From: Streptomyces sp. CA-210063
GTDB lineage: Bacteria > Actinomycetota > Actinomycetes > Streptomycetales > Streptomycetaceae
DNA length: 64,000 nucleotides
Direction: 5' to 3'
Assembly (NCBI RefSeq): GCF_024612015.1
Contig: NZ_CP102512.1
Coordinates: 3,348,001 to 3,412,000 of the forward strand
In this document: piece after piece, positions 1 to 64,000 of the stretch
Position numbering within the stretch: the stretch's first letter is position 1
Layout: each line of letters opens with the position of its first letter
Made by a program: the position numbers and the translations under genes
The notes under the pieces: generated by a model
What the model saw: the letters and a program-made list of their open reading frames with translations, nothing else
Told to the model about the DNA's origin: nothing
Database searches by the model: none

Positions 1-680
1 TCGCCCCCATCGTCTGGTCGGCCGGCGGCTCCCTGCTGAAGGACGGCAAGGCGGAAGGCGCCCTCGACACCCCGGCCGTGGTGTCGGCCATGAAGACCTT
101 CCAGTCCTGGAAGACGTACACGGACGCCAACACCGACGGCAACGCCTTCGCCAAGGGCCGGGTCGCCCTGAGCTGGGTCGGGCACTGGATGTACCCCGCC
201 TACAGCGAGGCGCTCGGCGACGACCTGGTCGTACTGCCGCTGCCCGACTTCGGCGACGGGCCGAAGACCGGCCAGGGTTCGTGGGCCTGGGGTGTGGGCG
301 CGGCCAGCAAGAACGCCAAGGCGGCGGGCACCTTTCTGGACTTCCTCCTGAACGACGCCAGCGTCGGCGCGATGACGAAGGCCAACGGCGCCCCGCCCGC
401 CACCAAGTCCGCGCTCGCCGCGAGCGAGCTGTACAAGCAGGGCGGCCCGCTCCAGCTCTTCGCCGACCAGCTCGCCAAGCCCTGCGGTGACAGCGACATC
501 AGCGAGTCGTGTGTCGCTGTCACCCGCCCGGTGACTGCCGGATACCCCGTGGTGACCGCGAAGTTCAGCGAGGCCGTGAACTCGATCTACGGCGGCACCG
601 ACCCGAAGGACGCCCTGTCCGAGGCCGCCCGCGCCATCGACCGGGACTTCTCGGACAACGCCGGTTACGAGATCCCGTAG
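1..680 (+). CDS. Sugar ABC transporter substrate-binding protein (3' part)
   Basis: The reading frame is open from the first base of the window to a TAG at 678-680, so this is the C-terminal ~226 residues of a family 1 extracellular solute-binding protein; the start lies outside the window. The visible part has the typical alternation of such proteins (GRVALSWVGHWMYP, then a loop with QGSWAWGVGAASKN, then a helix-rich end). The mature protein would be a lipoprotein on the outer face of the membrane that hands a sugar to the two permeases encoded just downstream. No ATPase gene is seen here; in Streptomyces many such importers share the MsiK ATPase (knowledge, not visible). The ligand cannot be told from this fragment. 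Confidence 0.85.
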   Translation, partial: APIVWSAGGSLLKDGKAEGALDTPAVVSAMKTFQSWKTYTDANTDGNAFAKGRVALSWVGHWMYPAYSEALGDDLVVLPLPDFGDGPKTGQGSWAWGVGAASKNAKAAGTFLDFLLNDASVGAMTKANGAPPATKSALAASELYKQGGPLQLFADQLAKPCGDSDISESCVAVTRPVTAGYPVVTAKFSEAVNSIYGGTDPKDALSEAARAIDRDFSDNAGYEIP

Positions 681-690
681 GAACGCGCCC

Positions 691-797
691 CATCGGGCCC
701 ATCGAGCCTGTCGGATCTGTCGGACCTGTCGGGTTCAGTCGGACCTATCGGACCCATCGGACCCATCGGACCCATCGGGTTCAGTCGAACCCATCGG
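691..797. repeat. Short tandem repeats between binding protein and permease
   Basis: The 171-bp gap between the binding-protein stop and the permease start is filled by imperfect 9-bp repeats based on TCGGACCCA (three exact copies in a row near 759-785, diverged copies on both sides). No hairpin terminator is obvious. The array may set the expression ratio between the binding protein and the permeases, or may simply be slippage-prone spacer. Confidence 0.7.
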
Positions 798-851
798 CCG
801 GGGCGGGCGCGCACTCCGCGGCCGCCCGCCCCGCCGGGAAGAGGACCCCCC

Positions 852-1838
852 GTGAAAACCGTGGAACCCGCGCCCGCAGCGGCCCCTGGCCGGAAGCAGG
901 CCTCACCCGTCGGCGCACCGGCCCGGCGGCCGTCCCGCCGGAACCGCGAGTGGCTGCACGGACTGCTGATGTCCGCGCCCGCCGTCGCCGGGCTCATCGC
1001 CTTCGTCGGCATCCCCTTCTGCTACGCCGTGGTGCTCTCCTTCTACAACGTGCGCCTCGGCTCCCCGCTGGAGCCCACCTTCTTCGGCGTGGAGCAGTAC
1101 CGGCGGCTGTTCACCGACCCCGACCTGTCCGGCCCGTTCCTGCGGGCGCTGCTGAACAACCTGACCTTCGCCGTGGTCGTCGTCCCCCTCCAGACGGGCC
1201 TCGCCCTCGGCCTGGCGATCCTCCTGAACCGAAAACTGAAGGCGATCGGTCTTTTCCGGTCACTCTTCTTCATGCCGGTCGTCTTCCCGATGGCCCTGGT
1301 CGCCGTGATCTGGCGGCTGATCCTCGCCCGCAGCGACCAGGGCATGCTCAACTCGGCGCTGGACGCGGTGAGTTTCGGCAACTGGGGCGCGTTCGACTGG
1401 CTCGGCGACGGGCTGACCGCGATGGCCTCGATCATCGTGCTCTCCGTCTGGCAGGGCGTCGGCTTCCAGATGGTGATCCTGCTCGCCGGACTCCAGCAGA
1501 TCCCGGGCGAGCTCTACGAGGCCGCCGAGCTCGACCGGGCGTCCCCCTGGCAGCAGTTCCGGCATGTAACGCTGCCCGGCATCCGCGGCACGCTCGTCTT
1601 CGTCGCGCTGCTCACCTCGGTGCTGTCCTTCCGGGTCTTCGACCAGGTCTACGTCCTGGTCAAGGGCGGCGGGCTCGACGAGGACGCCGCCCGCACGGTG
1701 ATGTACCAGGCCGTCACCACCGCCTTCGACCAGAACAACATCGGCCAGGCGTCCGCGATCACCGTCGTCTTCTTCCTGATCGTCGTCGTCCTGACCCTGA
1801 TCCAGCGCCGCCTCGTACGGCCCGACAACGAGGACTGA
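852..1838 (+). CDS. Sugar ABC transporter permease, MalF/LacF type
   Basis: A 328-residue inner-membrane permease of the binding-protein-dependent transport family. A basic, Pro/Ala-rich N-terminus (about 35 residues) is followed by six hydrophobic segments. The EAA loop that docks on the ATPase is seen near residue 220 (EAAELDRASPWQQF). The GTG start at 852 follows a GAAGAGG stretch. It is followed after 7 bp by the partner permease, so the two are an operon with the upstream binding protein. Substrate is unknown; the module belongs to the CUT1 carbohydrate class. Confidence 0.92.
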   Translation: MKTVEPAPAAAPGRKQASPVGAPARRPSRRNREWLHGLLMSAPAVAGLIAFVGIPFCYAVVLSFYNVRLGSPLEPTFFGVEQYRRLFTDPDLSGPFLRALLNNLTFAVVVVPLQTGLALGLAILLNRKLKAIGLFRSLFFMPVVFPMALVAVIWRLILARSDQGMLNSALDAVSFGNWGAFDWLGDGLTAMASIIVLSVWQGVGFQMVILLAGLQQIPGELYEAAELDRASPWQQFRHVTLPGIRGTLVFVALLTSVLSFRVFDQVYVLVKGGGLDEDAARTVMYQAVTTAFDQNNIGQASAITVVFFLIVVVLTLIQRRLVRPDNED

Positions 1839-1845
1839 CTCAGAC

Positions 1846-2706
1846 ATGAGTACGAGCACGAGCACCGGTCTCTCCCGCGGGTCCCTGCGCCGCTTCCTCG
1901 ACTACGCCGTCCTCTCCGTCCTGGCGTTCGTCTTCGCGCTGCCCGTCCTCTACCTCCTCCTCGGCAGCCTCAAGCCGTCCGACGAGGTCCTGGACGGCCT
2001 GTCCGGCTTCCTGCCGACCCATCTGTCCTTCGACAACTACTCCGCCGTCCTGGACAGCCTGAACTCCGACAGCACGGGCTACTTCTGGCAGTTCATGGGC
2101 GTCTCGCTGCTGCTGGCGTTCGTGGTCGTGACGGGCGGCCTCTTCATCAACTCGATGGCGGCATACGGGCTTTCCCGCCTGAAGTGGCGGGGCCGGGAGG
2201 CCGTCTTCACCCTCGTCCTGCTGCTGATGCTGGTGCCGTTCGAGTCGGTGGCCGTGCCGCTGTTCTACATGTTCAACGACCAGCGGAACACGCTCTTCAT
2301 ACAGGCGCTCCCCTTCGTCGCCAACGCCTTCTCGGTCTACCAGTTCCACACGTTCTTCCGTTCGATCCCGCCGAGCATCGAGGAGGCGGCCCGGCTGGAC
2401 GGAGCGGGCCCCTGGCGCACGTTCTTCGCGATCATCGTCCCGATGTCGAAGCCGGCGTTCGCCTCCGTGGCGATCCTGACCTTCCTCACCCAGTGGGGTT
2501 CGTTCCTGTGGCCGGTGCTGATGGTCTCCGACCCGTCCGTACGTCCGCTGCCGCTGGAGATGAGTGTCTTCCAGGGACAGCAGCCCCCGGACTGGGGCCA
2601 GATCCTCGCCTTCGGCGTCCTCCTCGTCCTGCCGGTCCTGATCGTCTTCGCCTTCTTCCAGCGGTGGTTCGTGCAGGGGGTGGCCAGCTCGGCGGTGAAG
2701 GGCTGA
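1846..2706 (+). CDS. Sugar ABC transporter permease, MalG type
   Basis: A 286-residue second permease subunit. It shows a short basic N-terminus, six predicted membrane segments and the EAA loop EEAARLDGAGPWRTFF around residue 180. It starts with ATG 7 bp after the upstream permease and ends with the AVKG tail common in MalG-type subunits. Together with the preceding permease it would form the heterodimeric channel of a CUT1 sugar importer. No ATPase or sugar hydrolase follows; the next gene is an unrelated regulator after a 244-bp gap that contains only short GGTGGCTCCC repeats. Confidence 0.92.
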   Translation: MSTSTSTGLSRGSLRRFLDYAVLSVLAFVFALPVLYLLLGSLKPSDEVLDGLSGFLPTHLSFDNYSAVLDSLNSDSTGYFWQFMGVSLLLAFVVVTGGLFINSMAAYGLSRLKWRGREAVFTLVLLLMLVPFESVAVPLFYMFNDQRNTLFIQALPFVANAFSVYQFHTFFRSIPPSIEEAARLDGAGPWRTFFAIIVPMSKPAFASVAILTFLTQWGSFLWPVLMVSDPSVRPLPLEMSVFQGQQPPDWGQILAFGVLLVLPVLIVFAFFQRWFVQGVASSAVKG

Positions 2707-2950
2707 CCGCGCACGGGGGCGGGGGCGGTAGTGAGGCCGGCGACGGGGGCGGATCGTCCGCGAGGGGCACGAGCAGGGCCCGCATCCGGGGCCCGGTGGC
2801 TCCCGGTGGCTCCCGGTCGCGAGAGGTGCCCCGGGGAACAGGAAGGTCGGCTCGACGCTCGATGCTCATCGGGCCAGGTCAGCGAGCCGACCCTCCCTCG
2901 GCGGACCCCATCGGCCACCCATTGTCAGTGGCCGGTGCGATGCTGTGGGC

Positions 2951-3376
2951 ATGAACCGGGACGATCTGGTGCGGCTGCGGCGGGCGCGCGACCGCATGGA
3001 CCGCGAGTACGCCGAGCCGCTGGACGTGACCGCCCTCGCCCGGACCGCGCTGATGTCCCCCGGCCACTTCCAGCGCAGCTTCCGCGCGGCCTTCGGCGAG
3101 ACCCCGTACGGCTATCTCATGACCCGCCGCATAGAGCGCGCCAAGGCGCTGCTGCGCCGCGGCGACCTGACGGTGACGGAGGTGTGCCTGGCCGTGGGCT
3201 GTACGTCACTGGGCTCCTTCAGCTCCCGCTTCACGGAGCTGGTCGGCGAGACGCCGAGCGCGTACCGAGCGCGCTCGCACGACGAGAGCGCGGTGATCCC
3301 CGCGTGCGTGGCGAAGCGTCTGACCCGGCCCGCCCGGCACCGCATACGCACGGCGGAACCCGGCGAAGCGTCCTAG
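2951..3376 (+). CDS. AraC-family helix-turn-helix regulator (DNA-binding domain only)
   Basis: A 141-residue protein made almost only of the two helix-turn-helix motifs of the AraC/XylS DNA-binding domain (first helix-turn-helix near residues 20-45 with LDVTALARTALMSPGHFQR, second near 70-95 with EVCLAVGCTSLGSFSSRF). There is no ligand-binding domain, so an effector would have to act through another protein or none is used. ATG at 2951 is chosen over the in-frame GTG at 2945. The VOC-family gene begins 10 bp after its stop, an arrangement common in Streptomyces, which suggests that it controls that neighbour. Confidence 0.9.
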   Translation: MNRDDLVRLRRARDRMDREYAEPLDVTALARTALMSPGHFQRSFRAAFGETPYGYLMTRRIERAKALLRRGDLTVTEVCLAVGCTSLGSFSSRFTELVGETPSAYRARSHDESAVIPACVAKRLTRPARHRIRTAEPGEAS

Positions 3377-3385
3377 CGTGAGCAC

Positions 3386-3841
3386 ATGGCTACGAACGAT
3401 CCCCACGCTATGACCAGACTCCCGGCGCCGGATGTGAAGCTCGCCCAGTGCTTCCTGGCCGTCGACGACCACGACAAGGCGCTCGCCTTCTACCGCGACG
3501 TGCTGGGCATGGAGGTCCGCGGTGACGTCGGCTTCGAGGGGATGCGCTGGGTGACCGTGGGCTCCCCGCTCCAACCGGACGTCGAGATCGTCCTGGAGCC
3601 ACCCGCCGCCGACCCCGACATCTCCCCCGCCGACCGCGAGACCATCGCCACCCTCCTCGCCAAGGGCGTCCTCCGCGGCGTCAACTTCACCACCACCGAC
3701 TGCGACGCCCTCTACGCCCGCGTCGAGTCCTCCGGCGCCGACGTCCTCCAGGAGCCCACGGACCAGCCCTACGGCGTCCGCGACTGCGCCTTCCGCGACC
3801 CGGCGGGCAACATGCTCCGCTTCATGGAACGCCGGCCCTGA
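3386..3841 (+). CDS. VOC-family protein (glyoxalase/bleomycin-resistance fold)
   Basis: A 151-residue protein with one vicinal-oxygen-chelate unit: paired beta-alpha-beta modules, the opening CFLAVDDHDKALAFYRDVLG and the closing DPAGNMLRF typical of the family. Such proteins are metal-dependent isomerases, dioxygenases or drug-binding proteins; the exact activity cannot be called. It lies 10 bp behind the AraC-type gene and is probably cotranscribed with it. Confidence 0.88.
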   Translation: MATNDPHAMTRLPAPDVKLAQCFLAVDDHDKALAFYRDVLGMEVRGDVGFEGMRWVTVGSPLQPDVEIVLEPPAADPDISPADRETIATLLAKGVLRGVNFTTTDCDALYARVESSGADVLQEPTDQPYGVRDCAFRDPAGNMLRFMERRP

Positions 3842-3962
3842 GCCGACACCGGCCGGGGTGACCGGCGGGCCGACGGAAACGTCGTTGCGTGGGGCGGGGC
3901 GGCGGGAGACCGTACGAGTCGTTCAGTCGGAGGGGCTGGACCGTGCGAGAGGGAGCGGCGCT

Positions 3963-4772
3963 GTGGGTGGAGTGAGCGGGAGCGGTCACGGGGACGCGCG
4001 CGAGGGTGGAAGCCCGGCGGACGGGGCGGGCGGGGCGATCCGGTGGACGTACGCCTTCGTCGACCGGCCGGCGGCCGGGTTCGAGCGGGCCTGTGCCTTC
4101 TGGACGGCCGTCACGGCGGCCAAGCTGTCCGAACCGCGAGGCGAGCGGGGTGAGTTCGTGACCCTGCTGCCCGAGACGGGCGACGCGTGCGTGAAGGCGC
4201 AAGGGGTCGCGTCCGGTGACGGCGGCGCTCATCTGGACTTCGCCGCCGAGGACGTACCCGCGCTCGTGGACCGGGCGGTCCGGCTCGGCGCCGAGGTGGT
4301 CACCCCGAACGACGGCTGGGCGGTGCTGCGCTCGCCCGCCGGACATCTCTTCTGCGTGGTGCCGTGGCACGGGGAGTCGGTACGGACGCCGGTGGTCGAG
4401 GGGAGCCGGCTGGATCAGGTGTGCCTGGACGTGTCACCGGCCGAGTTCGACGGCGAGGTCGCGTTCTGGGCGGCCCTGTCGGGCTGGGACTCCCGCGCGG
4501 GCTCCCTCCCGGAGTTCCACGTCCTGCGCCCACCGACGGGTCTCCCCATCCGCATCCTCCTCCAACGCCTCGACACCCCCCGCCCCGCCTCCGCCCACCT
4601 CGACCTCGCCTGCGCCGACATCGACGCCACCCGCACCCGCCACGAACACCTCGGCGCCACGTTCGTGGCCGGCCACCCGCACTGGACGGTGATGCGAGAC
4701 CCGGCGGGCGGCACATACTGCCTGACGGGCCGCGACCCGGAAACGGGCGGATTGCCACCCAGGGCCGAGTGA
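3963..4772 (+). CDS. Two-domain VOC-family protein
   Basis: About 269 residues carrying two VOC-like domains. The first (about residues 20-130) begins WTYAFVDRPAAGFERACAFW and ends SPAGHLFCVVP; the second (about 145-260) begins LDQVCLDVSPAEFDGEVAFW and ends DPAGGTYCLT. I place the start at GTG 3963; the frame is open back to an ATG at 3858, but that extra N-terminal stretch is low-complexity and unlike the family. The gene is close behind another VOC gene; function is unassigned. Confidence 0.78.
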   Translation: MGGVSGSGHGDAREGGSPADGAGGAIRWTYAFVDRPAAGFERACAFWTAVTAAKLSEPRGERGEFVTLLPETGDACVKAQGVASGDGGAHLDFAAEDVPALVDRAVRLGAEVVTPNDGWAVLRSPAGHLFCVVPWHGESVRTPVVEGSRLDQVCLDVSPAEFDGEVAFWAALSGWDSRAGSLPEFHVLRPPTGLPIRILLQRLDTPRPASAHLDLACADIDATRTRHEHLGATFVAGHPHWTVMRDPAGGTYCLTGRDPETGGLPPRAE

Positions 4773-4825
4773 CGCGGACGGGTAGGGCGCCGCCAGCGGG
4801 GGCAACCCCGCCCCGGCGGATCCCG

Positions 4826-5164
4826 TCAGGCCTTCTTTTCGGTGCTCGCCTCAGCGGTCTCAGCGGTCTCAGCGGTCACCTCGACCTGCTTATCTGCCTC
4901 CCCCACGTGCACGTCATGACCACCATGCGCGTCATGACCACCATGCGCGCCATGGCTTCCGTGCGTCCGCCGGGCCACGGCCCGGGGCTTCTCCGCGGCG
5001 GCCGTCTGGGCCTCGACGGCCTCGTCGACGTACGCCTCACATTTGGGGTTTCTGCACGGCCCCGGACTCCACACGGGTACCCACGCGCCCAGCGTCTTGT
5101 GCCGCCGTACGACCGTGGCCACCGGCTGTCCGCAGACCGGGCAGACCTGTTCGTCGATGCCCAT
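4826..5164 (-). CDS. Zinc-ribbon protein with His-rich and Glu/Ala-rich tail
   Basis: A 112-residue hypothetical protein. The N-terminal half holds two cysteine pairs, CPVCGQPV near residue 8 and CRNPKCEAY near residue 38, which look like a zinc ribbon. After residue 60 follows a basic stretch, then a histidine/glycine repeat (HGSHGAHGGHDAHGGHDVH, about residues 72-90) and an acidic Ala/Glu/Thr tail. I chose ATG 5164; the frame extends upstream but lacks the conserved look. The tail could bind metal; no partner gene points to a role. DNA of the tail is repetitive (CATGACCACCATGCGCG units near 4914-4950). Confidence 0.7.
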   Translation of the reverse strand: MGIDEQVCPVCGQPVATVVRRHKTLGAWVPVWSPGPCRNPKCEAYVDEAVEAQTAAAEKPRAVARRTHGSHGAHGGHDAHGGHDVHVGEADKQVEVTAETAETAEASTEKKA

Positions 5165-5294
5165 GCGTCCAGGGTATTGCCGATGGCGCCAGGGCGCTCC
5201 CCGCCGCACACGGACCATCGGCGACCGGCCAGGCGACCATCGCCCGCCCGGCCGCTGGGCCGCCCAGGCCGCCGGCCGACGCGACCCCGCCCCG

Positions 5295-5879
5295 TCAGCG
5301 CTTCCTGCTGTACGTCCGCACCAGCACCCCGTTGTCGAAGCTCCGCACCTCGTCGAGCGTGAACTCGGAGACGGCGAACCCGGAGCCGAACATCGGCATA
5401 CCGGTGCCCAGCACGATCGGATACGTCTTGATGATCAGCTCGTCGATCTCGTCGACCAGCGCGCCGGCGACGGCCGAGCCGCCGCACAGGTAGATGCCGA
5501 GTCCCCCGTCCTCCGCCTTGAGCTCGCGGACCTTGCCGACCAGGTCGTCCGAGATGATCTCGACGTTCGGGTCGGGCGACTCCTTCAGCGTGCGCGAGGC
5601 GACGTACTCGCGCAGATGGGCGAACGGGCTGGTGATGCCCTCCTTCAGCGCCACGTCGTAGCTGGCGCGGCCCTGGATGATCGTGTCGTAGTCCTTGTTC
5701 GCCAGACCGTCGGTGCCGATGAGCCGGCGCACCTGGGTCGGGTTGGTGTCCGGGTGCTCCGCCTTGAGGTACTCGGCGAAGTCGCCCACCACGAAGGGGT
5801 ACATGAACGACGCGTCGCCGTCCGCGTCCCCGATGAAGCCGTCGATCGAACAGGCGATGAGGTACGTCAACTTGCGCAA
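5295..5879 (-). CDS. Dihydrofolate-reductase-like (RibD C-terminal fold) protein
   Basis: About 194 residues with the DHFR/RibD-C reductase fold: LTYLIACSIDGFIG at the N-terminus, the nucleotide-binding GIYLCGGSAVAGAL near residue 130 and PIVLGTGMPMF near 160. The family holds NADPH-dependent reductases of unknown substrates. I place the start at TTG 5879, preceded by GAGGGAAAGAG; an in-frame ATG at 5924 adds 15 unlike residues and would sit only 6 bp from the palindrome at 5930-5967. It is divergent from a TetR-type gene, which very likely controls it. Confidence 0.8.
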   Translation of the reverse strand: MRKLTYLIACSIDGFIGDADGDASFMYPFVVGDFAEYLKAEHPDTNPTQVRRLIGTDGLANKDYDTIIQGRASYDVALKEGITSPFAHLREYVASRTLKESPDPNVEIISDDLVGKVRELKAEDGGLGIYLCGGSAVAGALVDEIDELIIKTYPIVLGTGMPMFGSGFAVSEFTLDEVRSFDNGVLVRTYSRKR

Positions 5880-5929
5880 ACCGGTCTCTTTCCCTCGTCC
5901 GACAGGTGAGTGCTCCTGAGCCACTCACT

Positions 5930-5967
5930 CAACCACGTCAGTTATAGTACTTCAACTGTAGTGGTTG
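5930..5967. promoter_or_regulatory. 38-bp palindromic operator in divergent promoter region
   Basis: Between the reductase and TetR-type genes lies a palindrome centred at 5948.5: CAACCAC / CAGTT / AGTACT / AACTG / GTGGTTG, with only two 2-bp mismatched blocks on each side (34 of 38 positions pair). Its size and position fit an operator for a TetR dimer or pair of dimers. The AT-rich core (TTATAGTACT) probably overlaps the -10 elements of one or both divergent promoters. Confidence 0.8.
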
Positions 5968-6004
5968 CAAGGGATTCAGATACTCCAGGAACTGAGGAGC
6001 GCGG

Positions 6005-6595
6005 ATGGTCAGGAACCCGGAACGCAGGGCCGCTCTGCTGGACGCGGCGGTGGCGGTGCTGGCGCGGGAAGGAGCGCGCGGGCTGACGTTCCGCGCGGTG
6101 GACGCCGAGGCCGGCGTGCCGGTGGGCACCGCGTCCAACTACTTCGCCGACCGCGACGCCCTGCTCCACCAGATCGACACCCGGCTGCAGGAGCGGCTGA
6201 CCCCCGACCCGGCCGTGGTCGAGGAACTGCTCAAGGCGCCGAAGGACCGCTCCCTGGTCATGGCTTTCATGCGCGACCTACTGGCCCGTGTGACCGGGGA
6301 CCGCACCGGCTATCTCGCGCATCTGGAACTGCGCCTCGAAGCCACCCGCCGCCCCGCCCTGCACGCCTCGTACACCGAGTCGGTGCGCGGAGAGCTGGAT
6401 TTTGGGATGAGCTTCCACCGCGAGGCGGGCCTCCCCGGAGGCGACGAGACCGTCATGGTCCTCTACCTGGCCATGCAGGGCCTCCTCCTCGAACACCTCA
6501 CCCTGCCCGACGTCCTCGACAACGCCCTCCCCGGCGTCCCCGCCCCCGAAGGCCTGATGGAACGCATCGTGGAATCGATCGTCCCCGAGCACTGA
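6005..6595 (+). CDS. TetR-family transcriptional regulator
   Basis: A 196-residue protein with the N-terminal TetR helix-turn-helix (RRAALLDAAVAVLAREGARG, then FRAVDAEAGVPVGTASNYF, about residues 5-50) and an all-helical ligand domain. It is divergently placed from the DHFR-like reductase gene across a 38-bp palindrome. Most such regulators repress themselves and the divergent enzyme until a small ligand binds; the ligand here is unknown. Confidence 0.92.
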   Translation: MVRNPERRAALLDAAVAVLAREGARGLTFRAVDAEAGVPVGTASNYFADRDALLHQIDTRLQERLTPDPAVVEELLKAPKDRSLVMAFMRDLLARVTGDRTGYLAHLELRLEATRRPALHASYTESVRGELDFGMSFHREAGLPGGDETVMVLYLAMQGLLLEHLTLPDVLDNALPGVPAPEGLMERIVESIVPEH

Positions 6596-6597
6596 CG

Positions 6598-6762
6598 CCC
6601 CGAAAGGGGCGCGGGGAACTGCGCGAGCAACCACAACGCACCCGCACCCGCACCCGCACCCGCCGAACAACCCACATCCCCCGAGCTCTGAGGCGTAAGG
6701 GGAAGGGGGTCGCAGGGGCGCAGCCCCTGGGGATGGGACGGGTAGGGGCGGCGGGGGCGAAC
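6598..6762 (+). repeat. Composite dispersed intergenic repeat
   Basis: The 340-bp stretch between the TetR gene and the polyprenyl synthase gene has no credible gene. It starts with the unit GGGGCGCGGGGAACTGCGCG (6606-6625), runs through a CACCCG triplet-like array (6640-6662) and ends with a second unit, GGGGCGCAGCCCCTGG plus GGGACGGGTAGGGGCGGCGG (about 6716-6762). The same two units recur near 24226 and 30487-30757, and decayed copies near 38241 and 4776. Confidence 0.75.
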
Positions 6763-6935
6763 CCGAAAACCGGCGGGCCCCGCACACCGTGGGGATGTGC
6801 GGGACCCGCCGGCCATCCGAAGGCACCGGCACGGCACCGGGTCAGGTCAGCACCGCGCCAGCGCCTCCGGAGCCTCAAGCGGGCGGGTGTTCGCACCCGC
6901 GCCACCGGCGGTCGTGGAGGCCACTCGGCCCCACC

Positions 6936-8153
6936 TCAGCTGCTGCGACGCGTCACGAACTCGGCCAGCGCGAGAAGCCCGCCGGCCGACTCCGGGTCCG
7001 GTACCGCACGGGACAGTTCGTGCATGGCCCGGGCCATACGATCGGCCGCCTGGATCTGCGCCCAGTCACGACCACCGGCCCGCTCCACGACCAGCGCCGT
7101 ACGCTCCAGGTCCCCCTCCTCGTACGGCAGCCCGTACAACTCGGCGAGTTCGGCGGCCTCCGGGGTGCCGGAGGCGAGCGCGGCGACCACCGGGAGGGAC
7201 TTCTTGCGGACCATGAGGTCCGCCCCGGCCGGCTTGCCGGTGCGGCTCGGGTCCCCCCAGATGCCGATCACGTCGTCGATGAGCTGGAAGGCCAGCCCGG
7301 CCTCCCGCCCGAACGCGTCGAGGGCCTGGACGTCCTCCTCACCGGCCCCCGCGTACAACGCCCCCAGCGCGCAGGCGCAGCCGAGCAGCGCGCCCGTCTT
7401 CGCCTCGGCCATGGCGAGCACCTCGTCGAGGGTGACGTCCTGCGGACGGCGTCCTTCCATCTCGGTGTCCGTGTGCTGTCCCGCGCACAGTTCGACGACA
7501 CAGGACGCGAGCCGCGCGGCGGCCGCCGCCGACGCCGGATGCGGGTCCTCAGCGAGCAGCTGCTGGGCCAGGGCCTGCAGCGCGTCCCCGGCGAGGATCG
7601 CGTCGGGGATCCCGAACACGGTCCACGCGGTGGCCCGGTGCCTGCGGGTGGTGTCCCGGTCCATCACGTCGTCGTGGAGCAGCGTGAAGTTGTGCACCAG
7701 CTCCACCGCCGCGGCGGCCCGTACGGCGGCGGACTCGCGGCCGCCGAGCGCGGCGACCGCGGCCAGGACCAGCGCGGGCCGTATCGCCTTGCCCGCGTTC
7801 CCCGCGGCCGGTGTGCCGTCCGCGTGCTCCCAGCCGAAGTGGTAGCGCGCGACCCGGCGCATCGAGCCGGGCAACGACCCGACGGCCCGGCGCAGTTCGG
7901 GGTCGACGGACACCCGCGCCTGCTCCAGGATCTCCGCCGCCTCCTGCCCGTCGAACGCACTCACCGCCCCCGACCGACCGACCGGCCCCCGAACACCGGC
8001 AGCAGCCCCTGGCATCACCGGCCCCACCGCATCGGCCGACTCCCCACCCTCCGCCGATTCACCGACTCCAGCCGAATCCCCGCCGCTCTCCGGATCCACG
8101 GCCCTCGCCGGCTCACCGACTCCCGCCGATCGCGCCGCTCCCGCCGAGCCCAC
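6936..8153 (-). CDS. Polyprenyl (geranylgeranyl-type) diphosphate synthase next to encapsulin
   Basis: A trans-isoprenyl diphosphate synthase: it condenses isopentenyl diphosphate with an allylic diphosphate. Both aspartate-rich motifs are present, DDVMD (in LLHDDVMDRDTTRR) and DDVIGIWGD (in FQLIDDVIGIWGDP), plus the GKAIRPALV motif. The catalytic part begins near GQEAAEILEQARVS. The start is uncertain: GTG 8276 overlaps the encapsulin stop, GTG 8153 (used here) gives 405 residues, ATG 8015 gives 359, GTG 7964 gives 342. Third-position GC is low upstream of about 7960 and a hairpin lies at 8222-8257, so the Gly/Ala/Ser-rich N-terminus may be translated disordered tail or untranslated. Family 2B encapsulins are known to be encoded beside polyprenyl synthases, whose disordered N-termini direct loading. 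Confidence 0.85.
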   Translation of the reverse strand: MGSAGAARSAGVGEPARAVDPESGGDSAGVGESAEGGESADAVGPVMPGAAAGVRGPVGRSGAVSAFDGQEAAEILEQARVSVDPELRRAVGSLPGSMRRVARYHFGWEHADGTPAAGNAGKAIRPALVLAAVAALGGRESAAVRAAAAVELVHNFTLLHDDVMDRDTTRRHRATAWTVFGIPDAILAGDALQALAQQLLAEDPHPASAAAAARLASCVVELCAGQHTDTEMEGRRPQDVTLDEVLAMAEAKTGALLGCACALGALYAGAGEEDVQALDAFGREAGLAFQLIDDVIGIWGDPSRTGKPAGADLMVRKKSLPVVAALASGTPEAAELAELYGLPYEEGDLERTALVVERAGGRDWAQIQAADRMARAMHELSRAVPDPESAGGLLALAEFVTRRSS

Positions 8154-8221
8154 CGCTCCCGTCGGGTCTGCGGGACTCGTGATGGGGCTCCGCCTTTCCG
8201 GGATCTCGCCTTGCAGAGTCC

Positions 8222-8257
8222 CGCCGTGTCCCCGCCCTGACGGGCGGGGACACGGCG
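8222..8257 (-). terminator. Perfect 16-bp hairpin between encapsulin and polyprenyl synthase
   Basis: GCCGTGTCCCCGCCC-type arm (8222-8237), 4-base loop, and exact complement (8242-8257). It begins 15 bp after the encapsulin stop on the minus strand. No U-run follows, but such hairpins act as terminators or mRNA 3'-end stabilisers in Streptomyces. It would let the shell gene be expressed far above the enzyme gene. Confidence 0.7.
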
Positions 8258-8272
8258 TCCGGTCGGACAAGG

Positions 8273-9679
8273 TCACCGCCAGCGGCCGATCTCGACGTTC
8301 TCCAGAACGCCGAGCGCGTCGGGGACCAGGACCGCGGCCGAGTAGTAGGCCGTCACGAGGTACTTGATGATCGCCTGTTCGTTGATGCCCATGAAGCGCA
8401 CGGACAGGCTGGGCTCGATCTCGTCCGGGATGTTCGCGGCCCGCAGACCGATGACGCCCTGGTCCTCCTCCCCGGTACGCATGGCGATGATCGACGTGGT
8501 CCTGGCCTCGGTCACCGGGATCTTGTTGCACGGGTAGATCGGCACGCCGCGCCAGGTCGGGATGCGGTTCCCGGCGATGTCGATGGTCTCGGGGACGAGT
8601 CCGCGCTTGTTGAGCTCGCGGCCGAACGCGGAGATCGCGCGCGGGTGGGCGAGCAGCAGCTTGGTGCCCCGGCGGCGGCTGAGCAGTTCGTCCAGGTCGT
8701 CGGGGCTGGGCACGCCGTCGTGCGGCTGGAGCCGCTGGTCGTACTCGCAGTTGTGGAGGAGGCCGAACTCGCGGTTGTTGATGAGCTCGTGCTCCTGGCG
8801 CTCCTTCAACGCCTCGACGGTCAGCCGGACCTGCTGCTCGGTCTGGTTCATCGGCTGGTTGTAGAGGTCGGCCACGCGCGTGTGGATGCGCAGCACGGTC
8901 TGGGCGACGCTCAGTTCGTACTCGCGCGGCGCGGCCTCGTAGTCGACGAAGGTGTGCGGGATGTCCGGCTCACCGCTGTGGCCGGCGGCGAGGTCGATCT
9001 CCTTCTCGCCGTACTTGTTGGTGCGCTGCGACGGGATGGAACGCTGCTCCTGAAGGTGCTCGCTCAGGGTCTCGGCGCGCTCCGAGATCTGCTCGACGGC
9101 CGCACGCGGCAGGACCAGTACCGTGCACGCGGTGACCGCGCGGGCCGTGTACTCCCAGATCGCGTCGGGGTCGAGCAGCGACTGGTCGCCGAAGTAGGCC
9201 CCGTCTGCCAGCACACCGAGGACCGCGTCGTCGCCGTAGGGTCCGGTGCCGATCTTCTCGACCTTGCCGTGCGCGAGCAGGAACACCTCCTCGGCATGGC
9301 TGCCGAACTCGGCCAGCACATCACCGGGCGAGAACTCCCGCTGCTCGCACCGCTGGGCCAGCTCGCCCAGCACGTCGATGTCCTCGTAAGTCCGCAGGGC
9401 CGGCAGTTCGCCCAGTTCGGCGGGGATGACGGCGACCCGGTCGCCGGTCTTCACAAAAGTGACGCGGCCGTCGCCGACCGCGTAGGTGAGCCGCCTGTTC
9501 ACCCGGTATGTGCCACCCTGCACGTTCACCCAGGGCAGGGTGCGCAGCAGCCAGCGGGAGCTGATCTCCTGCATCTGTGGTGTGGACTTCGTGGTGGTGG
9601 CCAGGTTGCGGGCAGCGGCCGTGCCGAGACTCTGCTGCGGCCTGTCCTGCTGCGAGCGAACCTCTTCGCCTACCGACAT
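8273..9679 (-). CDS. Family 2B encapsulin shell protein, EshA-like, with cyclic-nucleotide-binding domain
   Basis: A 468-residue protein. Residues 1-99 and about 215-468 match the HK97-type shell fold of EshA-like proteins (N-arm with [21 protein letters not shown]- and A-domain segments [29 protein letters not shown]-terminal [19 protein letters not shown]). A cyclic-nucleotide-binding domain is inserted at about 100-210 ([20 protein letters not shown]). In its phosphate cassette, [20 protein letters not shown], the usual Glu is Asp while the Arg is kept, so nucleotide affinity is uncertain. EshA of S. griseus affects sporulation; relatives build empty or cargo-filled nanocompartments. The downstream polyprenyl synthase is the probable cargo. 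A 292-bp upstream gap separates it from the divergent amidase gene. Confidence 0.9.
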
Positions 9680-9971
9680 ACGGATTCCCCTCCGGGTGCA
9701 CTGATATCGCGGTCACCGATCTCGCGACCCAGCCTCCCACCGCGGAATGTGCCGGTGCTATTACCCGAAAGAGCGGGAATGGATCTTAGAAGTCTGGGCA
9801 TATCAGGGGACTTTGTCGACGATCCGCGCGCCGGGCGGGCTCCTCGCCGAATCTGACCGGATCGACTCGCACGTCCCACCGTCAACTGGCTCCCACCGGG
9901 CGTTGGGAGTACAAGCCTGCGTACGAGGCGGCCACGACCAGCGGCCGTCGCACCGTACGAAGGAGTCGGCC

Positions 9972-10562
9972 ATGGCCCCACCCATGTCCGCGGGAAGATT
10001 TCTCACCGTCCTCAAGAACGAGGGCGTCCGGGTCGTCGAGGTCGGCGACTGGGAACATCACAACCGCAACCACAAGGGCCCCTGGGGACCCGTCCACGGC
10101 GTGATGATCCACCACACCGTCACCTCCGGCAGCGAACGCACCGTCCGCATCTGCCGCGACGGCTACTCGGGCCTGCCGGGCCCGTTGTGCCACGGCGTCA
10201 TCACCAAGGACGGCCGGGTCCACCTCGTCGGTTACGGCCGCGCCAATCACGCCGGTTTCGGCGACGACGACGTCCTGCGGGCCGTGATCGCCGAGAAGGC
10301 CCTCCCGCTGGACAACGAGGCCAACACCGACGGCAACCGGCACTTCTACGGTTTCGAGTGCGAGAACCTCGGCGACGGCAAGGATCCCTGGCCCAAGGCC
10401 CAACTCGACGCCATCGAGAGGGTCTCCGCAGCCATCTGCCGTCACCACGGCTGGAACCAGCGGTCCGTCATCGGCCATCTCGAATGGCAGCCCGGCAAGG
10501 TCGACCCCCGGGGCTTCACCATGGCCTCCATGAGAGAGCGAATACGGGCCCGCCTGAAGTAG
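9972..10562 (+). CDS. N-acetylmuramoyl-L-alanine amidase (Amidase_2/PGRP fold)
   Basis: A 196-residue cytosolic-looking amidase without signal peptide. It shows the zinc ligands of the Amidase_2 family: His in VMIHHTVTSG (residues 47-48), His in VIGHLEW (169) and the acid in GKVDP (178). It would cut the bond between N-acetylmuramic acid and L-alanine. The lack of a signal peptide recalls phage endolysins, but no phage genes are near. ATG 9972 is chosen because an AAGGAGT ribosome site lies just upstream; the longer open frame before it has no conserved content. Confidence 0.88.
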   Translation: MAPPMSAGRFLTVLKNEGVRVVEVGDWEHHNRNHKGPWGPVHGVMIHHTVTSGSERTVRICRDGYSGLPGPLCHGVITKDGRVHLVGYGRANHAGFGDDDVLRAVIAEKALPLDNEANTDGNRHFYGFECENLGDGKDPWPKAQLDAIERVSAAICRHHGWNQRSVIGHLEWQPGKVDPRGFTMASMRERIRARLK

Positions 10563-10619
10563 GGACCCGATCGTGGGCGGCCCCCGGCGCCGGCCGGTCA
10601 TGTGTCCGACAATGGGCGG

Positions 10620-11537
10620 ATGACCGGCCATCCCCGCGCCCCCGACCCCGACCCCGCCACCGCCCTGCGCCCCCGGCTGCCGTCCCCCCTCCAGGAGGTC
10701 GCGGACGACCGCTTCGCCCGCCACGGCGTCCGGCTGCTCCTCAAGCGCGACGACCTGATCCATCCGCAGCTCATCGGCAACAAGTGGCGCAAGCTCGTCC
10801 CCAGTCTGCGCGCGGCGGCCGGCCGTCCGCTGCTCACCTTCGGCGGCGCCTACTCGAACCATCTGCGCGCCACCGCCGCCGCGGGCCGCCTCCTGGGCGT
10901 GCCCACCATCGGCGTGGTCCGCGGCCAGGAGCTGGCCGACCGCCCCCTCAACCCGTCCCTGGCCCGCTGCACGGCCGACGGCATGCGGCTCCACTTCGTC
11001 GACAGATCGACGTATCGCCACAAGACCGACCCGGCCACCCTGGCCGCCGTGCTCCGCGCCGCCGGCGCCGAGGACGCCTATGTCGTCCCCGAGGGCGGCA
11101 GCAACGCCCTCGCCGTACGCGGCTGCCAGGATCTCGGCACGGAACTGCGCGGCCGGGCCGACGTCGTGGCCATCGCCTGCGGCACCGGCGGCACCCTCGC
11201 CGGTCTGGCCGCCGGTCTGGCCCCCGACCAGCGCGCCCTCGGCATCCCCGTCCTCAAGGGCGGCTTCCTCGAAGAGGAGATACGAAGACTCCAGGACCAG
11301 GCCTTCGGCGGCCCGCGCGGCGACTGGCGGCTCGACGAGCGCTTCCACTTCGGCGGCTACGCCCGCACCACGCCCGAGCTGGACGCCTTCGCCGCCGACT
11401 TCGAGACCCGCCACGGCCTCCCCGTGGAACGTCTCTATGTCGCCAAGTTGCTCCACGGACTTGTCACCCTCACATCGGAAGGCGTCTTCCCGCGCGGGAC
11501 GACGATCACCGCGGTGATCACAGGGCGCCCGTTCTAG
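10620..11537 (+). CDS. PLP-dependent ACC deaminase / D-cysteine desulfhydrase family enzyme
   Basis: A 305-residue member of the fold-type II PLP enzymes. The PLP-lysine motif GNKWRKL lies at residues 53-59, the phosphate-binding stretch around ACGTGGTLAGLAAG near 180, and FGGAYSNHLRA near 76 matches the substrate loop. Relatives degrade 1-aminocyclopropane-1-carboxylate or D-cysteine to an oxoacid and ammonia; which one cannot be decided. Its end overlaps by 4 bp the convergent antiporter gene. ATG 10620 is preferred over GTG 10602 by alignment with the family length. Confidence 0.87.
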   Translation: MTGHPRAPDPDPATALRPRLPSPLQEVADDRFARHGVRLLLKRDDLIHPQLIGNKWRKLVPSLRAAAGRPLLTFGGAYSNHLRATAAAGRLLGVPTIGVVRGQELADRPLNPSLARCTADGMRLHFVDRSTYRHKTDPATLAAVLRAAGAEDAYVVPEGGSNALAVRGCQDLGTELRGRADVVAIACGTGGTLAGLAAGLAPDQRALGIPVLKGGFLEEEIRRLQDQAFGGPRGDWRLDERFHFGGYARTTPELDAFAADFETRHGLPVERLYVAKLLHGLVTLTSEGVFPRGTTITAVITGRPF

Positions 11538-13129
11538 GACGCCTCGCGGTAGACCGCGGCCTCCTCCAGGTCCAGTCTCCGCAGCAGCGTGCGCAGCATC
11601 TCGTCGTCGATGTAGCGGCCGTCCCGCAGCCTCACGAACATCTCGCGCTCGGCGCCGATCATCTCCCGGGAGAGGCGGCTGTAGACGTCGTCGACGCTCT
11701 CCCCGGTCACCGGGTTCACCGCGCCGAGCCGCTCCCAGACCGCGTTGCGGCGCCGTTCCAGGACCGTACGGAGACGGTCGACGAGCGGCGGCGGCAGCTC
11801 GTTGCTCTCGTTCGCGAGGAGTTCGTCGAGGCGGGCCTCGGCGGCCCGGGACGCCTGGGCCTGGGCGTTGGCCTCGGCGAGCGTCTCGGCCTGCTGGTCG
11901 CGTCCCGGCAGCTTCAGCACCCGGATCAGCGGCGGCAGGGTCAACCCCTGGATGACCAGCGTCCCGATGACCGTCGTGAAGGTCAGGAAGAGGATCAGGT
12001 TCCGCTCGGGGAAGTCCTCCCCGCCGTGCACCGTGAGCGGGATCGAGAAGGCGATGGCCAGCGAGACGACGCCCCGCATGCCGGCCCAGGCCACGACGAA
12101 CGGCCCCTTCCAGGTGGGATTGCCCTCCCGTTCCCGGATCCGCCGGGACAGCATCCGGGGCAGGAAGGTCGCTGGATACACCCATATGAACCGGGACGCG
12201 ACGACGACGAGGAAGACGGCCACGGCGTACCAGCCGGCGCGCACCCCCTCGTACTCGCCCAGTCCTTCGAGGACGACCTGGAGCTGCAGTCCGATGAGGG
12301 CGAACACGGCGGACTCCAGCAGGAAGGCGACCATCTTCCAGACGGCCTCCTCCTGGAGGCGGGTGGCGAAGTCGACCTGCCAGTTGCGGTGGCCGAGATA
12401 CAGGCCGACGACGACCACGGCGAGCACGCCGGAGGCGTGCACCCACTCGGCGAGCCCGTAGGCGACGAAGGGGATCAGCAGGGAGAGTGTGTTCTGCAGC
12501 AGCGCTTCCTTCAGGTGCGTGCGCAGCCAGTGGATCGGCATCATCAGCAGCAGGCCCACCGCGACGCCGCCGACCGCCGCCACCAGGAACTCGACGATCC
12601 CGCCGGTCCAGCTCGCGCCCTCGCCGACGGCGGCCGCGAGGGCCACCCGGTAGGCGGTGATCGCGGTCGCGTCGTTCACCAGGGACTCGCCCTGCAGGAT
12701 CGTGGTGATCCGCGACGGCAGCCCCACCCGCCGGGCGACCGCCGTCGCCGCGACCGCGTCCGGCGGCGCCACGATCGCGCCCAGCACCAGCGCGGCGGTC
12801 AGCGGCAGCCCCGGCACGATCATGTACGCGGCCCAGCCCACGGAGAGGGTGGCGAAGAGCACGTAGCCGACCGACAGCAGCGCCACGGGCCTCAGTTGGG
12901 CCCGCAGATCGAGGTAGGAGCTGTCGCCGGCGGCCGTGTACAGCAGTGGCGGCAGGATCAGCGGCAGGACGATCTCGGGGTCGAGCTCGTAGTGCGGCAC
13001 GCCGGGCAGGTACGACACCACGAGCCCCACCGCGACCAGCAGCAGCGGGGCGGGCACCGGCGTACGCCGGGCGGCTCCGGCAACCGTCGCGCTCCCCGCG
13101 ACCAGCAACAGCAAGGGCAAAAAGTGCAT
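11534..13129 (-). CDS. Na+/H+ antiporter, CPA1/NhaP type
   Basis: A 531-residue membrane transporter with about twelve hydrophobic segments over residues 1-410 and a charged cytosolic C-terminus of ~120 residues. Signature stretches are seen: IVAPPDAVAATAVA near 120, GESLVNDATAI near 145 and AGMRGVVSLAIAF near 355. It exchanges protons for Na+ or K+ across the membrane. It is divergent from a UBP-type zinc finger gene 60 bp away; the two kinds of protein are often linked or fused in actinomycetes, so the small protein may be its regulatory partner. Confidence 0.93.
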   Translation of the reverse strand: MHFLPLLLLVAGSATVAGAARRTPVPAPLLLVAVGLVVSYLPGVPHYELDPEIVLPLILPPLLYTAAGDSSYLDLRAQLRPVALLSVGYVLFATLSVGWAAYMIVPGLPLTAALVLGAIVAPPDAVAATAVARRVGLPSRITTILQGESLVNDATAITAYRVALAAAVGEGASWTGGIVEFLVAAVGGVAVGLLLMMPIHWLRTHLKEALLQNTLSLLIPFVAYGLAEWVHASGVLAVVVVGLYLGHRNWQVDFATRLQEEAVWKMVAFLLESAVFALIGLQLQVVLEGLGEYEGVRAGWYAVAVFLVVVASRFIWVYPATFLPRMLSRRIREREGNPTWKGPFVVAWAGMRGVVSLAIAFSIPLTVHGGEDFPERNLILFLTFTTVIGTLVIQGLTLPPLIRVLKLPGRDQQAETLAEANAQAQASRAAEARLDELLANESNELPPPLVDRLRTVLERRRNAVWERLGAVNPVTGESVDDVYSRLSREMIGAEREMFVRLRDGRYIDDEMLRTLLRRLDLEEAAVYREAS

Positions 13130-13189
13130 CGCTTCCCGCCGTCTTCGTTTCCGCGCGAGGTTTCGCGCACCCGTCGTAACCTGGCAATC

Positions 13190-13450
13190 ATGAAACAGTG
13201 CACGCACGCGGACGCGCTGCCGCACCCCGAGCCCGAACCCCTGAGCGAGACGTGCCCGGAGTGCCTGGCCGCCGGGAGCCACCCGGTGCAGTTGCGGATG
13301 TGCCTGGAGTGCGGGCACGTGGGCTGCTGCGACTCCTCGCCGATGCGGCACGCGACCGAGCACCACAAGGAGAGCGGCCATCCCATCATGCGCACCTTCG
13401 AAGCGGGCGAGTCCTGGCGCTGGTGCTTCGTCGACCATGTACTCGTATGA
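13190..13450 (+). CDS. UBP-type zinc finger protein
   Basis: An 86-residue protein with the full ZnF-UBP pattern: CTHAD at the N-terminus, CPECLAAG, LRMCLECGHVGCCDSS, then HATEHHKESGHPIMR with the conserved histidines and a final WRWCFVDH. In eukaryotes this fold binds the ubiquitin C-terminus; in bacteria it occurs as a small stand-alone protein next to or fused to Na+/H+ antiporters. Its role is unknown, probably regulatory for the divergent antiporter. Confidence 0.9.
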   Translation: MKQCTHADALPHPEPEPLSETCPECLAAGSHPVQLRMCLECGHVGCCDSSPMRHATEHHKESGHPIMRTFEAGESWRWCFVDHVLV

Positions 13451-13801
13451 CCCGAAGGAGCCGATCGGACCCGAACAGGACCCCTCCGAACACGTCCGCG
13501 ACGTCGTACGACGGAACCATGTCACCCCGTGACACGTCGACGTACTCGTGTGACAAGGTTCGGCAGTCCGACGCCTGGGTACGTCAATCCGGCGCGCGCT
13601 CTTCCTATTTGAGGCCCGCAGACCTCTAGCCACCGAGCGTATTCATAGGCTTACTATGAGTGACAGCATGGGGTGGGGTCTCCAGGACCCTGAGGACACG
13701 GCACTCGGGAGCGCGATAGCGTCACCGCTGAACCACGTAGCGCATTACCCGGGGGGCGACCCTCGGCCCCCGAAGAAGCTTGTACCACCTTGGAGGTGAG
13801 G
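13451..13801 (+). promoter_or_regulatory. Upstream control region of the anti-sigma/sigH operon
   Basis: A 350-bp non-coding stretch. It contains an inverted repeat GTCAC-CCC-GTGAC at 13521-13533, an AT-rich patch CATAGGCTTACTATGA (about 13645-13660) that could hold a -10 element, and the strong ribosome site TTGGAGGTGA just before GTG 13802. In S. coelicolor several stress- and development-controlled promoters lie here (knowledge); I cannot assign individual ones. Confidence 0.5.
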
Positions 13802-14215
13802 GTGTCCCAGATCGCAGGCGAGCCCGGGACCCAGGACTTCGTGGAAGTCCGGCTGCCGGCCGCGGGTGCCTACCTGTCGGTGCTGCGTACGGCGACGGCC
13901 GGCCTCGCGGCCCGTTTGGACTTCACCCTCGACGAGATCGAGGACCTTCGCATCGCGGTCGACGAGGCCTGCGCGATCCTGCTCCAGCAGGCCGTGCCCG
14001 GCTCGGTGCTGAGCTGTACCTTCCGCCTCATCGACGATTCGCTGGAGGTCACGGTGTCGGCCCCCACCACGGACGGCCACGCCCCCGCACGAGACACCTT
14101 CGCCTGGACCGTGCTGTCGGCCCTGGCGGGCAAGGTCTCCTCCGCGGTCGCCGACGACAAAACCGTTTCGATCAGCCTCTACAAACAGCGCGGCGCGGGA
14201 CCCGGGCCGGCGTGA
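13802..14215 (+). CDS. rshA: RsbW-like anti-sigma factor homologue (PrsH/RshA/UshX type)
   Basis: A 137-residue HATPase_c-fold protein of the RsbW/SpoIIAB class. The N-box region reads VDEACAILLQQA near residue 60, so the family's usual Asn is missing, and no clear glycine-rich ATP lid is present; kinase activity is therefore doubtful although sigma binding may remain. GTG 13802 follows TGGAGGTGA. Its TGA overlaps the GTG of the sigma factor gene, which points to translational coupling. It corresponds to the anti-sigma homologue encoded before sigH in S. coelicolor. Confidence 0.88.
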   Translation: MSQIAGEPGTQDFVEVRLPAAGAYLSVLRTATAGLAARLDFTLDEIEDLRIAVDEACAILLQQAVPGSVLSCTFRLIDDSLEVTVSAPTTDGHAPARDTFAWTVLSALAGKVSSAVADDKTVSISLYKQRGAGPGPA

Positions 14216-15369
14216 GGAACGGGGACGGTCCGGTGCGGGACGAAGAACGCGGCACACGGGAACTTCCCGCGGAGGATGACGGCGGTCCGAGTGGACCGGC
14301 GCATCTGGCGGACGGCGTCGACGGCATCCCCGAGCAGGCCCGGCCGCACCCGGAGGACGACTCCTCGGCGGCGGCCGGAGCGTCTCGGTGGGCGGAGCCG
14401 GCCGACGGCGAGGAGCGCGAGGCGCTCTCCGACGGGCAACGGGATCCGGAGAGTGCCCTACGGAGCACCACGTCCTCACGAGGGCGGACTGGGGCCTCCC
14501 CCGCTCGAGCACAGTCGAGAGCTGGGGGAACGGTGACGGCGGGCGGGACTATGAGCGAGCACGAGCGACACGACGAGGCGGGCGCGCAGAGCGTGCGAAG
14601 CACGCAGCACGACCCTCAGGACCGCAGCGGGGCGCGAGCCCTGTTCGTACAGCTGCGTGCCCTGCCGGACGGCAGTGCCGAGTACGCGGAGCTGCGCAAC
14701 CGGCTGGTCCGGATGCATCTGCCGCTCGTGGAGCACCTCGCACGCCGCTTCCGCAACCGCGGCGAGCCGCTGGACGACCTGACGCAGGTCGCCACCATCG
14801 GCCTGATCAAGTCGGTGGACCGCTTCGACCCGGACCGCGGCGTGGAGTTCTCCACGTACGCGACCCCCACGGTCGTCGGCGAGATCAAGCGGCACTTCCG
14901 CGACAAGGGCTGGGCGGTGCGGGTGCCGCGCCGGCTGCAGGAGCTGCGCCTCGCGCTGACCACGGCCACGGCCGAGCTGTCCCAGCAGCACGGCCGGTCC
15001 CCGACGGTGCACGAGCTGGCCGAGAAGCTGGCCATCTCGGAGGAGGAGGTCCTGGAGGGCCTGGAGTCGGCCAACGCGTACTCCACGCTGTCCCTGGACG
15101 TCCCCGACACCGACGACGAGTCACCGGCCGTCGCGGACACGCTCGGCGCCGAGGACGAGGCACTGGAGGGCGTCGAGTACCGCGAGTCCCTCAAGCCGCT
15201 GCTGGAGGACCTCCCGCCCCGGGAGAAGCGCATCCTGCTCCTGCGCTTCTTCGGCAACATGACCCAGTCGCAGATCGCGCAGGAGGTCGGCATCTCCCAG
15301 ATGCACGTCTCCCGCCTGCTGGCGAGGACGCTGGCACAGCTGCGCGAGAAGCTGCTGGTGGAGGAGTAG
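14212..15369 (+). CDS. sigH: Stress sigma factor SigH (SigB/SigF family)
   Basis: The sigma core (last ~260 residues) has region 2 (RMHLPLVEHLARRFRNRGEP to VEFSTYATPTVVGEIKRHFR), region 3 and region 4 (MTQSQIAQEVGISQMHVSRL). In front lies a ~113-residue acidic, low-complexity extension if translation starts at GTG 14212; ATG 14551 would give a 272-residue core form. SigH of S. coelicolor is known to be made in several lengths and to be processed by proteolysis, so both starts may be used. The same frame stays open upstream through the whole anti-sigma gene to 13780. A dispersed palindromic repeat lies in the extension at 14495-14529. It directs osmotic-stress and septation genes. Confidence 0.9.
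   Translation: MRNGDGPVRDEERGTRELPAEDDGGPSGPAHLADGVDGIPEQARPHPEDDSSAAAGASRWAEPADGEEREALSDGQRDPESALRSTTSSRGRTGASPARAQSRAGGTVTAGGTMSEHERHDEAGAQSVRSTQHDPQDRSGARALFVQLRALPDGSAEYAELRNRLVRMHLPLVEHLARRFRNRGEPLDDLTQVATIGLIKSVDRFDPDRGVEFSTYATPTVVGEIKRHFRDKGWAVRVPRRLQELRLALTTATAELSQQHGRSPTVHELAEKLAISEEEVLEGLESANAYSTLSLDVPDTDDESPAVADTLGAEDEALEGVEYRESLKPLLEDLPPREKRILLLRFFGNMTQSQIAQEVGISQMHVSRLLARTLAQLREKLLVEE
14495..14529. repeat. Palindromic repeat inside the sigH N-terminal extension
   Basis: CCTCCCCCGCTCGAGC followed by ACAGTCGAGAGCTGGGGGA forms a hairpin. A close relative stands between genes at 63611-63645. Here it lies in frame, 21 bp before the ATG at 14551. Confidence 0.7.
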
Positions 15370-15477
15370 CGGCCCCGCCCCGTCAGGGGCGTGGGGCTGT
15401 ATCGGCGCGCGGCTCCACCGTGCGGGCGCGCGCAGCCACCGACGGTCGCCGCTTCCCTGCCGCGCTCCGGCGGAGCG

Positions 15478-15930
15478 CTATCGCTTCGTCTCCTCCGCCC
15501 GGCCCGGCCCCTGGATTCCGAGGGCCTGGGTCGTCGCGGGATTGATCAGCAGGACCAGTGCGGCGACGGCGACGGCGGCCAGCACGATGCCCGCCGGGAT
15601 CGACAGGCTGTCGGCGCGCAGCAGGTTGTAGGCCACCGGCAGCGCCATGATCTGGGTGATCACGGCGGGCCCCCGGCTCCAGCCGCGCCGCAGCAGCAGC
15701 CCGCGGGCGGCGATCAGCGGCAGCAGGGCCAGCGCGATGAGCGTGATGCCCCCGGTGACACCGGTGCTCAGGTCGCCGGAGTCGCCGGTGAAGCCCAGGA
15801 CGAGCATCGCTCCGCCGCCCACCAGCAGGGCCACCCCCTCCAGCGCGGCCAGCGCGGCCGCGGCGGTCAGCCGCCCGGGGCGGGGCTCGGCGTCGGAGGT
15901 GTCCGGTGTGGGGTTCTGCTCAGGGCTCAC
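15478..15930 (-). CDS. Small integral membrane protein, four helices
   Basis: A 150-residue protein. After a polar Pro-rich N-terminus (about 30 residues) come four hydrophobic segments (AALEGVALLVGGGAMLVLGF, ITLIALALLPLIAARGLLL, a middle one near VITQIMALPVAYNLL, and IVLAAVAVAALVLLI). No enzymatic motif. GTG 15930 is chosen, as the frame upstream is arginine-rich and unlike protein. It faces sigH tail-to-tail across a 108-bp gap that holds a GGGGC..GGGGCTGTATCG type dispersed repeat (15383-15440). Function unknown. Confidence 0.8.
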   Translation of the reverse strand: MSPEQNPTPDTSDAEPRPGRLTAAAALAALEGVALLVGGGAMLVLGFTGDSGDLSTGVTGGITLIALALLPLIAARGLLLRRGWSRGPAVITQIMALPVAYNLLRADSLSIPAGIVLAAVAVAALVLLINPATTQALGIQGPGRAEETKR

Positions 15931-16103
15931 CCCTGAAGGGTAGCCGTCGCCCGAGGGCCCGCCCCGGCCCCGGTACCCGCTCCGGCGCCCGGCACACACG
16001 GTGCCGCCGCGCGCCCTCACGTGCTCATCGTCACTACCCGATCTCCCGCTTGATCCGCACCTCGGTATGGGGCGAGTACCACCCAGTAGGTACCCTGCAA
16101 TCC

Positions 16104-17075
16104 ATGCGTGCACTTCTCGTGGTCAATCCGGCGGCAACCACCACAAGCGCACGTACGCGCGATGTGCTGATCCACGCTCTCGCGAGTGAGATGAAGCTCG
16201 AGGCGGTCACCACGGAGTACCGGGGTCACGCCCGGGACCTCGCCCGCCGGGCGGCGGAGGGCAAGGACGACATCGAGCTCGTCGTGGCGCTCGGCGGCGA
16301 CGGCACGGTCAACGAGGTCGTCAACGGCCTGCTGCACCACGGACCCGACCCCGACCGCCTCCCCCGTCTCGCCGTGGTCCCCGGCGGTTCCACCAACGTC
16401 TTCGCCCGCGCCCTCGGCCTGCCGAACGACGCGGTGGAGGCCACGGGCGTCCTGTTGGACGCGCTGCGCGAGAGCCGGGAGCGCACGGTCGGCCTGGGTA
16501 TGGCCTCGGGCACCCCGGGCACGGAGGACGAGGCGGTGCCGTCCCGCTGGTTCACCTTCTGCGCCGGCCTCGGATTCGACGCGGGTGTGATCGGCCGGGT
16601 CGAGCAACAGCGGGAACGCGGACGGAAATCCACACACGCTCTTTACCTGCGTCAGGTATTCCGGCAGTTCCTGGAGGAGCCCCACCGCAGGCTCGGCACG
16701 ATCACTTTGGAGCGGGCCGGCGAAGAACCGATTTCCGATCTTGTGCTGTCCATAGTCTGCAACACGTCCCCGTGGACGTTTCTGGGCAATCGCCCGGTGT
16801 ACGCGTCGCCTAAGGCCTCGTTCGATAAAGGCCTCGACGTGCTCGGTCTCAGCCGCATGTCGACGCCCGCGGTCGCCCGATATGGCACACAGTTGCTCAC
16901 TTCGTCCCCCGAGCGCGGACCTCGCGGCAAGCACGCCACCACTCTGCATGACCTGACCGACTTCACCTTGCATTCGAAGGCCCCCCTCCCCCTCCAGATG
17001 GACGGCGACCACCTCGGACTGCGTACGAGCGTGACGTTCACAGGCGTACGCCGTGCACTGCGTGTGATTGTGTGA
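16104..17075 (+). CDS. Diacylglycerol/sphingosine-kinase-like lipid kinase
   Basis: A 323-residue protein with the DAGK catalytic domain: MRALLVVNPAA at the N-terminus, the nucleotide-binding VVALGGDGTVNEVVNGLL near residue 65 and VVPGGSTNVFARALGL near 95. The C-terminal half carries the second beta-sandwich domain ending LPLQMDGDHLG. It would phosphorylate a lipid alcohol at the membrane, e.g. diacylglycerol. A TACCCT element lies just 8 bp before ATG 16104, so the mRNA may be nearly leaderless. It precedes wblE, as in other Streptomyces. Confidence 0.9.
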   Translation: MRALLVVNPAATTTSARTRDVLIHALASEMKLEAVTTEYRGHARDLARRAAEGKDDIELVVALGGDGTVNEVVNGLLHHGPDPDRLPRLAVVPGGSTNVFARALGLPNDAVEATGVLLDALRESRERTVGLGMASGTPGTEDEAVPSRWFTFCAGLGFDAGVIGRVEQQRERGRKSTHALYLRQVFRQFLEEPHRRLGTITLERAGEEPISDLVLSIVCNTSPWTFLGNRPVYASPKASFDKGLDVLGLSRMSTPAVARYGTQLLTSSPERGPRGKHATTLHDLTDFTLHSKAPLPLQMDGDHLGLRTSVTFTGVRRALRVIV

Positions 17076-17395
17076 GCGGAACGGGCAAAAGTCCTTCCAC
17101 TCGAACGTTTAGGCCAGGGTCCACCCCATGGAAGTACGGCTGTGACACAGTCGACACCGAGGAATCAAAAAAAACTTTCCGGAAGGGGTTGTATCCGCCG
17201 CTGAGGTTTGCGAGTCTCTACGTGGCGCTCGGGACAGCCCGCAACATCGGCTCCGCAAAGAGCGCCGGAACCCCTCCTCAAATCACAGGACCACACCAGT
17301 CCGTCTGGTGATCGGCCCTTCACTTGTTGAGGGATTCGTGAAAGCGTTCACATTCACAAGCAACGTGCATGTAATACCAAGGAGAGGTAGCAGCC
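17076..17395 (+). promoter_or_regulatory. Long upstream region of wblE
   Basis: A 320-bp non-coding region. It contains an A-run (GGAATCAAAAAAAACTTTCC at 17161-17180), then GGAAGGGGTTGTATCCGCCG and GAGTCTCTACGTGGCGCTCG (17181-17230), and a strong ribosome site AAGGAGAGG before ATG 17396. GGAA..GTT-like elements are present, but their spacing (20 or 22 bp) is not that of SigR promoters. The length suggests a long regulated leader. Confidence 0.5.
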
Positions 17396-17653
17396 ATGGA
17401 CTGGCGTCACAACGCCGTTTGCCGCGAGGAAGACCCCGAGCTCTTCTTCCCCATCGGCAACACCGGTCCTGCGCTGCTGCAGATCGAGGAAGCCAAGGCT
17501 GTCTGCCGTCGCTGCCCGGTTATCGAGCAGTGTCTGCAGTGGGCGCTTGAGTCCGGCCAGGACTCCGGCGTCTGGGGTGGTCTCAGCGAGGACGAGCGCC
17601 GCGCCATGAAGCGCCGCGCCGCCCGCAACCGGGCACGTCAGGCATCCGCCTGA
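17396..17653 (+). CDS. wblE: WhiB-family iron-sulfur regulator WblE
   Basis: An 85-residue WhiB-like protein. Four cysteines that bind a [4Fe-4S] cluster are at residues 9, 37, 40 and 46; the turn GVWGG (58-62) and the basic tail RRAMKRRAARNRARQ follow, as in the DNA/sigma-interacting end of the family. It is the orthologue of S. coelicolor WblE and mycobacterial WhiB1, an essential nitric-oxide-responsive regulator that binds the principal sigma factor. The next gene is a PdtaS-type kinase on the other strand, the same neighbourhood as whiB1-pdtaS in Mycobacterium. Confidence 0.97.
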   Translation: MDWRHNAVCREEDPELFFPIGNTGPALLQIEEAKAVCRRCPVIEQCLQWALESGQDSGVWGGLSEDERRAMKRRAARNRARQASA

Positions 17654-17763
17654 CATCCCACCCAGCAATAGCCTGAGCTTGGCGGCGCGCACAGCGAGTG
17701 CGCTTCTCCCGCCCCCGAGCCGCAGCGCGCAGTGCCCCCGGTGCGCTTAATCAGCCACGAGCC

Positions 17764-17796
17764 CGAGCCCCGGACCACACCATGGTCCGGGGCTCG
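17764..17796. terminator. Bidirectional hairpin between wblE and the histidine kinase
   Basis: A perfect 14-bp stem: CGAGCCCCGGACCA (17764-17777), 5-base loop, TGGTCCGGGGCTCG (17783-17796). It lies between two convergent genes and can serve both. Confidence 0.85.
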
Positions 17797-17888
17797 GTGC
17801 TGTTTGCGATGCCGAATTCCCTACGCCGGTCGCGGTGACCGCGAAGCATGCGTCCGACGTATTCCGGTGGCCGGTGTCTCCCCCACCG

Positions 17889-19358
17889 CTACTTCTGGGC
17901 GCGCACCGGGATGTCGAGGATCACCTGGGTGCCGCGCTCGGGGGCGGGGACCATGTCGAAGGTGCCGCCCAACTCGCCCTCCACCAGCGTCCGTACGATC
18001 TGCAGGCCGAGATTGCCCGAGCGATGCGGGTCGAACCCCTCGGGCAGGCCGATGCCGTCGTCCTGGACGGTGACGAGGAGGCGGGTCTCCTTGGTGGTGG
18101 TGCCGCCACGTACGGCCGAGACCTCGACGCTGCCGGTGTCGCCCTCACGGAAGCCGTGCTCGAGGGCGTTCTGCAGGATCTCGGTGAGGACCATGGAGAG
18201 CGGGGTCGCGACCTCCGCGTCCAGGATGCCGAAGCGTCCGGTGCGCCGGCCGATGACCTTGCCGGGTGAGATCTCGGCGACCATGGCGAGCACCCGGTCG
18301 GCGATCTCGTCGAACTCCACGCGTTCGTCCAGATTCTGGGACAGCGTCTCATGCACGATGGCGATCGATCCGACCCGTCGTACGGCCTCTTCGAGGGCCT
18401 CCCGGCCGCGCTCGGACTCGATGCGCCGGGCCTGGAGACGCAGCAGCGCGGCGACGGTCTGGAGGTTGTTCTTCACCCGGTGGTGGATCTCCCGGATGGT
18501 CGCGTCCTTGGTGATCAACTCACGCTCGCGGCGCCGCAGTTCCGTCACGTCCCGCAGCAGCACCAGCGAACCGATGCGCGGGCCCTTGGGCTTGAGGGGG
18601 ATCGCGCGGAACTGGATCACCCCGTCGACGGACTCGATCTCGAACTCGCGCGGCGCCCACCCGCTCGCCACCTTGGCCAGTGCCTCGTCCACCGGACCCC
18701 GGGACGGGGCCAGTTCGGCGGTCGTACGGCCGAGGTGGCAGCCCACGAGGTCGGCGGCGAGGCCGAGGCGGTGGTACGCGGAGAGGGCGTTCGGCGAGGC
18801 GTACTGGACGATGCCGTCGGCGTCGAGCCTGATCAGGCCGTCGCCGACGCGCGGTGAGGCGTCCATGTCGACCTGCTGGTCGGGGAACGGGAACGCGCCG
18901 GCGGCGATCATCTGGGCCAGGTCGGACGCGCTCTGGAGGTAGGTCAGCTCCAGGCGGCTCGGGGTGCGCACGGTGAGCAGATTGGTGTTGCGCGCGATGA
19001 CACCGAGGACGCGGCCCTCCCTGCGCACGGGGATGGACTCGACCCGTACGGGCACCTCCTCGCGCCACTCGGGGTCGCCCTCGCGGACGATGCGGCCCTC
19101 GTCGTGGGCGGCGTCGAGAAGGGGGCGGCGGCCGCGGGGGACCAGGTGGCCGACCATGTCGTCCTGGTACGAGGTGGGGCCCGTGTTGGGGCGCATCTGG
19201 GCCACGGAGACATAGCGGGTGCCGTCGCGTGTGGGGACCCACAGGACGAGGTCGGCGAAGGAGAGGTCGGAGAGAAGCTGCCACTCCGACACCAGCAGAT
19301 GCAGCCACTCGAGGTCGGAGTCGCTGAGAGCGGTGTGCTGGCGGACGAGTTCGTTCAT
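17889..19358 (-). CDS. PdtaS-like sensor histidine kinase (GAF, PAS, HisKA_2, HATPase)
   Basis: A 489-residue soluble kinase without membrane segments. Order of domains: GAF-like N-terminus (about 1-150), PAS (about 165-275, with GLIRLDADGIVQYASPNALS), HisKA_2 dimer domain with the phospho-histidine motif HHRVKNNLQT at 292-301, and the ATPase domain (ILQNALEHGF, DDGIGLPEGFD). In mycobacteria PdtaS phosphorylates the ANTAR antiterminator PdtaR and responds to copper or nitric oxide; no PdtaR gene is in this window. ATG 19358 is selected for the family-typical MNELV start. Convergent with wblE. Confidence 0.93.
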   Translation of the reverse strand: MNELVRQHTALSDSDLEWLHLLVSEWQLLSDLSFADLVLWVPTRDGTRYVSVAQMRPNTGPTSYQDDMVGHLVPRGRRPLLDAAHDEGRIVREGDPEWREEVPVRVESIPVRREGRVLGVIARNTNLLTVRTPSRLELTYLQSASDLAQMIAAGAFPFPDQQVDMDASPRVGDGLIRLDADGIVQYASPNALSAYHRLGLAADLVGCHLGRTTAELAPSRGPVDEALAKVASGWAPREFEIESVDGVIQFRAIPLKPKGPRIGSLVLLRDVTELRRRERELITKDATIREIHHRVKNNLQTVAALLRLQARRIESERGREALEEAVRRVGSIAIVHETLSQNLDERVEFDEIADRVLAMVAEISPGKVIGRRTGRFGILDAEVATPLSMVLTEILQNALEHGFREGDTGSVEVSAVRGGTTTKETRLLVTVQDDGIGLPEGFDPHRSGNLGLQIVRTLVEGELGGTFDMVPAPERGTQVILDIPVRAQK

Positions 19359-19681
19359 GGAGGGCACGTGTGCGAGCGTACCTGGCGGTACGGACACGGC
19401 CAGGAACAGCCGCCCGTGCCTCGGCACGGCCCCGGGGACACCCGCGGGCCGCGGCGCCTGAGAGGGACCCTCAGCCCTCCCGGCACCGCAGCCCGGAGCA
19501 ACATCGGCCGTGGGGTGTGCGGTCCCGGTCGGCCGAAGGATGAGGATCCGGAGCAGTCAGGGCAGAGAGCGCCGGGTCCTCGGTCCGCCTTCCTGTGCGG
19601 GGAAAGCGGAGGCTTGGTTTCTCGTTCGTATGTGATCGGCCGCGGCCGGGCCGCTGATCGATCACATGCCCCACTACGCAT

Positions 19682-19697
19682 TGTTGACTAGACCACT
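19682..19697. promoter_or_regulatory. Distal DasR-type operator upstream of nagB
   Basis: TGTTGACTAGACCACT matches 12 of 16 positions of the DasR operator consensus ACTGGTCTAGACCACT known from S. coelicolor. It lies in the 564-bp gene-free stretch between the divergent kinase and nagB genes; in the rest of that stretch I see no gene. Confidence 0.6.
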
Positions 19698-19833
19698 GCG
19701 TGTGTCCATGCGTTGGCGGATGTTTGTTGTTGTTCCCTCGTCCGACATCTGCCGACGGCTTACCCGCAGAGTAGCCCGCTACGGTCCGGGGGTGGGCCTG
19801 AATGCCGGCCGGGCCGGCGACATCCCCTGGTAG

Positions 19834-19849
19834 ATTGGTCTACACCACA
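19834..19849. promoter_or_regulatory. Proximal DasR operator (dre) of nagB
   Basis: ATTGGTCTACACCACA matches 13 of 16 positions of the dre consensus. It is 74 bp upstream of the nagB start, a place where DasR would block the promoter until glucosamine-6-phosphate or GlcNAc-6-phosphate, its known effectors, release it. Confidence 0.85.
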
Positions 19850-19922
19850 TGGGAGGTGCTTGAGCCCGGTAGATTCCGGTTGAGCCCTCTTGAGTCCTTC
19901 TTCCCAGATCGGCGGGGTCAGC

Positions 19923-20708
19923 GTGGAAGTTGTCATCGTTCCGGATGCCAAGGCGGGTGGCGAGCTCATAGCCGAGGCGATGGCGGAGTTGCTCCGGCGG
20001 AAGCCCGACGCGCTGCTCGGGGTGGCCACGGGGTCGACGCCGCTGCCCATCTATCAGGCGCTGACGGCGAAGGTGCGGTCCGGTGCCGTGGACGCCTCGC
20101 GGGCGCGGGTCGCGCAGCTCGACGAGTACGTGGGGCTGCCGGCCGAGCATCCCGAGTCGTACCGCTCGGTGCTGCGGCGGGAGGTGCTGGAGCCGTTGGG
20201 GCTCGGCATGGACGCGTTCATGGGGCCCGACGGGACCGCCGAGGACGTGGCGGGCGCGAGCGCGGCGTACGACAGGGCGCTGACGGAGGCGGGGGGTGTG
20301 GATCTGCAGGTGCTCGGCATCGGGACCGACGGGCACATCGGATTCAACGAGCCGTGCTCGTCGCTGGCCTCCCGGACACGGATCAAGACGCTGACCCGGC
20401 AGACCCGGATCGACAACGCCCGGTTCTTCGACGGCGACATCGAGCAGGTGCCGCACCACGTCATCACCCAGGGCATAGGCACGATCCTGGAGGCCCGGCA
20501 CCTGATCCTGCTGGCCACGGGCGAGGGGAAGGCGGACGCCGTGGCGGCGACCGTGGAGGGACCGGTGGCCGCGGTGTGCCCGGCCTCGGCGCTGCAGCTC
20601 CATCCGCACGCGACCGTGGTCGTGGACGAGGCAGCCGCGTCGAAGCTGAAGCTGGCGGACTACTTCCGGCACACGTACGACAACAAGCCGGCCTGGCAGG
20701 GGATCTAG
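19923..20708 (+). CDS. nagB: Glucosamine-6-phosphate deaminase NagB
   Basis: A 261-residue enzyme that converts glucosamine-6-phosphate to fructose-6-phosphate and ammonia, so feeding chitin-derived aminosugar into glycolysis. Motifs: GVATGSTPLPIYQAL near residue 35, the catalytic loop LDEYVGLPAEHPESY near 65, and GIGTDGHIGFNEP near 130. GTG 19923 gives the family-typical start VEVVIVPDA. It is transcribed alone, away from the das operon, behind two DasR-type sites. Confidence 0.96.
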   Translation: MEVVIVPDAKAGGELIAEAMAELLRRKPDALLGVATGSTPLPIYQALTAKVRSGAVDASRARVAQLDEYVGLPAEHPESYRSVLRREVLEPLGLGMDAFMGPDGTAEDVAGASAAYDRALTEAGGVDLQVLGIGTDGHIGFNEPCSSLASRTRIKTLTRQTRIDNARFFDGDIEQVPHHVITQGIGTILEARHLILLATGEGKADAVAATVEGPVAAVCPASALQLHPHATVVVDEAAASKLKLADYFRHTYDNKPAWQGI

Positions 20709-20729
20709 GGCTACTGAGTACGTCGTAGG

Positions 20730-20757
20730 CGCCACGGCCCTGGGGAGGGCCGTGGCG
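20730..20757. terminator. Hairpin between nagB and the GH3 gene
   Basis: CGCCACGGCCC (20730-20740), 6-base loop, GGGCCGTGGCG (20747-20757): a perfect 11-bp stem between two convergent genes. Confidence 0.85.
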
Positions 20758-20781
20758 TCTACGTGTACTTCGGGGAATCCT

Positions 20782-22335
20782 CTAGCGCACTCCCGCGACG
20801 ACCTCCGCCGCCGCCCTTCCGCACACCCTCGCCGCGCCGTGCGTCGCGATGTGGAGGGGGCCGCGGGGTGGGGACTGGGGGATGCCCATCTCCACCACGA
20901 TGGTGTCGGGGCGGGTGCTGAGGAGGGTGTCGAGGGCGGTGGTCATCCAGGGGTGGCGGTGTTCGTCGCGGACGACGGCGACGATACGGCGGGTGCCGGC
21001 GACCGCCAGCGCGGAGGCGCCGGCGCTGTCGCCCGCGAAGGTGCCCGTCTCGGTGCCCGGGAGGAGGCGGGCCAGTTCCGCGCCGACGCCCCAGGGGGTC
21101 TCGTCGCCCACCGCGATGTTCGCCACGGGGGTGAAGGCGGCGACGTACAAGGGCTGGGTGGGCGGCTCGTAGGGCTCCGCGAAGGTCGACGTGAGCGCGC
21201 GCCGGGCGGCCACGAGGCCGACTCCCCCGAGGTTCGCGGCCTCCTCGGTGTCGCCGATGACCTCGTGGTCTGTCCCGGCGCCGCGCCGCGCTCCCCCGGC
21301 GGCCGACCGGGTCCACTTCGCCAGGGCCCGGACCCGGCCGGCCGCGTCCGCGAGGCGTTCTTCCTGGAGATCGCCGGTGCGGACGGCGGTGATGAGGGCG
21401 TCACGGAGGCGGCGGACGGTCTCGTCGTCGGCGAGGCCGCCGCCGACGCAGATGGCGTCGGCTCCGGCGGCGAGGGCGAGGACGCTGCCGTGTTCGATGC
21501 CGTAGGTGCCGGCGATGGCGCGCATCTCCATGCCGTCGGTGACGATGAGGCCGTCGTAGCCGAGTTCGCCGCGGAGGAGGTCCGTCAGGATGCCGCGGGA
21601 CAACGTTGCCGGGAGGTCGGGGTCCAGGGCGGGGACCAGGATGTGGGCGCTCATCATCGCGCGCGATCCGGCGCCGATGGCGGCCCGGAAGGGGGCCAGG
21701 TCGCGGGAGTCCACGAGCGCGCGGTCCGCGTCGATGCGGGGCAGGGAGAGGTGGGAGTCGACGGCGGTGTCGCCGTGGCCCGGGAAGTGCTTGGTGCAGG
21801 CGGCGACACCCGCGGCCTGGAGGCCGGTGACATAGGCGGCCGTGTGACGGGCGACCAGCTCGGGGTCGGCGCCGAAGGAGCGGACGCCGATGACGGGGTT
21901 GGCGGGGTTGGCGTTCACGTCGGCCGACGGGGCCCAGTTGAAGTTGACGCCGCACTCCGCCAGGCGGTGGCCCAGCGCGAAGGCGACCTTGCTGGTCAGG
22001 TCCACGTCGTCGACCGCGCCCAGGGCGTGGTTGCCGGGGAAGGAGGAGCCGGTGCGGACCTCCAGGCGGGTGACGTCGCCGCCCTCCTCGTCGATGGCGA
22101 CCAGGACGTCCTCGTGCTCGGCGCGCAACCGGTCAGTGAGGGCGGCCAGTTGCTCGGGCGAGGTGATGTTCCGGCCGAAGAGGCCGACGGAGGCGAGGCC
22201 CTCGCCGAGGCGGCGCAGCAGCCAGTCGGGGGCGGTGGTGCCCGTGAATCCGGGCTGGAGGACCGTCAGCGCGTCGCGCGTGAGAGCGTCCTGTCCCGAA
22301 TGTGAACCGGTCGGGCCAGTGGCGAATGTCGTCAT
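20782..22335 (-). CDS. GH3 beta-N-acetylhexosaminidase, NagZ-like
   Basis: A 517-residue glycoside hydrolase family 3 protein. The NagZ signature KHFPGHGDT (residues 182-190) is followed by AVDSHLSLPR with the catalytic-loop histidine, and the nucleophile region DGLIVTDGMEM has Asp 267. An extra C-terminal domain (about 340-517) is beyond NagZ. There is no signal peptide, so it should act in the cytosol and release GlcNAc from imported chito-oligosaccharides. It starts 9 bp after dasC and is the last gene of the das operon, which supplies its substrate. Confidence 0.92.
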   Translation of the reverse strand: MTTFATGPTGSHSGQDALTRDALTVLQPGFTGTTAPDWLLRRLGEGLASVGLFGRNITSPEQLAALTDRLRAEHEDVLVAIDEEGGDVTRLEVRTGSSFPGNHALGAVDDVDLTSKVAFALGHRLAECGVNFNWAPSADVNANPANPVIGVRSFGADPELVARHTAAYVTGLQAAGVAACTKHFPGHGDTAVDSHLSLPRIDADRALVDSRDLAPFRAAIGAGSRAMMSAHILVPALDPDLPATLSRGILTDLLRGELGYDGLIVTDGMEMRAIAGTYGIEHGSVLALAAGADAICVGGGLADDETVRRLRDALITAVRTGDLQEERLADAAGRVRALAKWTRSAAGGARRGAGTDHEVIGDTEEAANLGGVGLVAARRALTSTFAEPYEPPTQPLYVAAFTPVANIAVGDETPWGVGAELARLLPGTETGTFAGDSAGASALAVAGTRRIVAVVRDEHRHPWMTTALDTLLSTRPDTIVVEMGIPQSPPRGPLHIATHGAARVCGRAAAEVVAGVR

Positions 22336-22344
22336 CGGGTGGGG

Positions 22345-23187
22345 TTATCCCTTCACGGCGCCCGCGGTGAGGCCCGCGGCCATCTTGCGCTGGACGAGGA
22401 GGAAGAGGACGACGATCGGCACGGCCATCAGGGTGGAGCCGGCCATCATCGGGGCGTATTCGGTGCCGTGTTTGGTGGTGAAGTTGCCGAGCCAGACGGT
22501 CGCGGTCTGCTTCTCCTGGCTCATCAGCATCAGGGCGTACAGATACTCGTTCCACGCCTGGATGAAGCCGTAGACCGAGGTCGCCACCATGCCGGGCGCG
22601 AGCAGCGGGAAGACCACACGGAGGAAGGCGGTGGTGCGGGAGCAGCCGTCGACCATGGCCGCCTCCTCCAGTTCGCGCGGGATGTTGACGATGAAGCCGC
22701 GCAGGGTCCACACGGTGAACGGGAGGATGAAGGTCAGATAGGTGAGGACGAGGCCGCTGAGGCGGTCGTACTGGCCGAGGTCGTTCAGGAGCAGGAAGAC
22801 CGGGATGATCATCGCGACCAGCGGGACCATCTGCACCGCCAGGATGCCGACGATCACCACCTTGCGGCCGCGGAAGGCGAAGCGGGAGATGGCGAGGGCC
22901 GCCAGCATGCCGACGACGATGCCGACCACGACGACCGTGAGGGAGACGACGAGGCTGCGGCCGACCGGGCCCCAGAAGTCGGCGATGTCCAGTGCCCGGC
23001 CGAAGTTGGCGAAGGTGATCGACGTCGGCAGCAGGCTGGGGTCGGGGTCGATCGCGTCCTTGGCGGGCTTGAATGCCGTGTTCAGCATCCAGTAGACGGG
23101 GAAGCCCGCGGTGACGAAGACGAACAGACCGAGGAGGTTCCAGCCGAGCTTGGACCTCCGGGGGCCGGAGACAGTGGCGGTACTCAT
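22345..23187 (-). CDS. dasC: Chitobiose ABC transporter permease DasC
   Basis: A 280-residue MalG-type permease with six membrane segments and the EAA loop EEAAMVDGCSRTTAFLRVVF near residue 185. Its ATG overlaps the stop of dasB by 4 bp. With DasB it forms the channel of the (GlcNAc)2 importer of Streptomyces; the ATPase (MsiK) is encoded elsewhere. Name rests on the binding protein, the neighbouring dasR and conserved order. Confidence 0.94.
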   Translation of the reverse strand: MSTATVSGPRRSKLGWNLLGLFVFVTAGFPVYWMLNTAFKPAKDAIDPDPSLLPTSITFANFGRALDIADFWGPVGRSLVVSLTVVVVGIVVGMLAALAISRFAFRGRKVVIVGILAVQMVPLVAMIIPVFLLLNDLGQYDRLSGLVLTYLTFILPFTVWTLRGFIVNIPRELEEAAMVDGCSRTTAFLRVVFPLLAPGMVATSVYGFIQAWNEYLYALMLMSQEKQTATVWLGNFTTKHGTEYAPMMAGSTLMAVPIVVLFLLVQRKMAAGLTAGAVKG

Positions 23188-24176
23188 TCGACCTCTCCGA
23201 TCTTCAGCATCTGACGCATGTAGACCCCGATCACGCCGAGCAGCAACAGCACGGTCAGCAGGGCGATCGCCGAGCCCTGCGCGTAGTCGTTGACCACGAA
23301 CGCCTTGTCGTACGAGTAGGTGGTGAGCAGTTGGAACTCGGCCTCCGGGTGCCCGCCCCGCATCACGAAGACCTGTGGGAAGACGCCCATGTCCCAGATG
23401 ACCGACAGGGTCGTGAGCATCACGATGATCGGCTTGAGGATGGGAAGGGTGACGTAGCGGAACACGCCCCACGCGCCGGCACCGTCGAGGCGGGCGGCCT
23501 CCTCCAACTCCTTCGGCACCTGGGTGAGTCCGGCGCTGAGGGTGATGACGACGAACGGCACCGCGCCCCACACCACGAGGAGCGTGATGACGGCCAGGCC
23601 CTCGGCGCCGCTGGCGAACCAGTTGTGGCCGATCATGTCGACGCCGGGGAGCTTGCTGAGGAGCGCGTTGAGGACGCCGTAGTCGGAGTCGAAGAGCCAC
23701 TTGAAGACGGTGGTGGCCACGATGATCGGCATGCCCCAACTCGCCACCAGGGCGATGTTGATGAGCGTCTTCACCCAGCCGGAGACCCGCTGGAGCAGCA
23801 GGGCGATCGCCATGCCGATGACCATCGTGAAGGTGACGCAGGCGGCGGCGAAGACGATGGTCCGGACGACGACCGTCCAGAACTCGCTGTCACCCAGCAC
23901 CTTGGAGAAGTTGTCGAAGCCGACCGACTCCGCGGGCTTGAATCCCCACAGCTGGGACTGGCCGAACTCCTGGAAGGACAGGGTGACGAGCCGGACCAGC
24001 GGATAGCCGAGGACGAGGGCGAGGATCAGCAGGCAGGGGGCCAGGAGGGCCCAGGGGACGGCGGCGCCGCCGGGAGTCCGCTTTCTGCCCGGCCGTTCCG
24101 GGGCCGCCGACGGTGGCGGGGGTGCGGGCCGCGCGGGCGGCATCTTCGCAGGGGCAGTCGTGTCTGCGGCACTCAT
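23184..24176 (-). CDS. dasB: Chitobiose ABC transporter permease DasB
   Basis: A 330-residue MalF-type permease. A Pro/Ala-rich N-terminal tail of ~40 residues precedes the first membrane segment (ALLAPCLLILALVLGYPLV); the EAA loop is EEAARLDGAGAWGVFRYVTL near residue 215. ATG 24176 is chosen over the upstream in-frame start at 24191. A 222-bp gap with a strong hairpin separates it from dasA, so less of this mRNA part is expected. Confidence 0.94.
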   Translation of the reverse strand: MSAADTTAPAKMPPARPAPPPPSAAPERPGRKRTPGGAAVPWALLAPCLLILALVLGYPLVRLVTLSFQEFGQSQLWGFKPAESVGFDNFSKVLGDSEFWTVVVRTIVFAAACVTFTMVIGMAIALLLQRVSGWVKTLINIALVASWGMPIIVATTVFKWLFDSDYGVLNALLSKLPGVDMIGHNWFASGAEGLAVITLLVVWGAVPFVVITLSAGLTQVPKELEEAARLDGAGAWGVFRYVTLPILKPIIVMLTTLSVIWDMGVFPQVFVMRGGHPEAEFQLLTTYSYDKAFVVNDYAQGSAIALLTVLLLLGVIGVYMRQMLKIGEVE

Positions 24177-24225
24177 CGCGCTCCTAAGCAACTAAAGGAG
24201 GGGCCGGCAGCAGGCGCCCCCCAGA

Positions 24226-24246
24226 GGGGCGCGGGGAACTGCGCGA
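24226..24246 (+). repeat. Dispersed repeat unit in the dasA-dasB gap
   Basis: An exact copy of GGGGCGCGGGGAACTGCGCG, the unit also found at 6606 and twice at 30.6 kb, inside an operon. Confidence 0.75.
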
Positions 24247-24351
24247 CCAGCCACGACGCACCGGCACCGACCCGACACCCCATCGCGGCACTTTCGTAAA
24301 TCACCACCGGCCGAACCGATGTCACCCACCGGCCGGCCACCGCGGCACCTC

Positions 24352-24388
24352 CCGGTCGGGCCCGGCCACCACGGCCAGGCCCGACCGG
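24352..24388 (-). terminator. Hairpin behind dasA (read-through terminator)
   Basis: CCGGTCGGGCC (24352-24362) pairs with GGCCCGACCGG (24378-24388); the loop itself contains a GGCC/GGCC pair. It begins 10 bp after the dasA stop and probably stabilises or ends the dasA mRNA, giving an excess of binding protein over permeases. Confidence 0.8.
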
Positions 24389-24398
24389 CAGGTCACCG

Positions 24399-25685
24399 TC
24401 ACTTGGTGTTGATGACCTTGTCGATCTCGGCGTCCGCTTCCTTCGCGGCCTCCTCGACCGACTGCTTGCCGGTGCCGATGGACTGCAGCATGGTCTGCAG
24501 GATCTGCGCCTTCTCGACCTGGCCCCAGCCGGGCGCCATCGGGACGAACCAGTTGGACTCGGCCGCGGTGGCCGGGACCGCCGTCGCCGGGTCGTCCTTG
24601 AGGGTGGCGAGGTCGGTCTTGTTGTTGGGCAGGTTGCCCTTCTCGATCAGGCCCTTCTGGCCGGAGGAGCCGGTGAAGGCGTTGATCCACTCGGCGGCGA
24701 CGGTCTGCGCGTCGGACTTCACCGGGACGGCGAGGTCCGATCCGCCGAGGAAGACGGGCAGGTTCTTGCCGGACGGGCCGGGCATCACGAAGTTCTCGAC
24801 GTTGCCTTCGAGCTTGCCGGTCTTGTCGTTCTCCTTGGCCGCGGCGGTCGCGCCCTCCCAGGCGGGGGCGAAGATCATGCCGGACTTGCCCTGGCCGTAG
24901 ACGATGTAACGGTCGGACTCGTCCTTGGTCTTGTCGCCGTGCATGTACGTGTCGACGACGTTCTTGAACTCGTTCAGGCCCTTGATGGACTCCGGGGAGG
25001 AGAGGTTGGCCTTCCACTCGCTGCCGGACTCGACCGCTATGGAGCCGCCGGCGTCGTAGACGAAGGACATGGCCGCGTACCAGTCGCGGGTGGGCTGGTA
25101 CCAGGCGCTGAACTTGTCGCCCTGCTTCTTCTGGACCTTGTCGAGGGCGGCCGTGAGCTCCTCGTACGTCTTCGGGGCGGACTTGACGCCCGCCGCGGCG
25201 AAGAGGTCCTTGCGCCAGTTGGCGACACGTCCGCCGGCGTAGTACGGGACGCCGTAGGTCTTGCCCTCATAGGTGACGGAGGCCTTCAGGCCGTCCAGCC
25301 AGGCGTCGGAGCCGTCGAACTTCGCCGGGTCGACAGGGGCGAAGGCGCCCTTGACCATGTAGGCGAGCATCTCCGTGTTGCCCATCTCGACCACGTCGGG
25401 GGCCTTGTCGGTGGCGAGGACGGCGTCGAGCTTGGCGTTCTTGTCGGGCCAGCCGTAGTACTCGTGCTTGATCGTGATCCCGGGGTGCTTCTTCTCGATC
25501 GCCGCGTCGGCGGCCTTGACCAGCTCCGGCCAGTTGTTCTGCGCGTCCACGGTGAGCCAGACGGTCAGCTCCTTGGTGTCCGCACCCGTGTCCGAGCTCT
25601 CACGTCCGCTCTCGCCGCCCCCGCACGCCGCGATGGAGACCATCATGCCCGCGACACAGATCGCGGTCGTCAGCTTCCTCTTCAC
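24399..25685 (-). CDS. dasA: Chitobiose-binding lipoprotein DasA
   Basis: A 428-residue solute-binding protein. The N-terminus has a lipoprotein signal (MKRKLTTAICVAGMMVSIAA then C at about residue 21, followed by a Gly/Ser-rich linker). The mature part is a family 1 binding protein (ELTVWLTVDAQNN, later GNTEMLAYMVKGAFAPV). GTG 25685 follows GAGGAGGGTGGC. It binds chitobiose and links chitin use to development and antibiotic control in S. coelicolor. A DasR operator lies 98 bp upstream, and dasR is divergent. Confidence 0.95.
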   Translation of the reverse strand: MKRKLTTAICVAGMMVSIAACGGGESGRESSDTGADTKELTVWLTVDAQNNWPELVKAADAAIEKKHPGITIKHEYYGWPDKNAKLDAVLATDKAPDVVEMGNTEMLAYMVKGAFAPVDPAKFDGSDAWLDGLKASVTYEGKTYGVPYYAGGRVANWRKDLFAAAGVKSAPKTYEELTAALDKVQKKQGDKFSAWYQPTRDWYAAMSFVYDAGGSIAVESGSEWKANLSSPESIKGLNEFKNVVDTYMHGDKTKDESDRYIVYGQGKSGMIFAPAWEGATAAAKENDKTGKLEGNVENFVMPGPSGKNLPVFLGGSDLAVPVKSDAQTVAAEWINAFTGSSGQKGLIEKGNLPNNKTDLATLKDDPATAVPATAAESNWFVPMAPGWGQVEKAQILQTMLQSIGTGKQSVEEAAKEADAEIDKVINTK

Positions 25686-25782
25686 GCCACCCTCCTCAGG
25701 GATGCCATTGCTCAGGGATGCCACAAACCCCCCTGCTCCCCGCGGTGACAGACGTACCGCCCATGGGGCCAGGACCTGGACC

Positions 25783-25798
25783 AATGGTGTAGACCAGT
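25783..25798. promoter_or_regulatory. DasR operator (dre) of dasA
   Basis: AATGGTGTAGACCAGT matches 14 of 16 positions of the dre consensus read on this strand. It is the best site in the dasA-dasR intergenic region (25686-26053). Confidence 0.88.
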
Positions 25799-25900
25799 AC
25801 GCCGGAGCTTGGCTGAGACCATTCACTCTGTCAAGGGTGCTCGAACCCCCTCCCACCAGCCGTTATGCGACCTACATATGCAAGAACCTTTATGTAATAA

Positions 25901-26818
<918 letters not shown>

Positions 26819-26825
26819 GCCACTT

Positions 26826-28208
26826 GTGATCTGGCTGGTGGCGTACGGGTTCATCGCCTCGATCCTGCCGGTGTGGATGCTGCTCGCGCCCCGCGACTAC
26901 CTCTCCACCTTCATGAAGATCGGCACGATCGTGCTGCTCGCGCTGGGGGTCGTCTTCGCCCTGCCGACGCTGAAGATGGACGCGGTGACGGACTTCGCCT
27001 CGCGCGGCGACGGGCCGGTCTTCGCGGGCTCGCTCTTCCCGTTCGTCTTCATCACGATCGCCTGCGGGGCGCTGTCCGGCTTCCACGCCCTCATCTCCTC
27101 CGGTACGACGCCGAAGATGATCCAGAAGGAGACACAGGTCCGGATGATCGGCTACGGCTCCATGCTGATGGAGTCGTCCGTGGCCGTGATGGCACTGATC
27201 GCGGCCTCGATCATCGACCCGGGGCTGTACTTCGCGATGAACGCGCCCGCCGGGGTCATCGGGGACACCGTGCAGAACGCCTCCCAGGTGGTGAGCGGTT
27301 GGGGCTACTCGATCTCGCCGGAGGAGCTGGCGGCCGCCGCGAAGAACGTCGAGGAGGCGTCGCTGCTGTCCAGGACCGGCGGCGCGCCCACGCTCGCCGT
27401 CGGGGTCTCGGAGATCTTCTCGCAGGTCACGGGCGACGGGCTGCGCGCCTTCTGGTACCACTTCGCGATCATGTTCGAGGCGCTGTTCATCCTGACCGCC
27501 CTCGACGCCGGCACCCGCGTGGGCCGGTTCATGCTCCAGGACACCCTCGGCAACCTCTACCGGCCGTTCAAGGACATCAGCTGGAAGCCCGGCCTGGTCA
27601 TCACCAGCGCGATCGTGTGCGGGCTGTGGGGCTACTTCCTGTGGGTGGGCGTCCACGAACCCCTCGGCGGGATCAACCAGCTGTTCCCCGTCTTCGGCAT
27701 CTCGAACCAGCTGCTGGCGGCGGTCGCGCTGACGGTCTGTACGACGCTGCTGGTGAAGTCGGGGCGGCTGAAGTGGGCCTGGATCACGGGCGTTCCGCTG
27801 GCCTGGGACGCGACGGTCACCCTGACCGCGAGCTACCAGAAGGTGTTCTCCAGCGACCCGCGCGTCGGCTTCTTCAAGCAGCGCGACGTCTACCAGGACG
27901 GGATCGACCGGGGCGAGGTCATCGCCCCCGCCAAGAGCATGGACGACATGCACACCATCGTCACCAACTCCACGGTCGACGGTGTGCTGTCGGCGCTCCT
28001 CGCCCTGCTGATCATCGTGGTGATCGCGGACGCCGCCCGGGTCTGCGTACGGCATGTCCGCCGTCCCGCGCTGTCCACGCTCAGCGAGGCCACGTACGTC
28101 GAGTCGAAGATCGTCGCCCCGGCCGGGCTGATCCCGACCAAGGAGGAGAAGGAGGAGGCGGCGCGCGATGCGGTCGGTGCTGGGCAGGGCGGCGCTCGGG
28201 GTCGTTAG
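26826..28208 (+). pseudogene. cstA: 5'-truncated carbon-starvation (pyruvate) transporter CstA
   Basis: 460 codons of a CstA-family membrane transporter with no internal stops, starting inside the protein: the first residues, IWLVAYGFIASILPVWMLLA, and PRDYLSTFMKIGT correspond to a membrane segment well inside full CstA (about 700 residues). Roughly the first 200-260 residues, including the N-terminal CstA core, are missing. The end is normal and overlaps ybdD. The upstream junction is 7 bp after dasR, which looks like a deletion endpoint. A GTG at 26826 could start a shortened product, but there is no clear ribosome site. If the loss is real, uptake activity is doubtful. An assembly gap is an alternative. 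Confidence 0.82.
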
Positions 28209-28389
28209 TGCGGCCAGGGGCGTGCGCTGGTACGTACGTGAGCTGACCGGCGAGTCGGCGTACGACCGTTATGTGGAGCATCTGCGCGACCACGACCCCG
28301 ACGCGCCCGTGCCGTCACGACGCGAGTTCGAGCGCATGCGGACGGACCGGCAGGAAACGGATCCGCGGCAGGGGTTCCGCTGCTGCTGA
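28168..28389 (+). CDS. YbdD/YjiX family small protein (CstA partner)
   Basis: A 73-residue protein of the YbdD/YjiX (DUF466) family: basic amphipathic N-terminus, then YDRYVEHLRDHDPDAPVPSR. In enterobacteria such proteins are encoded after cstA or btsT and are needed for pyruvate uptake. It overlaps the end of cstA by 41 bp and has a very strong ribosome site (GGAGGAGGCGG) inside that gene, so it is translation-coupled. Its partner here is truncated. Confidence 0.9.
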   Translation: MRSVLGRAALGVVSAARGVRWYVRELTGESAYDRYVEHLRDHDPDAPVPSRREFERMRTDRQETDPRQGFRCC

Positions 28390-28459
28390 GCGGGGAAGGG
28401 ATCCCGTTCGGCGGCCCGGCTCCTCCCCGGAACCAGCACACATCCGTTATGCGGACAGG

Positions 28460-28478
28460 GGTTCCATAAGACGGAACC
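28460..28478. promoter_or_regulatory. Inverted repeat before the DUF3311/MctP genes
   Basis: GGTTCCATAAGACGGAACC: two 6-bp arms around a 7-bp centre, 68 bp before the DUF3311 start. The form resembles operators of IclR-family regulators; no such regulator is encoded nearby. Confidence 0.6.
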
Positions 28479-28545
28479 GTCCCTTAGATTTCCTGCGCAT
28501 TACACGCGTGATCACAGGTCATCAGTGAGGGGACGGAGCCGTGGT

Positions 28546-28824
28546 ATGTCAGACGCGCCTGAAGTGAAGCCGCCGGCGAGACCGGTGGTGACACCGGTCC
28601 GGGTGGTCATCGCCCTGTGCCTGCTCGCCCCGTTCGCGGCGATGCTCTGGGTCGGCTCGTACGCCAAGACGGACCCGGCGTTCATCGGCATCCCGTTCTT
28701 CTACTGGTACCAGATGGCCTGGGTGCTCATCTCCACCGCGCTCACCGCCACCGCGTACGTCCTGTGGCAGCGTGACCAGCGCGCCCGCACGTCCGAGGCC
28801 CGGAGTGGGGGTGCCGCGCAGTGA
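28546..28824 (+). CDS. DUF3311 small membrane protein (MctP partner)
   Basis: A 92-residue protein with two membrane segments (VVIALCLLAPFAAMLWVGSY and the one around WYQMAWVLISTALTATAYVL). DUF3311 proteins are encoded directly before sodium:solute symporters of the monocarboxylate type and are taken as small subunits. Its TGA overlaps the GTG of the symporter (GTGA). ATG 28546 is chosen over GTG 28525. Confidence 0.88.
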   Translation: MSDAPEVKPPARPVVTPVRVVIALCLLAPFAAMLWVGSYAKTDPAFIGIPFFYWYQMAWVLISTALTATAYVLWQRDQRARTSEARSGGAAQ

Positions 28825-30449
28825 AGGACGGCGTGAACGGCGTGGCACTCGCCGTCTTCATCTTCTTCTTCCTGGCCGTCACGGTCATGGGCTTCCTGGC
28901 CGCGCGCTGGCGCAAGGCCGAGAACGAGCACAGCCTCGACGAATGGGGTCTGGGCGGCCGGTCGTTCGGCACCTGGGTCACCTGGTTCCTGCTCGGCGGA
29001 GACCTCTACACCGCGTACACCTTCGTCGCCGTACCGGCGGCGATCTACGCGGCGGGCGCGGCCGGGTTCTTCGCGGTGCCCTACACGATCCTGGTCTACC
29101 CGCTGATCTTCACCTTCCTGCCCCGCCTGTGGTCGGTCTCCCACAAGCACGGCTATGTGACGACCTCGGACTTCGTACGCGGCCGCTTCGGCTCGAAGGG
29201 CCTGTCCCTGGCGGTCGCCGTGACCGGCATCCTCGCGACCATGCCGTACATCGCGCTCCAACTCGTCGGCATCCAGGCCGTGCTGGACGTGATGGGTGTC
29301 GGCGGCGGCGAGGACACCAACTGGTTCATCAAGGACCTGCCGCTGCTGATCGCCTTCGGCGTGCTGGCGGCCTACACCTACTCCTCGGGTCTGCGTGCCC
29401 CCGCGCTGATCGCGTTCGTGAAGGACACCCTGATCTACATCGTCATCGCGGTGGCGATCATCTACATCCCGATCAAGCTCGGCGGCTTCGACGACATCTT
29501 CGCCAAGGCGGGCGAGGCGTACAGCCAGACCAACCCGGCGACGGACAAGCCGCGCGGCGCGCTCGTCCCGGGCGACGCCAACCAGTGGACCTACGCGACG
29601 CTGGCCCTCGGCTCGGCGCTGGCGCTCTTCATGTACCCGCACTCGATCACGGCGACGCTGTCGTCCAGGAGCCGCGAGGTCATCCGCCGCAACACCACGA
29701 TCCTGCCGCTGTACTCGCTGATGCTGGGCCTGCTCGCCCTGCTGGGCTTCATGGCGATCGCGGCCGGGATCCAGGTGCAGAACGGCCAGCTCGCCATCCC
29801 GCAGCTGTTCGAGACGATGTTCCCCGACTGGTTCGCGGGCGTCGCCTTCGCCGCCATCGGTATCGGAGCGCTGGTCCCCGCGGCGATCATGTCCATCGCG
29901 GCGGCGAACCTCTTCACCCGCAACATCTACAAGGACTTCATCAATCCGGACGCCACGCCCGCGCAGGAGACCAAGGTCTCCAAGCTGGTGTCCCTGCTGG
30001 TGAAGGTGGGCGCGCTGGCCTTCGTCCTCACCATGGACAAGACGGTCGCCATCAACTTCCAGCTCCTGGGCGGCATCTGGATCCTCCAGACCTTCCCGGC
30101 CCTCGTCGGCGGCCTGTTCACCCGCTGGTTCCACCGCTGGGCCCTCATCGCCGGCTGGGCGGTCGGCATGCTCTACGGCACGATCGCCGCGTACGGCGTG
30201 GCCTCCCCCACCCAGAAGCACTTCGGCGGCTCCTCGGCGGAGATCCCCGGGATCGGCGAGATCGGCTACATCGGCCTGACGGCCTTCGTCCTCAACCTCG
30301 TGGTCACGGTGGTCCTCACCTTCGTCCTGCGGGCTGCCAAGGCCCCCGACGGCATCGACGAGACCAAGCCGGAGGACTACACGGCGGACGCGGGCGACGC
30401 GGGCGTCCAGGTGGAACTGCCGCCGGCGACGGCGGGGGCGAGCCACTAG
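28821..30449 (+). CDS. Sodium:solute symporter, monocarboxylate (MctP-like)
   Basis: A 542-residue transporter of the SSS family with about 13 membrane segments. The N-terminus (EHSLDEWGLGGRSFGTWVTW) and the stretch FLAARWRKAE are typical for MctP-like permeases that import pyruvate, lactate or acetate. It starts at GTG 28821, overlapping DUF3311. Together with the broken cstA and ybdD upstream it forms a cluster of short-chain organic-acid uptake genes. Confidence 0.9.
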   Translation: MKDGVNGVALAVFIFFFLAVTVMGFLAARWRKAENEHSLDEWGLGGRSFGTWVTWFLLGGDLYTAYTFVAVPAAIYAAGAAGFFAVPYTILVYPLIFTFLPRLWSVSHKHGYVTTSDFVRGRFGSKGLSLAVAVTGILATMPYIALQLVGIQAVLDVMGVGGGEDTNWFIKDLPLLIAFGVLAAYTYSSGLRAPALIAFVKDTLIYIVIAVAIIYIPIKLGGFDDIFAKAGEAYSQTNPATDKPRGALVPGDANQWTYATLALGSALALFMYPHSITATLSSRSREVIRRNTTILPLYSLMLGLLALLGFMAIAAGIQVQNGQLAIPQLFETMFPDWFAGVAFAAIGIGALVPAAIMSIAAANLFTRNIYKDFINPDATPAQETKVSKLVSLLVKVGALAFVLTMDKTVAINFQLLGGIWILQTFPALVGGLFTRWFHRWALIAGWAVGMLYGTIAAYGVASPTQKHFGGSSAEIPGIGEIGYIGLTAFVLNLVVTVVLTFVLRAAKAPDGIDETKPEDYTADAGDAGVQVELPPATAGASH

Positions 30450-30486
30450 GTCGTCGCCGGGTTCCGGGGCGGCGCGGGGCCTTTCC

Positions 30487-30757
30487 TCGCCCCCGCCGCC
30501 CCTACCCGTCCCATCCCCAGGGGCGCTGCCCCTTCGACCCCGAGGGGGTGCGATGTCGGGTGCGGGTGGGTGGGGGCTGGTCGCGCAGTTCCCCGCGCCC
30601 CTGAAAAGACACGGCCCCTGCGGGCCGAAAAGCACGGGGCGCAGCCCCTGCTTTTCAGGGGCGCGGGGAACTGCGCGAGAAGCCCCACCGGACCCGCGGA
30701 TGGGGGTCGAAGGGGCGCAGCCCCTGGGATGGGACGGGTAGGGGCGGCGGGGGCGAA
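30487..30757. repeat. Large nested palindrome made of dispersed repeats
   Basis: The 331-bp gap after mctP has no gene. Outer arms of ~55 bp (30487-30541 and about 30702-30757) are inverted copies with one indel and a few mismatches; inner arms 30581-30608 and 30651-30678 are a perfect 28-bp inverted repeat (CTTTTCAGGGGCGCGGGGAA core). The centre holds a GGCCC..GGGCC hairpin. All units also occur elsewhere in this window. Confidence 0.88.
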
Positions 30758-30780
30758 AGACATCCGGTTACGCTGGCCAT

Positions 30781-31770
30781 GTGACCGCCCGCACACCGAT
30801 CGTCCTGGACAGCGACCCCGGTATCGACGACGCCGTAGCCCTGCAGTACCTGCTCGGCACCGGCCTCTGGGACCTCAAGGCCTACACATCGGTCGGCGGC
30901 AACCTCCCCGCCGAGGCGACCTACACCAACGCCCGCGCCCTGGCCCGAGCCCTACGCATCGACGCCGACGTCCCGGTACACCGAGGCGCGGGCCGCCCCC
31001 TGTCCCGCCTCCCCTACCGAGAGGCCTCCGCCTTCCACGGCCCGGCAGGCCTCGGCCACGAAACCCTCCCCGACTCGTCGGCCCCGCACCCCACGGAATC
31101 GTCCGCGCAGGCCCTGCTGCGGCTCTCCCGGGAGTACGAGGGCGAGCTGACGGTATGCGCCACCGGCCCGCTCACGAACGTGGCCATCGCACTGCTGGAG
31201 GACCCGGACCTCGCCCGCCGCGTCGGCAAGTTCGTGTTCATGGGCGGCGCCGCCCAGGTGCCGGGAAACTTCACCCCGGTCGCCGAGTTCAACATCTGGG
31301 CCGACCCCGTCGCCGCCGAGATCGTCCTCTCCTCCGGCATCCCGTTCACCATGGTCGACCTGGACGCCTCGCACCGCTGGCTGTTCCGCCCCGCGGACCT
31401 CGCCGCGCTGGAGGCCGCGGGCCCGGGCACGGCCCTCGCCGCCCGGCTCATGCGCACCTACATGGACGCCTACACCCGCCACGGCGGAGACGGCACCTGC
31501 CCGCTGCACGATCCGCTGGCCGTGGGGGTCTGCGGGGACGAGGCGTTCGTCGAGGCCGCCGAGGGCGCCGTCGTCGTGGAGTGCGCGAGCGAACTCACGC
31601 GCGGCCAGACCGTGTTCGTCCCGGCCGCCGCCCGCCGCGTCTACTACTCCGAGTCCCCCGCCCTGACCGCCCGCCTGCGCGCCACCGGCCGCGTCGCCCT
31701 GGGCCCGGGCACCCGCGACTTCAGCGAGGACTTCGTGGCGACGCTGCCGCGGTGGCCTGCGGTGGGCTGA
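30781..31770 (+). CDS. Inosine/uridine-preferring nucleoside hydrolase
   Basis: A 329-residue enzyme that splits ribonucleosides into base and ribose. The calcium-binding cluster DSDPGIDDAVAL is at residues 10-21, and EFNIWADPVAAEIVLSSG near 165 and the late HDPLAVGV near 243 complete the active site. GTG 30781 is chosen; a TTACGCT element ending about 6 bp upstream suggests a leaderless mRNA. It stands alone after the palindromic repeat region. Confidence 0.92.
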   Translation: MTARTPIVLDSDPGIDDAVALQYLLGTGLWDLKAYTSVGGNLPAEATYTNARALARALRIDADVPVHRGAGRPLSRLPYREASAFHGPAGLGHETLPDSSAPHPTESSAQALLRLSREYEGELTVCATGPLTNVAIALLEDPDLARRVGKFVFMGGAAQVPGNFTPVAEFNIWADPVAAEIVLSSGIPFTMVDLDASHRWLFRPADLAALEAAGPGTALAARLMRTYMDAYTRHGGDGTCPLHDPLAVGVCGDEAFVEAAEGAVVVECASELTRGQTVFVPAAARRVYYSESPALTARLRATGRVALGPGTRDFSEDFVATLPRWPAVG

Positions 31771-31876
31771 GCGGGTTCGCTGCCGAGCGGCGGCACCTGG
31801 CTGATCATCGGACAAGTCGTCGCCCCTGTGGAAAACCTCGGACCCGCTTTCCCACCGCTGCGGCAGACTGCGAGCC

Positions 31877-32383
31877 ATGGACATCACCATCAGGCAGATC
31901 TCCCCCGACGAGTACGCCACGCTCGGCGAGATCACCGCACAGGCCTACCTCGGCGACGGACTGCTGGACTTCGGAGAGAGCGACGAGTATCTGTGCGAGT
32001 TGCGTGACGTGGCGAAGCGGGCCGCCGCGGCCGAGGTGCTCGTGGCGGTGGCGGACGGCCGGGTGCTCGGCGGGGTGACCTTCGTCCCGGCGGGCGGCCC
32101 CATGGCCGACATCGCCCGTGCGGGAGAGGCCGAGATACGGATGCTGGCAGTCGCTCCGGAAGCGCGTGGGCGGGGTGCCGGCGAGGCGCTCGTACGGGCC
32201 TGTCTGGAGCGCGCCCGGGCCGTGGAGGGCTGTGCACGCGTCGTCCTGTCGACCCAGCGGACCATGCACGCCGCCCATCGCATCTACGAACGCCTGGGCT
32301 TCGCTCGCACACCCGAGCGCGACTGGAAGCCCCTCCCCGACCTCTTCGACCTCACGCTGATCACCTACGAGTTGACGCTCTGA
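31877..32383 (+). CDS. GNAT-family N-acetyltransferase
   Basis: A 168-residue acetyltransferase. The acetyl-CoA loop reads VAPEARGRGAGEALVRACL around residues 95-115 and the end has YERLGFARTPERDW. The substrate is unknown. It stands between the nucleoside hydrolase and the nrd control region with no sign of shared transcription. Confidence 0.9.
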   Translation: MDITIRQISPDEYATLGEITAQAYLGDGLLDFGESDEYLCELRDVAKRAAAAEVLVAVADGRVLGGVTFVPAGGPMADIARAGEAEIRMLAVAPEARGRGAGEALVRACLERARAVEGCARVVLSTQRTMHAAHRIYERLGFARTPERDWKPLPDLFDLTLITYELTL

Positions 32384-32404
32384 CACCCTGGGAAACCGAA
32401 TGCG

Positions 32405-32451
32405 ACACAACATGTGGGGGTGGCGCCGCGCCTCGGCACTAGATGTATGCT
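32405..32451. promoter_or_regulatory. Pair of NrdR-type boxes in front of the B12 riboswitch
   Basis: ACACAACATGTGGGGG (32405-32420) and GCACTAGATGTATGCT (32436-32451) match about 11 and 10 of 16 positions of the NrdR box pattern (acaCwAtATaTwGtgt). Their centres are 31 bp apart, i.e. three helical turns, the spacing known for NrdR pairs. The second box overlaps a TATGCT -10 element. NrdR itself is not encoded here. Confidence 0.65.
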
Positions 32452-32640
32452 CATGCTCGCTGTCGTCGCAGGGGAATCCGGTGCGAATCCGGAACTGTCC
32501 CGCAACGGTGTACTTGCGTGCGTTCATCTCCATCGCGCACGCCTGTTCAGTCCGAACACCTGCCGACAGTGCGCCCGGCCGTCCGGTCCGGGTGCCCTGA
32601 CGTCCGGGCCTCGTGGAATGGGCCGGTGGACGCGACGCCC
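32452..32640 (+). promoter_or_regulatory. Cobalamin (adenosylcobalamin) riboswitch of nrdABS
   Basis: The leader carries the invariant core of the B12 riboswitch: GGGAATCCGGTGCGAATCCG (32471-32492 region), AACTGTCCCGCAACGGT up to 32510, and the B12 box GCCGACAGTGC at 32562-32572. GC-rich complementary segments at 32577-32635 can form the expression platform. A B12 riboswitch that shuts off the class Ia reductase when the B12-dependent class II enzyme can work is established for S. coelicolor nrdABS. Boundaries are approximate. Confidence 0.95.
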
Positions 32641-32707
32641 CGGTGCGCTCGTGTGCTGCTGCCTGCCTTCCGCAAGGCCCCTTGCTTCAGCGAGGGAGAG
32701 CCCCCAC

Positions 32708-35119
32708 GTGACCATCGCGCCAGCCGACCCGGTTTCAGCCGAACTGGCTTCAGCCGCCCCGGCGACGGAGACCGACGGTCCCGGTACCGCGTTGCTGCGG
32801 ACCCTGACCGAGCTGACCGCCGACCTCCCCGACGCCGACCCCGGCAGGGTCGCCGCCGCCGCGCTGCGCGGCCGGTCCTCGCGTGCGGCCTCCGCCGAAA
32901 TGGCCGTGGAACTGCGCGAGCTGGCCACGGAGGCGGCCGCGGGCCTCATCTCCGAGGACCCCGCCTATGCGAAGCTGGCCGCCCGGCTGCTGGCCATCGG
33001 CATCCGCGCCGAGGCCGCCTCGCAGGGCGTCACGACGTTCACAGAGTCCATCGCGGTGGGCCACCGTGAAGGCCTCGTCGCCGACCGCACGGCGGAGTTC
33101 ACGCGTGTCCACGCCGGGCGTCTCGACGCCCTGATCGACCCGGCCGGCGACGACCGCTTCGGCTACTTCGGCCTGCGCACCCTGCACAGCCGCTATCTGC
33201 TCCGGCACCCGATCACCCGCAAGGTCATCGAGACGCCCCAGCACTTCATGCTGCGCGTCGCCGCCGGCCTCGCCGAGGACGACACCGTCCGTGCCGTCGA
33301 CGAAGTCGCCGCGCTCTACAGGCTCATGAGCCGCCTCGACTACCTCCCCTCCTCCCCCACCCTCTTCAACTCCGGCACGCGCCACCCCCAGATGTCGTCC
33401 TGCTACCTCCTCGACTCCCCGCTGGACGAGCTGGACTCCATCTACGACCGCTACCACCAGGTGGCCCGCCTCTCGAAGCACGCCGGCGGCATCGGTCTGT
33501 CGTACTCCCGCATCCGCTCGCGCGGTTCGCTGATCCGGGGCACCAACGGGCACTCCAACGGCATCGTGCCATTCCTGAAGACCCTGGACGCCTCGGTGGC
33601 CGCCGTGAACCAGGGCGGCCGGCGCAAGGGCGCGGCCGCGGTCTACCTGGAGACCTGGCACTCCGACATCGAGGAGTTCCTGGAGCTGCGCGACAACACC
33701 GGTGAGGACGCCCGGCGTACGCACAACCTGAACCTGGCGCACTGGATCCCGGACGAGTTCATGCGCCGGGTGAACGCCGACGAGCAGTGGTCCCTGTTCT
33801 CCCCGGCCGATGTGCCCGAGCTGGTCGACCTGTGGGGCGAGGAGTTCGACACCGCGTACCGCGAGGCGGAGGCGAACGGCCTGGCGAAGAAGACCATCCC
33901 GGCCCGTGATCTGTACGGCCGTATGATGCGCACCCTCGCGCAGACCGGCAACGGCTGGATGACCTTCAAGGACGCGGCCAACCGCACGGCCAACCAGACG
34001 GCCGAGCCGGGCCATGTCGTCCACTCCTCCAACCTCTGCACGGAGATCCTGGAGGTCACGGACGACGGGGAGACGGCGGTCTGCAACCTGGGTTCGGTGA
34101 ACCTGGGCGCGTTCGTCGACCGGGCGACGGGCGACATGGACTGGGAGCGGCTGGACGAGACCGTCCGCACCGCCGTCACCTTCCTCGACCGTGTCGTCGA
34201 CATCAACTTCTACCCGACCGAGCAGGCGGGCCGCTCCAACGCCAGGTGGCGCCCGGTCGGCCTCGGCGCGATGGGCCTGCAGGACGTCTTCTTCCAGCTG
34301 CGCCTGCCCTTCGACTCCCCCCAGGCGAAGGCCCTCTCCACGCGGATCGCCGAGCGCGTCATGCTCGCCGCGTACGAGGCCTCCGCCGACCTCGCCGAGC
34401 GGGGCGGCCCGCTGCCGGCCTGGGAGAAGACCCGTACGGCCCGCGGTGTGCTGCACCCCGACCACTACGGCGTCGAGTTCACCTGGCCGGAGCGCTGGGC
34501 GGCCCTGCGCGAGCGCATCGCGTCGACCGGCCTGCGCAACTCCCTGCTCCTGGCGATCGCGCCCACGGCCACCATCGCGTCCATCGCGGGGGTGTACGAG
34601 TGCATCGAGCCGCAGGTGTCCAACCTGTTCAAGCGCGAGACCCTGTCCGGTGAGTTCCTCCAGGTCAACTCGTACCTGGTGAAAGACCTGAAGAAGCTGG
34701 GCGTCTGGGACGCCCGCACCCGCGAGGCGCTGCGCGACTCGGGCGGCTCGGTGCAGGAGTTCACGTGGATCCCGGCCGATGTACGGGCGCTGTACCGCAC
34801 GGCCTGGGAGATCCCGCAGCGCGGCCTGATCGACATGGCCGCCGCCCGCACGCCGTATCTGGACCAGGCCCAGTCGCTGAACCTGTTCCTGGAGACGCCG
34901 ACCATCGGCAAGCTCTCCTCGATGTACGCGTACGCCTGGAAGTCGGGCCTGAAGACGACGTACTACCTGCGCTCCCGCCCGGCGACCCGCATCGCCCGCG
35001 CGGCACAGGCCCAGACCCAGACCCAGCCTGAGAAGACCATCCCCGTCCAGCAGGTGACCTCCGAAGAGGCCCTCGCCTGCTCCCTGGAAAACCCCGAGTC
35101 CTGCGAGGCCTGCCAGTAA
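32708..35119 (+). CDS. nrdA: Class Ia ribonucleotide reductase large subunit NrdA
   Basis: An 803-residue catalytic subunit that reduces ribonucleoside diphosphates. Seen: the substrate cysteine in MSSCYLLDSPLDELD, the active-site SNLCTEILEVTDDGE and CNLGSVNLG, the glycine-rich GRSNARWRPVGLGAMG, and the C-terminal redox pair in ESCEACQ. GTG 32708 follows GCGAGGGAGAG; the longer frame upstream is the riboswitch leader. The stop TAA overlaps the nrdB start (TAATG). Aerobic dNTP supply is repressed by B12 through the leader. Confidence 0.96.
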   Translation: MTIAPADPVSAELASAAPATETDGPGTALLRTLTELTADLPDADPGRVAAAALRGRSSRAASAEMAVELRELATEAAAGLISEDPAYAKLAARLLAIGIRAEAASQGVTTFTESIAVGHREGLVADRTAEFTRVHAGRLDALIDPAGDDRFGYFGLRTLHSRYLLRHPITRKVIETPQHFMLRVAAGLAEDDTVRAVDEVAALYRLMSRLDYLPSSPTLFNSGTRHPQMSSCYLLDSPLDELDSIYDRYHQVARLSKHAGGIGLSYSRIRSRGSLIRGTNGHSNGIVPFLKTLDASVAAVNQGGRRKGAAAVYLETWHSDIEEFLELRDNTGEDARRTHNLNLAHWIPDEFMRRVNADEQWSLFSPADVPELVDLWGEEFDTAYREAEANGLAKKTIPARDLYGRMMRTLAQTGNGWMTFKDAANRTANQTAEPGHVVHSSNLCTEILEVTDDGETAVCNLGSVNLGAFVDRATGDMDWERLDETVRTAVTFLDRVVDINFYPTEQAGRSNARWRPVGLGAMGLQDVFFQLRLPFDSPQAKALSTRIAERVMLAAYEASADLAERGGPLPAWEKTRTARGVLHPDHYGVEFTWPERWAALRERIASTGLRNSLLLAIAPTATIASIAGVYECIEPQVSNLFKRETLSGEFLQVNSYLVKDLKKLGVWDARTREALRDSGGSVQEFTWIPADVRALYRTAWEIPQRGLIDMAAARTPYLDQAQSLNLFLETPTIGKLSSMYAYAWKSGLKTTYYLRSRPATRIARAAQAQTQTQPEKTIPVQQVTSEEALACSLENPESCEACQ

Positions 35120-36129
35120 TGCCCAGCAACCAGAATCTCCTCGATCCCGGCTTCGAGCTGACTCTCCGCCCCATGCGCTACCCGGACTTCTACGAGCGCT
35201 ACCGGGACGCGATCAAGAACACCTGGACCGTCGAGGAGGTCGACCTCCACTCGGACGTCACCGACCTCGCGAAGCTCTCCCCAGCCGAGCAGCACCTGAT
35301 CGGCCGCCTGGTCGCGTTCTTCGCGACGGGCGACTCGATCGTGGCGAACAACCTGGTGCTGACGCTGTACAAGCACATCAACTCCCCCGAGGCGCGGCTG
35401 TACCTGAGCCGTCAGCTCTTCGAGGAGGCCGTGCACGTCCAGTTCTACTTGACGCTCCTGGACACCTACCTCCCCGACCCGGAGGACCGGACGGCGGCCT
35501 TCGCGGCGGTGGAGAACATCCCCTCCATCCGCGAGAAGGCGGAGTTCTGCTTCACCTGGATGGACTCGGTGGACAAGCTGGACCGCCTGGAGTCCAAGGC
35601 GGACCGCCGCCGCTTCCTGCTCAACCTCATCTGCTTCGCCGCGTGCATCGAGGGCCTGTTCTTCTACGGCGCCTTCGCGTACGTCTACTGGTTCCGCAGC
35701 CGGGGCCTGCTGCACGGTCTGGCGACGGGCACCAACTGGGTGTTCCGCGACGAGACGATGCACATGTCCTTCGCCTTCGAGGTGGTGGACACCGTGCGCA
35801 AGGAGGAGCCGGAGCTCTTCGACGACCGGCTCCAGCAGCAGGTCACGGACATGCTGAAGGAGGCCGTGGAGGCCGAGCTGCAGTTCGGGCGCGACCTGTG
35901 CGGTGACGGCCTGCCGGGCATGAACACCGAGTCGATGCGGCAGTACCTGGAGTGCGTCGCCGATCAGCGGCTGACGCGCCTCGGCTTCGCGCCGGTCTAC
36001 GGCTCCGAGAACCCGTTCTCCTTCATGGAGTTGCAGGGCGTCCAGGAGCTGACCAACTTCTTCGAGCGGCGTCCGTCCGCGTACCAGGTCGCGGTGGAGG
36101 GCACCGTCGACCTGGACGAGGACTTCTAG
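35119..36129 (+). CDS. nrdB: Class Ia ribonucleotide reductase small subunit NrdB
   Basis: A 336-residue radical-generating subunit. Metal ligands are seen in order: Glu and His in QLFEEAVHVQFY, Glu in ACIEGLFFYG, Glu and His in FRDETMHMSFAFE; the tyrosyl radical residue is likely the Tyr of VQFYLTLLD. Its ATG shares a base with the nrdA stop, so the subunits are made in step. The gene ends 48 bp before a small gene on the other strand. Confidence 0.96.
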   Translation: MPSNQNLLDPGFELTLRPMRYPDFYERYRDAIKNTWTVEEVDLHSDVTDLAKLSPAEQHLIGRLVAFFATGDSIVANNLVLTLYKHINSPEARLYLSRQLFEEAVHVQFYLTLLDTYLPDPEDRTAAFAAVENIPSIREKAEFCFTWMDSVDKLDRLESKADRRRFLLNLICFAACIEGLFFYGAFAYVYWFRSRGLLHGLATGTNWVFRDETMHMSFAFEVVDTVRKEEPELFDDRLQQQVTDMLKEAVEAELQFGRDLCGDGLPGMNTESMRQYLECVADQRLTRLGFAPVYGSENPFSFMELQGVQELTNFFERRPSAYQVAVEGTVDLDEDF

Positions 36130-36177
36130 ACCGCCGAGGTCACTTGAGCGTGACGGCTTCCCCGCGCTGCCCGTCGA

Positions 36178-36399
36178 TCAGGCGGCGCGGGCGATGCGGT
36201 GCGCGTGCGCGGAGGTGCCGCGGACGTGGCGCTCCGGGCCGGGCCCGTCGAGGGTGGCGGCACGTTCCTCCGCCTGCCTGAGCTGCCGGTCGATGCGCCG
36301 GTCGTGCACGATGCCGATGATCGAGGGCAGCACGACCAGGGCGAGCAACCCGAGAACGGCCAGTGTTCCGATGAGTCCTTGCAGCTGTGTCGTATCCAT
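36178..36399 (-). CDS. Small membrane protein between nrdB and nrdS
   Basis: A 73-residue protein on the opposite strand: one N-terminal membrane segment (LQGLIGTLAVLGLLALVVLP, residues 7-26) then a charged tail (HDRRIDRQLRQAEERAATL). Codon third positions are GC-rich as in real genes. ATG 36399 is chosen over an upstream in-frame start at 36432. It interrupts the nrdB-nrdS order that is contiguous in the S. coelicolor operon as I recall it. Function unknown. Confidence 0.6.
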   Translation of the reverse strand: MDTTQLQGLIGTLAVLGLLALVVLPSIIGIVHDRRIDRQLRQAEERAATLDGPGPERHVRGTSAHAHRIARAA

Positions 36400-36434
36400 G
36401 GACACCACTGTCGCGCCGAACACTCCTGACAAAC

Positions 36435-36473
36435 AGTGGCAGGACTGCCGCCCCCCCTCGAATTACTGCCACT
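36435..36473. promoter_or_regulatory. Inverted repeat upstream of nrdS
   Basis: AGTGGCAG (36435-36442) and CTGCCACT (36466-36473) are exact inverted copies with 23 bp between. It lies in the divergent space before nrdS and the small membrane protein gene and fits two half-sites for an AraC-type dimer such as NrdS. Confidence 0.65.
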
Positions 36474-36492
36474 TCCCATGCACACTGGCAGC

Positions 36493-37455
36493 ATGCTCAA
36501 GAATGTGGCCGCCATCCTCATGGACGGTGTGCATCCCTTCGAACTGGGCGTCGTCTGTGAGGTCTTCGGCCTCGACCGCAGCGACGAGGGCCTGCCGGTG
36601 TACGACTTCGCGGTCGCGTCGGCGGAGGGCCCGACCCTGCGGACGCACGCCGGGTTCACGATCTCCACGCCGTACGGCCTGGACCGCCTCGACGAGGCCG
36701 ACCTCGTCGTCGTACCGGCGGGCGAGAGCTATGTGCGCCGGATCTACCCGGCCGAGCTGCTGGACGCGCTGCGCCGGGCAGCCGACCGGGGCGCCCGGGT
36801 GCTGAGCGTGTGCTCGGGGGTGTTCGTGCTCGGCGCGGCCGGCCTGCTGGACGGGCGGCCCTGCGCGGTGCACTGGCGGCACGCCGAGGAGCTGGCCCGG
36901 CAGTATCCACGGGCGGTGGTCGAGCCGGACGTGCTGTACGTGGACGCGGACCCGGTGATCACCTCGGCGGGCACGGCGGCCGGGATCGACGCCTGTCTGC
37001 ACATCGTCCGCAAGGAGCAGGGGCCGGACGTCGCCAACAGGATCGCCCGGCGGATGGTCGTACCGCCGCACCGCGACGGCGGCCAGGCCCAGTACATCGA
37101 GCGGCCGCTGCCGCGCTCGCAGTGCGACACGGTGGGCGAGGTGCTCGTGTGGATGGAGGAGCACCTCGACGAGGAGGTCACCGTCGAGCAGCTCGCCGCC
37201 CGCGCGCACATGTCCCCGCGCACGTTCGCCCGCCGCTTCCAGCAGGAGACCGGGACCACCCCGTACCGCTGGATCCTGCGCCAGCGGGTACTGCTGGCCC
37301 AGCGGTTGCTGGAGGCGACGGACGAGACGGTGGACACGATCGCCTGGCGCACCGGCTTCGGCACCGCCGCCGCCCTGCGCCATCAGTTCGTACGGTCCCT
37401 GGGCACGACTCCGCAGGCCTACCGCAGGACGTTCCGCGGCCCGGAGGCCGCCTGA
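36493..37455 (+). CDS. nrdS: NrdS, DJ-1/PfpI plus AraC-type regulator
   Basis: A 320-residue regulator. Residues 1-175 form a class I amidotransferase-like (DJ-1/PfpI) domain with the nucleophile elbow RVLSVCSGVFVLGAAGLL; residues about 210-310 form two AraC helix-turn-helix motifs (AARAHMSPRTFARRFQQETG, IAWRTGFGTAAALRHQF). It belongs to the same class as AdpA and FtrA. In S. coelicolor NrdS is the third gene of nrdABS. Here ATG 36493 or 36478 may be used. A conserved GTGGCAG/CTGCCAC inverted repeat just upstream suggests autoregulation. Confidence 0.9.
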   Translation: MLKNVAAILMDGVHPFELGVVCEVFGLDRSDEGLPVYDFAVASAEGPTLRTHAGFTISTPYGLDRLDEADLVVVPAGESYVRRIYPAELLDALRRAADRGARVLSVCSGVFVLGAAGLLDGRPCAVHWRHAEELARQYPRAVVEPDVLYVDADPVITSAGTAAGIDACLHIVRKEQGPDVANRIARRMVVPPHRDGGQAQYIERPLPRSQCDTVGEVLVWMEEHLDEEVTVEQLAARAHMSPRTFARRFQQETGTTPYRWILRQRVLLAQRLLEATDETVDTIAWRTGFGTAAALRHQFVRSLGTTPQAYRRTFRGPEAA

Positions 37456-37505
37456 GGGCGGACCCGGCGCGGACGAGGCTCGCGCCTCAGCTGCCGTCCG
37501 CTGTC

Positions 37506-38156
37506 TCAGTCGTTCGCGACCACGGGGTAGCGGGGCTCGTTCTCGGCCATCTGCCGCAGGGCGTCCTTGCGGTCGCGCTTGGAGAGCCGGTCGATGTACA
37601 GGTAGCCGTACAGGTGGTCGGTCTCGTGCTGCAGACACCGCGCGAAGTAACCGGTGCCGCGCACCTTGATCGGGTTGCCCTTCTCGTCCTGTCCCGTGAC
37701 CTCGGCGTAGTCGGGGCGGGCGAGCGGCATGTACGCGGTCGGCACCGACAGACAGCCCTCGTTGCTGTCGTCCAACCGGCGCGTCTCGGCCGGCAGTTCG
37801 ACCAGCTTGGGGTTGCAGACCACACCTACGTGCCGGTTGCCCTCGTCGTCCGGGCAGTCGTACACGAACACCTTCAGATCCACGCCGACCTGGTTCGCGG
37901 CCAGGCCCACGCCCTCCGCCGTGCGCTGGCTGGCGAACATGTCGTCCACCAGTTTCGCCAGCTCGTCGCCGAACTCCGTGACGTCCTTGCACTCCTTGTG
38001 CAGCACCGGGTTGCCGACCACGGTGATCGGCAGCGACGTGCCACGCTCCCGATACGCCTGCTCGCGCTCCTCGCAGTCCTCCGTGTCGACGACGAACCCC
38101 TCGTCATCGACGGGGAGCACGCCCACGTGCTGCTGATCGGTGTCCTGCTGGGCCAT
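37506..38156 (-). CDS. def: Peptide deformylase
   Basis: A 216-residue enzyme that removes the formyl group from new proteins. All three motifs are intact: GVGLAANQ (residues 82-89), EGCLSV (133-138) with the metal-binding Cys, and QHETDHL (176-182) with the two His ligands and catalytic Glu. An acidic N-terminal extension of ~40 residues precedes the catalytic domain. Streptomyces have several deformylases; this is the copy downstream of nrdS. Its upstream gap (38157-38309) holds a dispersed repeat copy near 38241-38266. Confidence 0.96.
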
Positions 38157-38309
38157 GACAGACGTACGCCTTCCTCAAAACAACAACGGGGTGAAGTTGC
38201 TGATACAGGGTACGGGGAGCGCGCCGCCCAAGGGGCGCCCCGTAAGGGGTGCGGGGAACCGCGCGACCAGCCCCCACCCACCCGCAGTCGACCCACGACG
38301 GCAAGGCCC

Positions 38310-39314
38310 CTAACAAACCTCTTCCAGATCCCGCCAGTCACGAGAATCCGGGCTGTCCGCGACCCACCCGTCCAGCAACCCCCGCACCAGCGAAGCCGGC
38401 GCGGCGATCCCGCACTCCCGCTCCGGCGCCCACAACTGCCCGTCCGTGACATGCCCCAACGGCCCGGGATGCCCCGGCTCACTGTGATCGTGCGGATCGA
38501 GATGGTCCCCGTCGCCCTCATCGGAAGGCATCCGCGACTCCGAACACAGCCGGCACAGCAACCGCACCGACGACGACCAGTCCTCCGCGGCGAACCCGGC
38601 GTCCGCCGCGAGCCGCTCCAGCGCGTCCCGGTCCGCCTCGGTCGCGGCCTCCAGCAGCACCACCCACGTCGGCACCGGCGACGGCGCCCACAACTCGATC
38701 TCGTCGAACACCGGATACGCGTGCCCCGCGGCCGTGGTCCGCTCCCCGTGCGGCACCCCGTCGTGCAGGACGACCTCGCCCCAGCGCCGCCCGGACGACG
38801 GCAGCGGAATGGAGAGCACCTCGATCCGGGCGGGGTCGAGCCGCCGCCCCCACACGACCTCGGCCTCGCCCTCCGGCGAGAGCCGTACGGCCGCGCTGCC
38901 GAGATCCATGCCCACCGGCTCCCCGGAGTCGCCGGGGCCGCCGGGCCTCGGCCGGGCCGCGCCTCCCGGCACCCGCAGCCCGTACGCCTGCCAGGCCCGG
39001 CGGGCCAGCGGCCAGTCCTGCAGGGCGGTCGCGGCGATGCCGACGTTCCACCAGTCGGGCGCCCCCGCTTCCCGGTCCAGGAGCGCGACGGCCCGGAGAC
39101 CGGCCGCCCTCGCCTGCTCCCAGTCGTGCCGGAACTTGTGCAGCAGGGCAAGGTTGAACCAGGACTCGGACAGCCACGGCTCCAGGTCCGCGGCACGTGT
39201 CAGCAGCGCGCCCGCGTCCTCGTACCGACCGTCGCCGATCAGCGTGAACGCACGATCGGTGGCCTGCCGCCAAGAGGCGGAGGGCCGATGCCGTCCCTTG
39301 CCGAAGATCCTCAC
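38310..39314 (-). CDS. TPR-like protein of unknown function
   Basis: About 334 residues. The N-terminal ~120 residues contain helix pairs like tetratricopeptide repeats (TDRAFTLIGDGRYEDAGALL, SWFNLALLHKFRHDWEQARA). The C-terminal part is predicted beta-rich with few motifs, and a His/Asp-rich patch (LDPHDHSEPGHPG) occurs near 270. GTG 39314 gives the start VRIFGKGRHRPSASW; earlier starts are possible. Two 16-bp direct copies of TTCCCGCCTGCCAGTT (39317-39332, 39337-39352) lie just upstream. Confidence 0.72.
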   Translation of the reverse strand: MRIFGKGRHRPSASWRQATDRAFTLIGDGRYEDAGALLTRAADLEPWLSESWFNLALLHKFRHDWEQARAAGLRAVALLDREAGAPDWWNVGIAATALQDWPLARRAWQAYGLRVPGGAARPRPGGPGDSGEPVGMDLGSAAVRLSPEGEAEVVWGRRLDPARIEVLSIPLPSSGRRWGEVVLHDGVPHGERTTAAGHAYPVFDEIELWAPSPVPTWVVLLEAATEADRDALERLAADAGFAAEDWSSSVRLLCRLCSESRMPSDEGDGDHLDPHDHSEPGHPGPLGHVTDGQLWAPERECGIAAPASLVRGLLDGWVADSPDSRDWRDLEEVC

Positions 39315-39441
39315 GATTCCCGCCTGCCAGTTACGGTTCCCGCCTGCCAGTTCCATCGGAGTGGGCTGGCCGTCGCCCCCGGTACACCCTCTCTCTCGCA
39401 TCCAACCATGGACGGATGGAGGGCCGCTCATTACCCATGGG

Positions 39442-40671
39442 TTACCCCACTGAGGGCAAGGTCAGACCGGCTCTTGAGAGCACCTTCGCGAGCGATTCCA
39501 CCACCTCCGGGTGATAGTCCCGTGCCGTCCCCCGCCGCAGTTCCTCCAGCGCCCTGAGCGGTCCTCCGGGCCCTGCTGCCCGCGCCTTCTCGTCGTATGC
39601 GTTCACGGCCCGCACGATCCGCGCGCCGACCGGCTGCTCACGGTACGGATCCGCCTGCCGCTCCACCACCACGGCGACCTCGGCGTCCACCCCGGTCTGC
39701 CGTACGACCGCGCCGCCCAGCAGCGCGATCCGGCGCTGCTCGGCCGCCGGGAGTCCGGCGGTGGCCCCGGCCGGCACGGGGTCGACCAGGCTGAGCTGGC
39801 CGATGTCGTGCATCAGCGCCGCGTACTCCAGCACGGTCAGCTCCGGCTCACCGATCCCCAGCTCCCGCCCCACCTCGCGGCTGAGCGCGGCCACGCGCCG
39901 GGCGTGCCCGGCCGGGGTGTACCCGGCGATCTCCGTGGCCCGGGCGAGCGAGGCGATGGTCTGCCGGTAGGTGGTCCGCACGGCCGCGTACCGCCGGAAC
40001 GACAGCTGGGTGAGCAGCAGGGGCAGTGAGAAGACCGGCAGTGCCCACAGCCCGACGACACCGGCCGCGAGCGCCATGACGACCCCGGTCGCGCACACCG
40101 CCGACCCGATCCCCAGCATCGCCCACAGCTCCTCCCTCAGCAACGGACCGAACGGCCACCGTGTCCGGGCGTGCGCCATGGCCGCCGCCAGCACGGCGTC
40201 GCACAGCGCGGTCAGCACGAGCAGCGCGACGAGCAGCAGTACGTACGAGGGGCCGCTCCACTCCAGCAGCCTGCCCCGGTCGTACAGCGGCTGGAAGCAG
40301 ACGGCGGCGAAGGCGACGATGAGCACGCGCCGGGTGAGGTGATCGACGGTGGACTCGCACCGCTTGGCCACATGCGGCACGCACCCGAGGAGCGCGGCCG
40401 CGACGACCACGGCGACCACCTGGAGCACCCCGTGATCCGTCGGCCGCCCGCCGTTCTCCCCCAGCAGCGCGTACGCCAGCGCCCCGGCCGCCCCGAGCGG
40501 CGCCGACTCCCGCCCCTCGGCCCCGCTCCACCGCGACAGCTCCCCCACGACCACGAGGACCCCGAACGCGAGAGCGACACCGGGTTCGTCGAGGCCGTAC
40601 CAGAGGGTGTGGGCGAGGGCGAGGAGGCTGAGGAGGACGGCGACGGAGCGGAGAAGGATCAGAAGGCCCAC
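39442..40671 (-). CDS. Membrane HD-domain protein (degenerate HD-GYP)
   Basis: A 409-residue protein with about eight hydrophobic segments in the first 230 residues and an HD-type domain after them (GHARRVAALSREVG, YAALMHDIGQLSL). The GYP signature of cyclic-di-GMP phosphodiesterases is replaced (EQPVGARIVRAVNAYDEKAR), so activity on c-di-GMP is doubtful. GTG 40671 overlaps the end of the complete HD-GYP gene by 13 bp; the two proteins share architecture and likely act together. Confidence 0.85.
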   Translation of the reverse strand: MGLLILLRSVAVLLSLLALAHTLWYGLDEPGVALAFGVLVVVGELSRWSGAEGRESAPLGAAGALAYALLGENGGRPTDHGVLQVVAVVVAAALLGCVPHVAKRCESTVDHLTRRVLIVAFAAVCFQPLYDRGRLLEWSGPSYVLLLVALLVLTALCDAVLAAAMAHARTRWPFGPLLREELWAMLGIGSAVCATGVVMALAAGVVGLWALPVFSLPLLLTQLSFRRYAAVRTTYRQTIASLARATEIAGYTPAGHARRVAALSREVGRELGIGEPELTVLEYAALMHDIGQLSLVDPVPAGATAGLPAAEQRRIALLGGAVVRQTGVDAEVAVVVERQADPYREQPVGARIVRAVNAYDEKARAAGPGGPLRALEELRRGTARDYHPEVVESLAKVLSRAGLTLPSVG

Positions 40672-42416
40672 GGGGCCCGCTTCCCGGCGACATCCGCCCG
40701 CCCGACGTCCGCCCGCCCGGCGTCCGCCCGCCCGACGTCCGCCCGCCCGGCGTCCGCCCGCCCGGCATTCGCCCTGCTCGCGCTCGACTGGGCCTCGCTC
40801 GCCTGCCCCGCGTCCGCCCGCTCCGAGACAGCCCGCCCCACCGTCGTCCGTCCCGCGTCCGCCTGCCCCGCAAGCGCTCGTCTCTCGCCTGCCTGCCCCG
40901 CAAGCGCTCGTCCCCCGTCCACCTGCCCCGCAAGCGCTCGTCCCCCGTCCACCTGCCCCGCAAGCGCTCGTCCCCCGTCCACCTGCCCCGCAAGCTCATG
41001 TCCGGCCTTCGCGTGCCCCGCAGGTATCTGTGCCGCGTCCGCCCGTGCCGGCCCCGTCTGTCCTACGACCGGGCCGGCCCCGGACGCCCCAGGTGGCGGT
41101 ACGTTTCCGCAGGGGTCGGCGGTCACCGTCGGATGCCAGCCGTTCCGGTCCAAGGCCCGGGTCAGCGCCCCCACCATCACCGGGTCGAACTGCGCCCCCG
41201 CGCACCGCTCCAGTTCGGCCAGTGCGGCGGCGACCGGGCGGGCCCGCCGATAGGAGCGGGTGGACGTCATGGCGTCGAAGGCGTCCGCGACCGCCACGAC
41301 CCGGGCGAACTCCGGGATCTGGCTGCCTCTCAGCCCGTAGGGATACCCGCTCCCGTCCAGCCGCTCATGGTGGTGCAGGACCGCCGCCCGGGCCTCCCCC
41401 AGGAAGGAGATCCCGCGCACCATCTCGTGGCCGTACTCGGGATGCAGTTCGACGACCCGCCGCTCCTCCGGCGTCAGCGGCCCGTCCTTGCGCAGCAGCC
41501 GGGTGGGGACGCCGAGTTTCCCCACGTCGTGCAGGATCCCGGCGAAGCGGAGGACCTCGGCCCGCTCGTCGTCCATGCCCAGCTCCCGGGCGATCAGCAG
41601 GGACGCCTGCCCGACCCGCTCGCTGTGCCCGCGCGTGTACCCGTCCTTGATGTCGACGGCCTGGACGAGCGCGCGGATGGTCGCCTGGTGCGCGACCCGT
41701 TCCCGGTGGTACTGCGCGAACACCCAGCAGGACACGTACATCGGCAACAGCACGAGCAGCGCGGCGACGGGCCCGTACGGACTGCGCCACAGCACCGCCA
41801 TCATCAGCCCGGCGAGCCCGTGCACGGCGACGGGCGCCAGCGACCGCGCGAAGTGCCCCTGCCGAACGCCCCGCACGGGCACCCTCCCCCACTGCCTGAA
41901 GGGCGTCGGAGGTGCCCCCACGGCGAGTGCCAGGACGCCGCCGTCGAGCAGGGTGGACACCGCGCAGAACACCAGCACCGCGGCCCCGGCGGGCAGCAGC
42001 GCGTACGGGAAGTCGGGGCCGGTGACCGCGTCCCGGCCGCCGAGCGCCCCGTGCGTGTACGAGGCGGCCCCCACCGCGAGGGCGAGGCGCCCCGCACGCC
42101 AGACCCGCCGCAGCCCTCGTGGCCGCTGCTCGACCCGGGCGGCCAACGCCCCCGGTACGGCCACGAGCGCGGCGGCGGCCGGCGGCAGCAGGAAGGCCCC
42201 GGCGAGCAGGACCGGGAAGAAGGTGCCCATGTCCTTGGGTGCGCGGTGGCCCAGGAAGGGGCACCGGGTGATCTGCTCGCACCCGGCGTACAGCGCCGCG
42301 AGCAGGGCCACCGCCGGCCACGGCACGCGGACGTACGGCAGCGTCGCGAGACAGGCCAGGGCGCCGAGGACGACACAGGCGACGTACACACGTGCCCATG
42401 TCGGCACCGACCCCAT
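40659..42416 (-). CDS. Membrane HD-GYP phosphodiesterase with tandem-repeat tail
   Basis: A 585-residue protein: six or seven membrane segments (to about residue 235), then a full HD-GYP domain (GHSERVGQASLLIARELG, ILHDVGKLGVPTRLL, HHHERLDGSGYPYGL, VVAVADAFDAMTSTRSYR; about 245-410), then a 150-residue repeat tail. The tail has 10-residue units GGRALAGQVD and later GRADAGRADV. The HD-GYP part would hydrolyse cyclic di-GMP, a developmental brake in Streptomyces. The tail is low complexity and likely flexible or cell-wall reaching, depending on topology. Confidence 0.9.
   Translation of the reverse strand: MGSVPTWARVYVACVVLGALACLATLPYVRVPWPAVALLAALYAGCEQITRCPFLGHRAPKDMGTFFPVLLAGAFLLPPAAAALVAVPGALAARVEQRPRGLRRVWRAGRLALAVGAASYTHGALGGRDAVTGPDFPYALLPAGAAVLVFCAVSTLLDGGVLALAVGAPPTPFRQWGRVPVRGVRQGHFARSLAPVAVHGLAGLMMAVLWRSPYGPVAALLVLLPMYVSCWVFAQYHRERVAHQATIRALVQAVDIKDGYTRGHSERVGQASLLIARELGMDDERAEVLRFAGILHDVGKLGVPTRLLRKDGPLTPEERRVVELHPEYGHEMVRGISFLGEARAAVLHHHERLDGSGYPYGLRGSQIPEFARVVAVADAFDAMTSTRSYRRARPVAAALAELERCAGAQFDPVMVGALTRALDRNGWHPTVTADPCGNVPPPGASGAGPVVGQTGPARADAAQIPAGHAKAGHELAGQVDGGRALAGQVDGGRALAGQVDGGRALAGQAGERRALAGQADAGRTTVGRAVSERADAGQASEAQSSASRANAGRADAGRADVGRADAGRADVGRADVAGKRAPWAF
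40684..41010. repeat. In-frame tandem repeats coding the HD-GYP tail
   Basis: Two arrays: about 40690-40770 with units of CCCGCCCGACGTCCG type, and about 40870-41000 with a 30-bp unit starting CTGCCCCGCAAGCGCTCGTC, present in about four near-identical copies. Unit lengths are multiples of three, so copy-number change keeps the frame. Confidence 0.88.
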
Positions 42417-42619
42417 GGCACCCCTCCCGAGTTCAGGCTCCGGAGCCTAGGACGGGTCGGAGCGGGCGGGGGCGGCTACGGGTGAATCAAAGGGGCCACG
42501 ATGGCCGGATTAACTCCTTCGAGTGAAGTGACGTTCCTGTGACGACCGTTCTGAAAGCGGTCACGGGAGCCGGTGCCGGCAGAGATCCGTGGCCGGGAAC
42601 CCGGCGTCGGGCCCGTCGT

Positions 42620-43009
42620 TCAGTGCGCCACATCCGCGGCGAGCACCTTGTTGAGTTGCTCCACGGTCGCCGGGGACTCGCGCTGGAAGGCGGCGATGTC
42701 GAGGCCGTCGTCGCCCATGACGGTCAGAAGGGTGCGTTCGCCGACAGCCACGACGATGACGTGCCCGGCTCCGCACCGGACGACGACCTCGCGGAGCGCG
42801 CCGGCACCGGACTGGTCGGCCATGCGGCGGCCGACGCCGAGGGTGGCGGCGGCGAGCGCGGCGACGGACTCGGGGTGGACCTTGTCGACGTCGGCGACGA
42901 CGAGGAGCCCGTCCACGGTGGACAGGACACTCTCGGCCACGCCCATCACCCGGTCACGCAGCGAAGTCAGGATGCCGGTCAGCGATTCGGTCGATGCGTG
43001 TGCGGTCAT
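42620..43009 (-). CDS. Roadblock/LC7 domain protein
   Basis: A 129-residue protein of the Roadblock/LC7 (MglB-like) fold: VLSTVDGLLVVADVDKVHPE, then ATLGVGRRMADQSGAGALRE and VIVVAVGERTLLTVMGDDGLD. Such proteins regulate small Ras-like GTPases. It is the last gene of a minus-strand run that starts at 44911. The 53-bp gap before it contains no terminator. Confidence 0.88.
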   Translation of the reverse strand: MTAHASTESLTGILTSLRDRVMGVAESVLSTVDGLLVVADVDKVHPESVAALAAATLGVGRRMADQSGAGALREVVVRCGAGHVIVVAVGERTLLTVMGDDGLDIAAFQRESPATVEQLNKVLAADVAH

Positions 43010-43062
43010 GGGAACGTGCTCCTTGGTCCAGACGTCTGCGGTGGGTGTGCGGTCCGGGCGGC

Positions 43063-43695
43063 TCAGTCGGACAGGCGCCGGTCGGACTCGGGGAGCGCCC
43101 GCAGCCCGCGACGGACGCGCCGCAGCATGTCGACGGAGGGTTGGTCGGCGAGCATCTCCTCGGCCGACAGCAGAGTGAGGGGCGGGATGGGGGGCGGCAC
43201 GGCCGGGTTCTCCGACGCGTCGTCCCGGGCGCTTGCGGGAGTCGGTGCCGCGCCCCGCACGGGTAACGGCGGCAACGCTGCGGCCGCGCCACCGGGCTCG
43301 GCGTACGACGGCCGTTCCGCGGCCGCGCCACCGGGCTCGGCGGACGGTGGAGGTGCGGCCGCCGTGCTGCCGGACGCGGTGGACGGTGGTGGTGCGGCCG
43401 CCGTGCTGCCGGACGCGGTGGACGGTGGTGGTGCGGCCGCCGTGCTGCCGGACGCGGTGGACGGTGGTGGTGCGGCCGCCGTGCCCTCGGGCTCGGCGGC
43501 CGGCGGCTGTGCCGCGGTCGTGGGGACGGGTGCGGCGGGCGGTGGGGCTTCGGAGGGCGGGACCGGGCGGTCGTCCGCGACTGCGGGCGGGACCGGGCGG
43601 TCGTCCGCGACTGCGGGCGGGACCGAACGCCGTCGGAGGCGGGCGGCCTTGCTGCGTATGCGGCGCTTGCGGGCCGGGTCTTTGTGGGGGCTCAC
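43063..43695 (-). CDS. Pro/Ala-rich repeat protein in Roadblock cluster
   Basis: A 210-residue protein. A basic N-terminus (HKDPARKRRIRSKAARLRRR) is followed by a proline/alanine-rich region with two copies of PPAVADDRPV and three to four copies of a 13-residue unit (TASGSTAAAPPPS). The last ~50 residues look folded (LTLLSAEEMLADQPSVDMLR, then RGLRALPESDRRLSD). GTG 43695 overlaps by one base the stop of the gene before it, so it is real and coupled. It may be a tether between Roadblock partners. Unknown function. Confidence 0.72.
   Translation of the reverse strand: MSPHKDPARKRRIRSKAARLRRRSVPPAVADDRPVPPAVADDRPVPPSEAPPPAAPVPTTAAQPPAAEPEGTAAAPPPSTASGSTAAAPPPSTASGSTAAAPPPSTASGSTAAAPPPSAEPGGAAAERPSYAEPGGAAAALPPLPVRGAAPTPASARDDASENPAVPPPIPPLTLLSAEEMLADQPSVDMLRRVRRGLRALPESDRRLSD
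43341..43485. repeat. 39-bp in-frame tandem repeats
   Basis: A 39-bp unit (GTGGACGGTGGTGGTGCGGC and 19 more bases) occurs about 3.5 times almost without change inside the Pro/Ala-rich gene. Shorter direct duplicates flank it (29 bp near 43262 and 43316; 30 bp at 43556-43615). Confidence 0.85.
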
Positions 43696-44531
43696 TACCC
43701 GCCCTTCGCTCCGAGGTCTCCGTGGGGAGAACCTCCACCGGGTCTGCGTCTGGGCAGGGGACCGGCTCTCGGTAACGGTTCGGACGCCGACTGCCCCTGC
43801 GGGAAGCGGGGCGCGGTGCTGGGCCGACCGGCGGGTGGGGTCCCGGTCTCCCATCGGACGGCCTGCAGCGCCTCCAGACGGATGAGGTCCAGCATCACCG
43901 CGTAGAGTCCGCGCCCCCGGGAGAAGGCGATGTCACGCGGCGTACGACGTCCGTTGGCGCTCTCGACCAGGTCGCGGTGACGTCGGGTCAGTCTGCCGTC
44001 GAATTCCGGGGTGCCGGGGCCACCGGTGACCGGTTCGGGCCGCACGCGGGCCAGTTCGCCCGCGGGCCCCCACAGCCGGGACAGCAGCGCCATACGGCGG
44101 GTGGTCTCCTCGGCCAGCGGCCGGGGCTCGACGCCGGGGCGGGCGAGGAGGGTGGGTTGCCTTTCGGTCAGCTCCCATGCGCCGGGTGGGCTGAGGGCCA
44201 TCGCGAAGGCCCCGTCGAACACGGCCGCCGTGCAGACGATCTCCAGTTCGACGGCACCGATCAGATCGGCGGCCGCCAGGTGTAAGCCGAGCCGGTCGGC
44301 GTCGGGTTCCGCCGCGCAGGCCGCCAGCCAGGCGTCGTCGTCGATCCGGCCCGAGGCGAGCAGCGCGGACGTCGCGGTCGGCGCGCCCGGTGTCTCGATC
44401 GCGCCGACCAGACCGTCGCGCAGGTGAATCGTGCCCCCCGGGGAGCCGGAGACCCGGACCGTACCGGTGTAGCCCTCCTGGTGCAGCGCCTGCAGAAGCG
44501 CGGGTACGTTGCGCGCCGAGGGAGTCTTCAC
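43695..44531 (-). CDS. DUF4388/PATAN-like protein of Roadblock cluster
   Basis: A 278-residue protein. The N-terminal ~90 residues (LLQALHQEGYTGTVRVSG, GGTIHLRDGLVGAIETPG, LLASGRIDDDAWLA) match the DUF4388 pattern of two-stranded sheets and helix that is often found with GTPase signalling genes. The rest is helical, with SANGRRTPRDIAFSRGRGLY near 210, then a Pro/Arg-rich end. GTG 44531 overlaps the stop of the first Roadblock gene by 4 bp. Confidence 0.75.
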   Translation of the reverse strand: MKTPSARNVPALLQALHQEGYTGTVRVSGSPGGTIHLRDGLVGAIETPGAPTATSALLASGRIDDDAWLAACAAEPDADRLGLHLAAADLIGAVELEIVCTAAVFDGAFAMALSPPGAWELTERQPTLLARPGVEPRPLAEETTRRMALLSRLWGPAGELARVRPEPVTGGPGTPEFDGRLTRRHRDLVESANGRRTPRDIAFSRGRGLYAVMLDLIRLEALQAVRWETGTPPAGRPSTAPRFPQGQSASEPLPRAGPLPRRRPGGGSPHGDLGAKGG

Positions 44532-44911
44532 GCCAGCACCTCTCGGGCCCGGTCGCCGAGGCTGCGCAGGGCCAGGGCCACATTCGCCCGGTCCCGGTCG
44601 AGACCGGCAGCCAGCAGCAGCGGGTCGCCGGCCGACCGGTCCACGGAGAGCAGGACCTGATGGCGTCTCCTGCTGGTCATGACCACGCTTTCCAGCTCCC
44701 CCTCGGCTCCCGCCGCGCCGAGCCGCTCGGAGATGAGGGTGACGAGATCGGAGCACTCGGTCCCGGTCCCCGCCTGGGTGGCGTCGCCCGCCGCGGCGTA
44801 GGTCAGACCCGTGACCGCGTCGATCAGGGCGACTCCGGTGACGCCGGGAGAGTCGAGAAGCCGGTCCAGGGAGGCCTGGAGTGCCGACTCCCTTTCCCCA
44901 AGTCCCCCCAT
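44528..44911 (-). CDS. Roadblock/LC7-like protein, first gene of cluster
   Basis: A 127-residue protein with the Roadblock pattern: LDSPGVTGVALIDAVTGLTY, CSDLVTLISERLGAAG, VVMTSRRRHQVLLSVDRSAG, DRANVALALRSLGDRAREVL. It is divergent from another Roadblock gene 154 bp away. The shared intergenic region has an AT-rich patch (near 44940-44975) fit for two promoters. Confidence 0.82.
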   Translation of the reverse strand: MGGLGERESALQASLDRLLDSPGVTGVALIDAVTGLTYAAAGDATQAGTGTECSDLVTLISERLGAAGAEGELESVVMTSRRRHQVLLSVDRSAGDPLLLAAGLDRDRANVALALRSLGDRAREVLA

Positions 44912-45065
44912 TCGCCCTCCACGTCCACGCGCCGCACAGTACTTTGAACGCCAACTTCCATAACACACGACAAAGTTGATGTTTGTGACCGGTGAGTCAC
45001 ACGCGTTCGATCGTAGTTGGCCGGACAGTGACCGGTCAGCAGCACTGAGGAATTGGGGCAGCAAT

Positions 45066-45431
45066 ATGAACATCGAGACCGCGCTCAAGGAAGCCATGAC
45101 GATCGACGGCGCGATCGGCGTCGCGCTGGTCGACTACGAGAGCGGCATGTCGCTGGGCACTCTCGGCGGCGGCCAGCACCTCGACCTCGAACTCGCGGCG
45201 GCCGGCAACACCGAGGTGGTGCGCTCCAAGATGCGCACCCTGGCCTCGCTCGACATGCACGACGTGATCGAGGACATCCTGATCACCCTCGGCCGGCAGT
45301 ACCACCTGATCCGCCCGCTGACCAGCAGCAAGGGTTCGCTCTTCCTCTACCTGGCGCTGGACCGCTCCCGCAGCAACCTGGCGCTGGCCCGGCACTCCCT
45401 GAAGCGCGTCGAGAACGGTCTCGAGGTCTGA
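45066..45431 (+). CDS. Roadblock/LC7-like protein, divergent copy
   Basis: A 121-residue protein similar in plan to the first Roadblock gene of the cluster: TIDGAIGVALVDYESGMSLG, AAGNTEVVRSKMRTLASLD, and DRSRSNLALARHSLKRVENG. The likeness of its C-terminal stretch to DRANVALALRSLGDR in the divergent gene suggests that both came from a duplication. It is monocistronic and ends before a strong hairpin. Confidence 0.82.
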   Translation: MNIETALKEAMTIDGAIGVALVDYESGMSLGTLGGGQHLDLELAAAGNTEVVRSKMRTLASLDMHDVIEDILITLGRQYHLIRPLTSSKGSLFLYLALDRSRSNLALARHSLKRVENGLEV

Positions 45432-45479
45432 GCCCGTTTCCCTCACCGGCTCAGGACCAGAGCCCGTCGCTCTCAAGAC

Positions 45480-45529
45480 CTGAGCCCGTTCCGGGAGCGG
45501 CCGTGCGGCCGATCGTGGAACGGGCTCAG
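45480..45529. terminator. Terminator between the Roadblock gene and rsrA
   Basis: CTGAGCCCGTTCC (45480-45492) pairs exactly with GGAACGGGCTCAG (45517-45529); an inner GCGGCC/GGCCG hairpin extends it. Three spaced GGGTGAA direct repeats follow up to the rsrA stop. Confidence 0.85.
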
Positions 45530-45606
45530 GGATCAGGAATTCCGCATGAAGGGGTGAATCCGCACGAAACGGGTGAATCCCTAGGAACGGGTGAAGGGGT
45601 TCCGGT

Positions 45607-45918
45607 TCAGGTCTCCTGCGGCGTGACCGGCGAGGCCGTCACGTCATGCTCGGGCACGGCCTGTCCCGACCGGATCAGATCGATCCGGCCCATCACCTTG
45701 GCCCGCAGATCGGTGGGCACGTCGTCCGACCCGCAGCACCGCTTGACCAGCTTCTTGACGGCCTGTTCGAGCCCGTACTTCTCCAGACAGGGCGAGCACT
45801 CCTCGAAGTGGTGCTCGAACTTGGTGCAGTCGGCGTCGGGCATCTCCCGGTCGAGGAACTCGTAGAGATGATCCAGGATCTCGCCGCAGTCCGTCTCGTG
45901 CGGCTCTCCGCAGCTCAT
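45607..45918 (-). CDS. rsrA: RsrA, redox-sensitive zinc anti-sigma factor
   Basis: A 103-residue ZAS-family anti-sigma factor. Cysteines stand at 3, 11, 31, 41, 44, 61 and 62, with His 37 in the HHFEECSPC motif: exactly the pattern of S. coelicolor RsrA. The zinc-bound reduced form holds SigR; disulfide formation on thiol oxidation releases it. Its ATG overlaps the SigR stop by 4 bp (ATGA), so it is made in step with the sigma factor. Confidence 0.97.
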
Positions 45919-46751
45919 GAGCCCGAGCCTTTCGCTTCGTTCGACTCTCCGGCACCGGCCGGGACCAGCCCGCGGTCACGTGCGTAGTCCTCGAGCATGC
46001 CGCGCAGTTGACGGCGGCCCCGGTGCAGCCGGGACATGACCGTACCGATGGGTGTCCCCATGATGTCGGCGATCTCCTTGTACGCAAAGCCCTCGACATC
46101 GGCGAGATAGACGGCGATGCGGAATTCCTCGGGGATCGCCTGCAGCGCCTGCTTCACGTCCGAATCGGGCAGGTGATCGAGCGCCTGCGACTCGGCGGAG
46201 CGCAGCCCGGTCGACATGTGCGACTCGGCGCGCGCCAGCTGCCAGTCCTCGATCTCCTCGGCCGCGGAGCGCTGGGGTTCGCGCTGCTTCTTGCGGTACG
46301 AGTTGATGAAGGTGTTCGTGAGGATGCGGTACAGCCAGGCCTTCAGGTTGGTGCCCTCACGGAACTGGTGGAACGACGCGTACGCCTTCGCGTATGTCTC
46401 CTGCACCAGGTCCTCGGCGTCGGCCGGGTTGCGCGTCATGCGCAGCGCGGCCGAGTACATCTGGTCGAGGAATTCCAGGGCATCCCGCTCGAACCGGGCG
46501 TTGCGCTCCGCGGCGGTCTCGGTGCCCTCGGGCTGCTCCGCCTGGCCCCGTTCGGTCCCTGCGTCGGTCCCAGTGACCGGACCCACCTCCTCCAGCGTCT
46601 GGGCGATACCGAAACCGGTACCACCAGAATCGGAGGATAGACGACGATCCACGCCCGCCGCCGCCCGAATGGAGCCGCTCTTGGCCGCGTGCAGCACCGT
46701 CCAGTCCAGGTCAGCGCGGCTGCTGCGGCTCGGGCAGAAGGTCGAACCCAT
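45915..46751 (-). CDS. sigR: ECF sigma factor SigR (with SigR' N-terminal extension)
   Basis: Group IV sigma factor for the thiol-oxidative stress regulon. Region 2 is [20 protein letters not shown] to [20 protein letters not shown]; region 4 is [20 protein letters not shown] and [20 protein letters not shown]. Two starts are visible: GTG 46586 (223 residues, SigR) and ATG 46751 (278 residues), which adds exactly 55 residues, as described for the unstable SigR' of S. coelicolor. The ATG has a good GAGAGGAAG ribosome site. A SigR-type promoter stands 60-85 bp upstream of it, so the long form is made upon induction. Confidence 0.96.
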
Positions 46752-46810
46752 GCGGCGGACTTCCTCTCGTACGAACGGTCAGCGGCGTTTTCGCGCTGTC
46801 TGATGGGCAC

Positions 46811-46836
46811 AACAGAGGTCCGCCGCACGACATTCC
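46811..46836 (-). promoter_or_regulatory. SigR-dependent promoter of sigR (p2)
   Basis: On the minus strand GGAAT (46836-46832) is followed after exactly 18 bp by GTT (46813-46811), the SigR consensus GGAAT-N18-GTT. It would give positive autoregulation with an RNA that includes the SigR' start. Confidence 0.92.
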
Positions 46837-46857
46837 CACCCGCGCCCCGATCCGTCA

Positions 46858-47529
46858 TCAGAGTGACGCGATCCACTCCATGACACCGTCGGTGATCACC
46901 TTCAGCGCCTCCTCCTGCCCGAGGGGCGCACGCTTCGGCACGGCGAACCCGTGATCGCCGTACGGCACCTCCACGAGCCCGTACGACCCCTCCGGGAACT
47001 CCTCCGGCTTCCCGAACGGGTCGTTCCCGCCCTGGACGACGAGCGTGGGCACCCCGGCCCCGAGCAGCTCGCCGGCCCGTGACTTCTCCGGCTTGCCCGG
47101 CGGATGCAGCGGGAAGCTCAGCGCGACTGCGGCCGCCGCGCCCAGCTCCGTCGCCGTACGGCAGGCCACGCGGGCCCCGGCGCTCCGCCCGCCCGCGATC
47201 ACCGGCAGCCCCGGCTTCACCAGCGCGGGCCACAGCCCCCGCCAGCCGGTGTCCAGCGTCTTCGGCGCGGGCGCGAGCTTCTTCCCGGCCACCCGCCACG
47301 GCTGCTCCACCAGGGCGACGGTCACGCCGTGCGCCGGAAGGACGGCGGCGAGGGCCCGCAGATCACGCGCCTCGATCCCGCCACCGGCGCCATGGCCGAC
47401 GGCGAGCACCCACGCGGCCGCCTTCCGGGCCTCGTACCAGGTGATGCGCGCCGTACCGGCCTCGGTGTCGACCTCTTCCGCCGCCGCCCCGCTCTCTTCG
47501 CTTTCCTTCGCTGCGTTGATCTCGGTCAC
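46858..47529 (-). CDS. Alpha/beta hydrolase, KANL3/Tex30-like
   Basis: A 223-residue alpha/beta hydrolase. The glycine-rich VLAVGHGAGGG near residue 42, the nucleophile elbow GGRSAGARVA near 115, the acid in VVQGGNDPFGKPEEFP near 165 and a His in GDHGFAVPKR near 195 make a plausible triad. Substrate is unknown. It begins 1 bp from the SRAP gene stop and is likely cotranscribed with it. Confidence 0.88.
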   Translation of the reverse strand: MTEINAAKESEESGAAAEEVDTEAGTARITWYEARKAAAWVLAVGHGAGGGIEARDLRALAAVLPAHGVTVALVEQPWRVAGKKLAPAPKTLDTGWRGLWPALVKPGLPVIAGGRSAGARVACRTATELGAAAAVALSFPLHPPGKPEKSRAGELLGAGVPTLVVQGGNDPFGKPEEFPEGSYGLVEVPYGDHGFAVPKRAPLGQEEALKVITDGVMEWIASL

Positions 47530-47530
47530 A

Positions 47531-48346
47531 TCAGAAGAGTGTGCCCTCCTCGGGCCCCTCCAGCTCCTTCAGCAGCTCCGGGCTGTTGTTGCGGACATTG
47601 CTGACGGCCGTGGAGACGGGGTAGGCGCGCATCAGCCCGGCGGGCGGCGGTTCGAGCAGCCCGCGCAGATCGTCCGGGTCCGTGCGGGCCGGGTCGAGCC
47701 AGCTGTCCCAGCGGTCGGGTGTGAGCATCAGCGGCATCCGGGGGTGGATCTCGGCCAAGGTGTGCGGGCCGTCCCCCGGGGCCACGGCCAGCGGCGACGA
47801 CTCGGCCTCCGTGGTGATCACCGAGCAGGTGGCCCACCAGGCCTGCGGGTGGTCGTCCGGCAGCGTCCGGTCCCTCCAGAACTCGTACAGCCCGGCCATC
47901 GCGAAGACGGACCCGTCGGCCGGGAGCACGAAGTACGGCTGCTTGCGCGGCCGCTTCTTCTTCCCCTCGACCTCCAGATCGCGCTCCCCCTTGCCGGTGA
48001 CCCACTCGAAGTAGCCGTCGGCGGGCAGGATGCAGCGCCGGGTGGCGAAGGCCCGGCGGTACGACGGCTTCTCGTGCACGGTCTCCGCGCGCGCGTTGAT
48101 CATCCGGGCGGCGCCCTCGGGCGTCTTGGACCAGGACGGGACGAGACCCCACTTCAGCTTCCGCAGCTGGCGAACCGGCCTCTTGTCGTCGGCGTCCTTG
48201 AGGGGGCGGTCGAGAACCGCGTAGACCTCCTTGGTGGGAGCCACGTTGTAGTCGGGCTCCAGGGTCTCCTCCGGCTCCCACTTCTCGATCTCAAAGATTC
48301 CTGCGAGATCCTCTGGCCTACGACTCGACGCATACCGTCCGCACAT
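47531..48346 (-). CDS. SOS response-associated peptidase (SRAP; YedK/HMCES family)
   Basis: A 271-residue protein. Cys 2 (MCGRYASS), which after Met removal forms a stable DNA-protein crosslink with abasic sites, is present; the active-site Asn in EPDYNVAPTKEV, Glu in MINARAETV and His in EIHPRMPLML are also seen. It protects abasic sites in single-stranded DNA. ATG 48346 is chosen because Cys must be residue 2. It is divergent from the M50 protease gene. Confidence 0.94.
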   Translation of the reverse strand: MCGRYASSRRPEDLAGIFEIEKWEPEETLEPDYNVAPTKEVYAVLDRPLKDADDKRPVRQLRKLKWGLVPSWSKTPEGAARMINARAETVHEKPSYRRAFATRRCILPADGYFEWVTGKGERDLEVEGKKKRPRKQPYFVLPADGSVFAMAGLYEFWRDRTLPDDHPQAWWATCSVITTEAESSPLAVAPGDGPHTLAEIHPRMPLMLTPDRWDSWLDPARTDPDDLRGLLEPPPAGLMRAYPVSTAVSNVRNNSPELLKELEGPEEGTLF

Positions 48347-48396
48347 AAGTGCCACACTGCCAGATCCGAAGCGACCCCGAGGAGCCACAGCAGAAC

Positions 48397-49119
48397 ATGG
48401 AAAGCACCGCAGCCACCTCGCTGGCCAGCCTGTGGGACGAGGTCTTCGGCACCCAGCCCGACCCCGACACCTGGGTCGTCATAGCCACCGCGGTCGCCGC
48501 GCTCGCGGCGATCGTCCCGCACGGCGTCTGGCGGCTCTCGCGCAACGCCATCACCATCGCGCACGAGGGCGGCCACGGTCTGATCGCCCTGCTCACCGGC
48601 CGCACCCTGACCGGCATCCGTCTGCACTCCGACACGAGCGGCCTCACGGTCAGCCGCGGCAAGCCCACCGGCCTCGGCATGATCCTCACCGCCGCCGCCG
48701 GCTACACCGCTCCCCCGCTCCTCGGCCTCGGCGGCGCCGCCCTCCTGGGCACCGGCCGCATCACCCTGCTGCTCTGGCTGGCCACGATCCTGCTGATCGC
48801 CATGCTCGTGATGATCCGCAACGCCTACGGTGCCCTGACGGTCGTCCTGACCGGCGCCACGTTCGTGGTCGTCTCCTGGCTCGCCGGCCCCCAGGTCCAG
48901 GCCGCCTTCGCCTACGCGGTCGTCTGGTTCCTCCTCCTGGGCGGCGTACGCCCGGCCTTCGAGCTCCAGGCCAAGCGCCGCCGAGGCGGAGCCGGCGACT
49001 CCGACGCCGACCAGCTCTCCCGCCTGACCCACGTACCACCGACGGTGTGGTTGTTGATGTTCCACGTGGTGTCGCTGTGCGCACTAATGGGGGGCGGCCG
49101 CTGGCTGCTGGACCTCTGA
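48397..49119 (+). CDS. M50-family membrane metalloprotease-like protein
   Basis: A 240-residue integral membrane protein with about six hydrophobic segments. The zinc motif HEGGH (a HExxH variant; in ITIAHEGGHGLIALLTG, about residues 55-60) lies in a membrane helix as in site-2-type proteases. A second ligand motif (NxxPxxxxDG) is not clear, so activity is less certain. The 169-bp gap after it contains a GGGGCGCGGAGCTGTATCG dispersed repeat. Confidence 0.87.
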   Translation: MESTAATSLASLWDEVFGTQPDPDTWVVIATAVAALAAIVPHGVWRLSRNAITIAHEGGHGLIALLTGRTLTGIRLHSDTSGLTVSRGKPTGLGMILTAAAGYTAPPLLGLGGAALLGTGRITLLLWLATILLIAMLVMIRNAYGALTVVLTGATFVVVSWLAGPQVQAAFAYAVVWFLLLGGVRPAFELQAKRRRGGAGDSDADQLSRLTHVPPTVWLLMFHVVSLCALMGGGRWLLDL

Positions 49120-49144
49120 GATCTTTCAAAGCCGGGGTCAAGGT

Positions 49145-49215
49145 GCGCGCCCCTCAAGGGGCGCGGAGCTGTATCGACTTTGCGGCTCCGCCGCGTGGGC
49201 GCGACCAGCCGAAAC
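49145..49215 (+). repeat. Dispersed intergenic repeat (CTGTATCG type)
   Basis: AAGGGGCGCGGAGCTGTATC, then GCGGCTCCGCCGCG and GGGCGCGACCAGCC. A related copy lies at 15383-15440 behind sigH. Confidence 0.65.
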
Positions 49216-49288
49216 GGACGCGCAGACAAAAGCGGACCCGAGTTCCCCGGCTCAACCCAGCGGAGCGAACCCCCACTAAAGTGGCCCC

Positions 49289-50620
49289 ATGGCCCTGAAC
49301 GCACAGCCCGCCCTCTGGCCCGCCCCCCACGCGAGCGGAGCCGTCGACGCGACGGTCCACGTCCCGGGGTCCAAGTCGGTCACCAACCGCGCCCTGGTGC
49401 TCGCCGCCCTCGCGAGCGAGCCCGGCTGGCTGCGCCGCCCCCTCCGCTCCCGCGACACCCTCCTGATGGCGGCGGCGCTGCGCGCGATGGGCGTCGGTAT
49501 CGAGGAGACCGTGTCGTCGAGCTCCTCCGTCGCGGGCGGCTCCGGCGAGGCCTGGCGCGTCCTGCCCACCGGCCTGCACGGCCCGGCCACCGTCGACGTC
49601 GGCAACGCCGGCACGGTCATGCGCTTCCTCCCCCCGGTCGCCGCCCTCGCCGACGGCCCCATCCGCTTCGACGGCGACCCTCGGTCGTACGAGCGTCCCC
49701 TGAACGGCGTCATCGACGCCCTGCGCGTTCTCGGCGCCCGGATCGACGACGACGGCAGGGGCGCGCTCCCGCTGACCGTGCACGGCGGCGGCGCCCTGGA
49801 CGGCGGCCCGGTGGCGATCGACGCGTCGTCGTCCTCGCAGTTCGTGTCGGCGCTGCTGCTGTCCGCCCCGCGCTTCAACCAGGGCGTCGAGGTCCGCCAC
49901 ACCGGCTCGACGCTCCCCTCCATGCCGCACATCCGGATGACCGTCGACATGCTGCGCTCGGTCGGCGCGCAGGTGGACACCCCCGAGTCGGGCGGCGAGC
50001 CGAACGTCTGGCGGGTCACGCCGGGTGCCCTGCTCGGCCGCGACCTGACGATCGAGCCGGATCTGTCGAACGCCCAGCCCTTCCTGGCCGCGGCCCTGGT
50101 GACCGGCGGCAAGGTCGTCATCCCCGACTGGCCCGCGCGCACCACCCAGCCCGGTGACCAGCTCCGCGAGATCTTCACGGAGATGGGCGGCATCTGCGAA
50201 CTGACCGAGTACGGACTGGTCTTCACCGGTTCGGGCTCGATCCACGGCATCGACGTGGACCTGAGCGAGGTCGGCGAGCTGACCCCGGGCATCGCGGCCG
50301 TCGCCGCCCTCGCCGACTCCCCCTCGACCCTGCGCGGCGTCGCCCACCTCCGCCTCCACGAGACGGACCGCCTGGCCGCGCTCACCAAGGAGATCAACGA
50401 ACTCGGCGGCGACATCACCGAGACCGCCGACGGCCTCCACATCCGCCCACGCCCGCTGCACGGCGGTGTCTTCCACACCTACGACGACCACCGCATGGCC
50501 ACGGCCGGTGCGATCATCGGCCTGGCGGTGGAAGGCGTGCGGATCGAGAACGTGGCGACGACGGCCAAGACCCTGCCGGACTTCCCCGACCTGTGGACCG
50601 GGATGCTCGGGAAGAACTGA
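49289..50620 (+). CDS. aroA: 3-phosphoshikimate 1-carboxyvinyltransferase (EPSP synthase)
   Basis: A 443-residue enzyme that joins shikimate-3-phosphate with phosphoenolpyruvate in aromatic amino-acid synthesis. Motifs: [17 protein letters not shown] near residue 25, [16 protein letters not shown] near 105, the substrate-binding [11 protein letters not shown] near 178, [19 protein letters not shown] near 352, and [11 protein letters not shown] near 394. It is followed after 16 bp by rsgA, an order conserved in actinomycetes. Confidence 0.97.
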
Positions 50621-50636
50621 CGGGCGGACCGGGATC

Positions 50637-51650
50637 ATGCGCCGTTACGGCAAGCACACCGACGAGGACGACATCCGCAGCCGCCCGAACCGCAAGGGCA
50701 ACCGTCCCCGGACGAACATCCGCCCGAAGCACGAGGACGCCGCCGAGGGCATGGTCCTCACCGTCGACCGGGGCCGGCTGACCTGCCTCGTCGAGGACCG
50801 GGTCATCCTGGCGATGAAGGCCCGCGAACTGGGCCGCAAGGCGGCCGTCGTCGGCGACCAGGTCGCCCTCGTCGGTGACCTCTCCGGCAACAAGGACACC
50901 CTCGCCCGGATCGTCCGCATCGCCGACCGTACGTCGGTACTGCGCCGCACGGCCGACGACGACGACCCGTACGAGCGCGTCGTCGTCGCCAACGCCGACC
51001 AGCTCGCCATCGTCACCGCCCTCGCCGACCCCGAGCCCCGTCCCCGCCTCATCGACCGCTGCCTGGTCGCGGCCTACGACGCTGGCCTCACCCCCCTGCT
51101 GGTCATGACGAAGTCGGATCTGGCCTCCCCCGACAAACTCCTGGAGCTGTACGGCCACCTGGACATCCCCCACGTGGTGACGAGCCGCCAGGAACTGGAG
51201 TCGGGCGACGCCGTCGGCCGCGTACGCGAACACCTCGACGGCAAGGTCACGGCGTTCGTCGGCCACTCGGGTGTCGGCAAGACCACCCTGGTCAACGCGC
51301 TGGTCCCGGAGGACCTCCGCCGTTCGACCGGCCATGTGAACGCGGTGACGGGCCGCGGCCGGCACACCACGACCTCGGCGCTCGCGCTTCCCCTGGCGGA
51401 CTCGGACGGCGGCTGGGTGGTGGACACCCCGGGCGTACGGTCGTTCGGGCTGGCCCACATCGATCCCTCCCGGGTCATCAACGCCTTCCCGGACCTGGTG
51501 CCGGGCACGGAGGGCTGTCCGCGTGCGTGCAGTCACGACGAGAAGGACTGCGCGCTGGACCAGTGGGTGGCGGACGGGCACGCGGACCCGGCCCGCCTTT
51601 ACTCTCTGCGCAGGCTGCTCGCGACGCGCGAACGGCGGGAAGGCGACTGA
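50637..51650 (+). CDS. rsgA: Ribosome small-subunit GTPase RsgA
   Basis: A 337-residue circularly permuted GTPase for 30S maturation. N-terminal OB-fold (about 30-115), then the G-motifs in permuted order: MTKSD (G4) near 155, GHSGVGKTT (G1) near 205, DTPG (G3) near 265; and the zinc knuckle CPRACSHDEKDCAL near 295. ATG 50637 starts the family-typical MRRYGKHTDEDD. It forms an operon with aroA. Confidence 0.95.
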   Translation: MRRYGKHTDEDDIRSRPNRKGNRPRTNIRPKHEDAAEGMVLTVDRGRLTCLVEDRVILAMKARELGRKAAVVGDQVALVGDLSGNKDTLARIVRIADRTSVLRRTADDDDPYERVVVANADQLAIVTALADPEPRPRLIDRCLVAAYDAGLTPLLVMTKSDLASPDKLLELYGHLDIPHVVTSRQELESGDAVGRVREHLDGKVTAFVGHSGVGKTTLVNALVPEDLRRSTGHVNAVTGRGRHTTTSALALPLADSDGGWVVDTPGVRSFGLAHIDPSRVINAFPDLVPGTEGCPRACSHDEKDCALDQWVADGHADPARLYSLRRLLATRERREGD

Positions 51651-51769
51651 CCTCCGCGTTGTTTGCGCCCCTCTCCACCCGGTAAGTGCATAATCGCACC
51701 AAGTCGGATCCAGACCAGATGAGATCACCCGAAGCGGTCACGGAACGTGGGGACACGGGAGGACGGGAC

Positions 51770-52093
51770 ATGGCGTGGCTGCTGGTTGTCGTGGCGGGGC
51801 TTCTGGAGACCGGGTTCGCCGTATGTCTGAAGCTCTCGCACGGCTTCACCAGACTCTGGCCGACGGTCGCGTTCTGCGTCTTCGCGCTCGGCAGCTTCGG
51901 CCTGCTGACCCTGTCCCTGAAGAAACTCGACGTCGGCCCCGCCTACGCCGTCTGGACGGGCATCGGCGCGGCCGGCACCGCGATCTACGGGATGATCTTC
52001 CTCGGGGACGTCGTGTCGACCCTGAAGATCGTCTCGATCACCCTGGTGATCGTGGGGGTAGTGGGGCTGCAACTGTCGGGCTCGGCACACTAG
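51770..52093 (+). CDS. Small multidrug resistance (SMR) family transporter
   Basis: A 107-residue four-helix membrane protein. The essential Glu is in helix 1 (VVAGLLETGFAVCLKLS, Glu 13), and GPAYAVWTGIGAAGTAIYG is the family signature around residues 57-75. It may export cationic biocides (EmrE type) or guanidinium (Gdx type); the sequence KLSHGFTRLWP slightly favours the Gdx/SugE group. I see no guanidine riboswitch in the leader. A TetR-type gene faces it tail-to-tail 13 bp away. Confidence 0.92.
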   Translation: MAWLLVVVAGLLETGFAVCLKLSHGFTRLWPTVAFCVFALGSFGLLTLSLKKLDVGPAYAVWTGIGAAGTAIYGMIFLGDVVSTLKIVSITLVIVGVVGLQLSGSAH

Positions 52094-52106
52094 TTCGCAC
52101 CCCCGG

Positions 52107-52727
52107 CTACTGGTTGAGGGGCCGGCTGAGCTGACGGGGCAGTGCGGCCCGCACGAGATCCGTGACCCCGCCCTCGCCCGGGGGCGCGGCCACGCAGGAC
52201 AGGGCGAGCCGGACGGCGAGTTCACAGGAACGGGCCAGCTCCCCGGTGTCCGACTTGGGGGTGCCGGGCGCGGACAGCACGGCGACGGCCCGCTCGCGCA
52301 CCAGGGCCACGAAGTCCGTGGGCGCGGGCAGCGGCCCGTCCGCGCGGCGCTGCGCGGGCACCACGGAGGACGAGGGCACCGCCGAGAGCGTCGGGGAGGG
52401 CAGGCGCTCGCTCCAGCAGCCGGTGAGCATGGCTCGAACGAGTGCGTTGTTCCGGGAGGCCGCCACGGTCCACTCGGCGGTCGCGGCCAGCCGGTCCCGG
52501 GTGTCCGCCGGGGTGGCCAGCGCCCGTTCGACGCCCGCCAGATAGCCGTCCGCTTCCCTCCGCACCAGGGCCCTGGCGAGCCCGTCCTTGCTGCCGAACT
52601 CGTTGTACAGCGTCTGACGTGACACTCCGGCCACCGCCGCCACATCCACCATGCGCACGGCGGACCACGGCCGGCGCACCAGCGCCGTGTAAGCGGCGTC
52701 CAACAAGGATTCCCGCGCTGCAGGCAT
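52107..52727 (-). CDS. TetR-family transcriptional regulator
   Basis: A 206-residue regulator with an N-terminal helix-turn-helix (SLLDAAYTALVRRPWSAVRM, then VDVAAVAGVSRQTLYNEFGS) and a helical ligand domain interrupted by a Pro/Ser-rich loop (LPSPTLSAVPSSSVVPAQRR). ATG 52727 has the AGGGAGG ribosome site at good spacing; 52730 is another possibility. It is convergent with the SMR gene, so control of that pump is likely but not direct from arrangement. Confidence 0.9.
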   Translation of the reverse strand: MPAARESLLDAAYTALVRRPWSAVRMVDVAAVAGVSRQTLYNEFGSKDGLARALVRREADGYLAGVERALATPADTRDRLAATAEWTVAASRNNALVRAMLTGCWSERLPSPTLSAVPSSSVVPAQRRADGPLPAPTDFVALVRERAVAVLSAPGTPKSDTGELARSCELAVRLALSCVAAPPGEGGVTDLVRAALPRQLSRPLNQ

Positions 52728-52740
52728 CATCGCCTCCCTA

Positions 52741-53188
52741 AGAGCGAGCGGGCGGCTCTGGCCCTCAGATTTGACGCGCATCAAGTCACTGTCAAGGGTT
52801 CGCGGCGGCCCCAAGGGGCGCACACAAGCCAACGTGCGCGGCCCCCTCCAACTCCACGTGGCACAGGGCAGCCACCCCACCAGGAACGGCACCCGCCCAC
52901 CAGCACACACGTTCCCCCTACGGGCATCCGTGCCGCAGGCTCGATGTTCACCCACGCCGCCGAACGACGCTCGCACGCCCGTACCGCCCGCGACCATGCC
53001 GCCGAGCGGCGCTCGTCTGTTCGTGCTGCGGGCAGTCGTGCCGCTGGGGCGGCACGGGTGGGCGCAGGCGGCACCCCGTAAGCGCCGGGCTGCGCACCTG
53101 CCCCCGCCCAGCCTCAACCGCCGGGCACCCCCACCGACCCCAGGCCCCCTGTAGCCCCGTACCGACCTCGGCAGATACCGTTCACAAC
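52741..53188. other. Gene-free stretch with a dispersed repeat
   Basis: 448 bp without a credible gene. The part 53027-53127 (TGCGGGCAGTCGTGCCGCTG, later GTAAGCGCCGGGCTGCGCAC and CCCCGCCCAGCC) is a copy of a repeat that recurs at 63577-63690. Confidence 0.65.
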
Positions 53189-53989
53189 ATGGCCGACTAC
53201 CTCGACGACCTCCGCTTCGCCCACGTCCTCGCGGACGCCGCCGACGCGACCACCATGGCCCGCTTCAAGGCCCTCGACCTGAAGGTCGAGACGAAGCCGG
53301 ACATGACCCCGGTGAGCGAGGCCGACAAGGCCGCCGAAGAACTGATCCGCGGCCAACTCCAGCGCGCCCGCCCCCGAGACGCGATCCTCGGCGAGGAGTA
53401 CGGCATCGAGGGCACAGGCCCCCGCCGCTGGGTCATCGACCCGATCGACGGCACCAAGAACTACGTCCGCGGCGTCCCCGTCTGGGCCACCCTGATCTCC
53501 CTGATGGAGGCGGCCGAGGGCGGCTACCAGCCCGTCGTCGGCGTGGTCTCCGCCCCCGCCCTGGGCCGCCGCTGGTGGGCCGCGAAGGGCCACGGCGCCT
53601 TCACCGGCCGCAGCCTCAGCTCGGCCTCCCGCCTGCGCGTCTCCCACGTCGCCGAGCTCTCGGACGCCTCCTTCGCGTACTCCTCCCTCGGCGGCTGGGA
53701 GGAACGCGGCAGCCTGGACGGCTTCCTGGACCTGACCCGCGAGGTATGGCGCACCCGCGCGTACGGCGACTTCTGGCCATACATGATGGTCGCCGAGGGC
53801 TCGGTGGACATCTGCGCCGAACCCGAGCTCTCCCTCTGGGACATGGCCGCCAACGCGATCATCGTCACCGAGGCGGGCGGCAGTTTCACCGGGCTCGACG
53901 GCCGCCCCGGCCCGCACAGCGGCAACGCGGCGGCCTCGAACGGCCTGCTCCACGACGAACTGCTGGGATACCTGAACGAGCGTTACTGA
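53189..53989 (+). CDS. hisN: Histidinol-phosphatase HisN (inositol-monophosphatase fold)
   Basis: A 266-residue Mg-dependent phosphatase of the IMPase family. Metal ligands: Glu pair in ILGEEYG near residue 68, DPIDGTKNY near 86 and [15 protein letters not shown] near 216. The orthologue in S. coelicolor acts as the histidinol-phosphate phosphatase of histidine synthesis, although its gene is away from the his cluster, as here. A TACCGT element lies 10 bp before the ATG. Confidence 0.92.
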
Positions 53990-54189
53990 ACCGCTCCCGC
54001 CGATGCGTACGGGACCCCCGAGTGATCCCGGGGCGCCCCGAACTGACCACGCACGCCCCCTTGTTGACCTCCGCTTTACCTGCCACATTGAGAGTCCCTC
54101 ACTTGTGAACTTGTGCAGTGCTCAAGAGGCGCCCCGGCGCCGGGCCTGAACCAACTGTCACCGGGATTCCCCAGGAGGTGGCTAACTCC

Positions 54190-54582
54190 ATGCTCGTCCG
54201 CGACGCCATGAGCACAGTGGTCCTCACCATCGGCCCCGATCACACCCTCCGCCAGGCCGCCGCCCTGATGTCGGCACGCCGGATCGGCGCGGCCGTGGTC
54301 CTCGACCCGGACGCCGGCGGACTCGGCATCCTGACCGAACGCGACGTCCTCAACTCCGTAGGCCTGGGCCAGAGCCCCGACGCCGAGCGGGCCCACGCCC
54401 ACACCACCACCGACGTGGTGTTCGCCGCACCGTCCTGGACCCTGGAGGAGGCGGCCCGCGCCATGGCCCACGGCGGTTTCCGCCACCTGATCGTCCTCGA
54501 CCAAGGCGCCCCCATCGGCATCGTCTCGGTCCGCGACATCATCCGCTGCTGGGCCCCGGCCCGACAGCACGTGCCGGCATAG
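54190..54582 (+). CDS. Two-CBS-domain protein
   Basis: A 130-residue protein made of a pair of CBS domains (MLVRDAMSTVVLTIGPDHTL, GGLGILTERDVLNSV; TTTDVVFAAPSWTLEEAARA, GIVSVRDIIRC). Such Bateman modules bind adenosyl ligands. Stand-alone forms act through partners that are not evident here. ATG 54190 follows CCAGGAGGTGG; the frame before is non-coding in look. Confidence 0.92.
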   Translation: MLVRDAMSTVVLTIGPDHTLRQAAALMSARRIGAAVVLDPDAGGLGILTERDVLNSVGLGQSPDAERAHAHTTTDVVFAAPSWTLEEAARAMAHGGFRHLIVLDQGAPIGIVSVRDIIRCWAPARQHVPA

Positions 54583-54651
54583 CGCGAACGGGCCGGGAAC
54601 CTCGTACGAGATCCCGGCCCGCTTCATCGACCAAGCTGGAGCCATTCCCAC

Positions 54652-54668
54652 CTTGGATAAAATCCAAG
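54652..54668. promoter_or_regulatory. Palindromic CatR-type operator
   Basis: CTTGGATAAAATCCAAG, a perfect 7-3-7 palindrome, lies 65 bp before the catR start in an AT-rich patch that stands out from its surroundings. It fits an autoregulatory Fur-family site. Confidence 0.82.
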
Positions 54669-54733
54669 TCGAGCCAGGCTCTAAAATCACACCTGATCGG
54701 GATCTGTTCCGCTCGGCTGTTAGGCTGGCCGGT

Positions 54734-55150
54734 ATGAGTGACCTTCTGGAGCGGCTGCGCGGACGCGGATGGCGTATGACCGCGCAGCGGCGCGTCGTGG
54801 CCGAGGTCCTCGACGGCGAACACGTCCATCTGACGGCCGACGAGGTGCACGCGCGCGCTGTCGCCAAGCTGCCCGAGATCTCCCGGGCGACCGTCTACAA
54901 CACCCTGGGCGAGCTGGTCTCCCTCGGCGAGGTGCTCGAGGTCGCCACGGACAAGCGCGCCAAGCGGTACGACCCCAACGCGCACCGCCCGCACCACCAC
55001 CTGGTCTGCGCCCAGTGCGGCACCATCCGCGACGTCCACCCCACGGGCAACCCCCTCGCCGACCTCCCCACCTCGGAGCGCTTCGGCTTCACCGTCTCGA
55101 ACGTAGAGGTCACCTACCGAGGCGTCTGCCCGAACTGCACGACGGCATAG
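54734..55150 (+). CDS. catR: CatR, peroxide-responsive Fur-family repressor
   Basis: A 138-residue Fur-family protein. Winged helix (residues 1-82), regulatory-metal site HRPHHHLVC (84-92), and structural zinc cysteines C92-x2-C95 and C132-x2-C135. The pattern is PerR-like; its S. coelicolor orthologue CatR represses the major catalase gene catA and itself and is inactivated by H2O2. No catalase gene lies beside it here. A strong hairpin ends the gene. Confidence 0.93.
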   Translation: MSDLLERLRGRGWRMTAQRRVVAEVLDGEHVHLTADEVHARAVAKLPEISRATVYNTLGELVSLGEVLEVATDKRAKRYDPNAHRPHHHLVCAQCGTIRDVHPTGNPLADLPTSERFGFTVSNVEVTYRGVCPNCTTA

Positions 55151-55171
55151 CCCAGCCCCACCAACACGACG

Positions 55172-55201
55172 AAGCCCCCGGCGACCAACCGCCGGGGGCT
55201 T
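55172..55201 (+). terminator. catR terminator
   Basis: AAGCCCCCGGCG (55172-55183), 6-base loop, CGCCGGGGGCTT (55190-55201): a 12-bp perfect stem 21 bp after the catR stop. Confidence 0.9.
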
Positions 55202-55240
55202 TCCGCCGACCACCCTCACCACCGCACTGCAGCGAAACAC

Positions 55241-55275
55241 CGAGGGCCCGGAACCTTGTCGGTCCCGGGCCCTCG
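55241..55275 (-). terminator. Hairpin behind the first initiator tRNA gene
   Basis: CGAGGGCCCGGAACC (55241-55255) pairs with GGTCCCGGGCCCTCG (55261-55275) with one mismatch; it lies 9 bp beyond the tRNA 3' end on the minus strand. Confidence 0.85.
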
Positions 55276-55283
55276 GCCTTCAG

Positions 55284-55357
55284 TAGCGGGGACAGGATTT
55301 GAACCTGCGACCTCTGGGTTATGAGCCCAGCGAGCTACCGAGCTGCTCCACCCCGCG
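55284..55357 (-). tRNA. Initiator tRNA-fMet (CAT), copy 1
   Basis: A 74-base cloverleaf on the minus strand: acceptor CGCGGGG pairing with CCCCGC, anticodon arm TGGGCTCATAACCCA with anticodon CAT and three G-C pairs below the loop, T-arm with GGTTCAAATCC. The unpaired first base (C1 against U72) and the GGG/CCC anticodon stem mark it as the initiator, not the elongator, Met tRNA. CCA is not encoded. Confidence 0.96.
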
Positions 55358-55472
55358 TCGATGAACTGAACACTACGTCACCGCCACCGACCAGCGCAAA
55401 TCCGTTCCCCCAGCACCGGCCGCCGGGCGCCAAGGAACCCCGGCCCGCACAGCAAACCCCCGTCACGAACGC

Positions 55473-57524
55473 CTACGCCGACAGCTCGTCCCGCAACGCA
55501 TCCCGCAACCGCGCCGCCCGCTCCGCAACCTCCGCCGGCCCGAGCGCGACGGCCCGATCGGCCCACCGCTTCCCCTCCACCAGCTCCCCCCGACGCGCGT
55601 AGACGAGGGCAAGCCGCAACGCCGCCCGCCCATGCCCCGCATCAGCGGCCCGGGCCCACCACAACGCGGCCTCCGGCTCACTCCCCTCCCGAGCGAGCAG
55701 CAGCCCCAGATTGAACGCCCCGTTCCGCGACCCGGACTCGGCCGCGACCCGGTACCACCGCGCGGCCTCGACCACGTCACCCCGCCCCGCGGCCAGCATC
55801 CCGACCCGCACCTGCGCCCGCCGATGCCCCTGGGACGCGGCCCTCTCGTACCACTCCTCGCACTCGTTCTTCTCCCGCACCGGTTCCCCCAGCTCGTGCG
55901 CGGGCGCGGGCGGCCGGCGCGCGTCGAGCACGGCGGCCAACCGGTACGCGGCCTCCGCGCTGCCCCCGCCGGCGGCACACCGCAGATGCCGCTCGGCGGC
56001 CCGCTCGTCCCCGTCCCGCAGCCGCGCGATGGCGACCTGGAGCGCCGCCTCGGTGTGCCCGGCGGCGGCCGCCCGCTCGTACCAGACGAGCGCCTTCACG
56101 TCGTCGCCCCGCCCGGCGAACAGGATGCCCAGGTTGAACGCGGCGTCCACGCTCCCGGCCTCCGCGGCCTTGGAGAACCACGGCTCGGCCCCGGACGCGT
56201 CGCCGACCTGGAGCAACAGGATGGCCAGCGCGTTCGCCGCCTCCCGGTGCCCGGCGTACGCGGCCCGCCGGTACCACTGCTCGGCCTGCGCGGTCCGCCC
56301 CTGCTCGGCGCAGAGCAGCCCGAGGTTGTACGCGCCGTTGACGTCACCGGCGTCCATCGCGGCCCGGTACCACCGCTCGGCGGTCTGCGTCTCGCCGCGC
56401 TCGGCGTGCAGCGCGCCCAGCGCGTTCGCCGCGTTGCCGTCGCCGTCCTGGGCGGCCCTTAGCCACCACACAGCCGCGCTCTCGGTGTCGCCCGCGTCCC
56501 GCAGCAGGAACCCGAGCGCGCACGCGGCACGCGGCTCGCCGTCCTTGGCGGAGGTCAGGTACCAACGCCCGGCCTCCTTGAGCTCCCCGCGCCGCTCCAG
56601 GATCGCCCCGAGGTGCAGCGCGGCCCGCCGGTGCCCACGCGCGGCGGACTGGCGGTACCACTGCTCCGCCTCCGCGGCGGTGGCCCCGACACCGTTGTCA
56701 GCTCCGGGCTCCCCCGCCCGTACGGCGGCGGCGCGGCCGTCACGTACGACGGGACGGCCCTCACGGGCGGCCTCACGGCTCGCGCTCCCGATCTCGAACG
56801 CCGCGCGTGCGATTCTGCGGCCCTCGCGCGCGGCCGCGCGCTCCTCCTGCTCCGCGCGCTGGTCGAGTGTCCGCGCGAGCCGGTACGCGGCCTCGCGGTG
56901 CCCGCGCTCGGCGGCGACCCGCATCCACTGCTCGGCGGCGGCGTCACTACGGTGCTCCAGCAGGTCGGCGAGGGCGTACGCACCGAGGGCGTGCCCCTGC
57001 TCGGCGGACTGGCGCAGCCAGTACTCGGCGGCCGGTTCGTCGCCGCGCTCGCGGTGGTGCCGTCCGAGCGCGTGAGCGGCCGCGGCGGAACCGGCGACAG
57101 CCGCGATCCGCCACCAGTTGGCGGCCTCGTCGGCGTACCCACGCTGGTGCAGCAGGACACCCAGGTTGTTGGCGGCCGCGCGGTCCCCGGCGGCGGTGGC
57201 ACCCCGCAGATAGGGCTCGGCTCCGTCGAGGTCGCCGCGGCGCAGCAGCATGGCTCCGAGGACACTCATCGCCTCGGCGTCACCGGCCTCGGCGGCGAGC
57301 CGCTGACGCGCCTCCTCGGCGGCGTCACCCGTCTCGTCCTCGTCCGCGGCCTGCGCGGATTCGGCCGGCGACAGCGCACGGCCGACGGCCGCCCCGGACT
57401 CGACGGTCAGCACGGAATCGGCCGACGACCCGGCCTCGGCGGGCACCACAAAGTCGGCAGGCAGCGCAATGTCGGCAGGCTGCGCAAACCGCCCGGTCTC
57501 CAACAGAGTTGCCTTGTCCCCCAT
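55473..57524 (-). CDS. Sel1/TPR-repeat protein
   Basis: A 683-residue protein. After an acidic, Ala/Ser-rich N-terminus (about 80 residues) it consists of about fifteen repeats of ~36 residues of the Sel1-like/TPR type (pattern AxxAGDxxAxxxLGxLLxxRG, e.g. GDTESAAVWWLRAAQDGDGN). Such solenoids bind other proteins. ATG 57524 (MGDKATLL) or ATG 57533 may be the start. It lies between two identical initiator tRNA genes. Partner unknown. Confidence 0.87.
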   Translation of the reverse strand: MGDKATLLETGRFAQPADIALPADFVVPAEAGSSADSVLTVESGAAVGRALSPAESAQAADEDETGDAAEEARQRLAAEAGDAEAMSVLGAMLLRRGDLDGAEPYLRGATAAGDRAAANNLGVLLHQRGYADEAANWWRIAAVAGSAAAAHALGRHHRERGDEPAAEYWLRQSAEQGHALGAYALADLLEHRSDAAAEQWMRVAAERGHREAAYRLARTLDQRAEQEERAAAREGRRIARAAFEIGSASREAAREGRPVVRDGRAAAVRAGEPGADNGVGATAAEAEQWYRQSAARGHRRAALHLGAILERRGELKEAGRWYLTSAKDGEPRAACALGFLLRDAGDTESAAVWWLRAAQDGDGNAANALGALHAERGETQTAERWYRAAMDAGDVNGAYNLGLLCAEQGRTAQAEQWYRRAAYAGHREAANALAILLLQVGDASGAEPWFSKAAEAGSVDAAFNLGILFAGRGDDVKALVWYERAAAAGHTEAALQVAIARLRDGDERAAERHLRCAAGGGSAEAAYRLAAVLDARRPPAPAHELGEPVREKNECEEWYERAASQGHRRAQVRVGMLAAGRGDVVEAARWYRVAAESGSRNGAFNLGLLLAREGSEPEAALWWARAADAGHGRAALRLALVYARRGELVEGKRWADRAVALGPAEVAERAARLRDALRDELSA

Positions 57525-57662
57525 AACGTCCATCGTCGCACCACCTGCAACCTGGGTACACCTGGTATACCGCAGCCATTGAGGTCACTACAGCGTTTTG
57601 TCGACATGCCCACAGAGCGACAAGTCAAACACAGATTTCTTCAGCTGCGCCCGCAACACGTC

Positions 57663-57696
57663 GAAGGCCCGGATCCTTTGGAGGATCCGGGCCTTC
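57663..57696 (-). terminator. Hairpin behind the second initiator tRNA gene
   Basis: GAAGGCCCGGATCC (57663-57676), 6-base loop, GGATCCGGGCCTTC (57683-57696), perfect 14-bp stem, 9 bp past the tRNA end on the minus strand. Confidence 0.88.
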
Positions 57697-57704
57697 AACT
57701 TCAG

Positions 57705-57778
57705 TAGCGGGGACAGGATTTGAACCTGCGACCTCTGGGTTATGAGCCCAGCGAGCTACCGAGCTGCTCCACCCCGCG
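57705..57778 (-). tRNA. Initiator tRNA-fMet (CAT), copy 2
   Basis: Identical in all 74 bases to the gene at 55284-55357, and in the same orientation; five bases beyond the 3' end are also shared. Each copy has its own, different, terminator hairpin. Two initiator genes increase supply of the start tRNA. Confidence 0.96.
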
Positions 57779-57822
57779 CCGTTGTGTTGCAACCGTACCA
57801 CGGTGCGGAGTGGAGCTTTGCA

Positions 57823-60807
57823 TCAGCCGCTTCCGGAGCCCTCGTCGGCGCTCGGGTCGGTGCTCGGTGCGGTGCTCGGGTCGGCGCTCTGGTCGCCTTC
57901 CTCCTCGCTGCCGCCGCTGCCGGCGCCGTCGGCCTTGGACTGTGCCTCCTCGGCCCGCTTCAGCGCGTCCTCCAGGTCCTGTTGAGCCCGGCCGTACGCC
58001 TCCCAGTCGCCGTCCTTGAGGGCCTGCTGACCCTCGTCGAACGCCTTCTGGGCTTCCTCCAGGGCCTGTTGGACCGTGGGATCACCGGACGTCGGCGGCT
58101 CGTCCGTGCCCTCGTCACCGTCGTCCGGCGGTGGCTCGGTGGTCGGACCCTCGGTTTCGAACACCTTGTTGAGCGCTTCGTCGAGGGTGTCCTCGAAGGC
58201 CGTGTTGCCGCCGTAGGTGACCAGGACCTTGCGCAGCAGCGGGTACTTGAGGCCGCCGCCTCGCACATAGACGGGCTCCACATAGAGCAGTCCGCCGTCG
58301 AGCGGGACCGTCAGGAGGTTGCCGTACTCGACTTGCGAGTCACCTCTCTTGAGGAGGCTGATGGTCTCGGCGATGTCCTGCTCGGAGTTGAACTGGCTCT
58401 GGACCTGTTTGGGTCCGTCGATCGGTTCGCTGGTCGGCAGTTTCAGGACTCTGATCTTGCCGTAGTCCTTGGTGCCCGCCTCGGCGTTGACCGACACGAA
58501 GGCGCTGAGGTTGTCCCGGCCGTTCGGCGTGAGCGTCGTGGTCAGCGAGAACGCCTGTGCCGACTGGCCCGGCAGCTTCATGCTCAGGTAGTACGGCGGG
58601 ACCGCGTTGCCCGAGGTGTTGGTCGGGTCGTCCGGGACCTGCCACACCTCGCTGCCGCTCAGGAACGTCTCGGCGTCCTTCACGTGGTAGCGGGTCAGCA
58701 GCTCGCGCTGGACCTTGAACAGGTCCTGCGGGTACCGCAGATGGGCCAGCAGCGAGTCGGAGATGTCCGCCTTCGGCTCCACCGTGCCCGGGAACGCCTT
58801 CATCCAGGTCTTGAGGACCGGGTCCTGGGTGTCCCACTGGAAGAGCTTGACCTCGCCCGTGTACGCGTCGACGGTCGCCTTCACCGAGTTGCGGATGTAG
58901 TTGACCTGGTTCTGCTGGGCCACCACCGCGCGCTGGCTGTTGTCCGCGGTCAGCGAGTCGGCCGTCGTGTCGCCCAGGGTGGTGCGGGAGGCGTACGGAT
59001 AGCCGTTGGTGGTGGTGTACGCGTCGACGATCCACTGGATCTTCCCGTCGACGACGGCCGGGTAGGCGTCGCCGTCGATGGTCAGCCAGGGGGCGACCGC
59101 CTCGACGCGCTCCTTGGGGGTGCGGTTGTACAGGATCCGCGAACCCTCGCCGATGGCACCGGAGTAGAGGATCTGCGGCTCGTTGAACGCCACCGCGTAC
59201 GCGGCCCGGTTGACCGGGTTGGAGAGGTTGATCCCGCTCTTGCCCGTGTAGCTGGTGGTCTTCTCACCGCTGTCGTCGGAGTAGTCGATCTCCTTCTGGG
59301 GACCGCCGACGATCGAGTACTGGGTGGTCTTCTCACCGTAGTAGACCCGCTGCTGGTACTGGCCAAGGTCGCCCTTGGACGGCAGGTCGGACTCGGTGAA
59401 CACCGGGCGGCCGCCGGAGGTGGCCTCGGTGCCCTTGGCGGCGACCACGCCGTAACCATGGGTGTAACGGAAGTGGTCGTTGATCCAGTTGTTCTTCGGG
59501 ATGCCGGCGAGGTTCAGCTCACGCAGACCGATGACGGTGTCCTGCTCCGCGCCGTCCTCGCCGCTGTACCGGTCGACGTCCAGGTTGGTGGGGAACGCGT
59601 AGTAGTTCCTCATCTGCTGGAGCTGCTGGAACGTCGGCGAGACGATGTTCGGGTCGAGCATGCGGATGCTGGCCGTGGTGTCGGCGTCCTGGCGGAGCTT
59701 GGCCTTGTCCGTCGTCTCGCTCACACCCGAGTACTCCTCGACCTCGGTCCCGTCGATGCCGTAGGCCTGCCGGGTCGCCGACAGGTTCTTCTCGACGTAC
59801 GGCGCTTCCTTGGCCTGCTCGTTCGGCTGGACCTGGAACTTCTGGACGATCGCCGGATACAGCCCGCCGATGAGGATCGCCGAGAGCACCATCAGGCCGA
59901 AGCCGATGACCGGCAGCTGCCAGGTGCGCCGCCAGATGGTGGCGAAGAACAGCAGCGCGCAGATGACGGCGATACAGAACAGGATCGTCTTGGCCGGCAG
60001 ATACGCGTTCGCGTCGACATACCGCAGGCCCGTCCAGTTGCCCGTCGCCTTGAAGTCACTGGACTTCACCGCGAGTCCGTACCGGTCGAGCCAGTACGCG
60101 ACCGCCTTCAGGGCGACGAAGATACCGATGAGCACCGACAGGTGCCCGGTGGCCGCGGCCGTGGCACGCGCGCCCGGGGAGGTGACCCTGAGGCCGCCGT
60201 ACAGATAGTGCGTGAGCGCGGCGGCGATCACCGAGAGCACGGCGGCGGCGAAGCCGAAGCCGAGCAGGAAGCGGTACCAGGGCAGGTCGAAGGCGTAGAA
60301 GGCGACGTCCAGACCAAATTCGGGGTCCTTCTGCCCGAACTGCACTCCGTTGACCCACATCAGCCAGGTGCGCCACTGCCCGGACGCGGAGGCGCCGGCG
60401 ATGAGGCCCACCAGGGAGGTGATCCCGAGGAGCAGCCACTTCTTGTAGGGCGCGATGCCCATGCGGTACCTGTCGAGGCTCTGCTGCTCCATCGACATGG
60501 CGCTCAGCGGCGGCCGCAGCCGGTGCGCCAGCCAGATGTTGAAGCCGACCGAGACCGACATCAGCAGCCCGAAGACGAAGAAGAGCCCGATCTTCGTCCA
60601 CAGTGTGGTGGTGAAGACGGACGAGTACTTCACCGACCGGTACCAGAGCCAGTCCGTCCAGAACCCCGCGAACATGACGAACGCCATGCCGAGGACGGCA
60701 AGGACGCCCAGCGTCATGAGCAGTGTCCGGACGCGTCGGGACGGTCGGCCCACTCTGATCCGCGGCCCCGTCGGGCCTCCGCCGCGGTCCGGCATCTGGA
60801 AAGCCAA
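57823..60807 (-). CDS. UPF0182 family large membrane protein
   Basis: A 994-residue membrane protein. Seven hydrophobic segments lie in the first ~320 residues (the first: [20 protein letters not shown]), followed by a large ~550-residue outer domain (with [15 protein letters not shown] at its junction) and an acidic, coiled, then Gly/Ser/Asp-rich tail (about 850-994). Function is unknown; the family is widespread in actinobacteria and cyanobacteria. I choose TTG 60807 ([11 protein letters not shown]) as in the S. coelicolor protein; GTG 60816 and ATG 60795 are alternatives. Confidence 0.92.
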
Positions 60808-60958
60808 GGTGCGCACCTCGAAGTTCGCTGTCGAAACGTCAGGCCCGCGTCTACGGACCCTCCAGCGGGCCCCGTGATCGTAGGGGCCTCACCTATGCAA
60901 CTTACTCACGCTTTACTCGGTTCCCGCTTCCGGGAACGAACGAGGCAGGATTGTGACC

Positions 60959-61501
60959 ATGTCCAACACTCCCATGGCAGCGAACCCCCTCACCCGGGCC
61001 GTGCTCGAGATCGACGAGTACACCTCGGGCCTCGGCTGGGACCAGCCCGCTCGCCTCTTCGCCCTCGTGGATACCGCGCGTCTGCGGGCCCAGGAACCCG
61101 CCCTCGCCACCCAACTCGGTCTTCAGGACGAGTCCGCGACCACCGGTCTCACCCCGATCGAGCAGGACGAGATCCCCGCCGGCAAGGCGCTGGACGAGTT
61201 CCTCGGCACCATCGCCTGGCCCGACGCCGTGGTCGGCTGCGCGCTGACCGTGGAGCGGCTGATGCTGCCGCCGTCCGCCGAGGCGTCCGTCCCGGAGAAC
61301 CTCGACGGGGCCCGCCTCGCCCAGTGGGTCGCCTCCCACCCCGACCGCCAGGAGGTCCGTATGACGGTCGCCGTCCTGCGCGACGGCTCCCGCGACTCGG
61401 CCCTGCGCCTGCGCGAGAAGGACACCCCGACGGAGGTCCTCACCGGCCCGGAACTGGTGCCGGGGCTGGCGGAGGCCCTGTCCGCGACCTTCGTGGACTG
61501 A
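60959..61501 (+). CDS. PPA1309 family protein
   Basis: A 180-residue actinobacterial protein of unknown function. It has the family opening (LTRAVLEIDEYTSGLGWDQP, ARLFALVDTARL) and the central PDAVVGCALTVERLMLPPSA. No membrane segment or catalytic motif. It is divergent from the UPF0182 gene and converges on the PDZ protease gene; the three are neighbours in many actinobacteria. Confidence 0.9.
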   Translation: MSNTPMAANPLTRAVLEIDEYTSGLGWDQPARLFALVDTARLRAQEPALATQLGLQDESATTGLTPIEQDEIPAGKALDEFLGTIAWPDAVVGCALTVERLMLPPSAEASVPENLDGARLAQWVASHPDRQEVRMTVAVLRDGSRDSALRLREKDTPTEVLTGPELVPGLAEALSATFVD

Positions 61502-61535
61502 CCTCCGGATCCACGACGACCGGATCTACGACGAT

Positions 61536-61566
61536 GGGGGCGCCCTCCGCTTTCGAGGGCGCCCCC
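61536..61566. terminator. Bidirectional terminator
   Basis: GGGGGCGCCCTC (61536-61547), 7-base loop, GAGGGCGCCCCC (61555-61566) between the convergent PPA1309 and PDZ protease genes. Confidence 0.92.
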
Positions 61567-61594
61567 ACGCACGCCTGTACGCCGCTCTCGCCGG

Positions 61595-62692
61595 TCAGCC
61601 CTTGGTGGTGCACTTCGGCAGGTCGGCGGTGTCGCCGGAGCGGATGTCCTCCAGGGCTCCCAGGGCGTCCTCGATGGTGTCCACCTTGACGAGGGTGAGT
61701 CCGTCGGGGGTGTCCTTGGCGGCCGCGGCGCAGTTGTCCTTGGGCGTCAGGAAGTACTCGGCGCCCTTGTCGCGCGCGCCGACCGTCTTCATCTCGATGC
61801 CGCCGATGGGGCCGACCTTGCCCTCGTCGTCGATCGTGCCGGTGCCGGCCACGAACTCGCCGCCCGTCAGATTGCCCGGCGTCAGCTTGTCGTAGATACC
61901 GAGAGCGAACATCAGTCCGGCGCTCGGGCCGCCGACGTCGGCGAGCTTGATGTCGATGGTGAACGGGAAGGTGTGGTCGGTCCCGGCGGAGATCCCGACG
62001 ATCGCCCGCTCCTCGCCCGAGTCGTCGGACCTGGCCGTGGTGATCGTGACCTTCTCGGTCTCGGTCGCCGTCCTGTTCGCCTTCTCGGCGGCGGCCTGCG
62101 CCTTGGCGGGCACGATGACGAAGTCGACGTCCTCGCCCGGCTTGTGCTCGGTGACCAGCTTCGCGACGTCCTCGGGTGCCTTGACCGCCGTGCCGTCGAC
62201 GGACTTGATCACGTCACCGGCGTGCAGCTTGCCCTCGGCCGGGGAGTCCTTGAGGACGGTGGAGACGATCACCCAGGACTTCACCGGGATGTCCAGCTCC
62301 TTCAGGGCGGCGACCTTGGCGCTCTCCTGGGACTGGCTGAACTCCTCGGCGTTCTCCTGGGTCGACTGCTCCTCGGTCTTGCCGTCCGGGTACAGCGTGT
62401 CGTGCGGCACGACCTTGTTGTCGTGTGCCAGCCAGCCGTACACGGCCTCGACGAGGTTCATCCTGTAGTCGGCACTGGTGACCCGGACCGTGGTCATGTT
62501 GAGGTGGCCGGTCGTCGCGTACGTCTTGCGCCCGGAGATCTGCAGCACCGGCTCGCCGTCGTGCTTCCCGAGCGTGTTCACCGTCGGCCCAGGTGACATC
62601 TCCGCGTAGGGCACGGGAATGAACACTCCCGCGCACAGGAGCGCGATCAGCATCAGGGTGGAGGCGAGCATCGTCGCGGTGCGGCGTGGCAT
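61595..62692 (-). CDS. YlbL-type PDZ and Lon-domain membrane protease
   Basis: A 365-residue protein: one N-terminal membrane anchor (MLASTLMLIALLCAGVFIPV), a PDZ domain (about 150-225, VLKDSPAEGKLHAGDVIKSV) and a C-terminal Lon-type (S16) domain. The catalytic Ser is in GGPSAGLMFALG and the Lys in GIEMKTVGARD. It cleaves outer-face proteins independent of ATP. The Bacillus relative acts in recovery from the SOS checkpoint. Confidence 0.93.
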   Translation of the reverse strand: MPRRTATMLASTLMLIALLCAGVFIPVPYAEMSPGPTVNTLGKHDGEPVLQISGRKTYATTGHLNMTTVRVTSADYRMNLVEAVYGWLAHDNKVVPHDTLYPDGKTEEQSTQENAEEFSQSQESAKVAALKELDIPVKSWVIVSTVLKDSPAEGKLHAGDVIKSVDGTAVKAPEDVAKLVTEHKPGEDVDFVIVPAKAQAAAEKANRTATETEKVTITTARSDDSGEERAIVGISAGTDHTFPFTIDIKLADVGGPSAGLMFALGIYDKLTPGNLTGGEFVAGTGTIDDEGKVGPIGGIEMKTVGARDKGAEYFLTPKDNCAAAAKDTPDGLTLVKVDTIEDALGALEDIRSGDTADLPKCTTKG

Positions 62693-62766
62693 GGAACGAC
62701 AGTACGGGACAGCCCTGTCAGTGCACTGTCGGGGCCGCCCGTCCGGGGGCGACGGCGAAGGGGCCG

Positions 62767-62931
62767 CTAGCCGCCGGAGTGGGACCTCTCCATGGCCTCA
62801 CGGAAGCGTGAGTAACCCGCGAGCTCGCTGCCGTCCTCTCTGGTCTTGCGGTTCCGGCCGGCCCAGCCACCCCACAGTCCGGCACCGATCGCAGCCACCA
62901 GTGGAATCAGCAACCAGGCGAGCGCCGCCAT
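62767..62931 (-). CDS. Small single-pass membrane protein
   Basis: A 54-residue protein: N-terminal membrane helix (ALAWLLIPLVAAIGAGLWGG), then a basic and polar tail (GRNRKTREDGSELAGYSRFR). ATG 62931 has a strong GGGAGG ribosome site. Found beside the PDZ protease; function unknown. Confidence 0.78.
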   Translation of the reverse strand: MAALAWLLIPLVAAIGAGLWGGWAGRNRKTREDGSELAGYSRFREAMERSHSGG

Positions 62932-63061
62932 GCCGACCTCCCAACCCCTCTCAAGCGACCACAACTGACTGATCAGCAGATTATCCGTCCACACCGTCAA
63001 CGCTCGCGTCGGGGGGCGGGTTACGCAACCGGAACGCACACGGGCGCGTCCCGGTCACGGC

Positions 63062-63523
63062 TCAGCAAGCTCCCACCCATTCCTCCGTACCGTCGGAGAA
63101 CTTCTGGTGCTTCCAGATGGGCACTTCGTGCTTCAGGTCGTCGATGAGTTTGCGGCACGCCTCGAAGGCCTCGCCCCGGTGCGGACACGACACGGCGACG
63201 ACCACGGCGAGATCCCCGACCTTCAGCTTCCCCACCCGGTGCACGGCCGCGAGCGCCCGCACCGGGTAGTCGGCAACCACCTTCTCCGCGATCCGCCGCA
63301 TCTCCGCTTCGGCCGTCGGGTGACACGAATAGCCGAGTTCATCGACATCGGCTCCCCCGTCGTGATTCCGCACGGTCCCCACGAACAGCGCCGTGCCCCC
63401 GGCCGCATCGTCCCCGACCGCCCGGAACACCTCGTCGAGGGAAAGCGCCGTCTCTCGCACGCCGATCAGCTTGATGGGCTCCTCAGCCCCCTGCTCACCG
63501 GGGTGATCGTCATTCACTGCCAT
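63062..63523 (-). CDS. moaE: Molybdopterin synthase catalytic subunit MoaE
   Basis: A 153-residue subunit that, with MoaD, inserts sulfur into precursor Z in molybdenum-cofactor synthesis. Seen: GTALFVGTVRNHDGG, YSCHPTAEAEMRRIAEKVV, HRVGKLKVGDLAVVVAVSCP, and the active-site Lys stretch VPIWKHQKFSDG. No other moa gene is in this window. Upstream, 63577-63690 is a dispersed repeat. Confidence 0.94.
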   Translation of the reverse strand: MAVNDDHPGEQGAEEPIKLIGVRETALSLDEVFRAVGDDAAGGTALFVGTVRNHDGGADVDELGYSCHPTAEAEMRRIAEKVVADYPVRALAAVHRVGKLKVGDLAVVVAVSCPHRGEAFEACRKLIDDLKHEVPIWKHQKFSDGTEEWVGAC

Positions 63524-63576
63524 ACCTCCATCGTGCCCCACCCGGCAGCGGGACGCTGAAATCCGCCTGTCATAGC

Positions 63577-63690
63577 TGCGGGCAGACGTGCCGCTGGGGC
63601 GATGGGGGCACCTCCCGCTCGAGCGAAGCCGAGAGTGGGGGGAGGCACCCGGCAAGCGCCGGTGAGCGAAACCCATCCCCGCCCAGCCCC
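63577..63690. repeat. Dispersed repeat upstream of moaE
   Basis: Shares TGCGGGCAGACGTGCCGCTG-type, GCAAGCGCCGG and CCCCGCCCAGCC blocks with 53027-53127. It contains the hairpin CCTCCCGCTCGAGCGAAGCC plus GAGAGTGGGGGGAGG (63611-63645), related to the one inside sigH. Confidence 0.72.
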
Positions 63691-63707
63691 AGCAAGGGGC
63701 GCACCCC

Positions 63708-64000
63708 TCAGCGCCGGCCCCGAGCCTTCCGGGCCCGCCGTACCAACGCCGCCGTACCCAGCAGCGCGACCGTCGCACCCGCGGCACCCGCGGCCGTCGC
63801 ATCCTTGCGCCCCAGCCGCCGCCCGGCCACGGTGTGCCGCCCGGCGACCTCCTCCAGCAGCTCCGCGAGCACTTCCTCGTTCGTCCACAGCGGCCGCCAC
63901 CCCGCGTCGTGCAACCGGCTCCCGCTCACGACCCACGGATACATCGTGTACGCCAGATCCCCGGCCGGCGACGGCGTCAGCCCGATCCGGTGCAGCCGAG
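63708..64000 (-). CDS. NAD-dependent epimerase/dehydratase (SDR) family protein, 3' part
   Basis: The frame is open from the right edge to a TGA at 63710-63708: the C-terminal ~97 residues. The stretch LAYTMYPWVVSGSRLHDAGW and RPLWTNEEVLAELLEEVAGR is typical for the end of extended SDR proteins (sugar-nucleotide epimerase-like). After it comes a hydrophobic helix (ATAAGAAGATVALLGTAALV) with a basic end that may anchor it to the membrane. The start is outside the window. Confidence 0.8.
   Translation of the reverse strand, partial: RLHRIGLTPSPAGDLAYTMYPWVVSGSRLHDAGWRPLWTNEEVLAELLEEVAGRHTVAGRRLGRKDATAAGAAGATVALLGTAALVRRARKARGRR

Follow-up and report, generated by a model that had tools for sequence, protein, structure and literature searches.

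The window, by which we mean the whole 64,000-nucleotide stretch of Streptomyces sp. CA-210063 DNA that was analysed, contains a family 2B encapsulin operon of two genes on the minus strand, in which a shell gene is directly followed downstream by the gene of a trans-prenyl diphosphate synthase, its presumed cargo (Table 1). This assignment is confirmed at the level of the sequence. In a profile search of the open reading frames, both proteins pass the curated cut-offs, the shell with 769.2 bits against NF041163 (family 2B encapsulin; cut-off 400) and the synthase with 496.6 bits against NF041169 (family 2 encapsulin cargo, polyprenyl transferase; cut-off 450), the latter match running from residue 198 of the open reading frame onward. 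The original prediction had described such a pair at 6936..9679 and had suggested comparing both proteins with family 2 encapsulin models; gene order, strand and span were all found to be correct, and the comparison is the one just given. It had also noted that genome surveys associate family 2B shells with polyprenyl synthases, in agreement with the approximately 900 operons reported (PMC8346489), 888 of 900 being from Actinobacteria (PMC8346489; PMC8049743). Since the pairing was already published in 2021 (PMC8346489), the operon is an ordinary new example of it. Compared to the published family 2B/polyprenyl transferase operons (Andreas and Giessen 2021, PMC8346489; Nichols et al. 2021, PMC8049743), with which it shares the gene pair, the cyclic-nucleotide-binding (CNB) insert and a disordered synthase N-terminus, nothing essential differs; the window has a single shell gene and a likely synthase start that overlaps the shell stop.

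The reading that we favor, with a probability of roughly 0.78, is as follows. By homology with solved shells, the shell protein would self-assemble into a T=1-type shell of HK97 fold, and the synthase would be held inside as cargo by its disordered N-terminal tail, where it would join IPP to allylic diphosphates; the product would be linear and most likely geranylgeranyl diphosphate (C20). The CNB-fold domains, which in solved relatives lie outside, above the two-fold pores, may control the passage of metabolites or serve as docking sites for partners, with a trigger other than a cyclic nucleotide. Translational coupling, together with an intergenic hairpin, might set the ratio of shell to cargo. 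Of this picture, the analysis itself establishes to which families the two proteins belong, that their genes are linked and inherited together, that the phosphate-binding Arg is absent and that the tail is predicted to be disordered.

Table 1. Features of the encapsulin operon, in positions of the window
Feature	Position	Strand	Basis
Family 2B encapsulin shell protein, 468 aa	8273..9679	(-)	NF041163, PF19307/PF00027, PDB 9bhu/9bix/9bje
Shell parts: N-terminal region, residues ~1-70; CNB-fold insert, ~95-212; HK97 domain, ~216-468			
Degenerate phosphate-binding cassette of the CNB fold, shell residues 162-185	9125..9196	(-)	alignment of kin shells
GTGA overlap of synthase GTG start and shell TGA stop	8273..8276	(-)	sequence
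Perfect 16-bp hairpin, 4-base loop, 15 bases past the shell stop	8222..8257	(-)	sequence
Polyprenyl (probably geranylgeranyl) diphosphate synthase, 446 aa if GTG 8276 is the start	6936..8276	(-)	NF041169, AlphaFold, 3nf2
Alternative synthase start ATG, leaving 36 residues before the conserved VDP block	8016..8018	(-)	sequence

Shell Protein and Its Paralogues

The shell protein was predicted to have an HK97 fold with an inserted CNB domain, a prediction that would have failed if its residues did not align with that fold. They do align: the SrpI-like HK97 domain PF19307 covers residues 216-466 (453.1 bits), the CNB fold PF00027 covers residues 114-200 ahead of the HK97 core match, and near full-length alignments are obtained with the solved family 2B shells 9bhu, 9bix and 9bje (up to 645.7 bits). 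SrpI is also among the PDB matches. The order of the two domains and the near full-length alignment with 9bhu place the CNB domain inside the shell fold, its E-loop position being taken from the homologous shells. Because AlphaFold models the shell poorly (mean pLDDT 54), the fold matches of that model to shells were not taken as proof, and the HK97 assignment is based on sequence homology to solved shells.

Two shell genes in the genome exceed the cut-off, 6.3 Mb apart, and a third, partial match (44.4 bits) falls below it. A 2-methylisoborneol-type locus is located at 9.66 Mb, where both the terpene cyclase and the GPP methyltransferase domains are present, and its shell is 57% identical to that of the window. 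The latter is probably the EshA paralogue EshB (SCO5249); its orthology to EshB of Streptomyces coelicolor is assumed by us from the gene order around sigH. The S. griseus shell 9bhu, which aligns with the window's shell at 645.7 bits, is presumably the EshA/2-methylisoborneol encapsulin, likewise of family 2B with a CNB insert. The 2-methylisoborneol operon encodes EshA (SCO7699) as its shell (PMC5839063; PMC6428758), whereas the window's operon is without the 2-methylisoborneol genes. Calling the shell EshA-like, as originally proposed, is thus apt for a family 2B shell with a CNB insert, but the EshA type proper is the one at 9.66 Mb and the window's shell is its paralogue. Neither a terpene cyclase nor a methyltransferase was found in a domain and profile scan of the neighboring open reading frames, and the six genome-wide matches of the terpene synthase C-terminal domain all lie outside the window, as had been anticipated for the adjacent genes.

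The fold is also shared with the two S. lydicus shells Sl-Enc1 and Sl-Enc2 (9bje and 9bix; PMC12407261). Sl-Enc2, with an RRR motif, assembles alone, and Sl-Enc1 has TVWK (PMC12407261); the window's shell carries the RRR motif and not TVWK. The two-component shell of S. lydicus has two shell genes per operon (PMC12407261), in contrast to the single one here.

Gene Junction

The synthase frame (6936-8531, minus strand) is open back into the shell gene, and GTG at 8276 appears to be the likeliest start. In six related loci no ATG precedes the core, and the sole GTGs lie at the shell stop or shortly ahead of it. Codon-position G+C does little to fix the start: its coding signature is weak at 8276-8019, but in 54 relatives, too, it is weaker in the tail than in the core. 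The GTGA overlap that would result suggests translational coupling of the two genes. Stems of at least 7 bp within 60 nt past the shell stop occur in 53 of 79 loci, compared to 28.9 expected from dinucleotide shuffles, so that a hairpin at this place is frequent and not universal. If translation starts at 8276, the hairpin of the window lies within the synthase frame.

Synthase Product and Tail

Residues 108-443 of the synthase adopt the all-helical synthase fold in the AlphaFold model. Its best PDB fold match is 3nf2, a polyprenyl synthetase of Streptomyces coelicolor (E 7.1e-20), followed at ranks 2-4 by geranylgeranyl diphosphate synthases. A Phe and a Thr at -5/-4 from the DDxxD motif are invariant across 18 aligned sequences, that of the window among them, and we take this pair to be a C20-type product signature. 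Geranylgeranyl diphosphate is suggested as the most likely product, although the synthase scores below the cut-off of the IdsB model for geranylgeranyl diphosphate synthase (368.3 vs. 475), which speaks against a firm C20 assignment. The original suggestion of a linear diphosphate is supported as likely, with no cyclase or methyltransferase found beside the operon.

Residues 1-107 of the synthase are predicted to be disordered (AlphaFold pLDDT below 50), a tail whose length depends on the start and would be 36 residues before the VDP block with ATG 8018. No short motif is common to all of the 79 tails compared. The motif ER[RHQLK]-x-[IV] occurs in 30 tails, where residue shuffles would give 2.0, and 56 carry an MTE-like motif; both counts are inflated by shared ancestry. 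The 2021 survey likewise detected no targeting motif for the polyprenyl transferase cargo (PMC8346489). This lack would suit a pair that is co-transcribed only, with the synthase free in the cytosol and the shell storing nothing or something else, as would the encapsulin literature searched (mostly non-subscription papers), in which no encapsulation data for this cargo were found. Such a pair is nevertheless quite improbable given the near-complete co-inheritance of the two genes (190 of 191 genomes; see below) and the precedent of family 2A, whose cargo is loaded by an unannotated N-terminal domain (PMC8346489; PMC8229669). The sole synthase in a genome without the shell (G073) has the shortest tail, with 25 residues before the VDP block. 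Paired tails counted from the first ATG have 28-281 residues before VDP (median 59; of the 79 loci, three whose core did not fit the pattern were omitted, seven lack an ATG, and in one a first-ATG value of 1 stems from the pattern itself). Loss of the tail in G073 can therefore be dismissed, and its tail, just three residues below that of the shortest paired locus (L085), is weak support for a role in loading.

Cyclic-Nucleotide-Binding Fold

The phosphate-binding cassette of the CNB insert is degenerate. The Arg typical of CRP, PKA and PKG is absent, no Arg being found at residues 170-179 in 92 of 94 kin shells, and Trp175 is invariant in all 94. Trp175 and Glu176 would occupy the positions of the canonical Arg and small residue. 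A switch in which the domain binds cAMP or cGMP and thereby opens the pores would accord with its CNB fold, seen in PF00027 and in the fold matches of this part, but is highly improbable in view of the absent Arg, of the invariant Trp175 and of the report that cyclic nucleotides do not bind family 2B CNB domains (PMC12407261). The original prediction had argued from an Asp in place of the usual Glu that the ligand may differ from cAMP. Its conclusion stands, on the grounds of the absent Arg and the published non-binding (PMC12407261), but its argument does not: the position is Asp in 60, Glu in 33 and Gly in 1 of the 94 shells. Asp and Glu swap between the closest relatives (Asp in the window, Glu in the nearest relative and in L009-L011, Asp again in L012-L013), so that Asp165 is not diagnostic and can be discarded as a ligand switch. 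Fold matches of the CNB part include cAMP-independent trypanosome kinase subunits, one of them solved with a ligand for which the printed title ends at 'ino'; we assume that this is inosine.

Co-occurrence and Orphan Shells

A synthase over the cut-off is present in 191 of 247 sampled Streptomyces genomes, making the shell/synthase pair common in the genus, and 190 of these also have a shell at least 70% identical (two only as pieces at contig ends). Among the 80 closest named loci, 78 have the two genes side by side; the exceptions are L031, at a contig edge, and L019, which has no synthase. Nine of the 247 genomes hold an intact full-length shell without an intact adjoining synthase, and synthase remnants persist in two of them (G226 and G096). 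These nine shells would be odd if the shell existed solely for polyprenyl synthase cargo, and they raise the possibility that it has its own job as a developmental or signalling scaffold, with the synthase as one optional passenger. Against this doubtful but possible alternative, 190 genomes have both genes, and the orphan shells may be remnants in the course of being lost. Mapped onto a tree of 95 shells, the orphan state (the nine and L019, ten in all) requires 8 changes, of which at least 4 are forced by well-supported branches.

Most orphan shells are without clear relaxation. When five recent orphans are compared with their nearest synthase-paired shells, pn/ps is 0.10-0.20, which falls within the paired range or under it, and the group L110-L112 compared among itself has 0.20-0.29. 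However, L108 and L109 (genomes G048 and G197) reach 0.32-0.47, partly above 0.377, the 95th percentile of paired shells at similar distance. These ratios are pairwise and not branch-specific, which weakens them as an argument for a separate job of the shell; L031 was excluded from the paired set because of its contig end, and one comparison (L101 vs. L029, ps 0.083) lies below the lowest background bin.

Each of the 247 genomes has two or more matches to the cargo model, so another synthase could load in trans, which also tells against a shell with its own job. The best cargo-model matches in the 56 genomes without an over-cut-off cargo range from 3.7e-118 to 1.4e-131. Because this holds for the 44 that lack a shell of this type as well, relocation of the synthase in the orphan genomes is not favored; in G218 and G161 the best match is the adjacent copy. 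The orphan shell of G048 adjoins a terpene cyclase, which scores just under the cut-off of another encapsulin-cargo model (1175.8 vs. 1200 bits), as would suit an optional passenger. According to a review, adequate ppGpp synthesis requires EshA, which is also important in differentiation (PMC6627660); this points in the same direction, although EshA is a paralogue and its phenotypes need not apply to the window's shell. The likely EshB link would connect this old differentiation phenotype with a metabolic compartment.

The shell may also serve purposes other than this cargo. A wider and unlikely interpretation is that Streptomyces conserves the EshB-type shell as an independent organelle that stays constrained after repeated synthase loss, can accept another terpenoid enzyme and has CNB domains sensing a neutral ligand such as a nucleoside; for the last point, the cAMP-independent trypanosome kinase subunits could serve as a precedent by analogy. 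If so, the cargo would be optional and the shell a regulator. The shells whose synthase has gone, the shell-less synthase and the shell next to a terpene cyclase are natural experiments that make single-gene tests possible. Ten proteins, nine of them from orphan loci, were scanned for other cargo beside the orphan shells; a GNAT enzyme recurs at four loci (L101, L105, L103 and L019), the others being a terpene synthase, a transcription regulator, a RibD-type domain, DUF6304 and a sigma factor.

Identity and genomic setting of the shell and synthase genes

The original prediction of a family 2B encapsulin shell beside a polyprenyl diphosphate synthase is confirmed by curated encapsulin models, whose cut-offs are exceeded by both the shell (769.2 bits, cut-off 400) and the downstream synthase (496.6 bits, cut-off 450), the latter with a model named 'family 2 encapsulin nanocompartment cargo protein polyprenyl transferase'. 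Its assignment of the shell to the HK97 fold also held, as Pfam finds an SrpI-type shell domain together with a cyclic-nucleotide-binding (CNB) fold, and nearly the whole protein can be aligned to three solved family 2B shells; the synthase carries the polyprenyl synthetase domain of Pfam. Chance is no candidate explanation for these matches, and the window pair is a genuine, well-conserved case of a known nanocompartment. A literature search covering few subscription papers found no encapsulation or product data for polyprenyl transferase cargo.

Coordinates of the genes and elements discussed
Feature	Locus	Position	Strand	Remark
Shell gene	window	8273-9679	-	
Polyprenyl synthase gene	window	6936-8531	-	frame; likely start 8276
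Hairpin	window	8222-8257		
SigB/SigF-type sigma factor gene	window	13780-15369		
Synthase tail with repeat	L029	from 11548		
Two-domain terpene cyclase gene	L108	3730-7539		775 aa
GNAT acetyltransferase gene	L101	7629-8240		
GNAT acetyltransferase gene	L105	5443-6039		
GNAT acetyltransferase gene	L019	3702-4316		
GNAT acetyltransferase gene	L103	8131-8892		

The host genome (10.86 Mb, single contig), of which the window covers 3,348,001-3,412,000, contains two family 2B shell matches above the cut-off; a further, partial match reaches 44.4 bits, far short of it. The other full shell (L114, 9.655-9.672 Mb) shares 57% identity with that of the window. It is followed by a terpene synthase domain and by a methyltransferase that exceeds the cut-off of the geranyl diphosphate 2-C-methyltransferase model, so that by gene content this locus appears to be a 2-methylisoborneol-type operon. 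Two reports give EshA as the shell of such operons, as SCO7699 beside SCO7700 and SCO7701 (PMC5839063) and as eshA-mibA-mibB in S. venezuelae (PMC6428758). The description of the window shell as EshA-like is right as to family 2B, but the EshA-type operon sits at 9.66 Mb and the window shell is therefore a paralogue. Its closest relatives are found in S. caniscabiei, S. europaeiscabiei, and S. scabiei. Neighbours shared by most loci are a PLP enzyme (75/88), a Na+/H+ exchanger (70/88), and a sigma factor (70/88), in a set of 88 to which the host genome itself contributes eight short loci. The gene order, with a SigB/F-type sigma factor gene nearby, makes EshB (SCO5249) of S. coelicolor the likely orthologue of the window shell. 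The SigB/SigF-type gene near the shell operon, also present in most relatives, is a possible SigH orthologue.

Co-occurrence and asymmetric loss

The synthase adjoins the shell in 78 of the 80 closest named loci; of the two exceptions, L031 ends at a contig end and L019, from a metagenome-assembled genome, has no synthase. Among 247 sampled Streptomyces genomes, 191 pass the cargo model cut-off, and in 190 of these a shell is present with 70% identity or more to that of the window (the host genome itself, G043, 40/40, 73/75, 73/74, and both G123 and G212, in which the shell is left only as a piece at a contig end). G043 was queried alongside the 56 genomes below the cargo cut-off, but it exceeds this cut-off with its neighbours in the frame and is counted among the 190. 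Shell and synthase coordinates are adjacent in all five genomes compared by eye (G009, G012, G022, G103, and G237). The true exception is G073 (locus L115), which keeps the synthase and its neighbours and has lost the shell; none was found in the 13 kb read or in the genome at E 1e-215.

Twelve of the 56 genomes below the cargo cut-off keep a shell at least 77% identical to that of the window, the next best among the 56 being 68%. A diverged or shortened synthase adjoins the shell in three (G218, G205, and G161), and nine have no intact synthase adjacent: G134, G228, G005, G240, and G150 have the same gene neighbourhood but no synthase in it, remnants of it adjoin the shell in G226 and G096, and the shells of G048 and G197 are located in other neighbourhoods. 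Next to that of G048 is a terpene cyclase whose score with the model of another encapsulin cargo family, 1175.8, lies under the cut-off of 1200; this is a possible partner swap. In this locus (L108) the two-domain cyclase occupies the place of the synthase, and the shell is 80% identical to that of the window. L102 and L103 have intact shells beside synthase remnants, a different piece in each. In four loci without an intact synthase, the gene after the shell encodes a GNAT acetyltransferase.

On a 95-shell tree built by a quick method without bootstrap, the ten orphans (the nine and L019) need eight changes, at least four of which are forced by well-supported branches; shuffled orphan labels need 9.6 on average, and 21 of 500 shuffles are as low as observed. 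Orphan shell frames contain no internal stops and match the window shell over the full length or nearly so. Over the ps bins from 0.1 to 0.5, the mean pn/ps of paired shells is in turn 0.169, 0.266, 0.256, and 0.376. For five recent orphans (L019, L101, L102, L103, and L105) the values against their nearest paired shells are 0.10-0.20, and for L110-L112 they are 0.198, 0.271, and 0.294 within the group and 0.27-0.37 against paired kin. L108 and L109 reach 0.32-0.39 when compared with paired kin and 0.39-0.47 with other orphans, higher values that in part exceed the 95th percentile for paired shells (0.377, 0.3-0.4 bin). Most orphan shells therefore show no clear relaxation, and two may be relaxed; pn/ps is a pairwise measure, and constraint on these shells is no proof of function.

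The CNB domain

An Asp in place of Glu in the phosphate cassette had been proposed as a ligand clue. This argument falls, because that column holds Asp in 60, Glu in 33, and Gly in 1 of 94 shells, and Asp and Glu alternate between nearest relatives. Canonical CNB domains have a phosphate-binding Arg within the region matching shell residues 170-179, with the exact register to CRP assumed by us; Arg is absent from these residues in 92 of 94 shells, Trp175 is constant in all 94, and the alignment to cGMP-dependent kinase shows a gap at the cassette Arg position. A 2025 paper reports that family 2B CNB domains were shown unable to bind cyclic nucleotides and places them over the two-fold pores (PMC12407261). 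Among the three shell parts measured, conservation is lowest in the CNB domain: mean identity to the window shell is 75.6% there, 90.1% in residues 1-70, and 92.3% in the HK97 part. Some fold matches of the domain are cAMP-independent trypanosome kinase subunits, which hints by analogy that domains of this kind can work with other ligands. The value of the locus lies in this corrected ligand argument and in the asymmetric loss, nine shells without synthase versus one synthase without shell.

Synthase tail, expression, and product

AlphaFold predicts a confident, nearly all-helical synthase core, with pLDDT below 50 for residues 1-107. The tail preceding the conserved VDP block is highly variable among relatives in length and sequence, and no universal motif was found in the synthase tails, in agreement with a 2021 survey, which gives no targeting motif for this cargo (PMC8346489). 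Paired tails span 28 to 281 residues from first ATG to VDP block (median 59). The shell-less G073 synthase has the shortest, 25 residues from GTG, but only by three residues, and this is therefore a hint and no more. At the extreme of tail variation, the L029 synthase carries a tandem peptide repeat of PAPRPETPPLHG-type.

The likely GTG start of the synthase overlaps the shell stop as GTGA, and in six relatives the same frame has no ATG before the core, its GTG codons all coinciding with the shell stop or closely preceding it. A hairpin with a perfect 16-bp stem and a loop of 4 bases lies a short distance beyond the shell stop; stems of at least 7 bp within 60 nt of this stop occur in 53 of 79 loci versus 28.9 expected. 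Translational coupling and the hairpin could together yield many shell subunits per few synthases. Shorter forms of the hairpin are seen in many relatives.

The best fold match of the synthase is a polyprenyl synthetase of S. coelicolor (43% identity), and geranylgeranyl diphosphate synthases take ranks 2-4; with the IdsB model for geranylgeranyl diphosphate synthase the score is 368.3, under the cut-off of 475. The residues Phe and Thr that precede the first Asp-rich motif do not vary among the 18 aligned sequences; by general rules, this pair would suit a C20 product.
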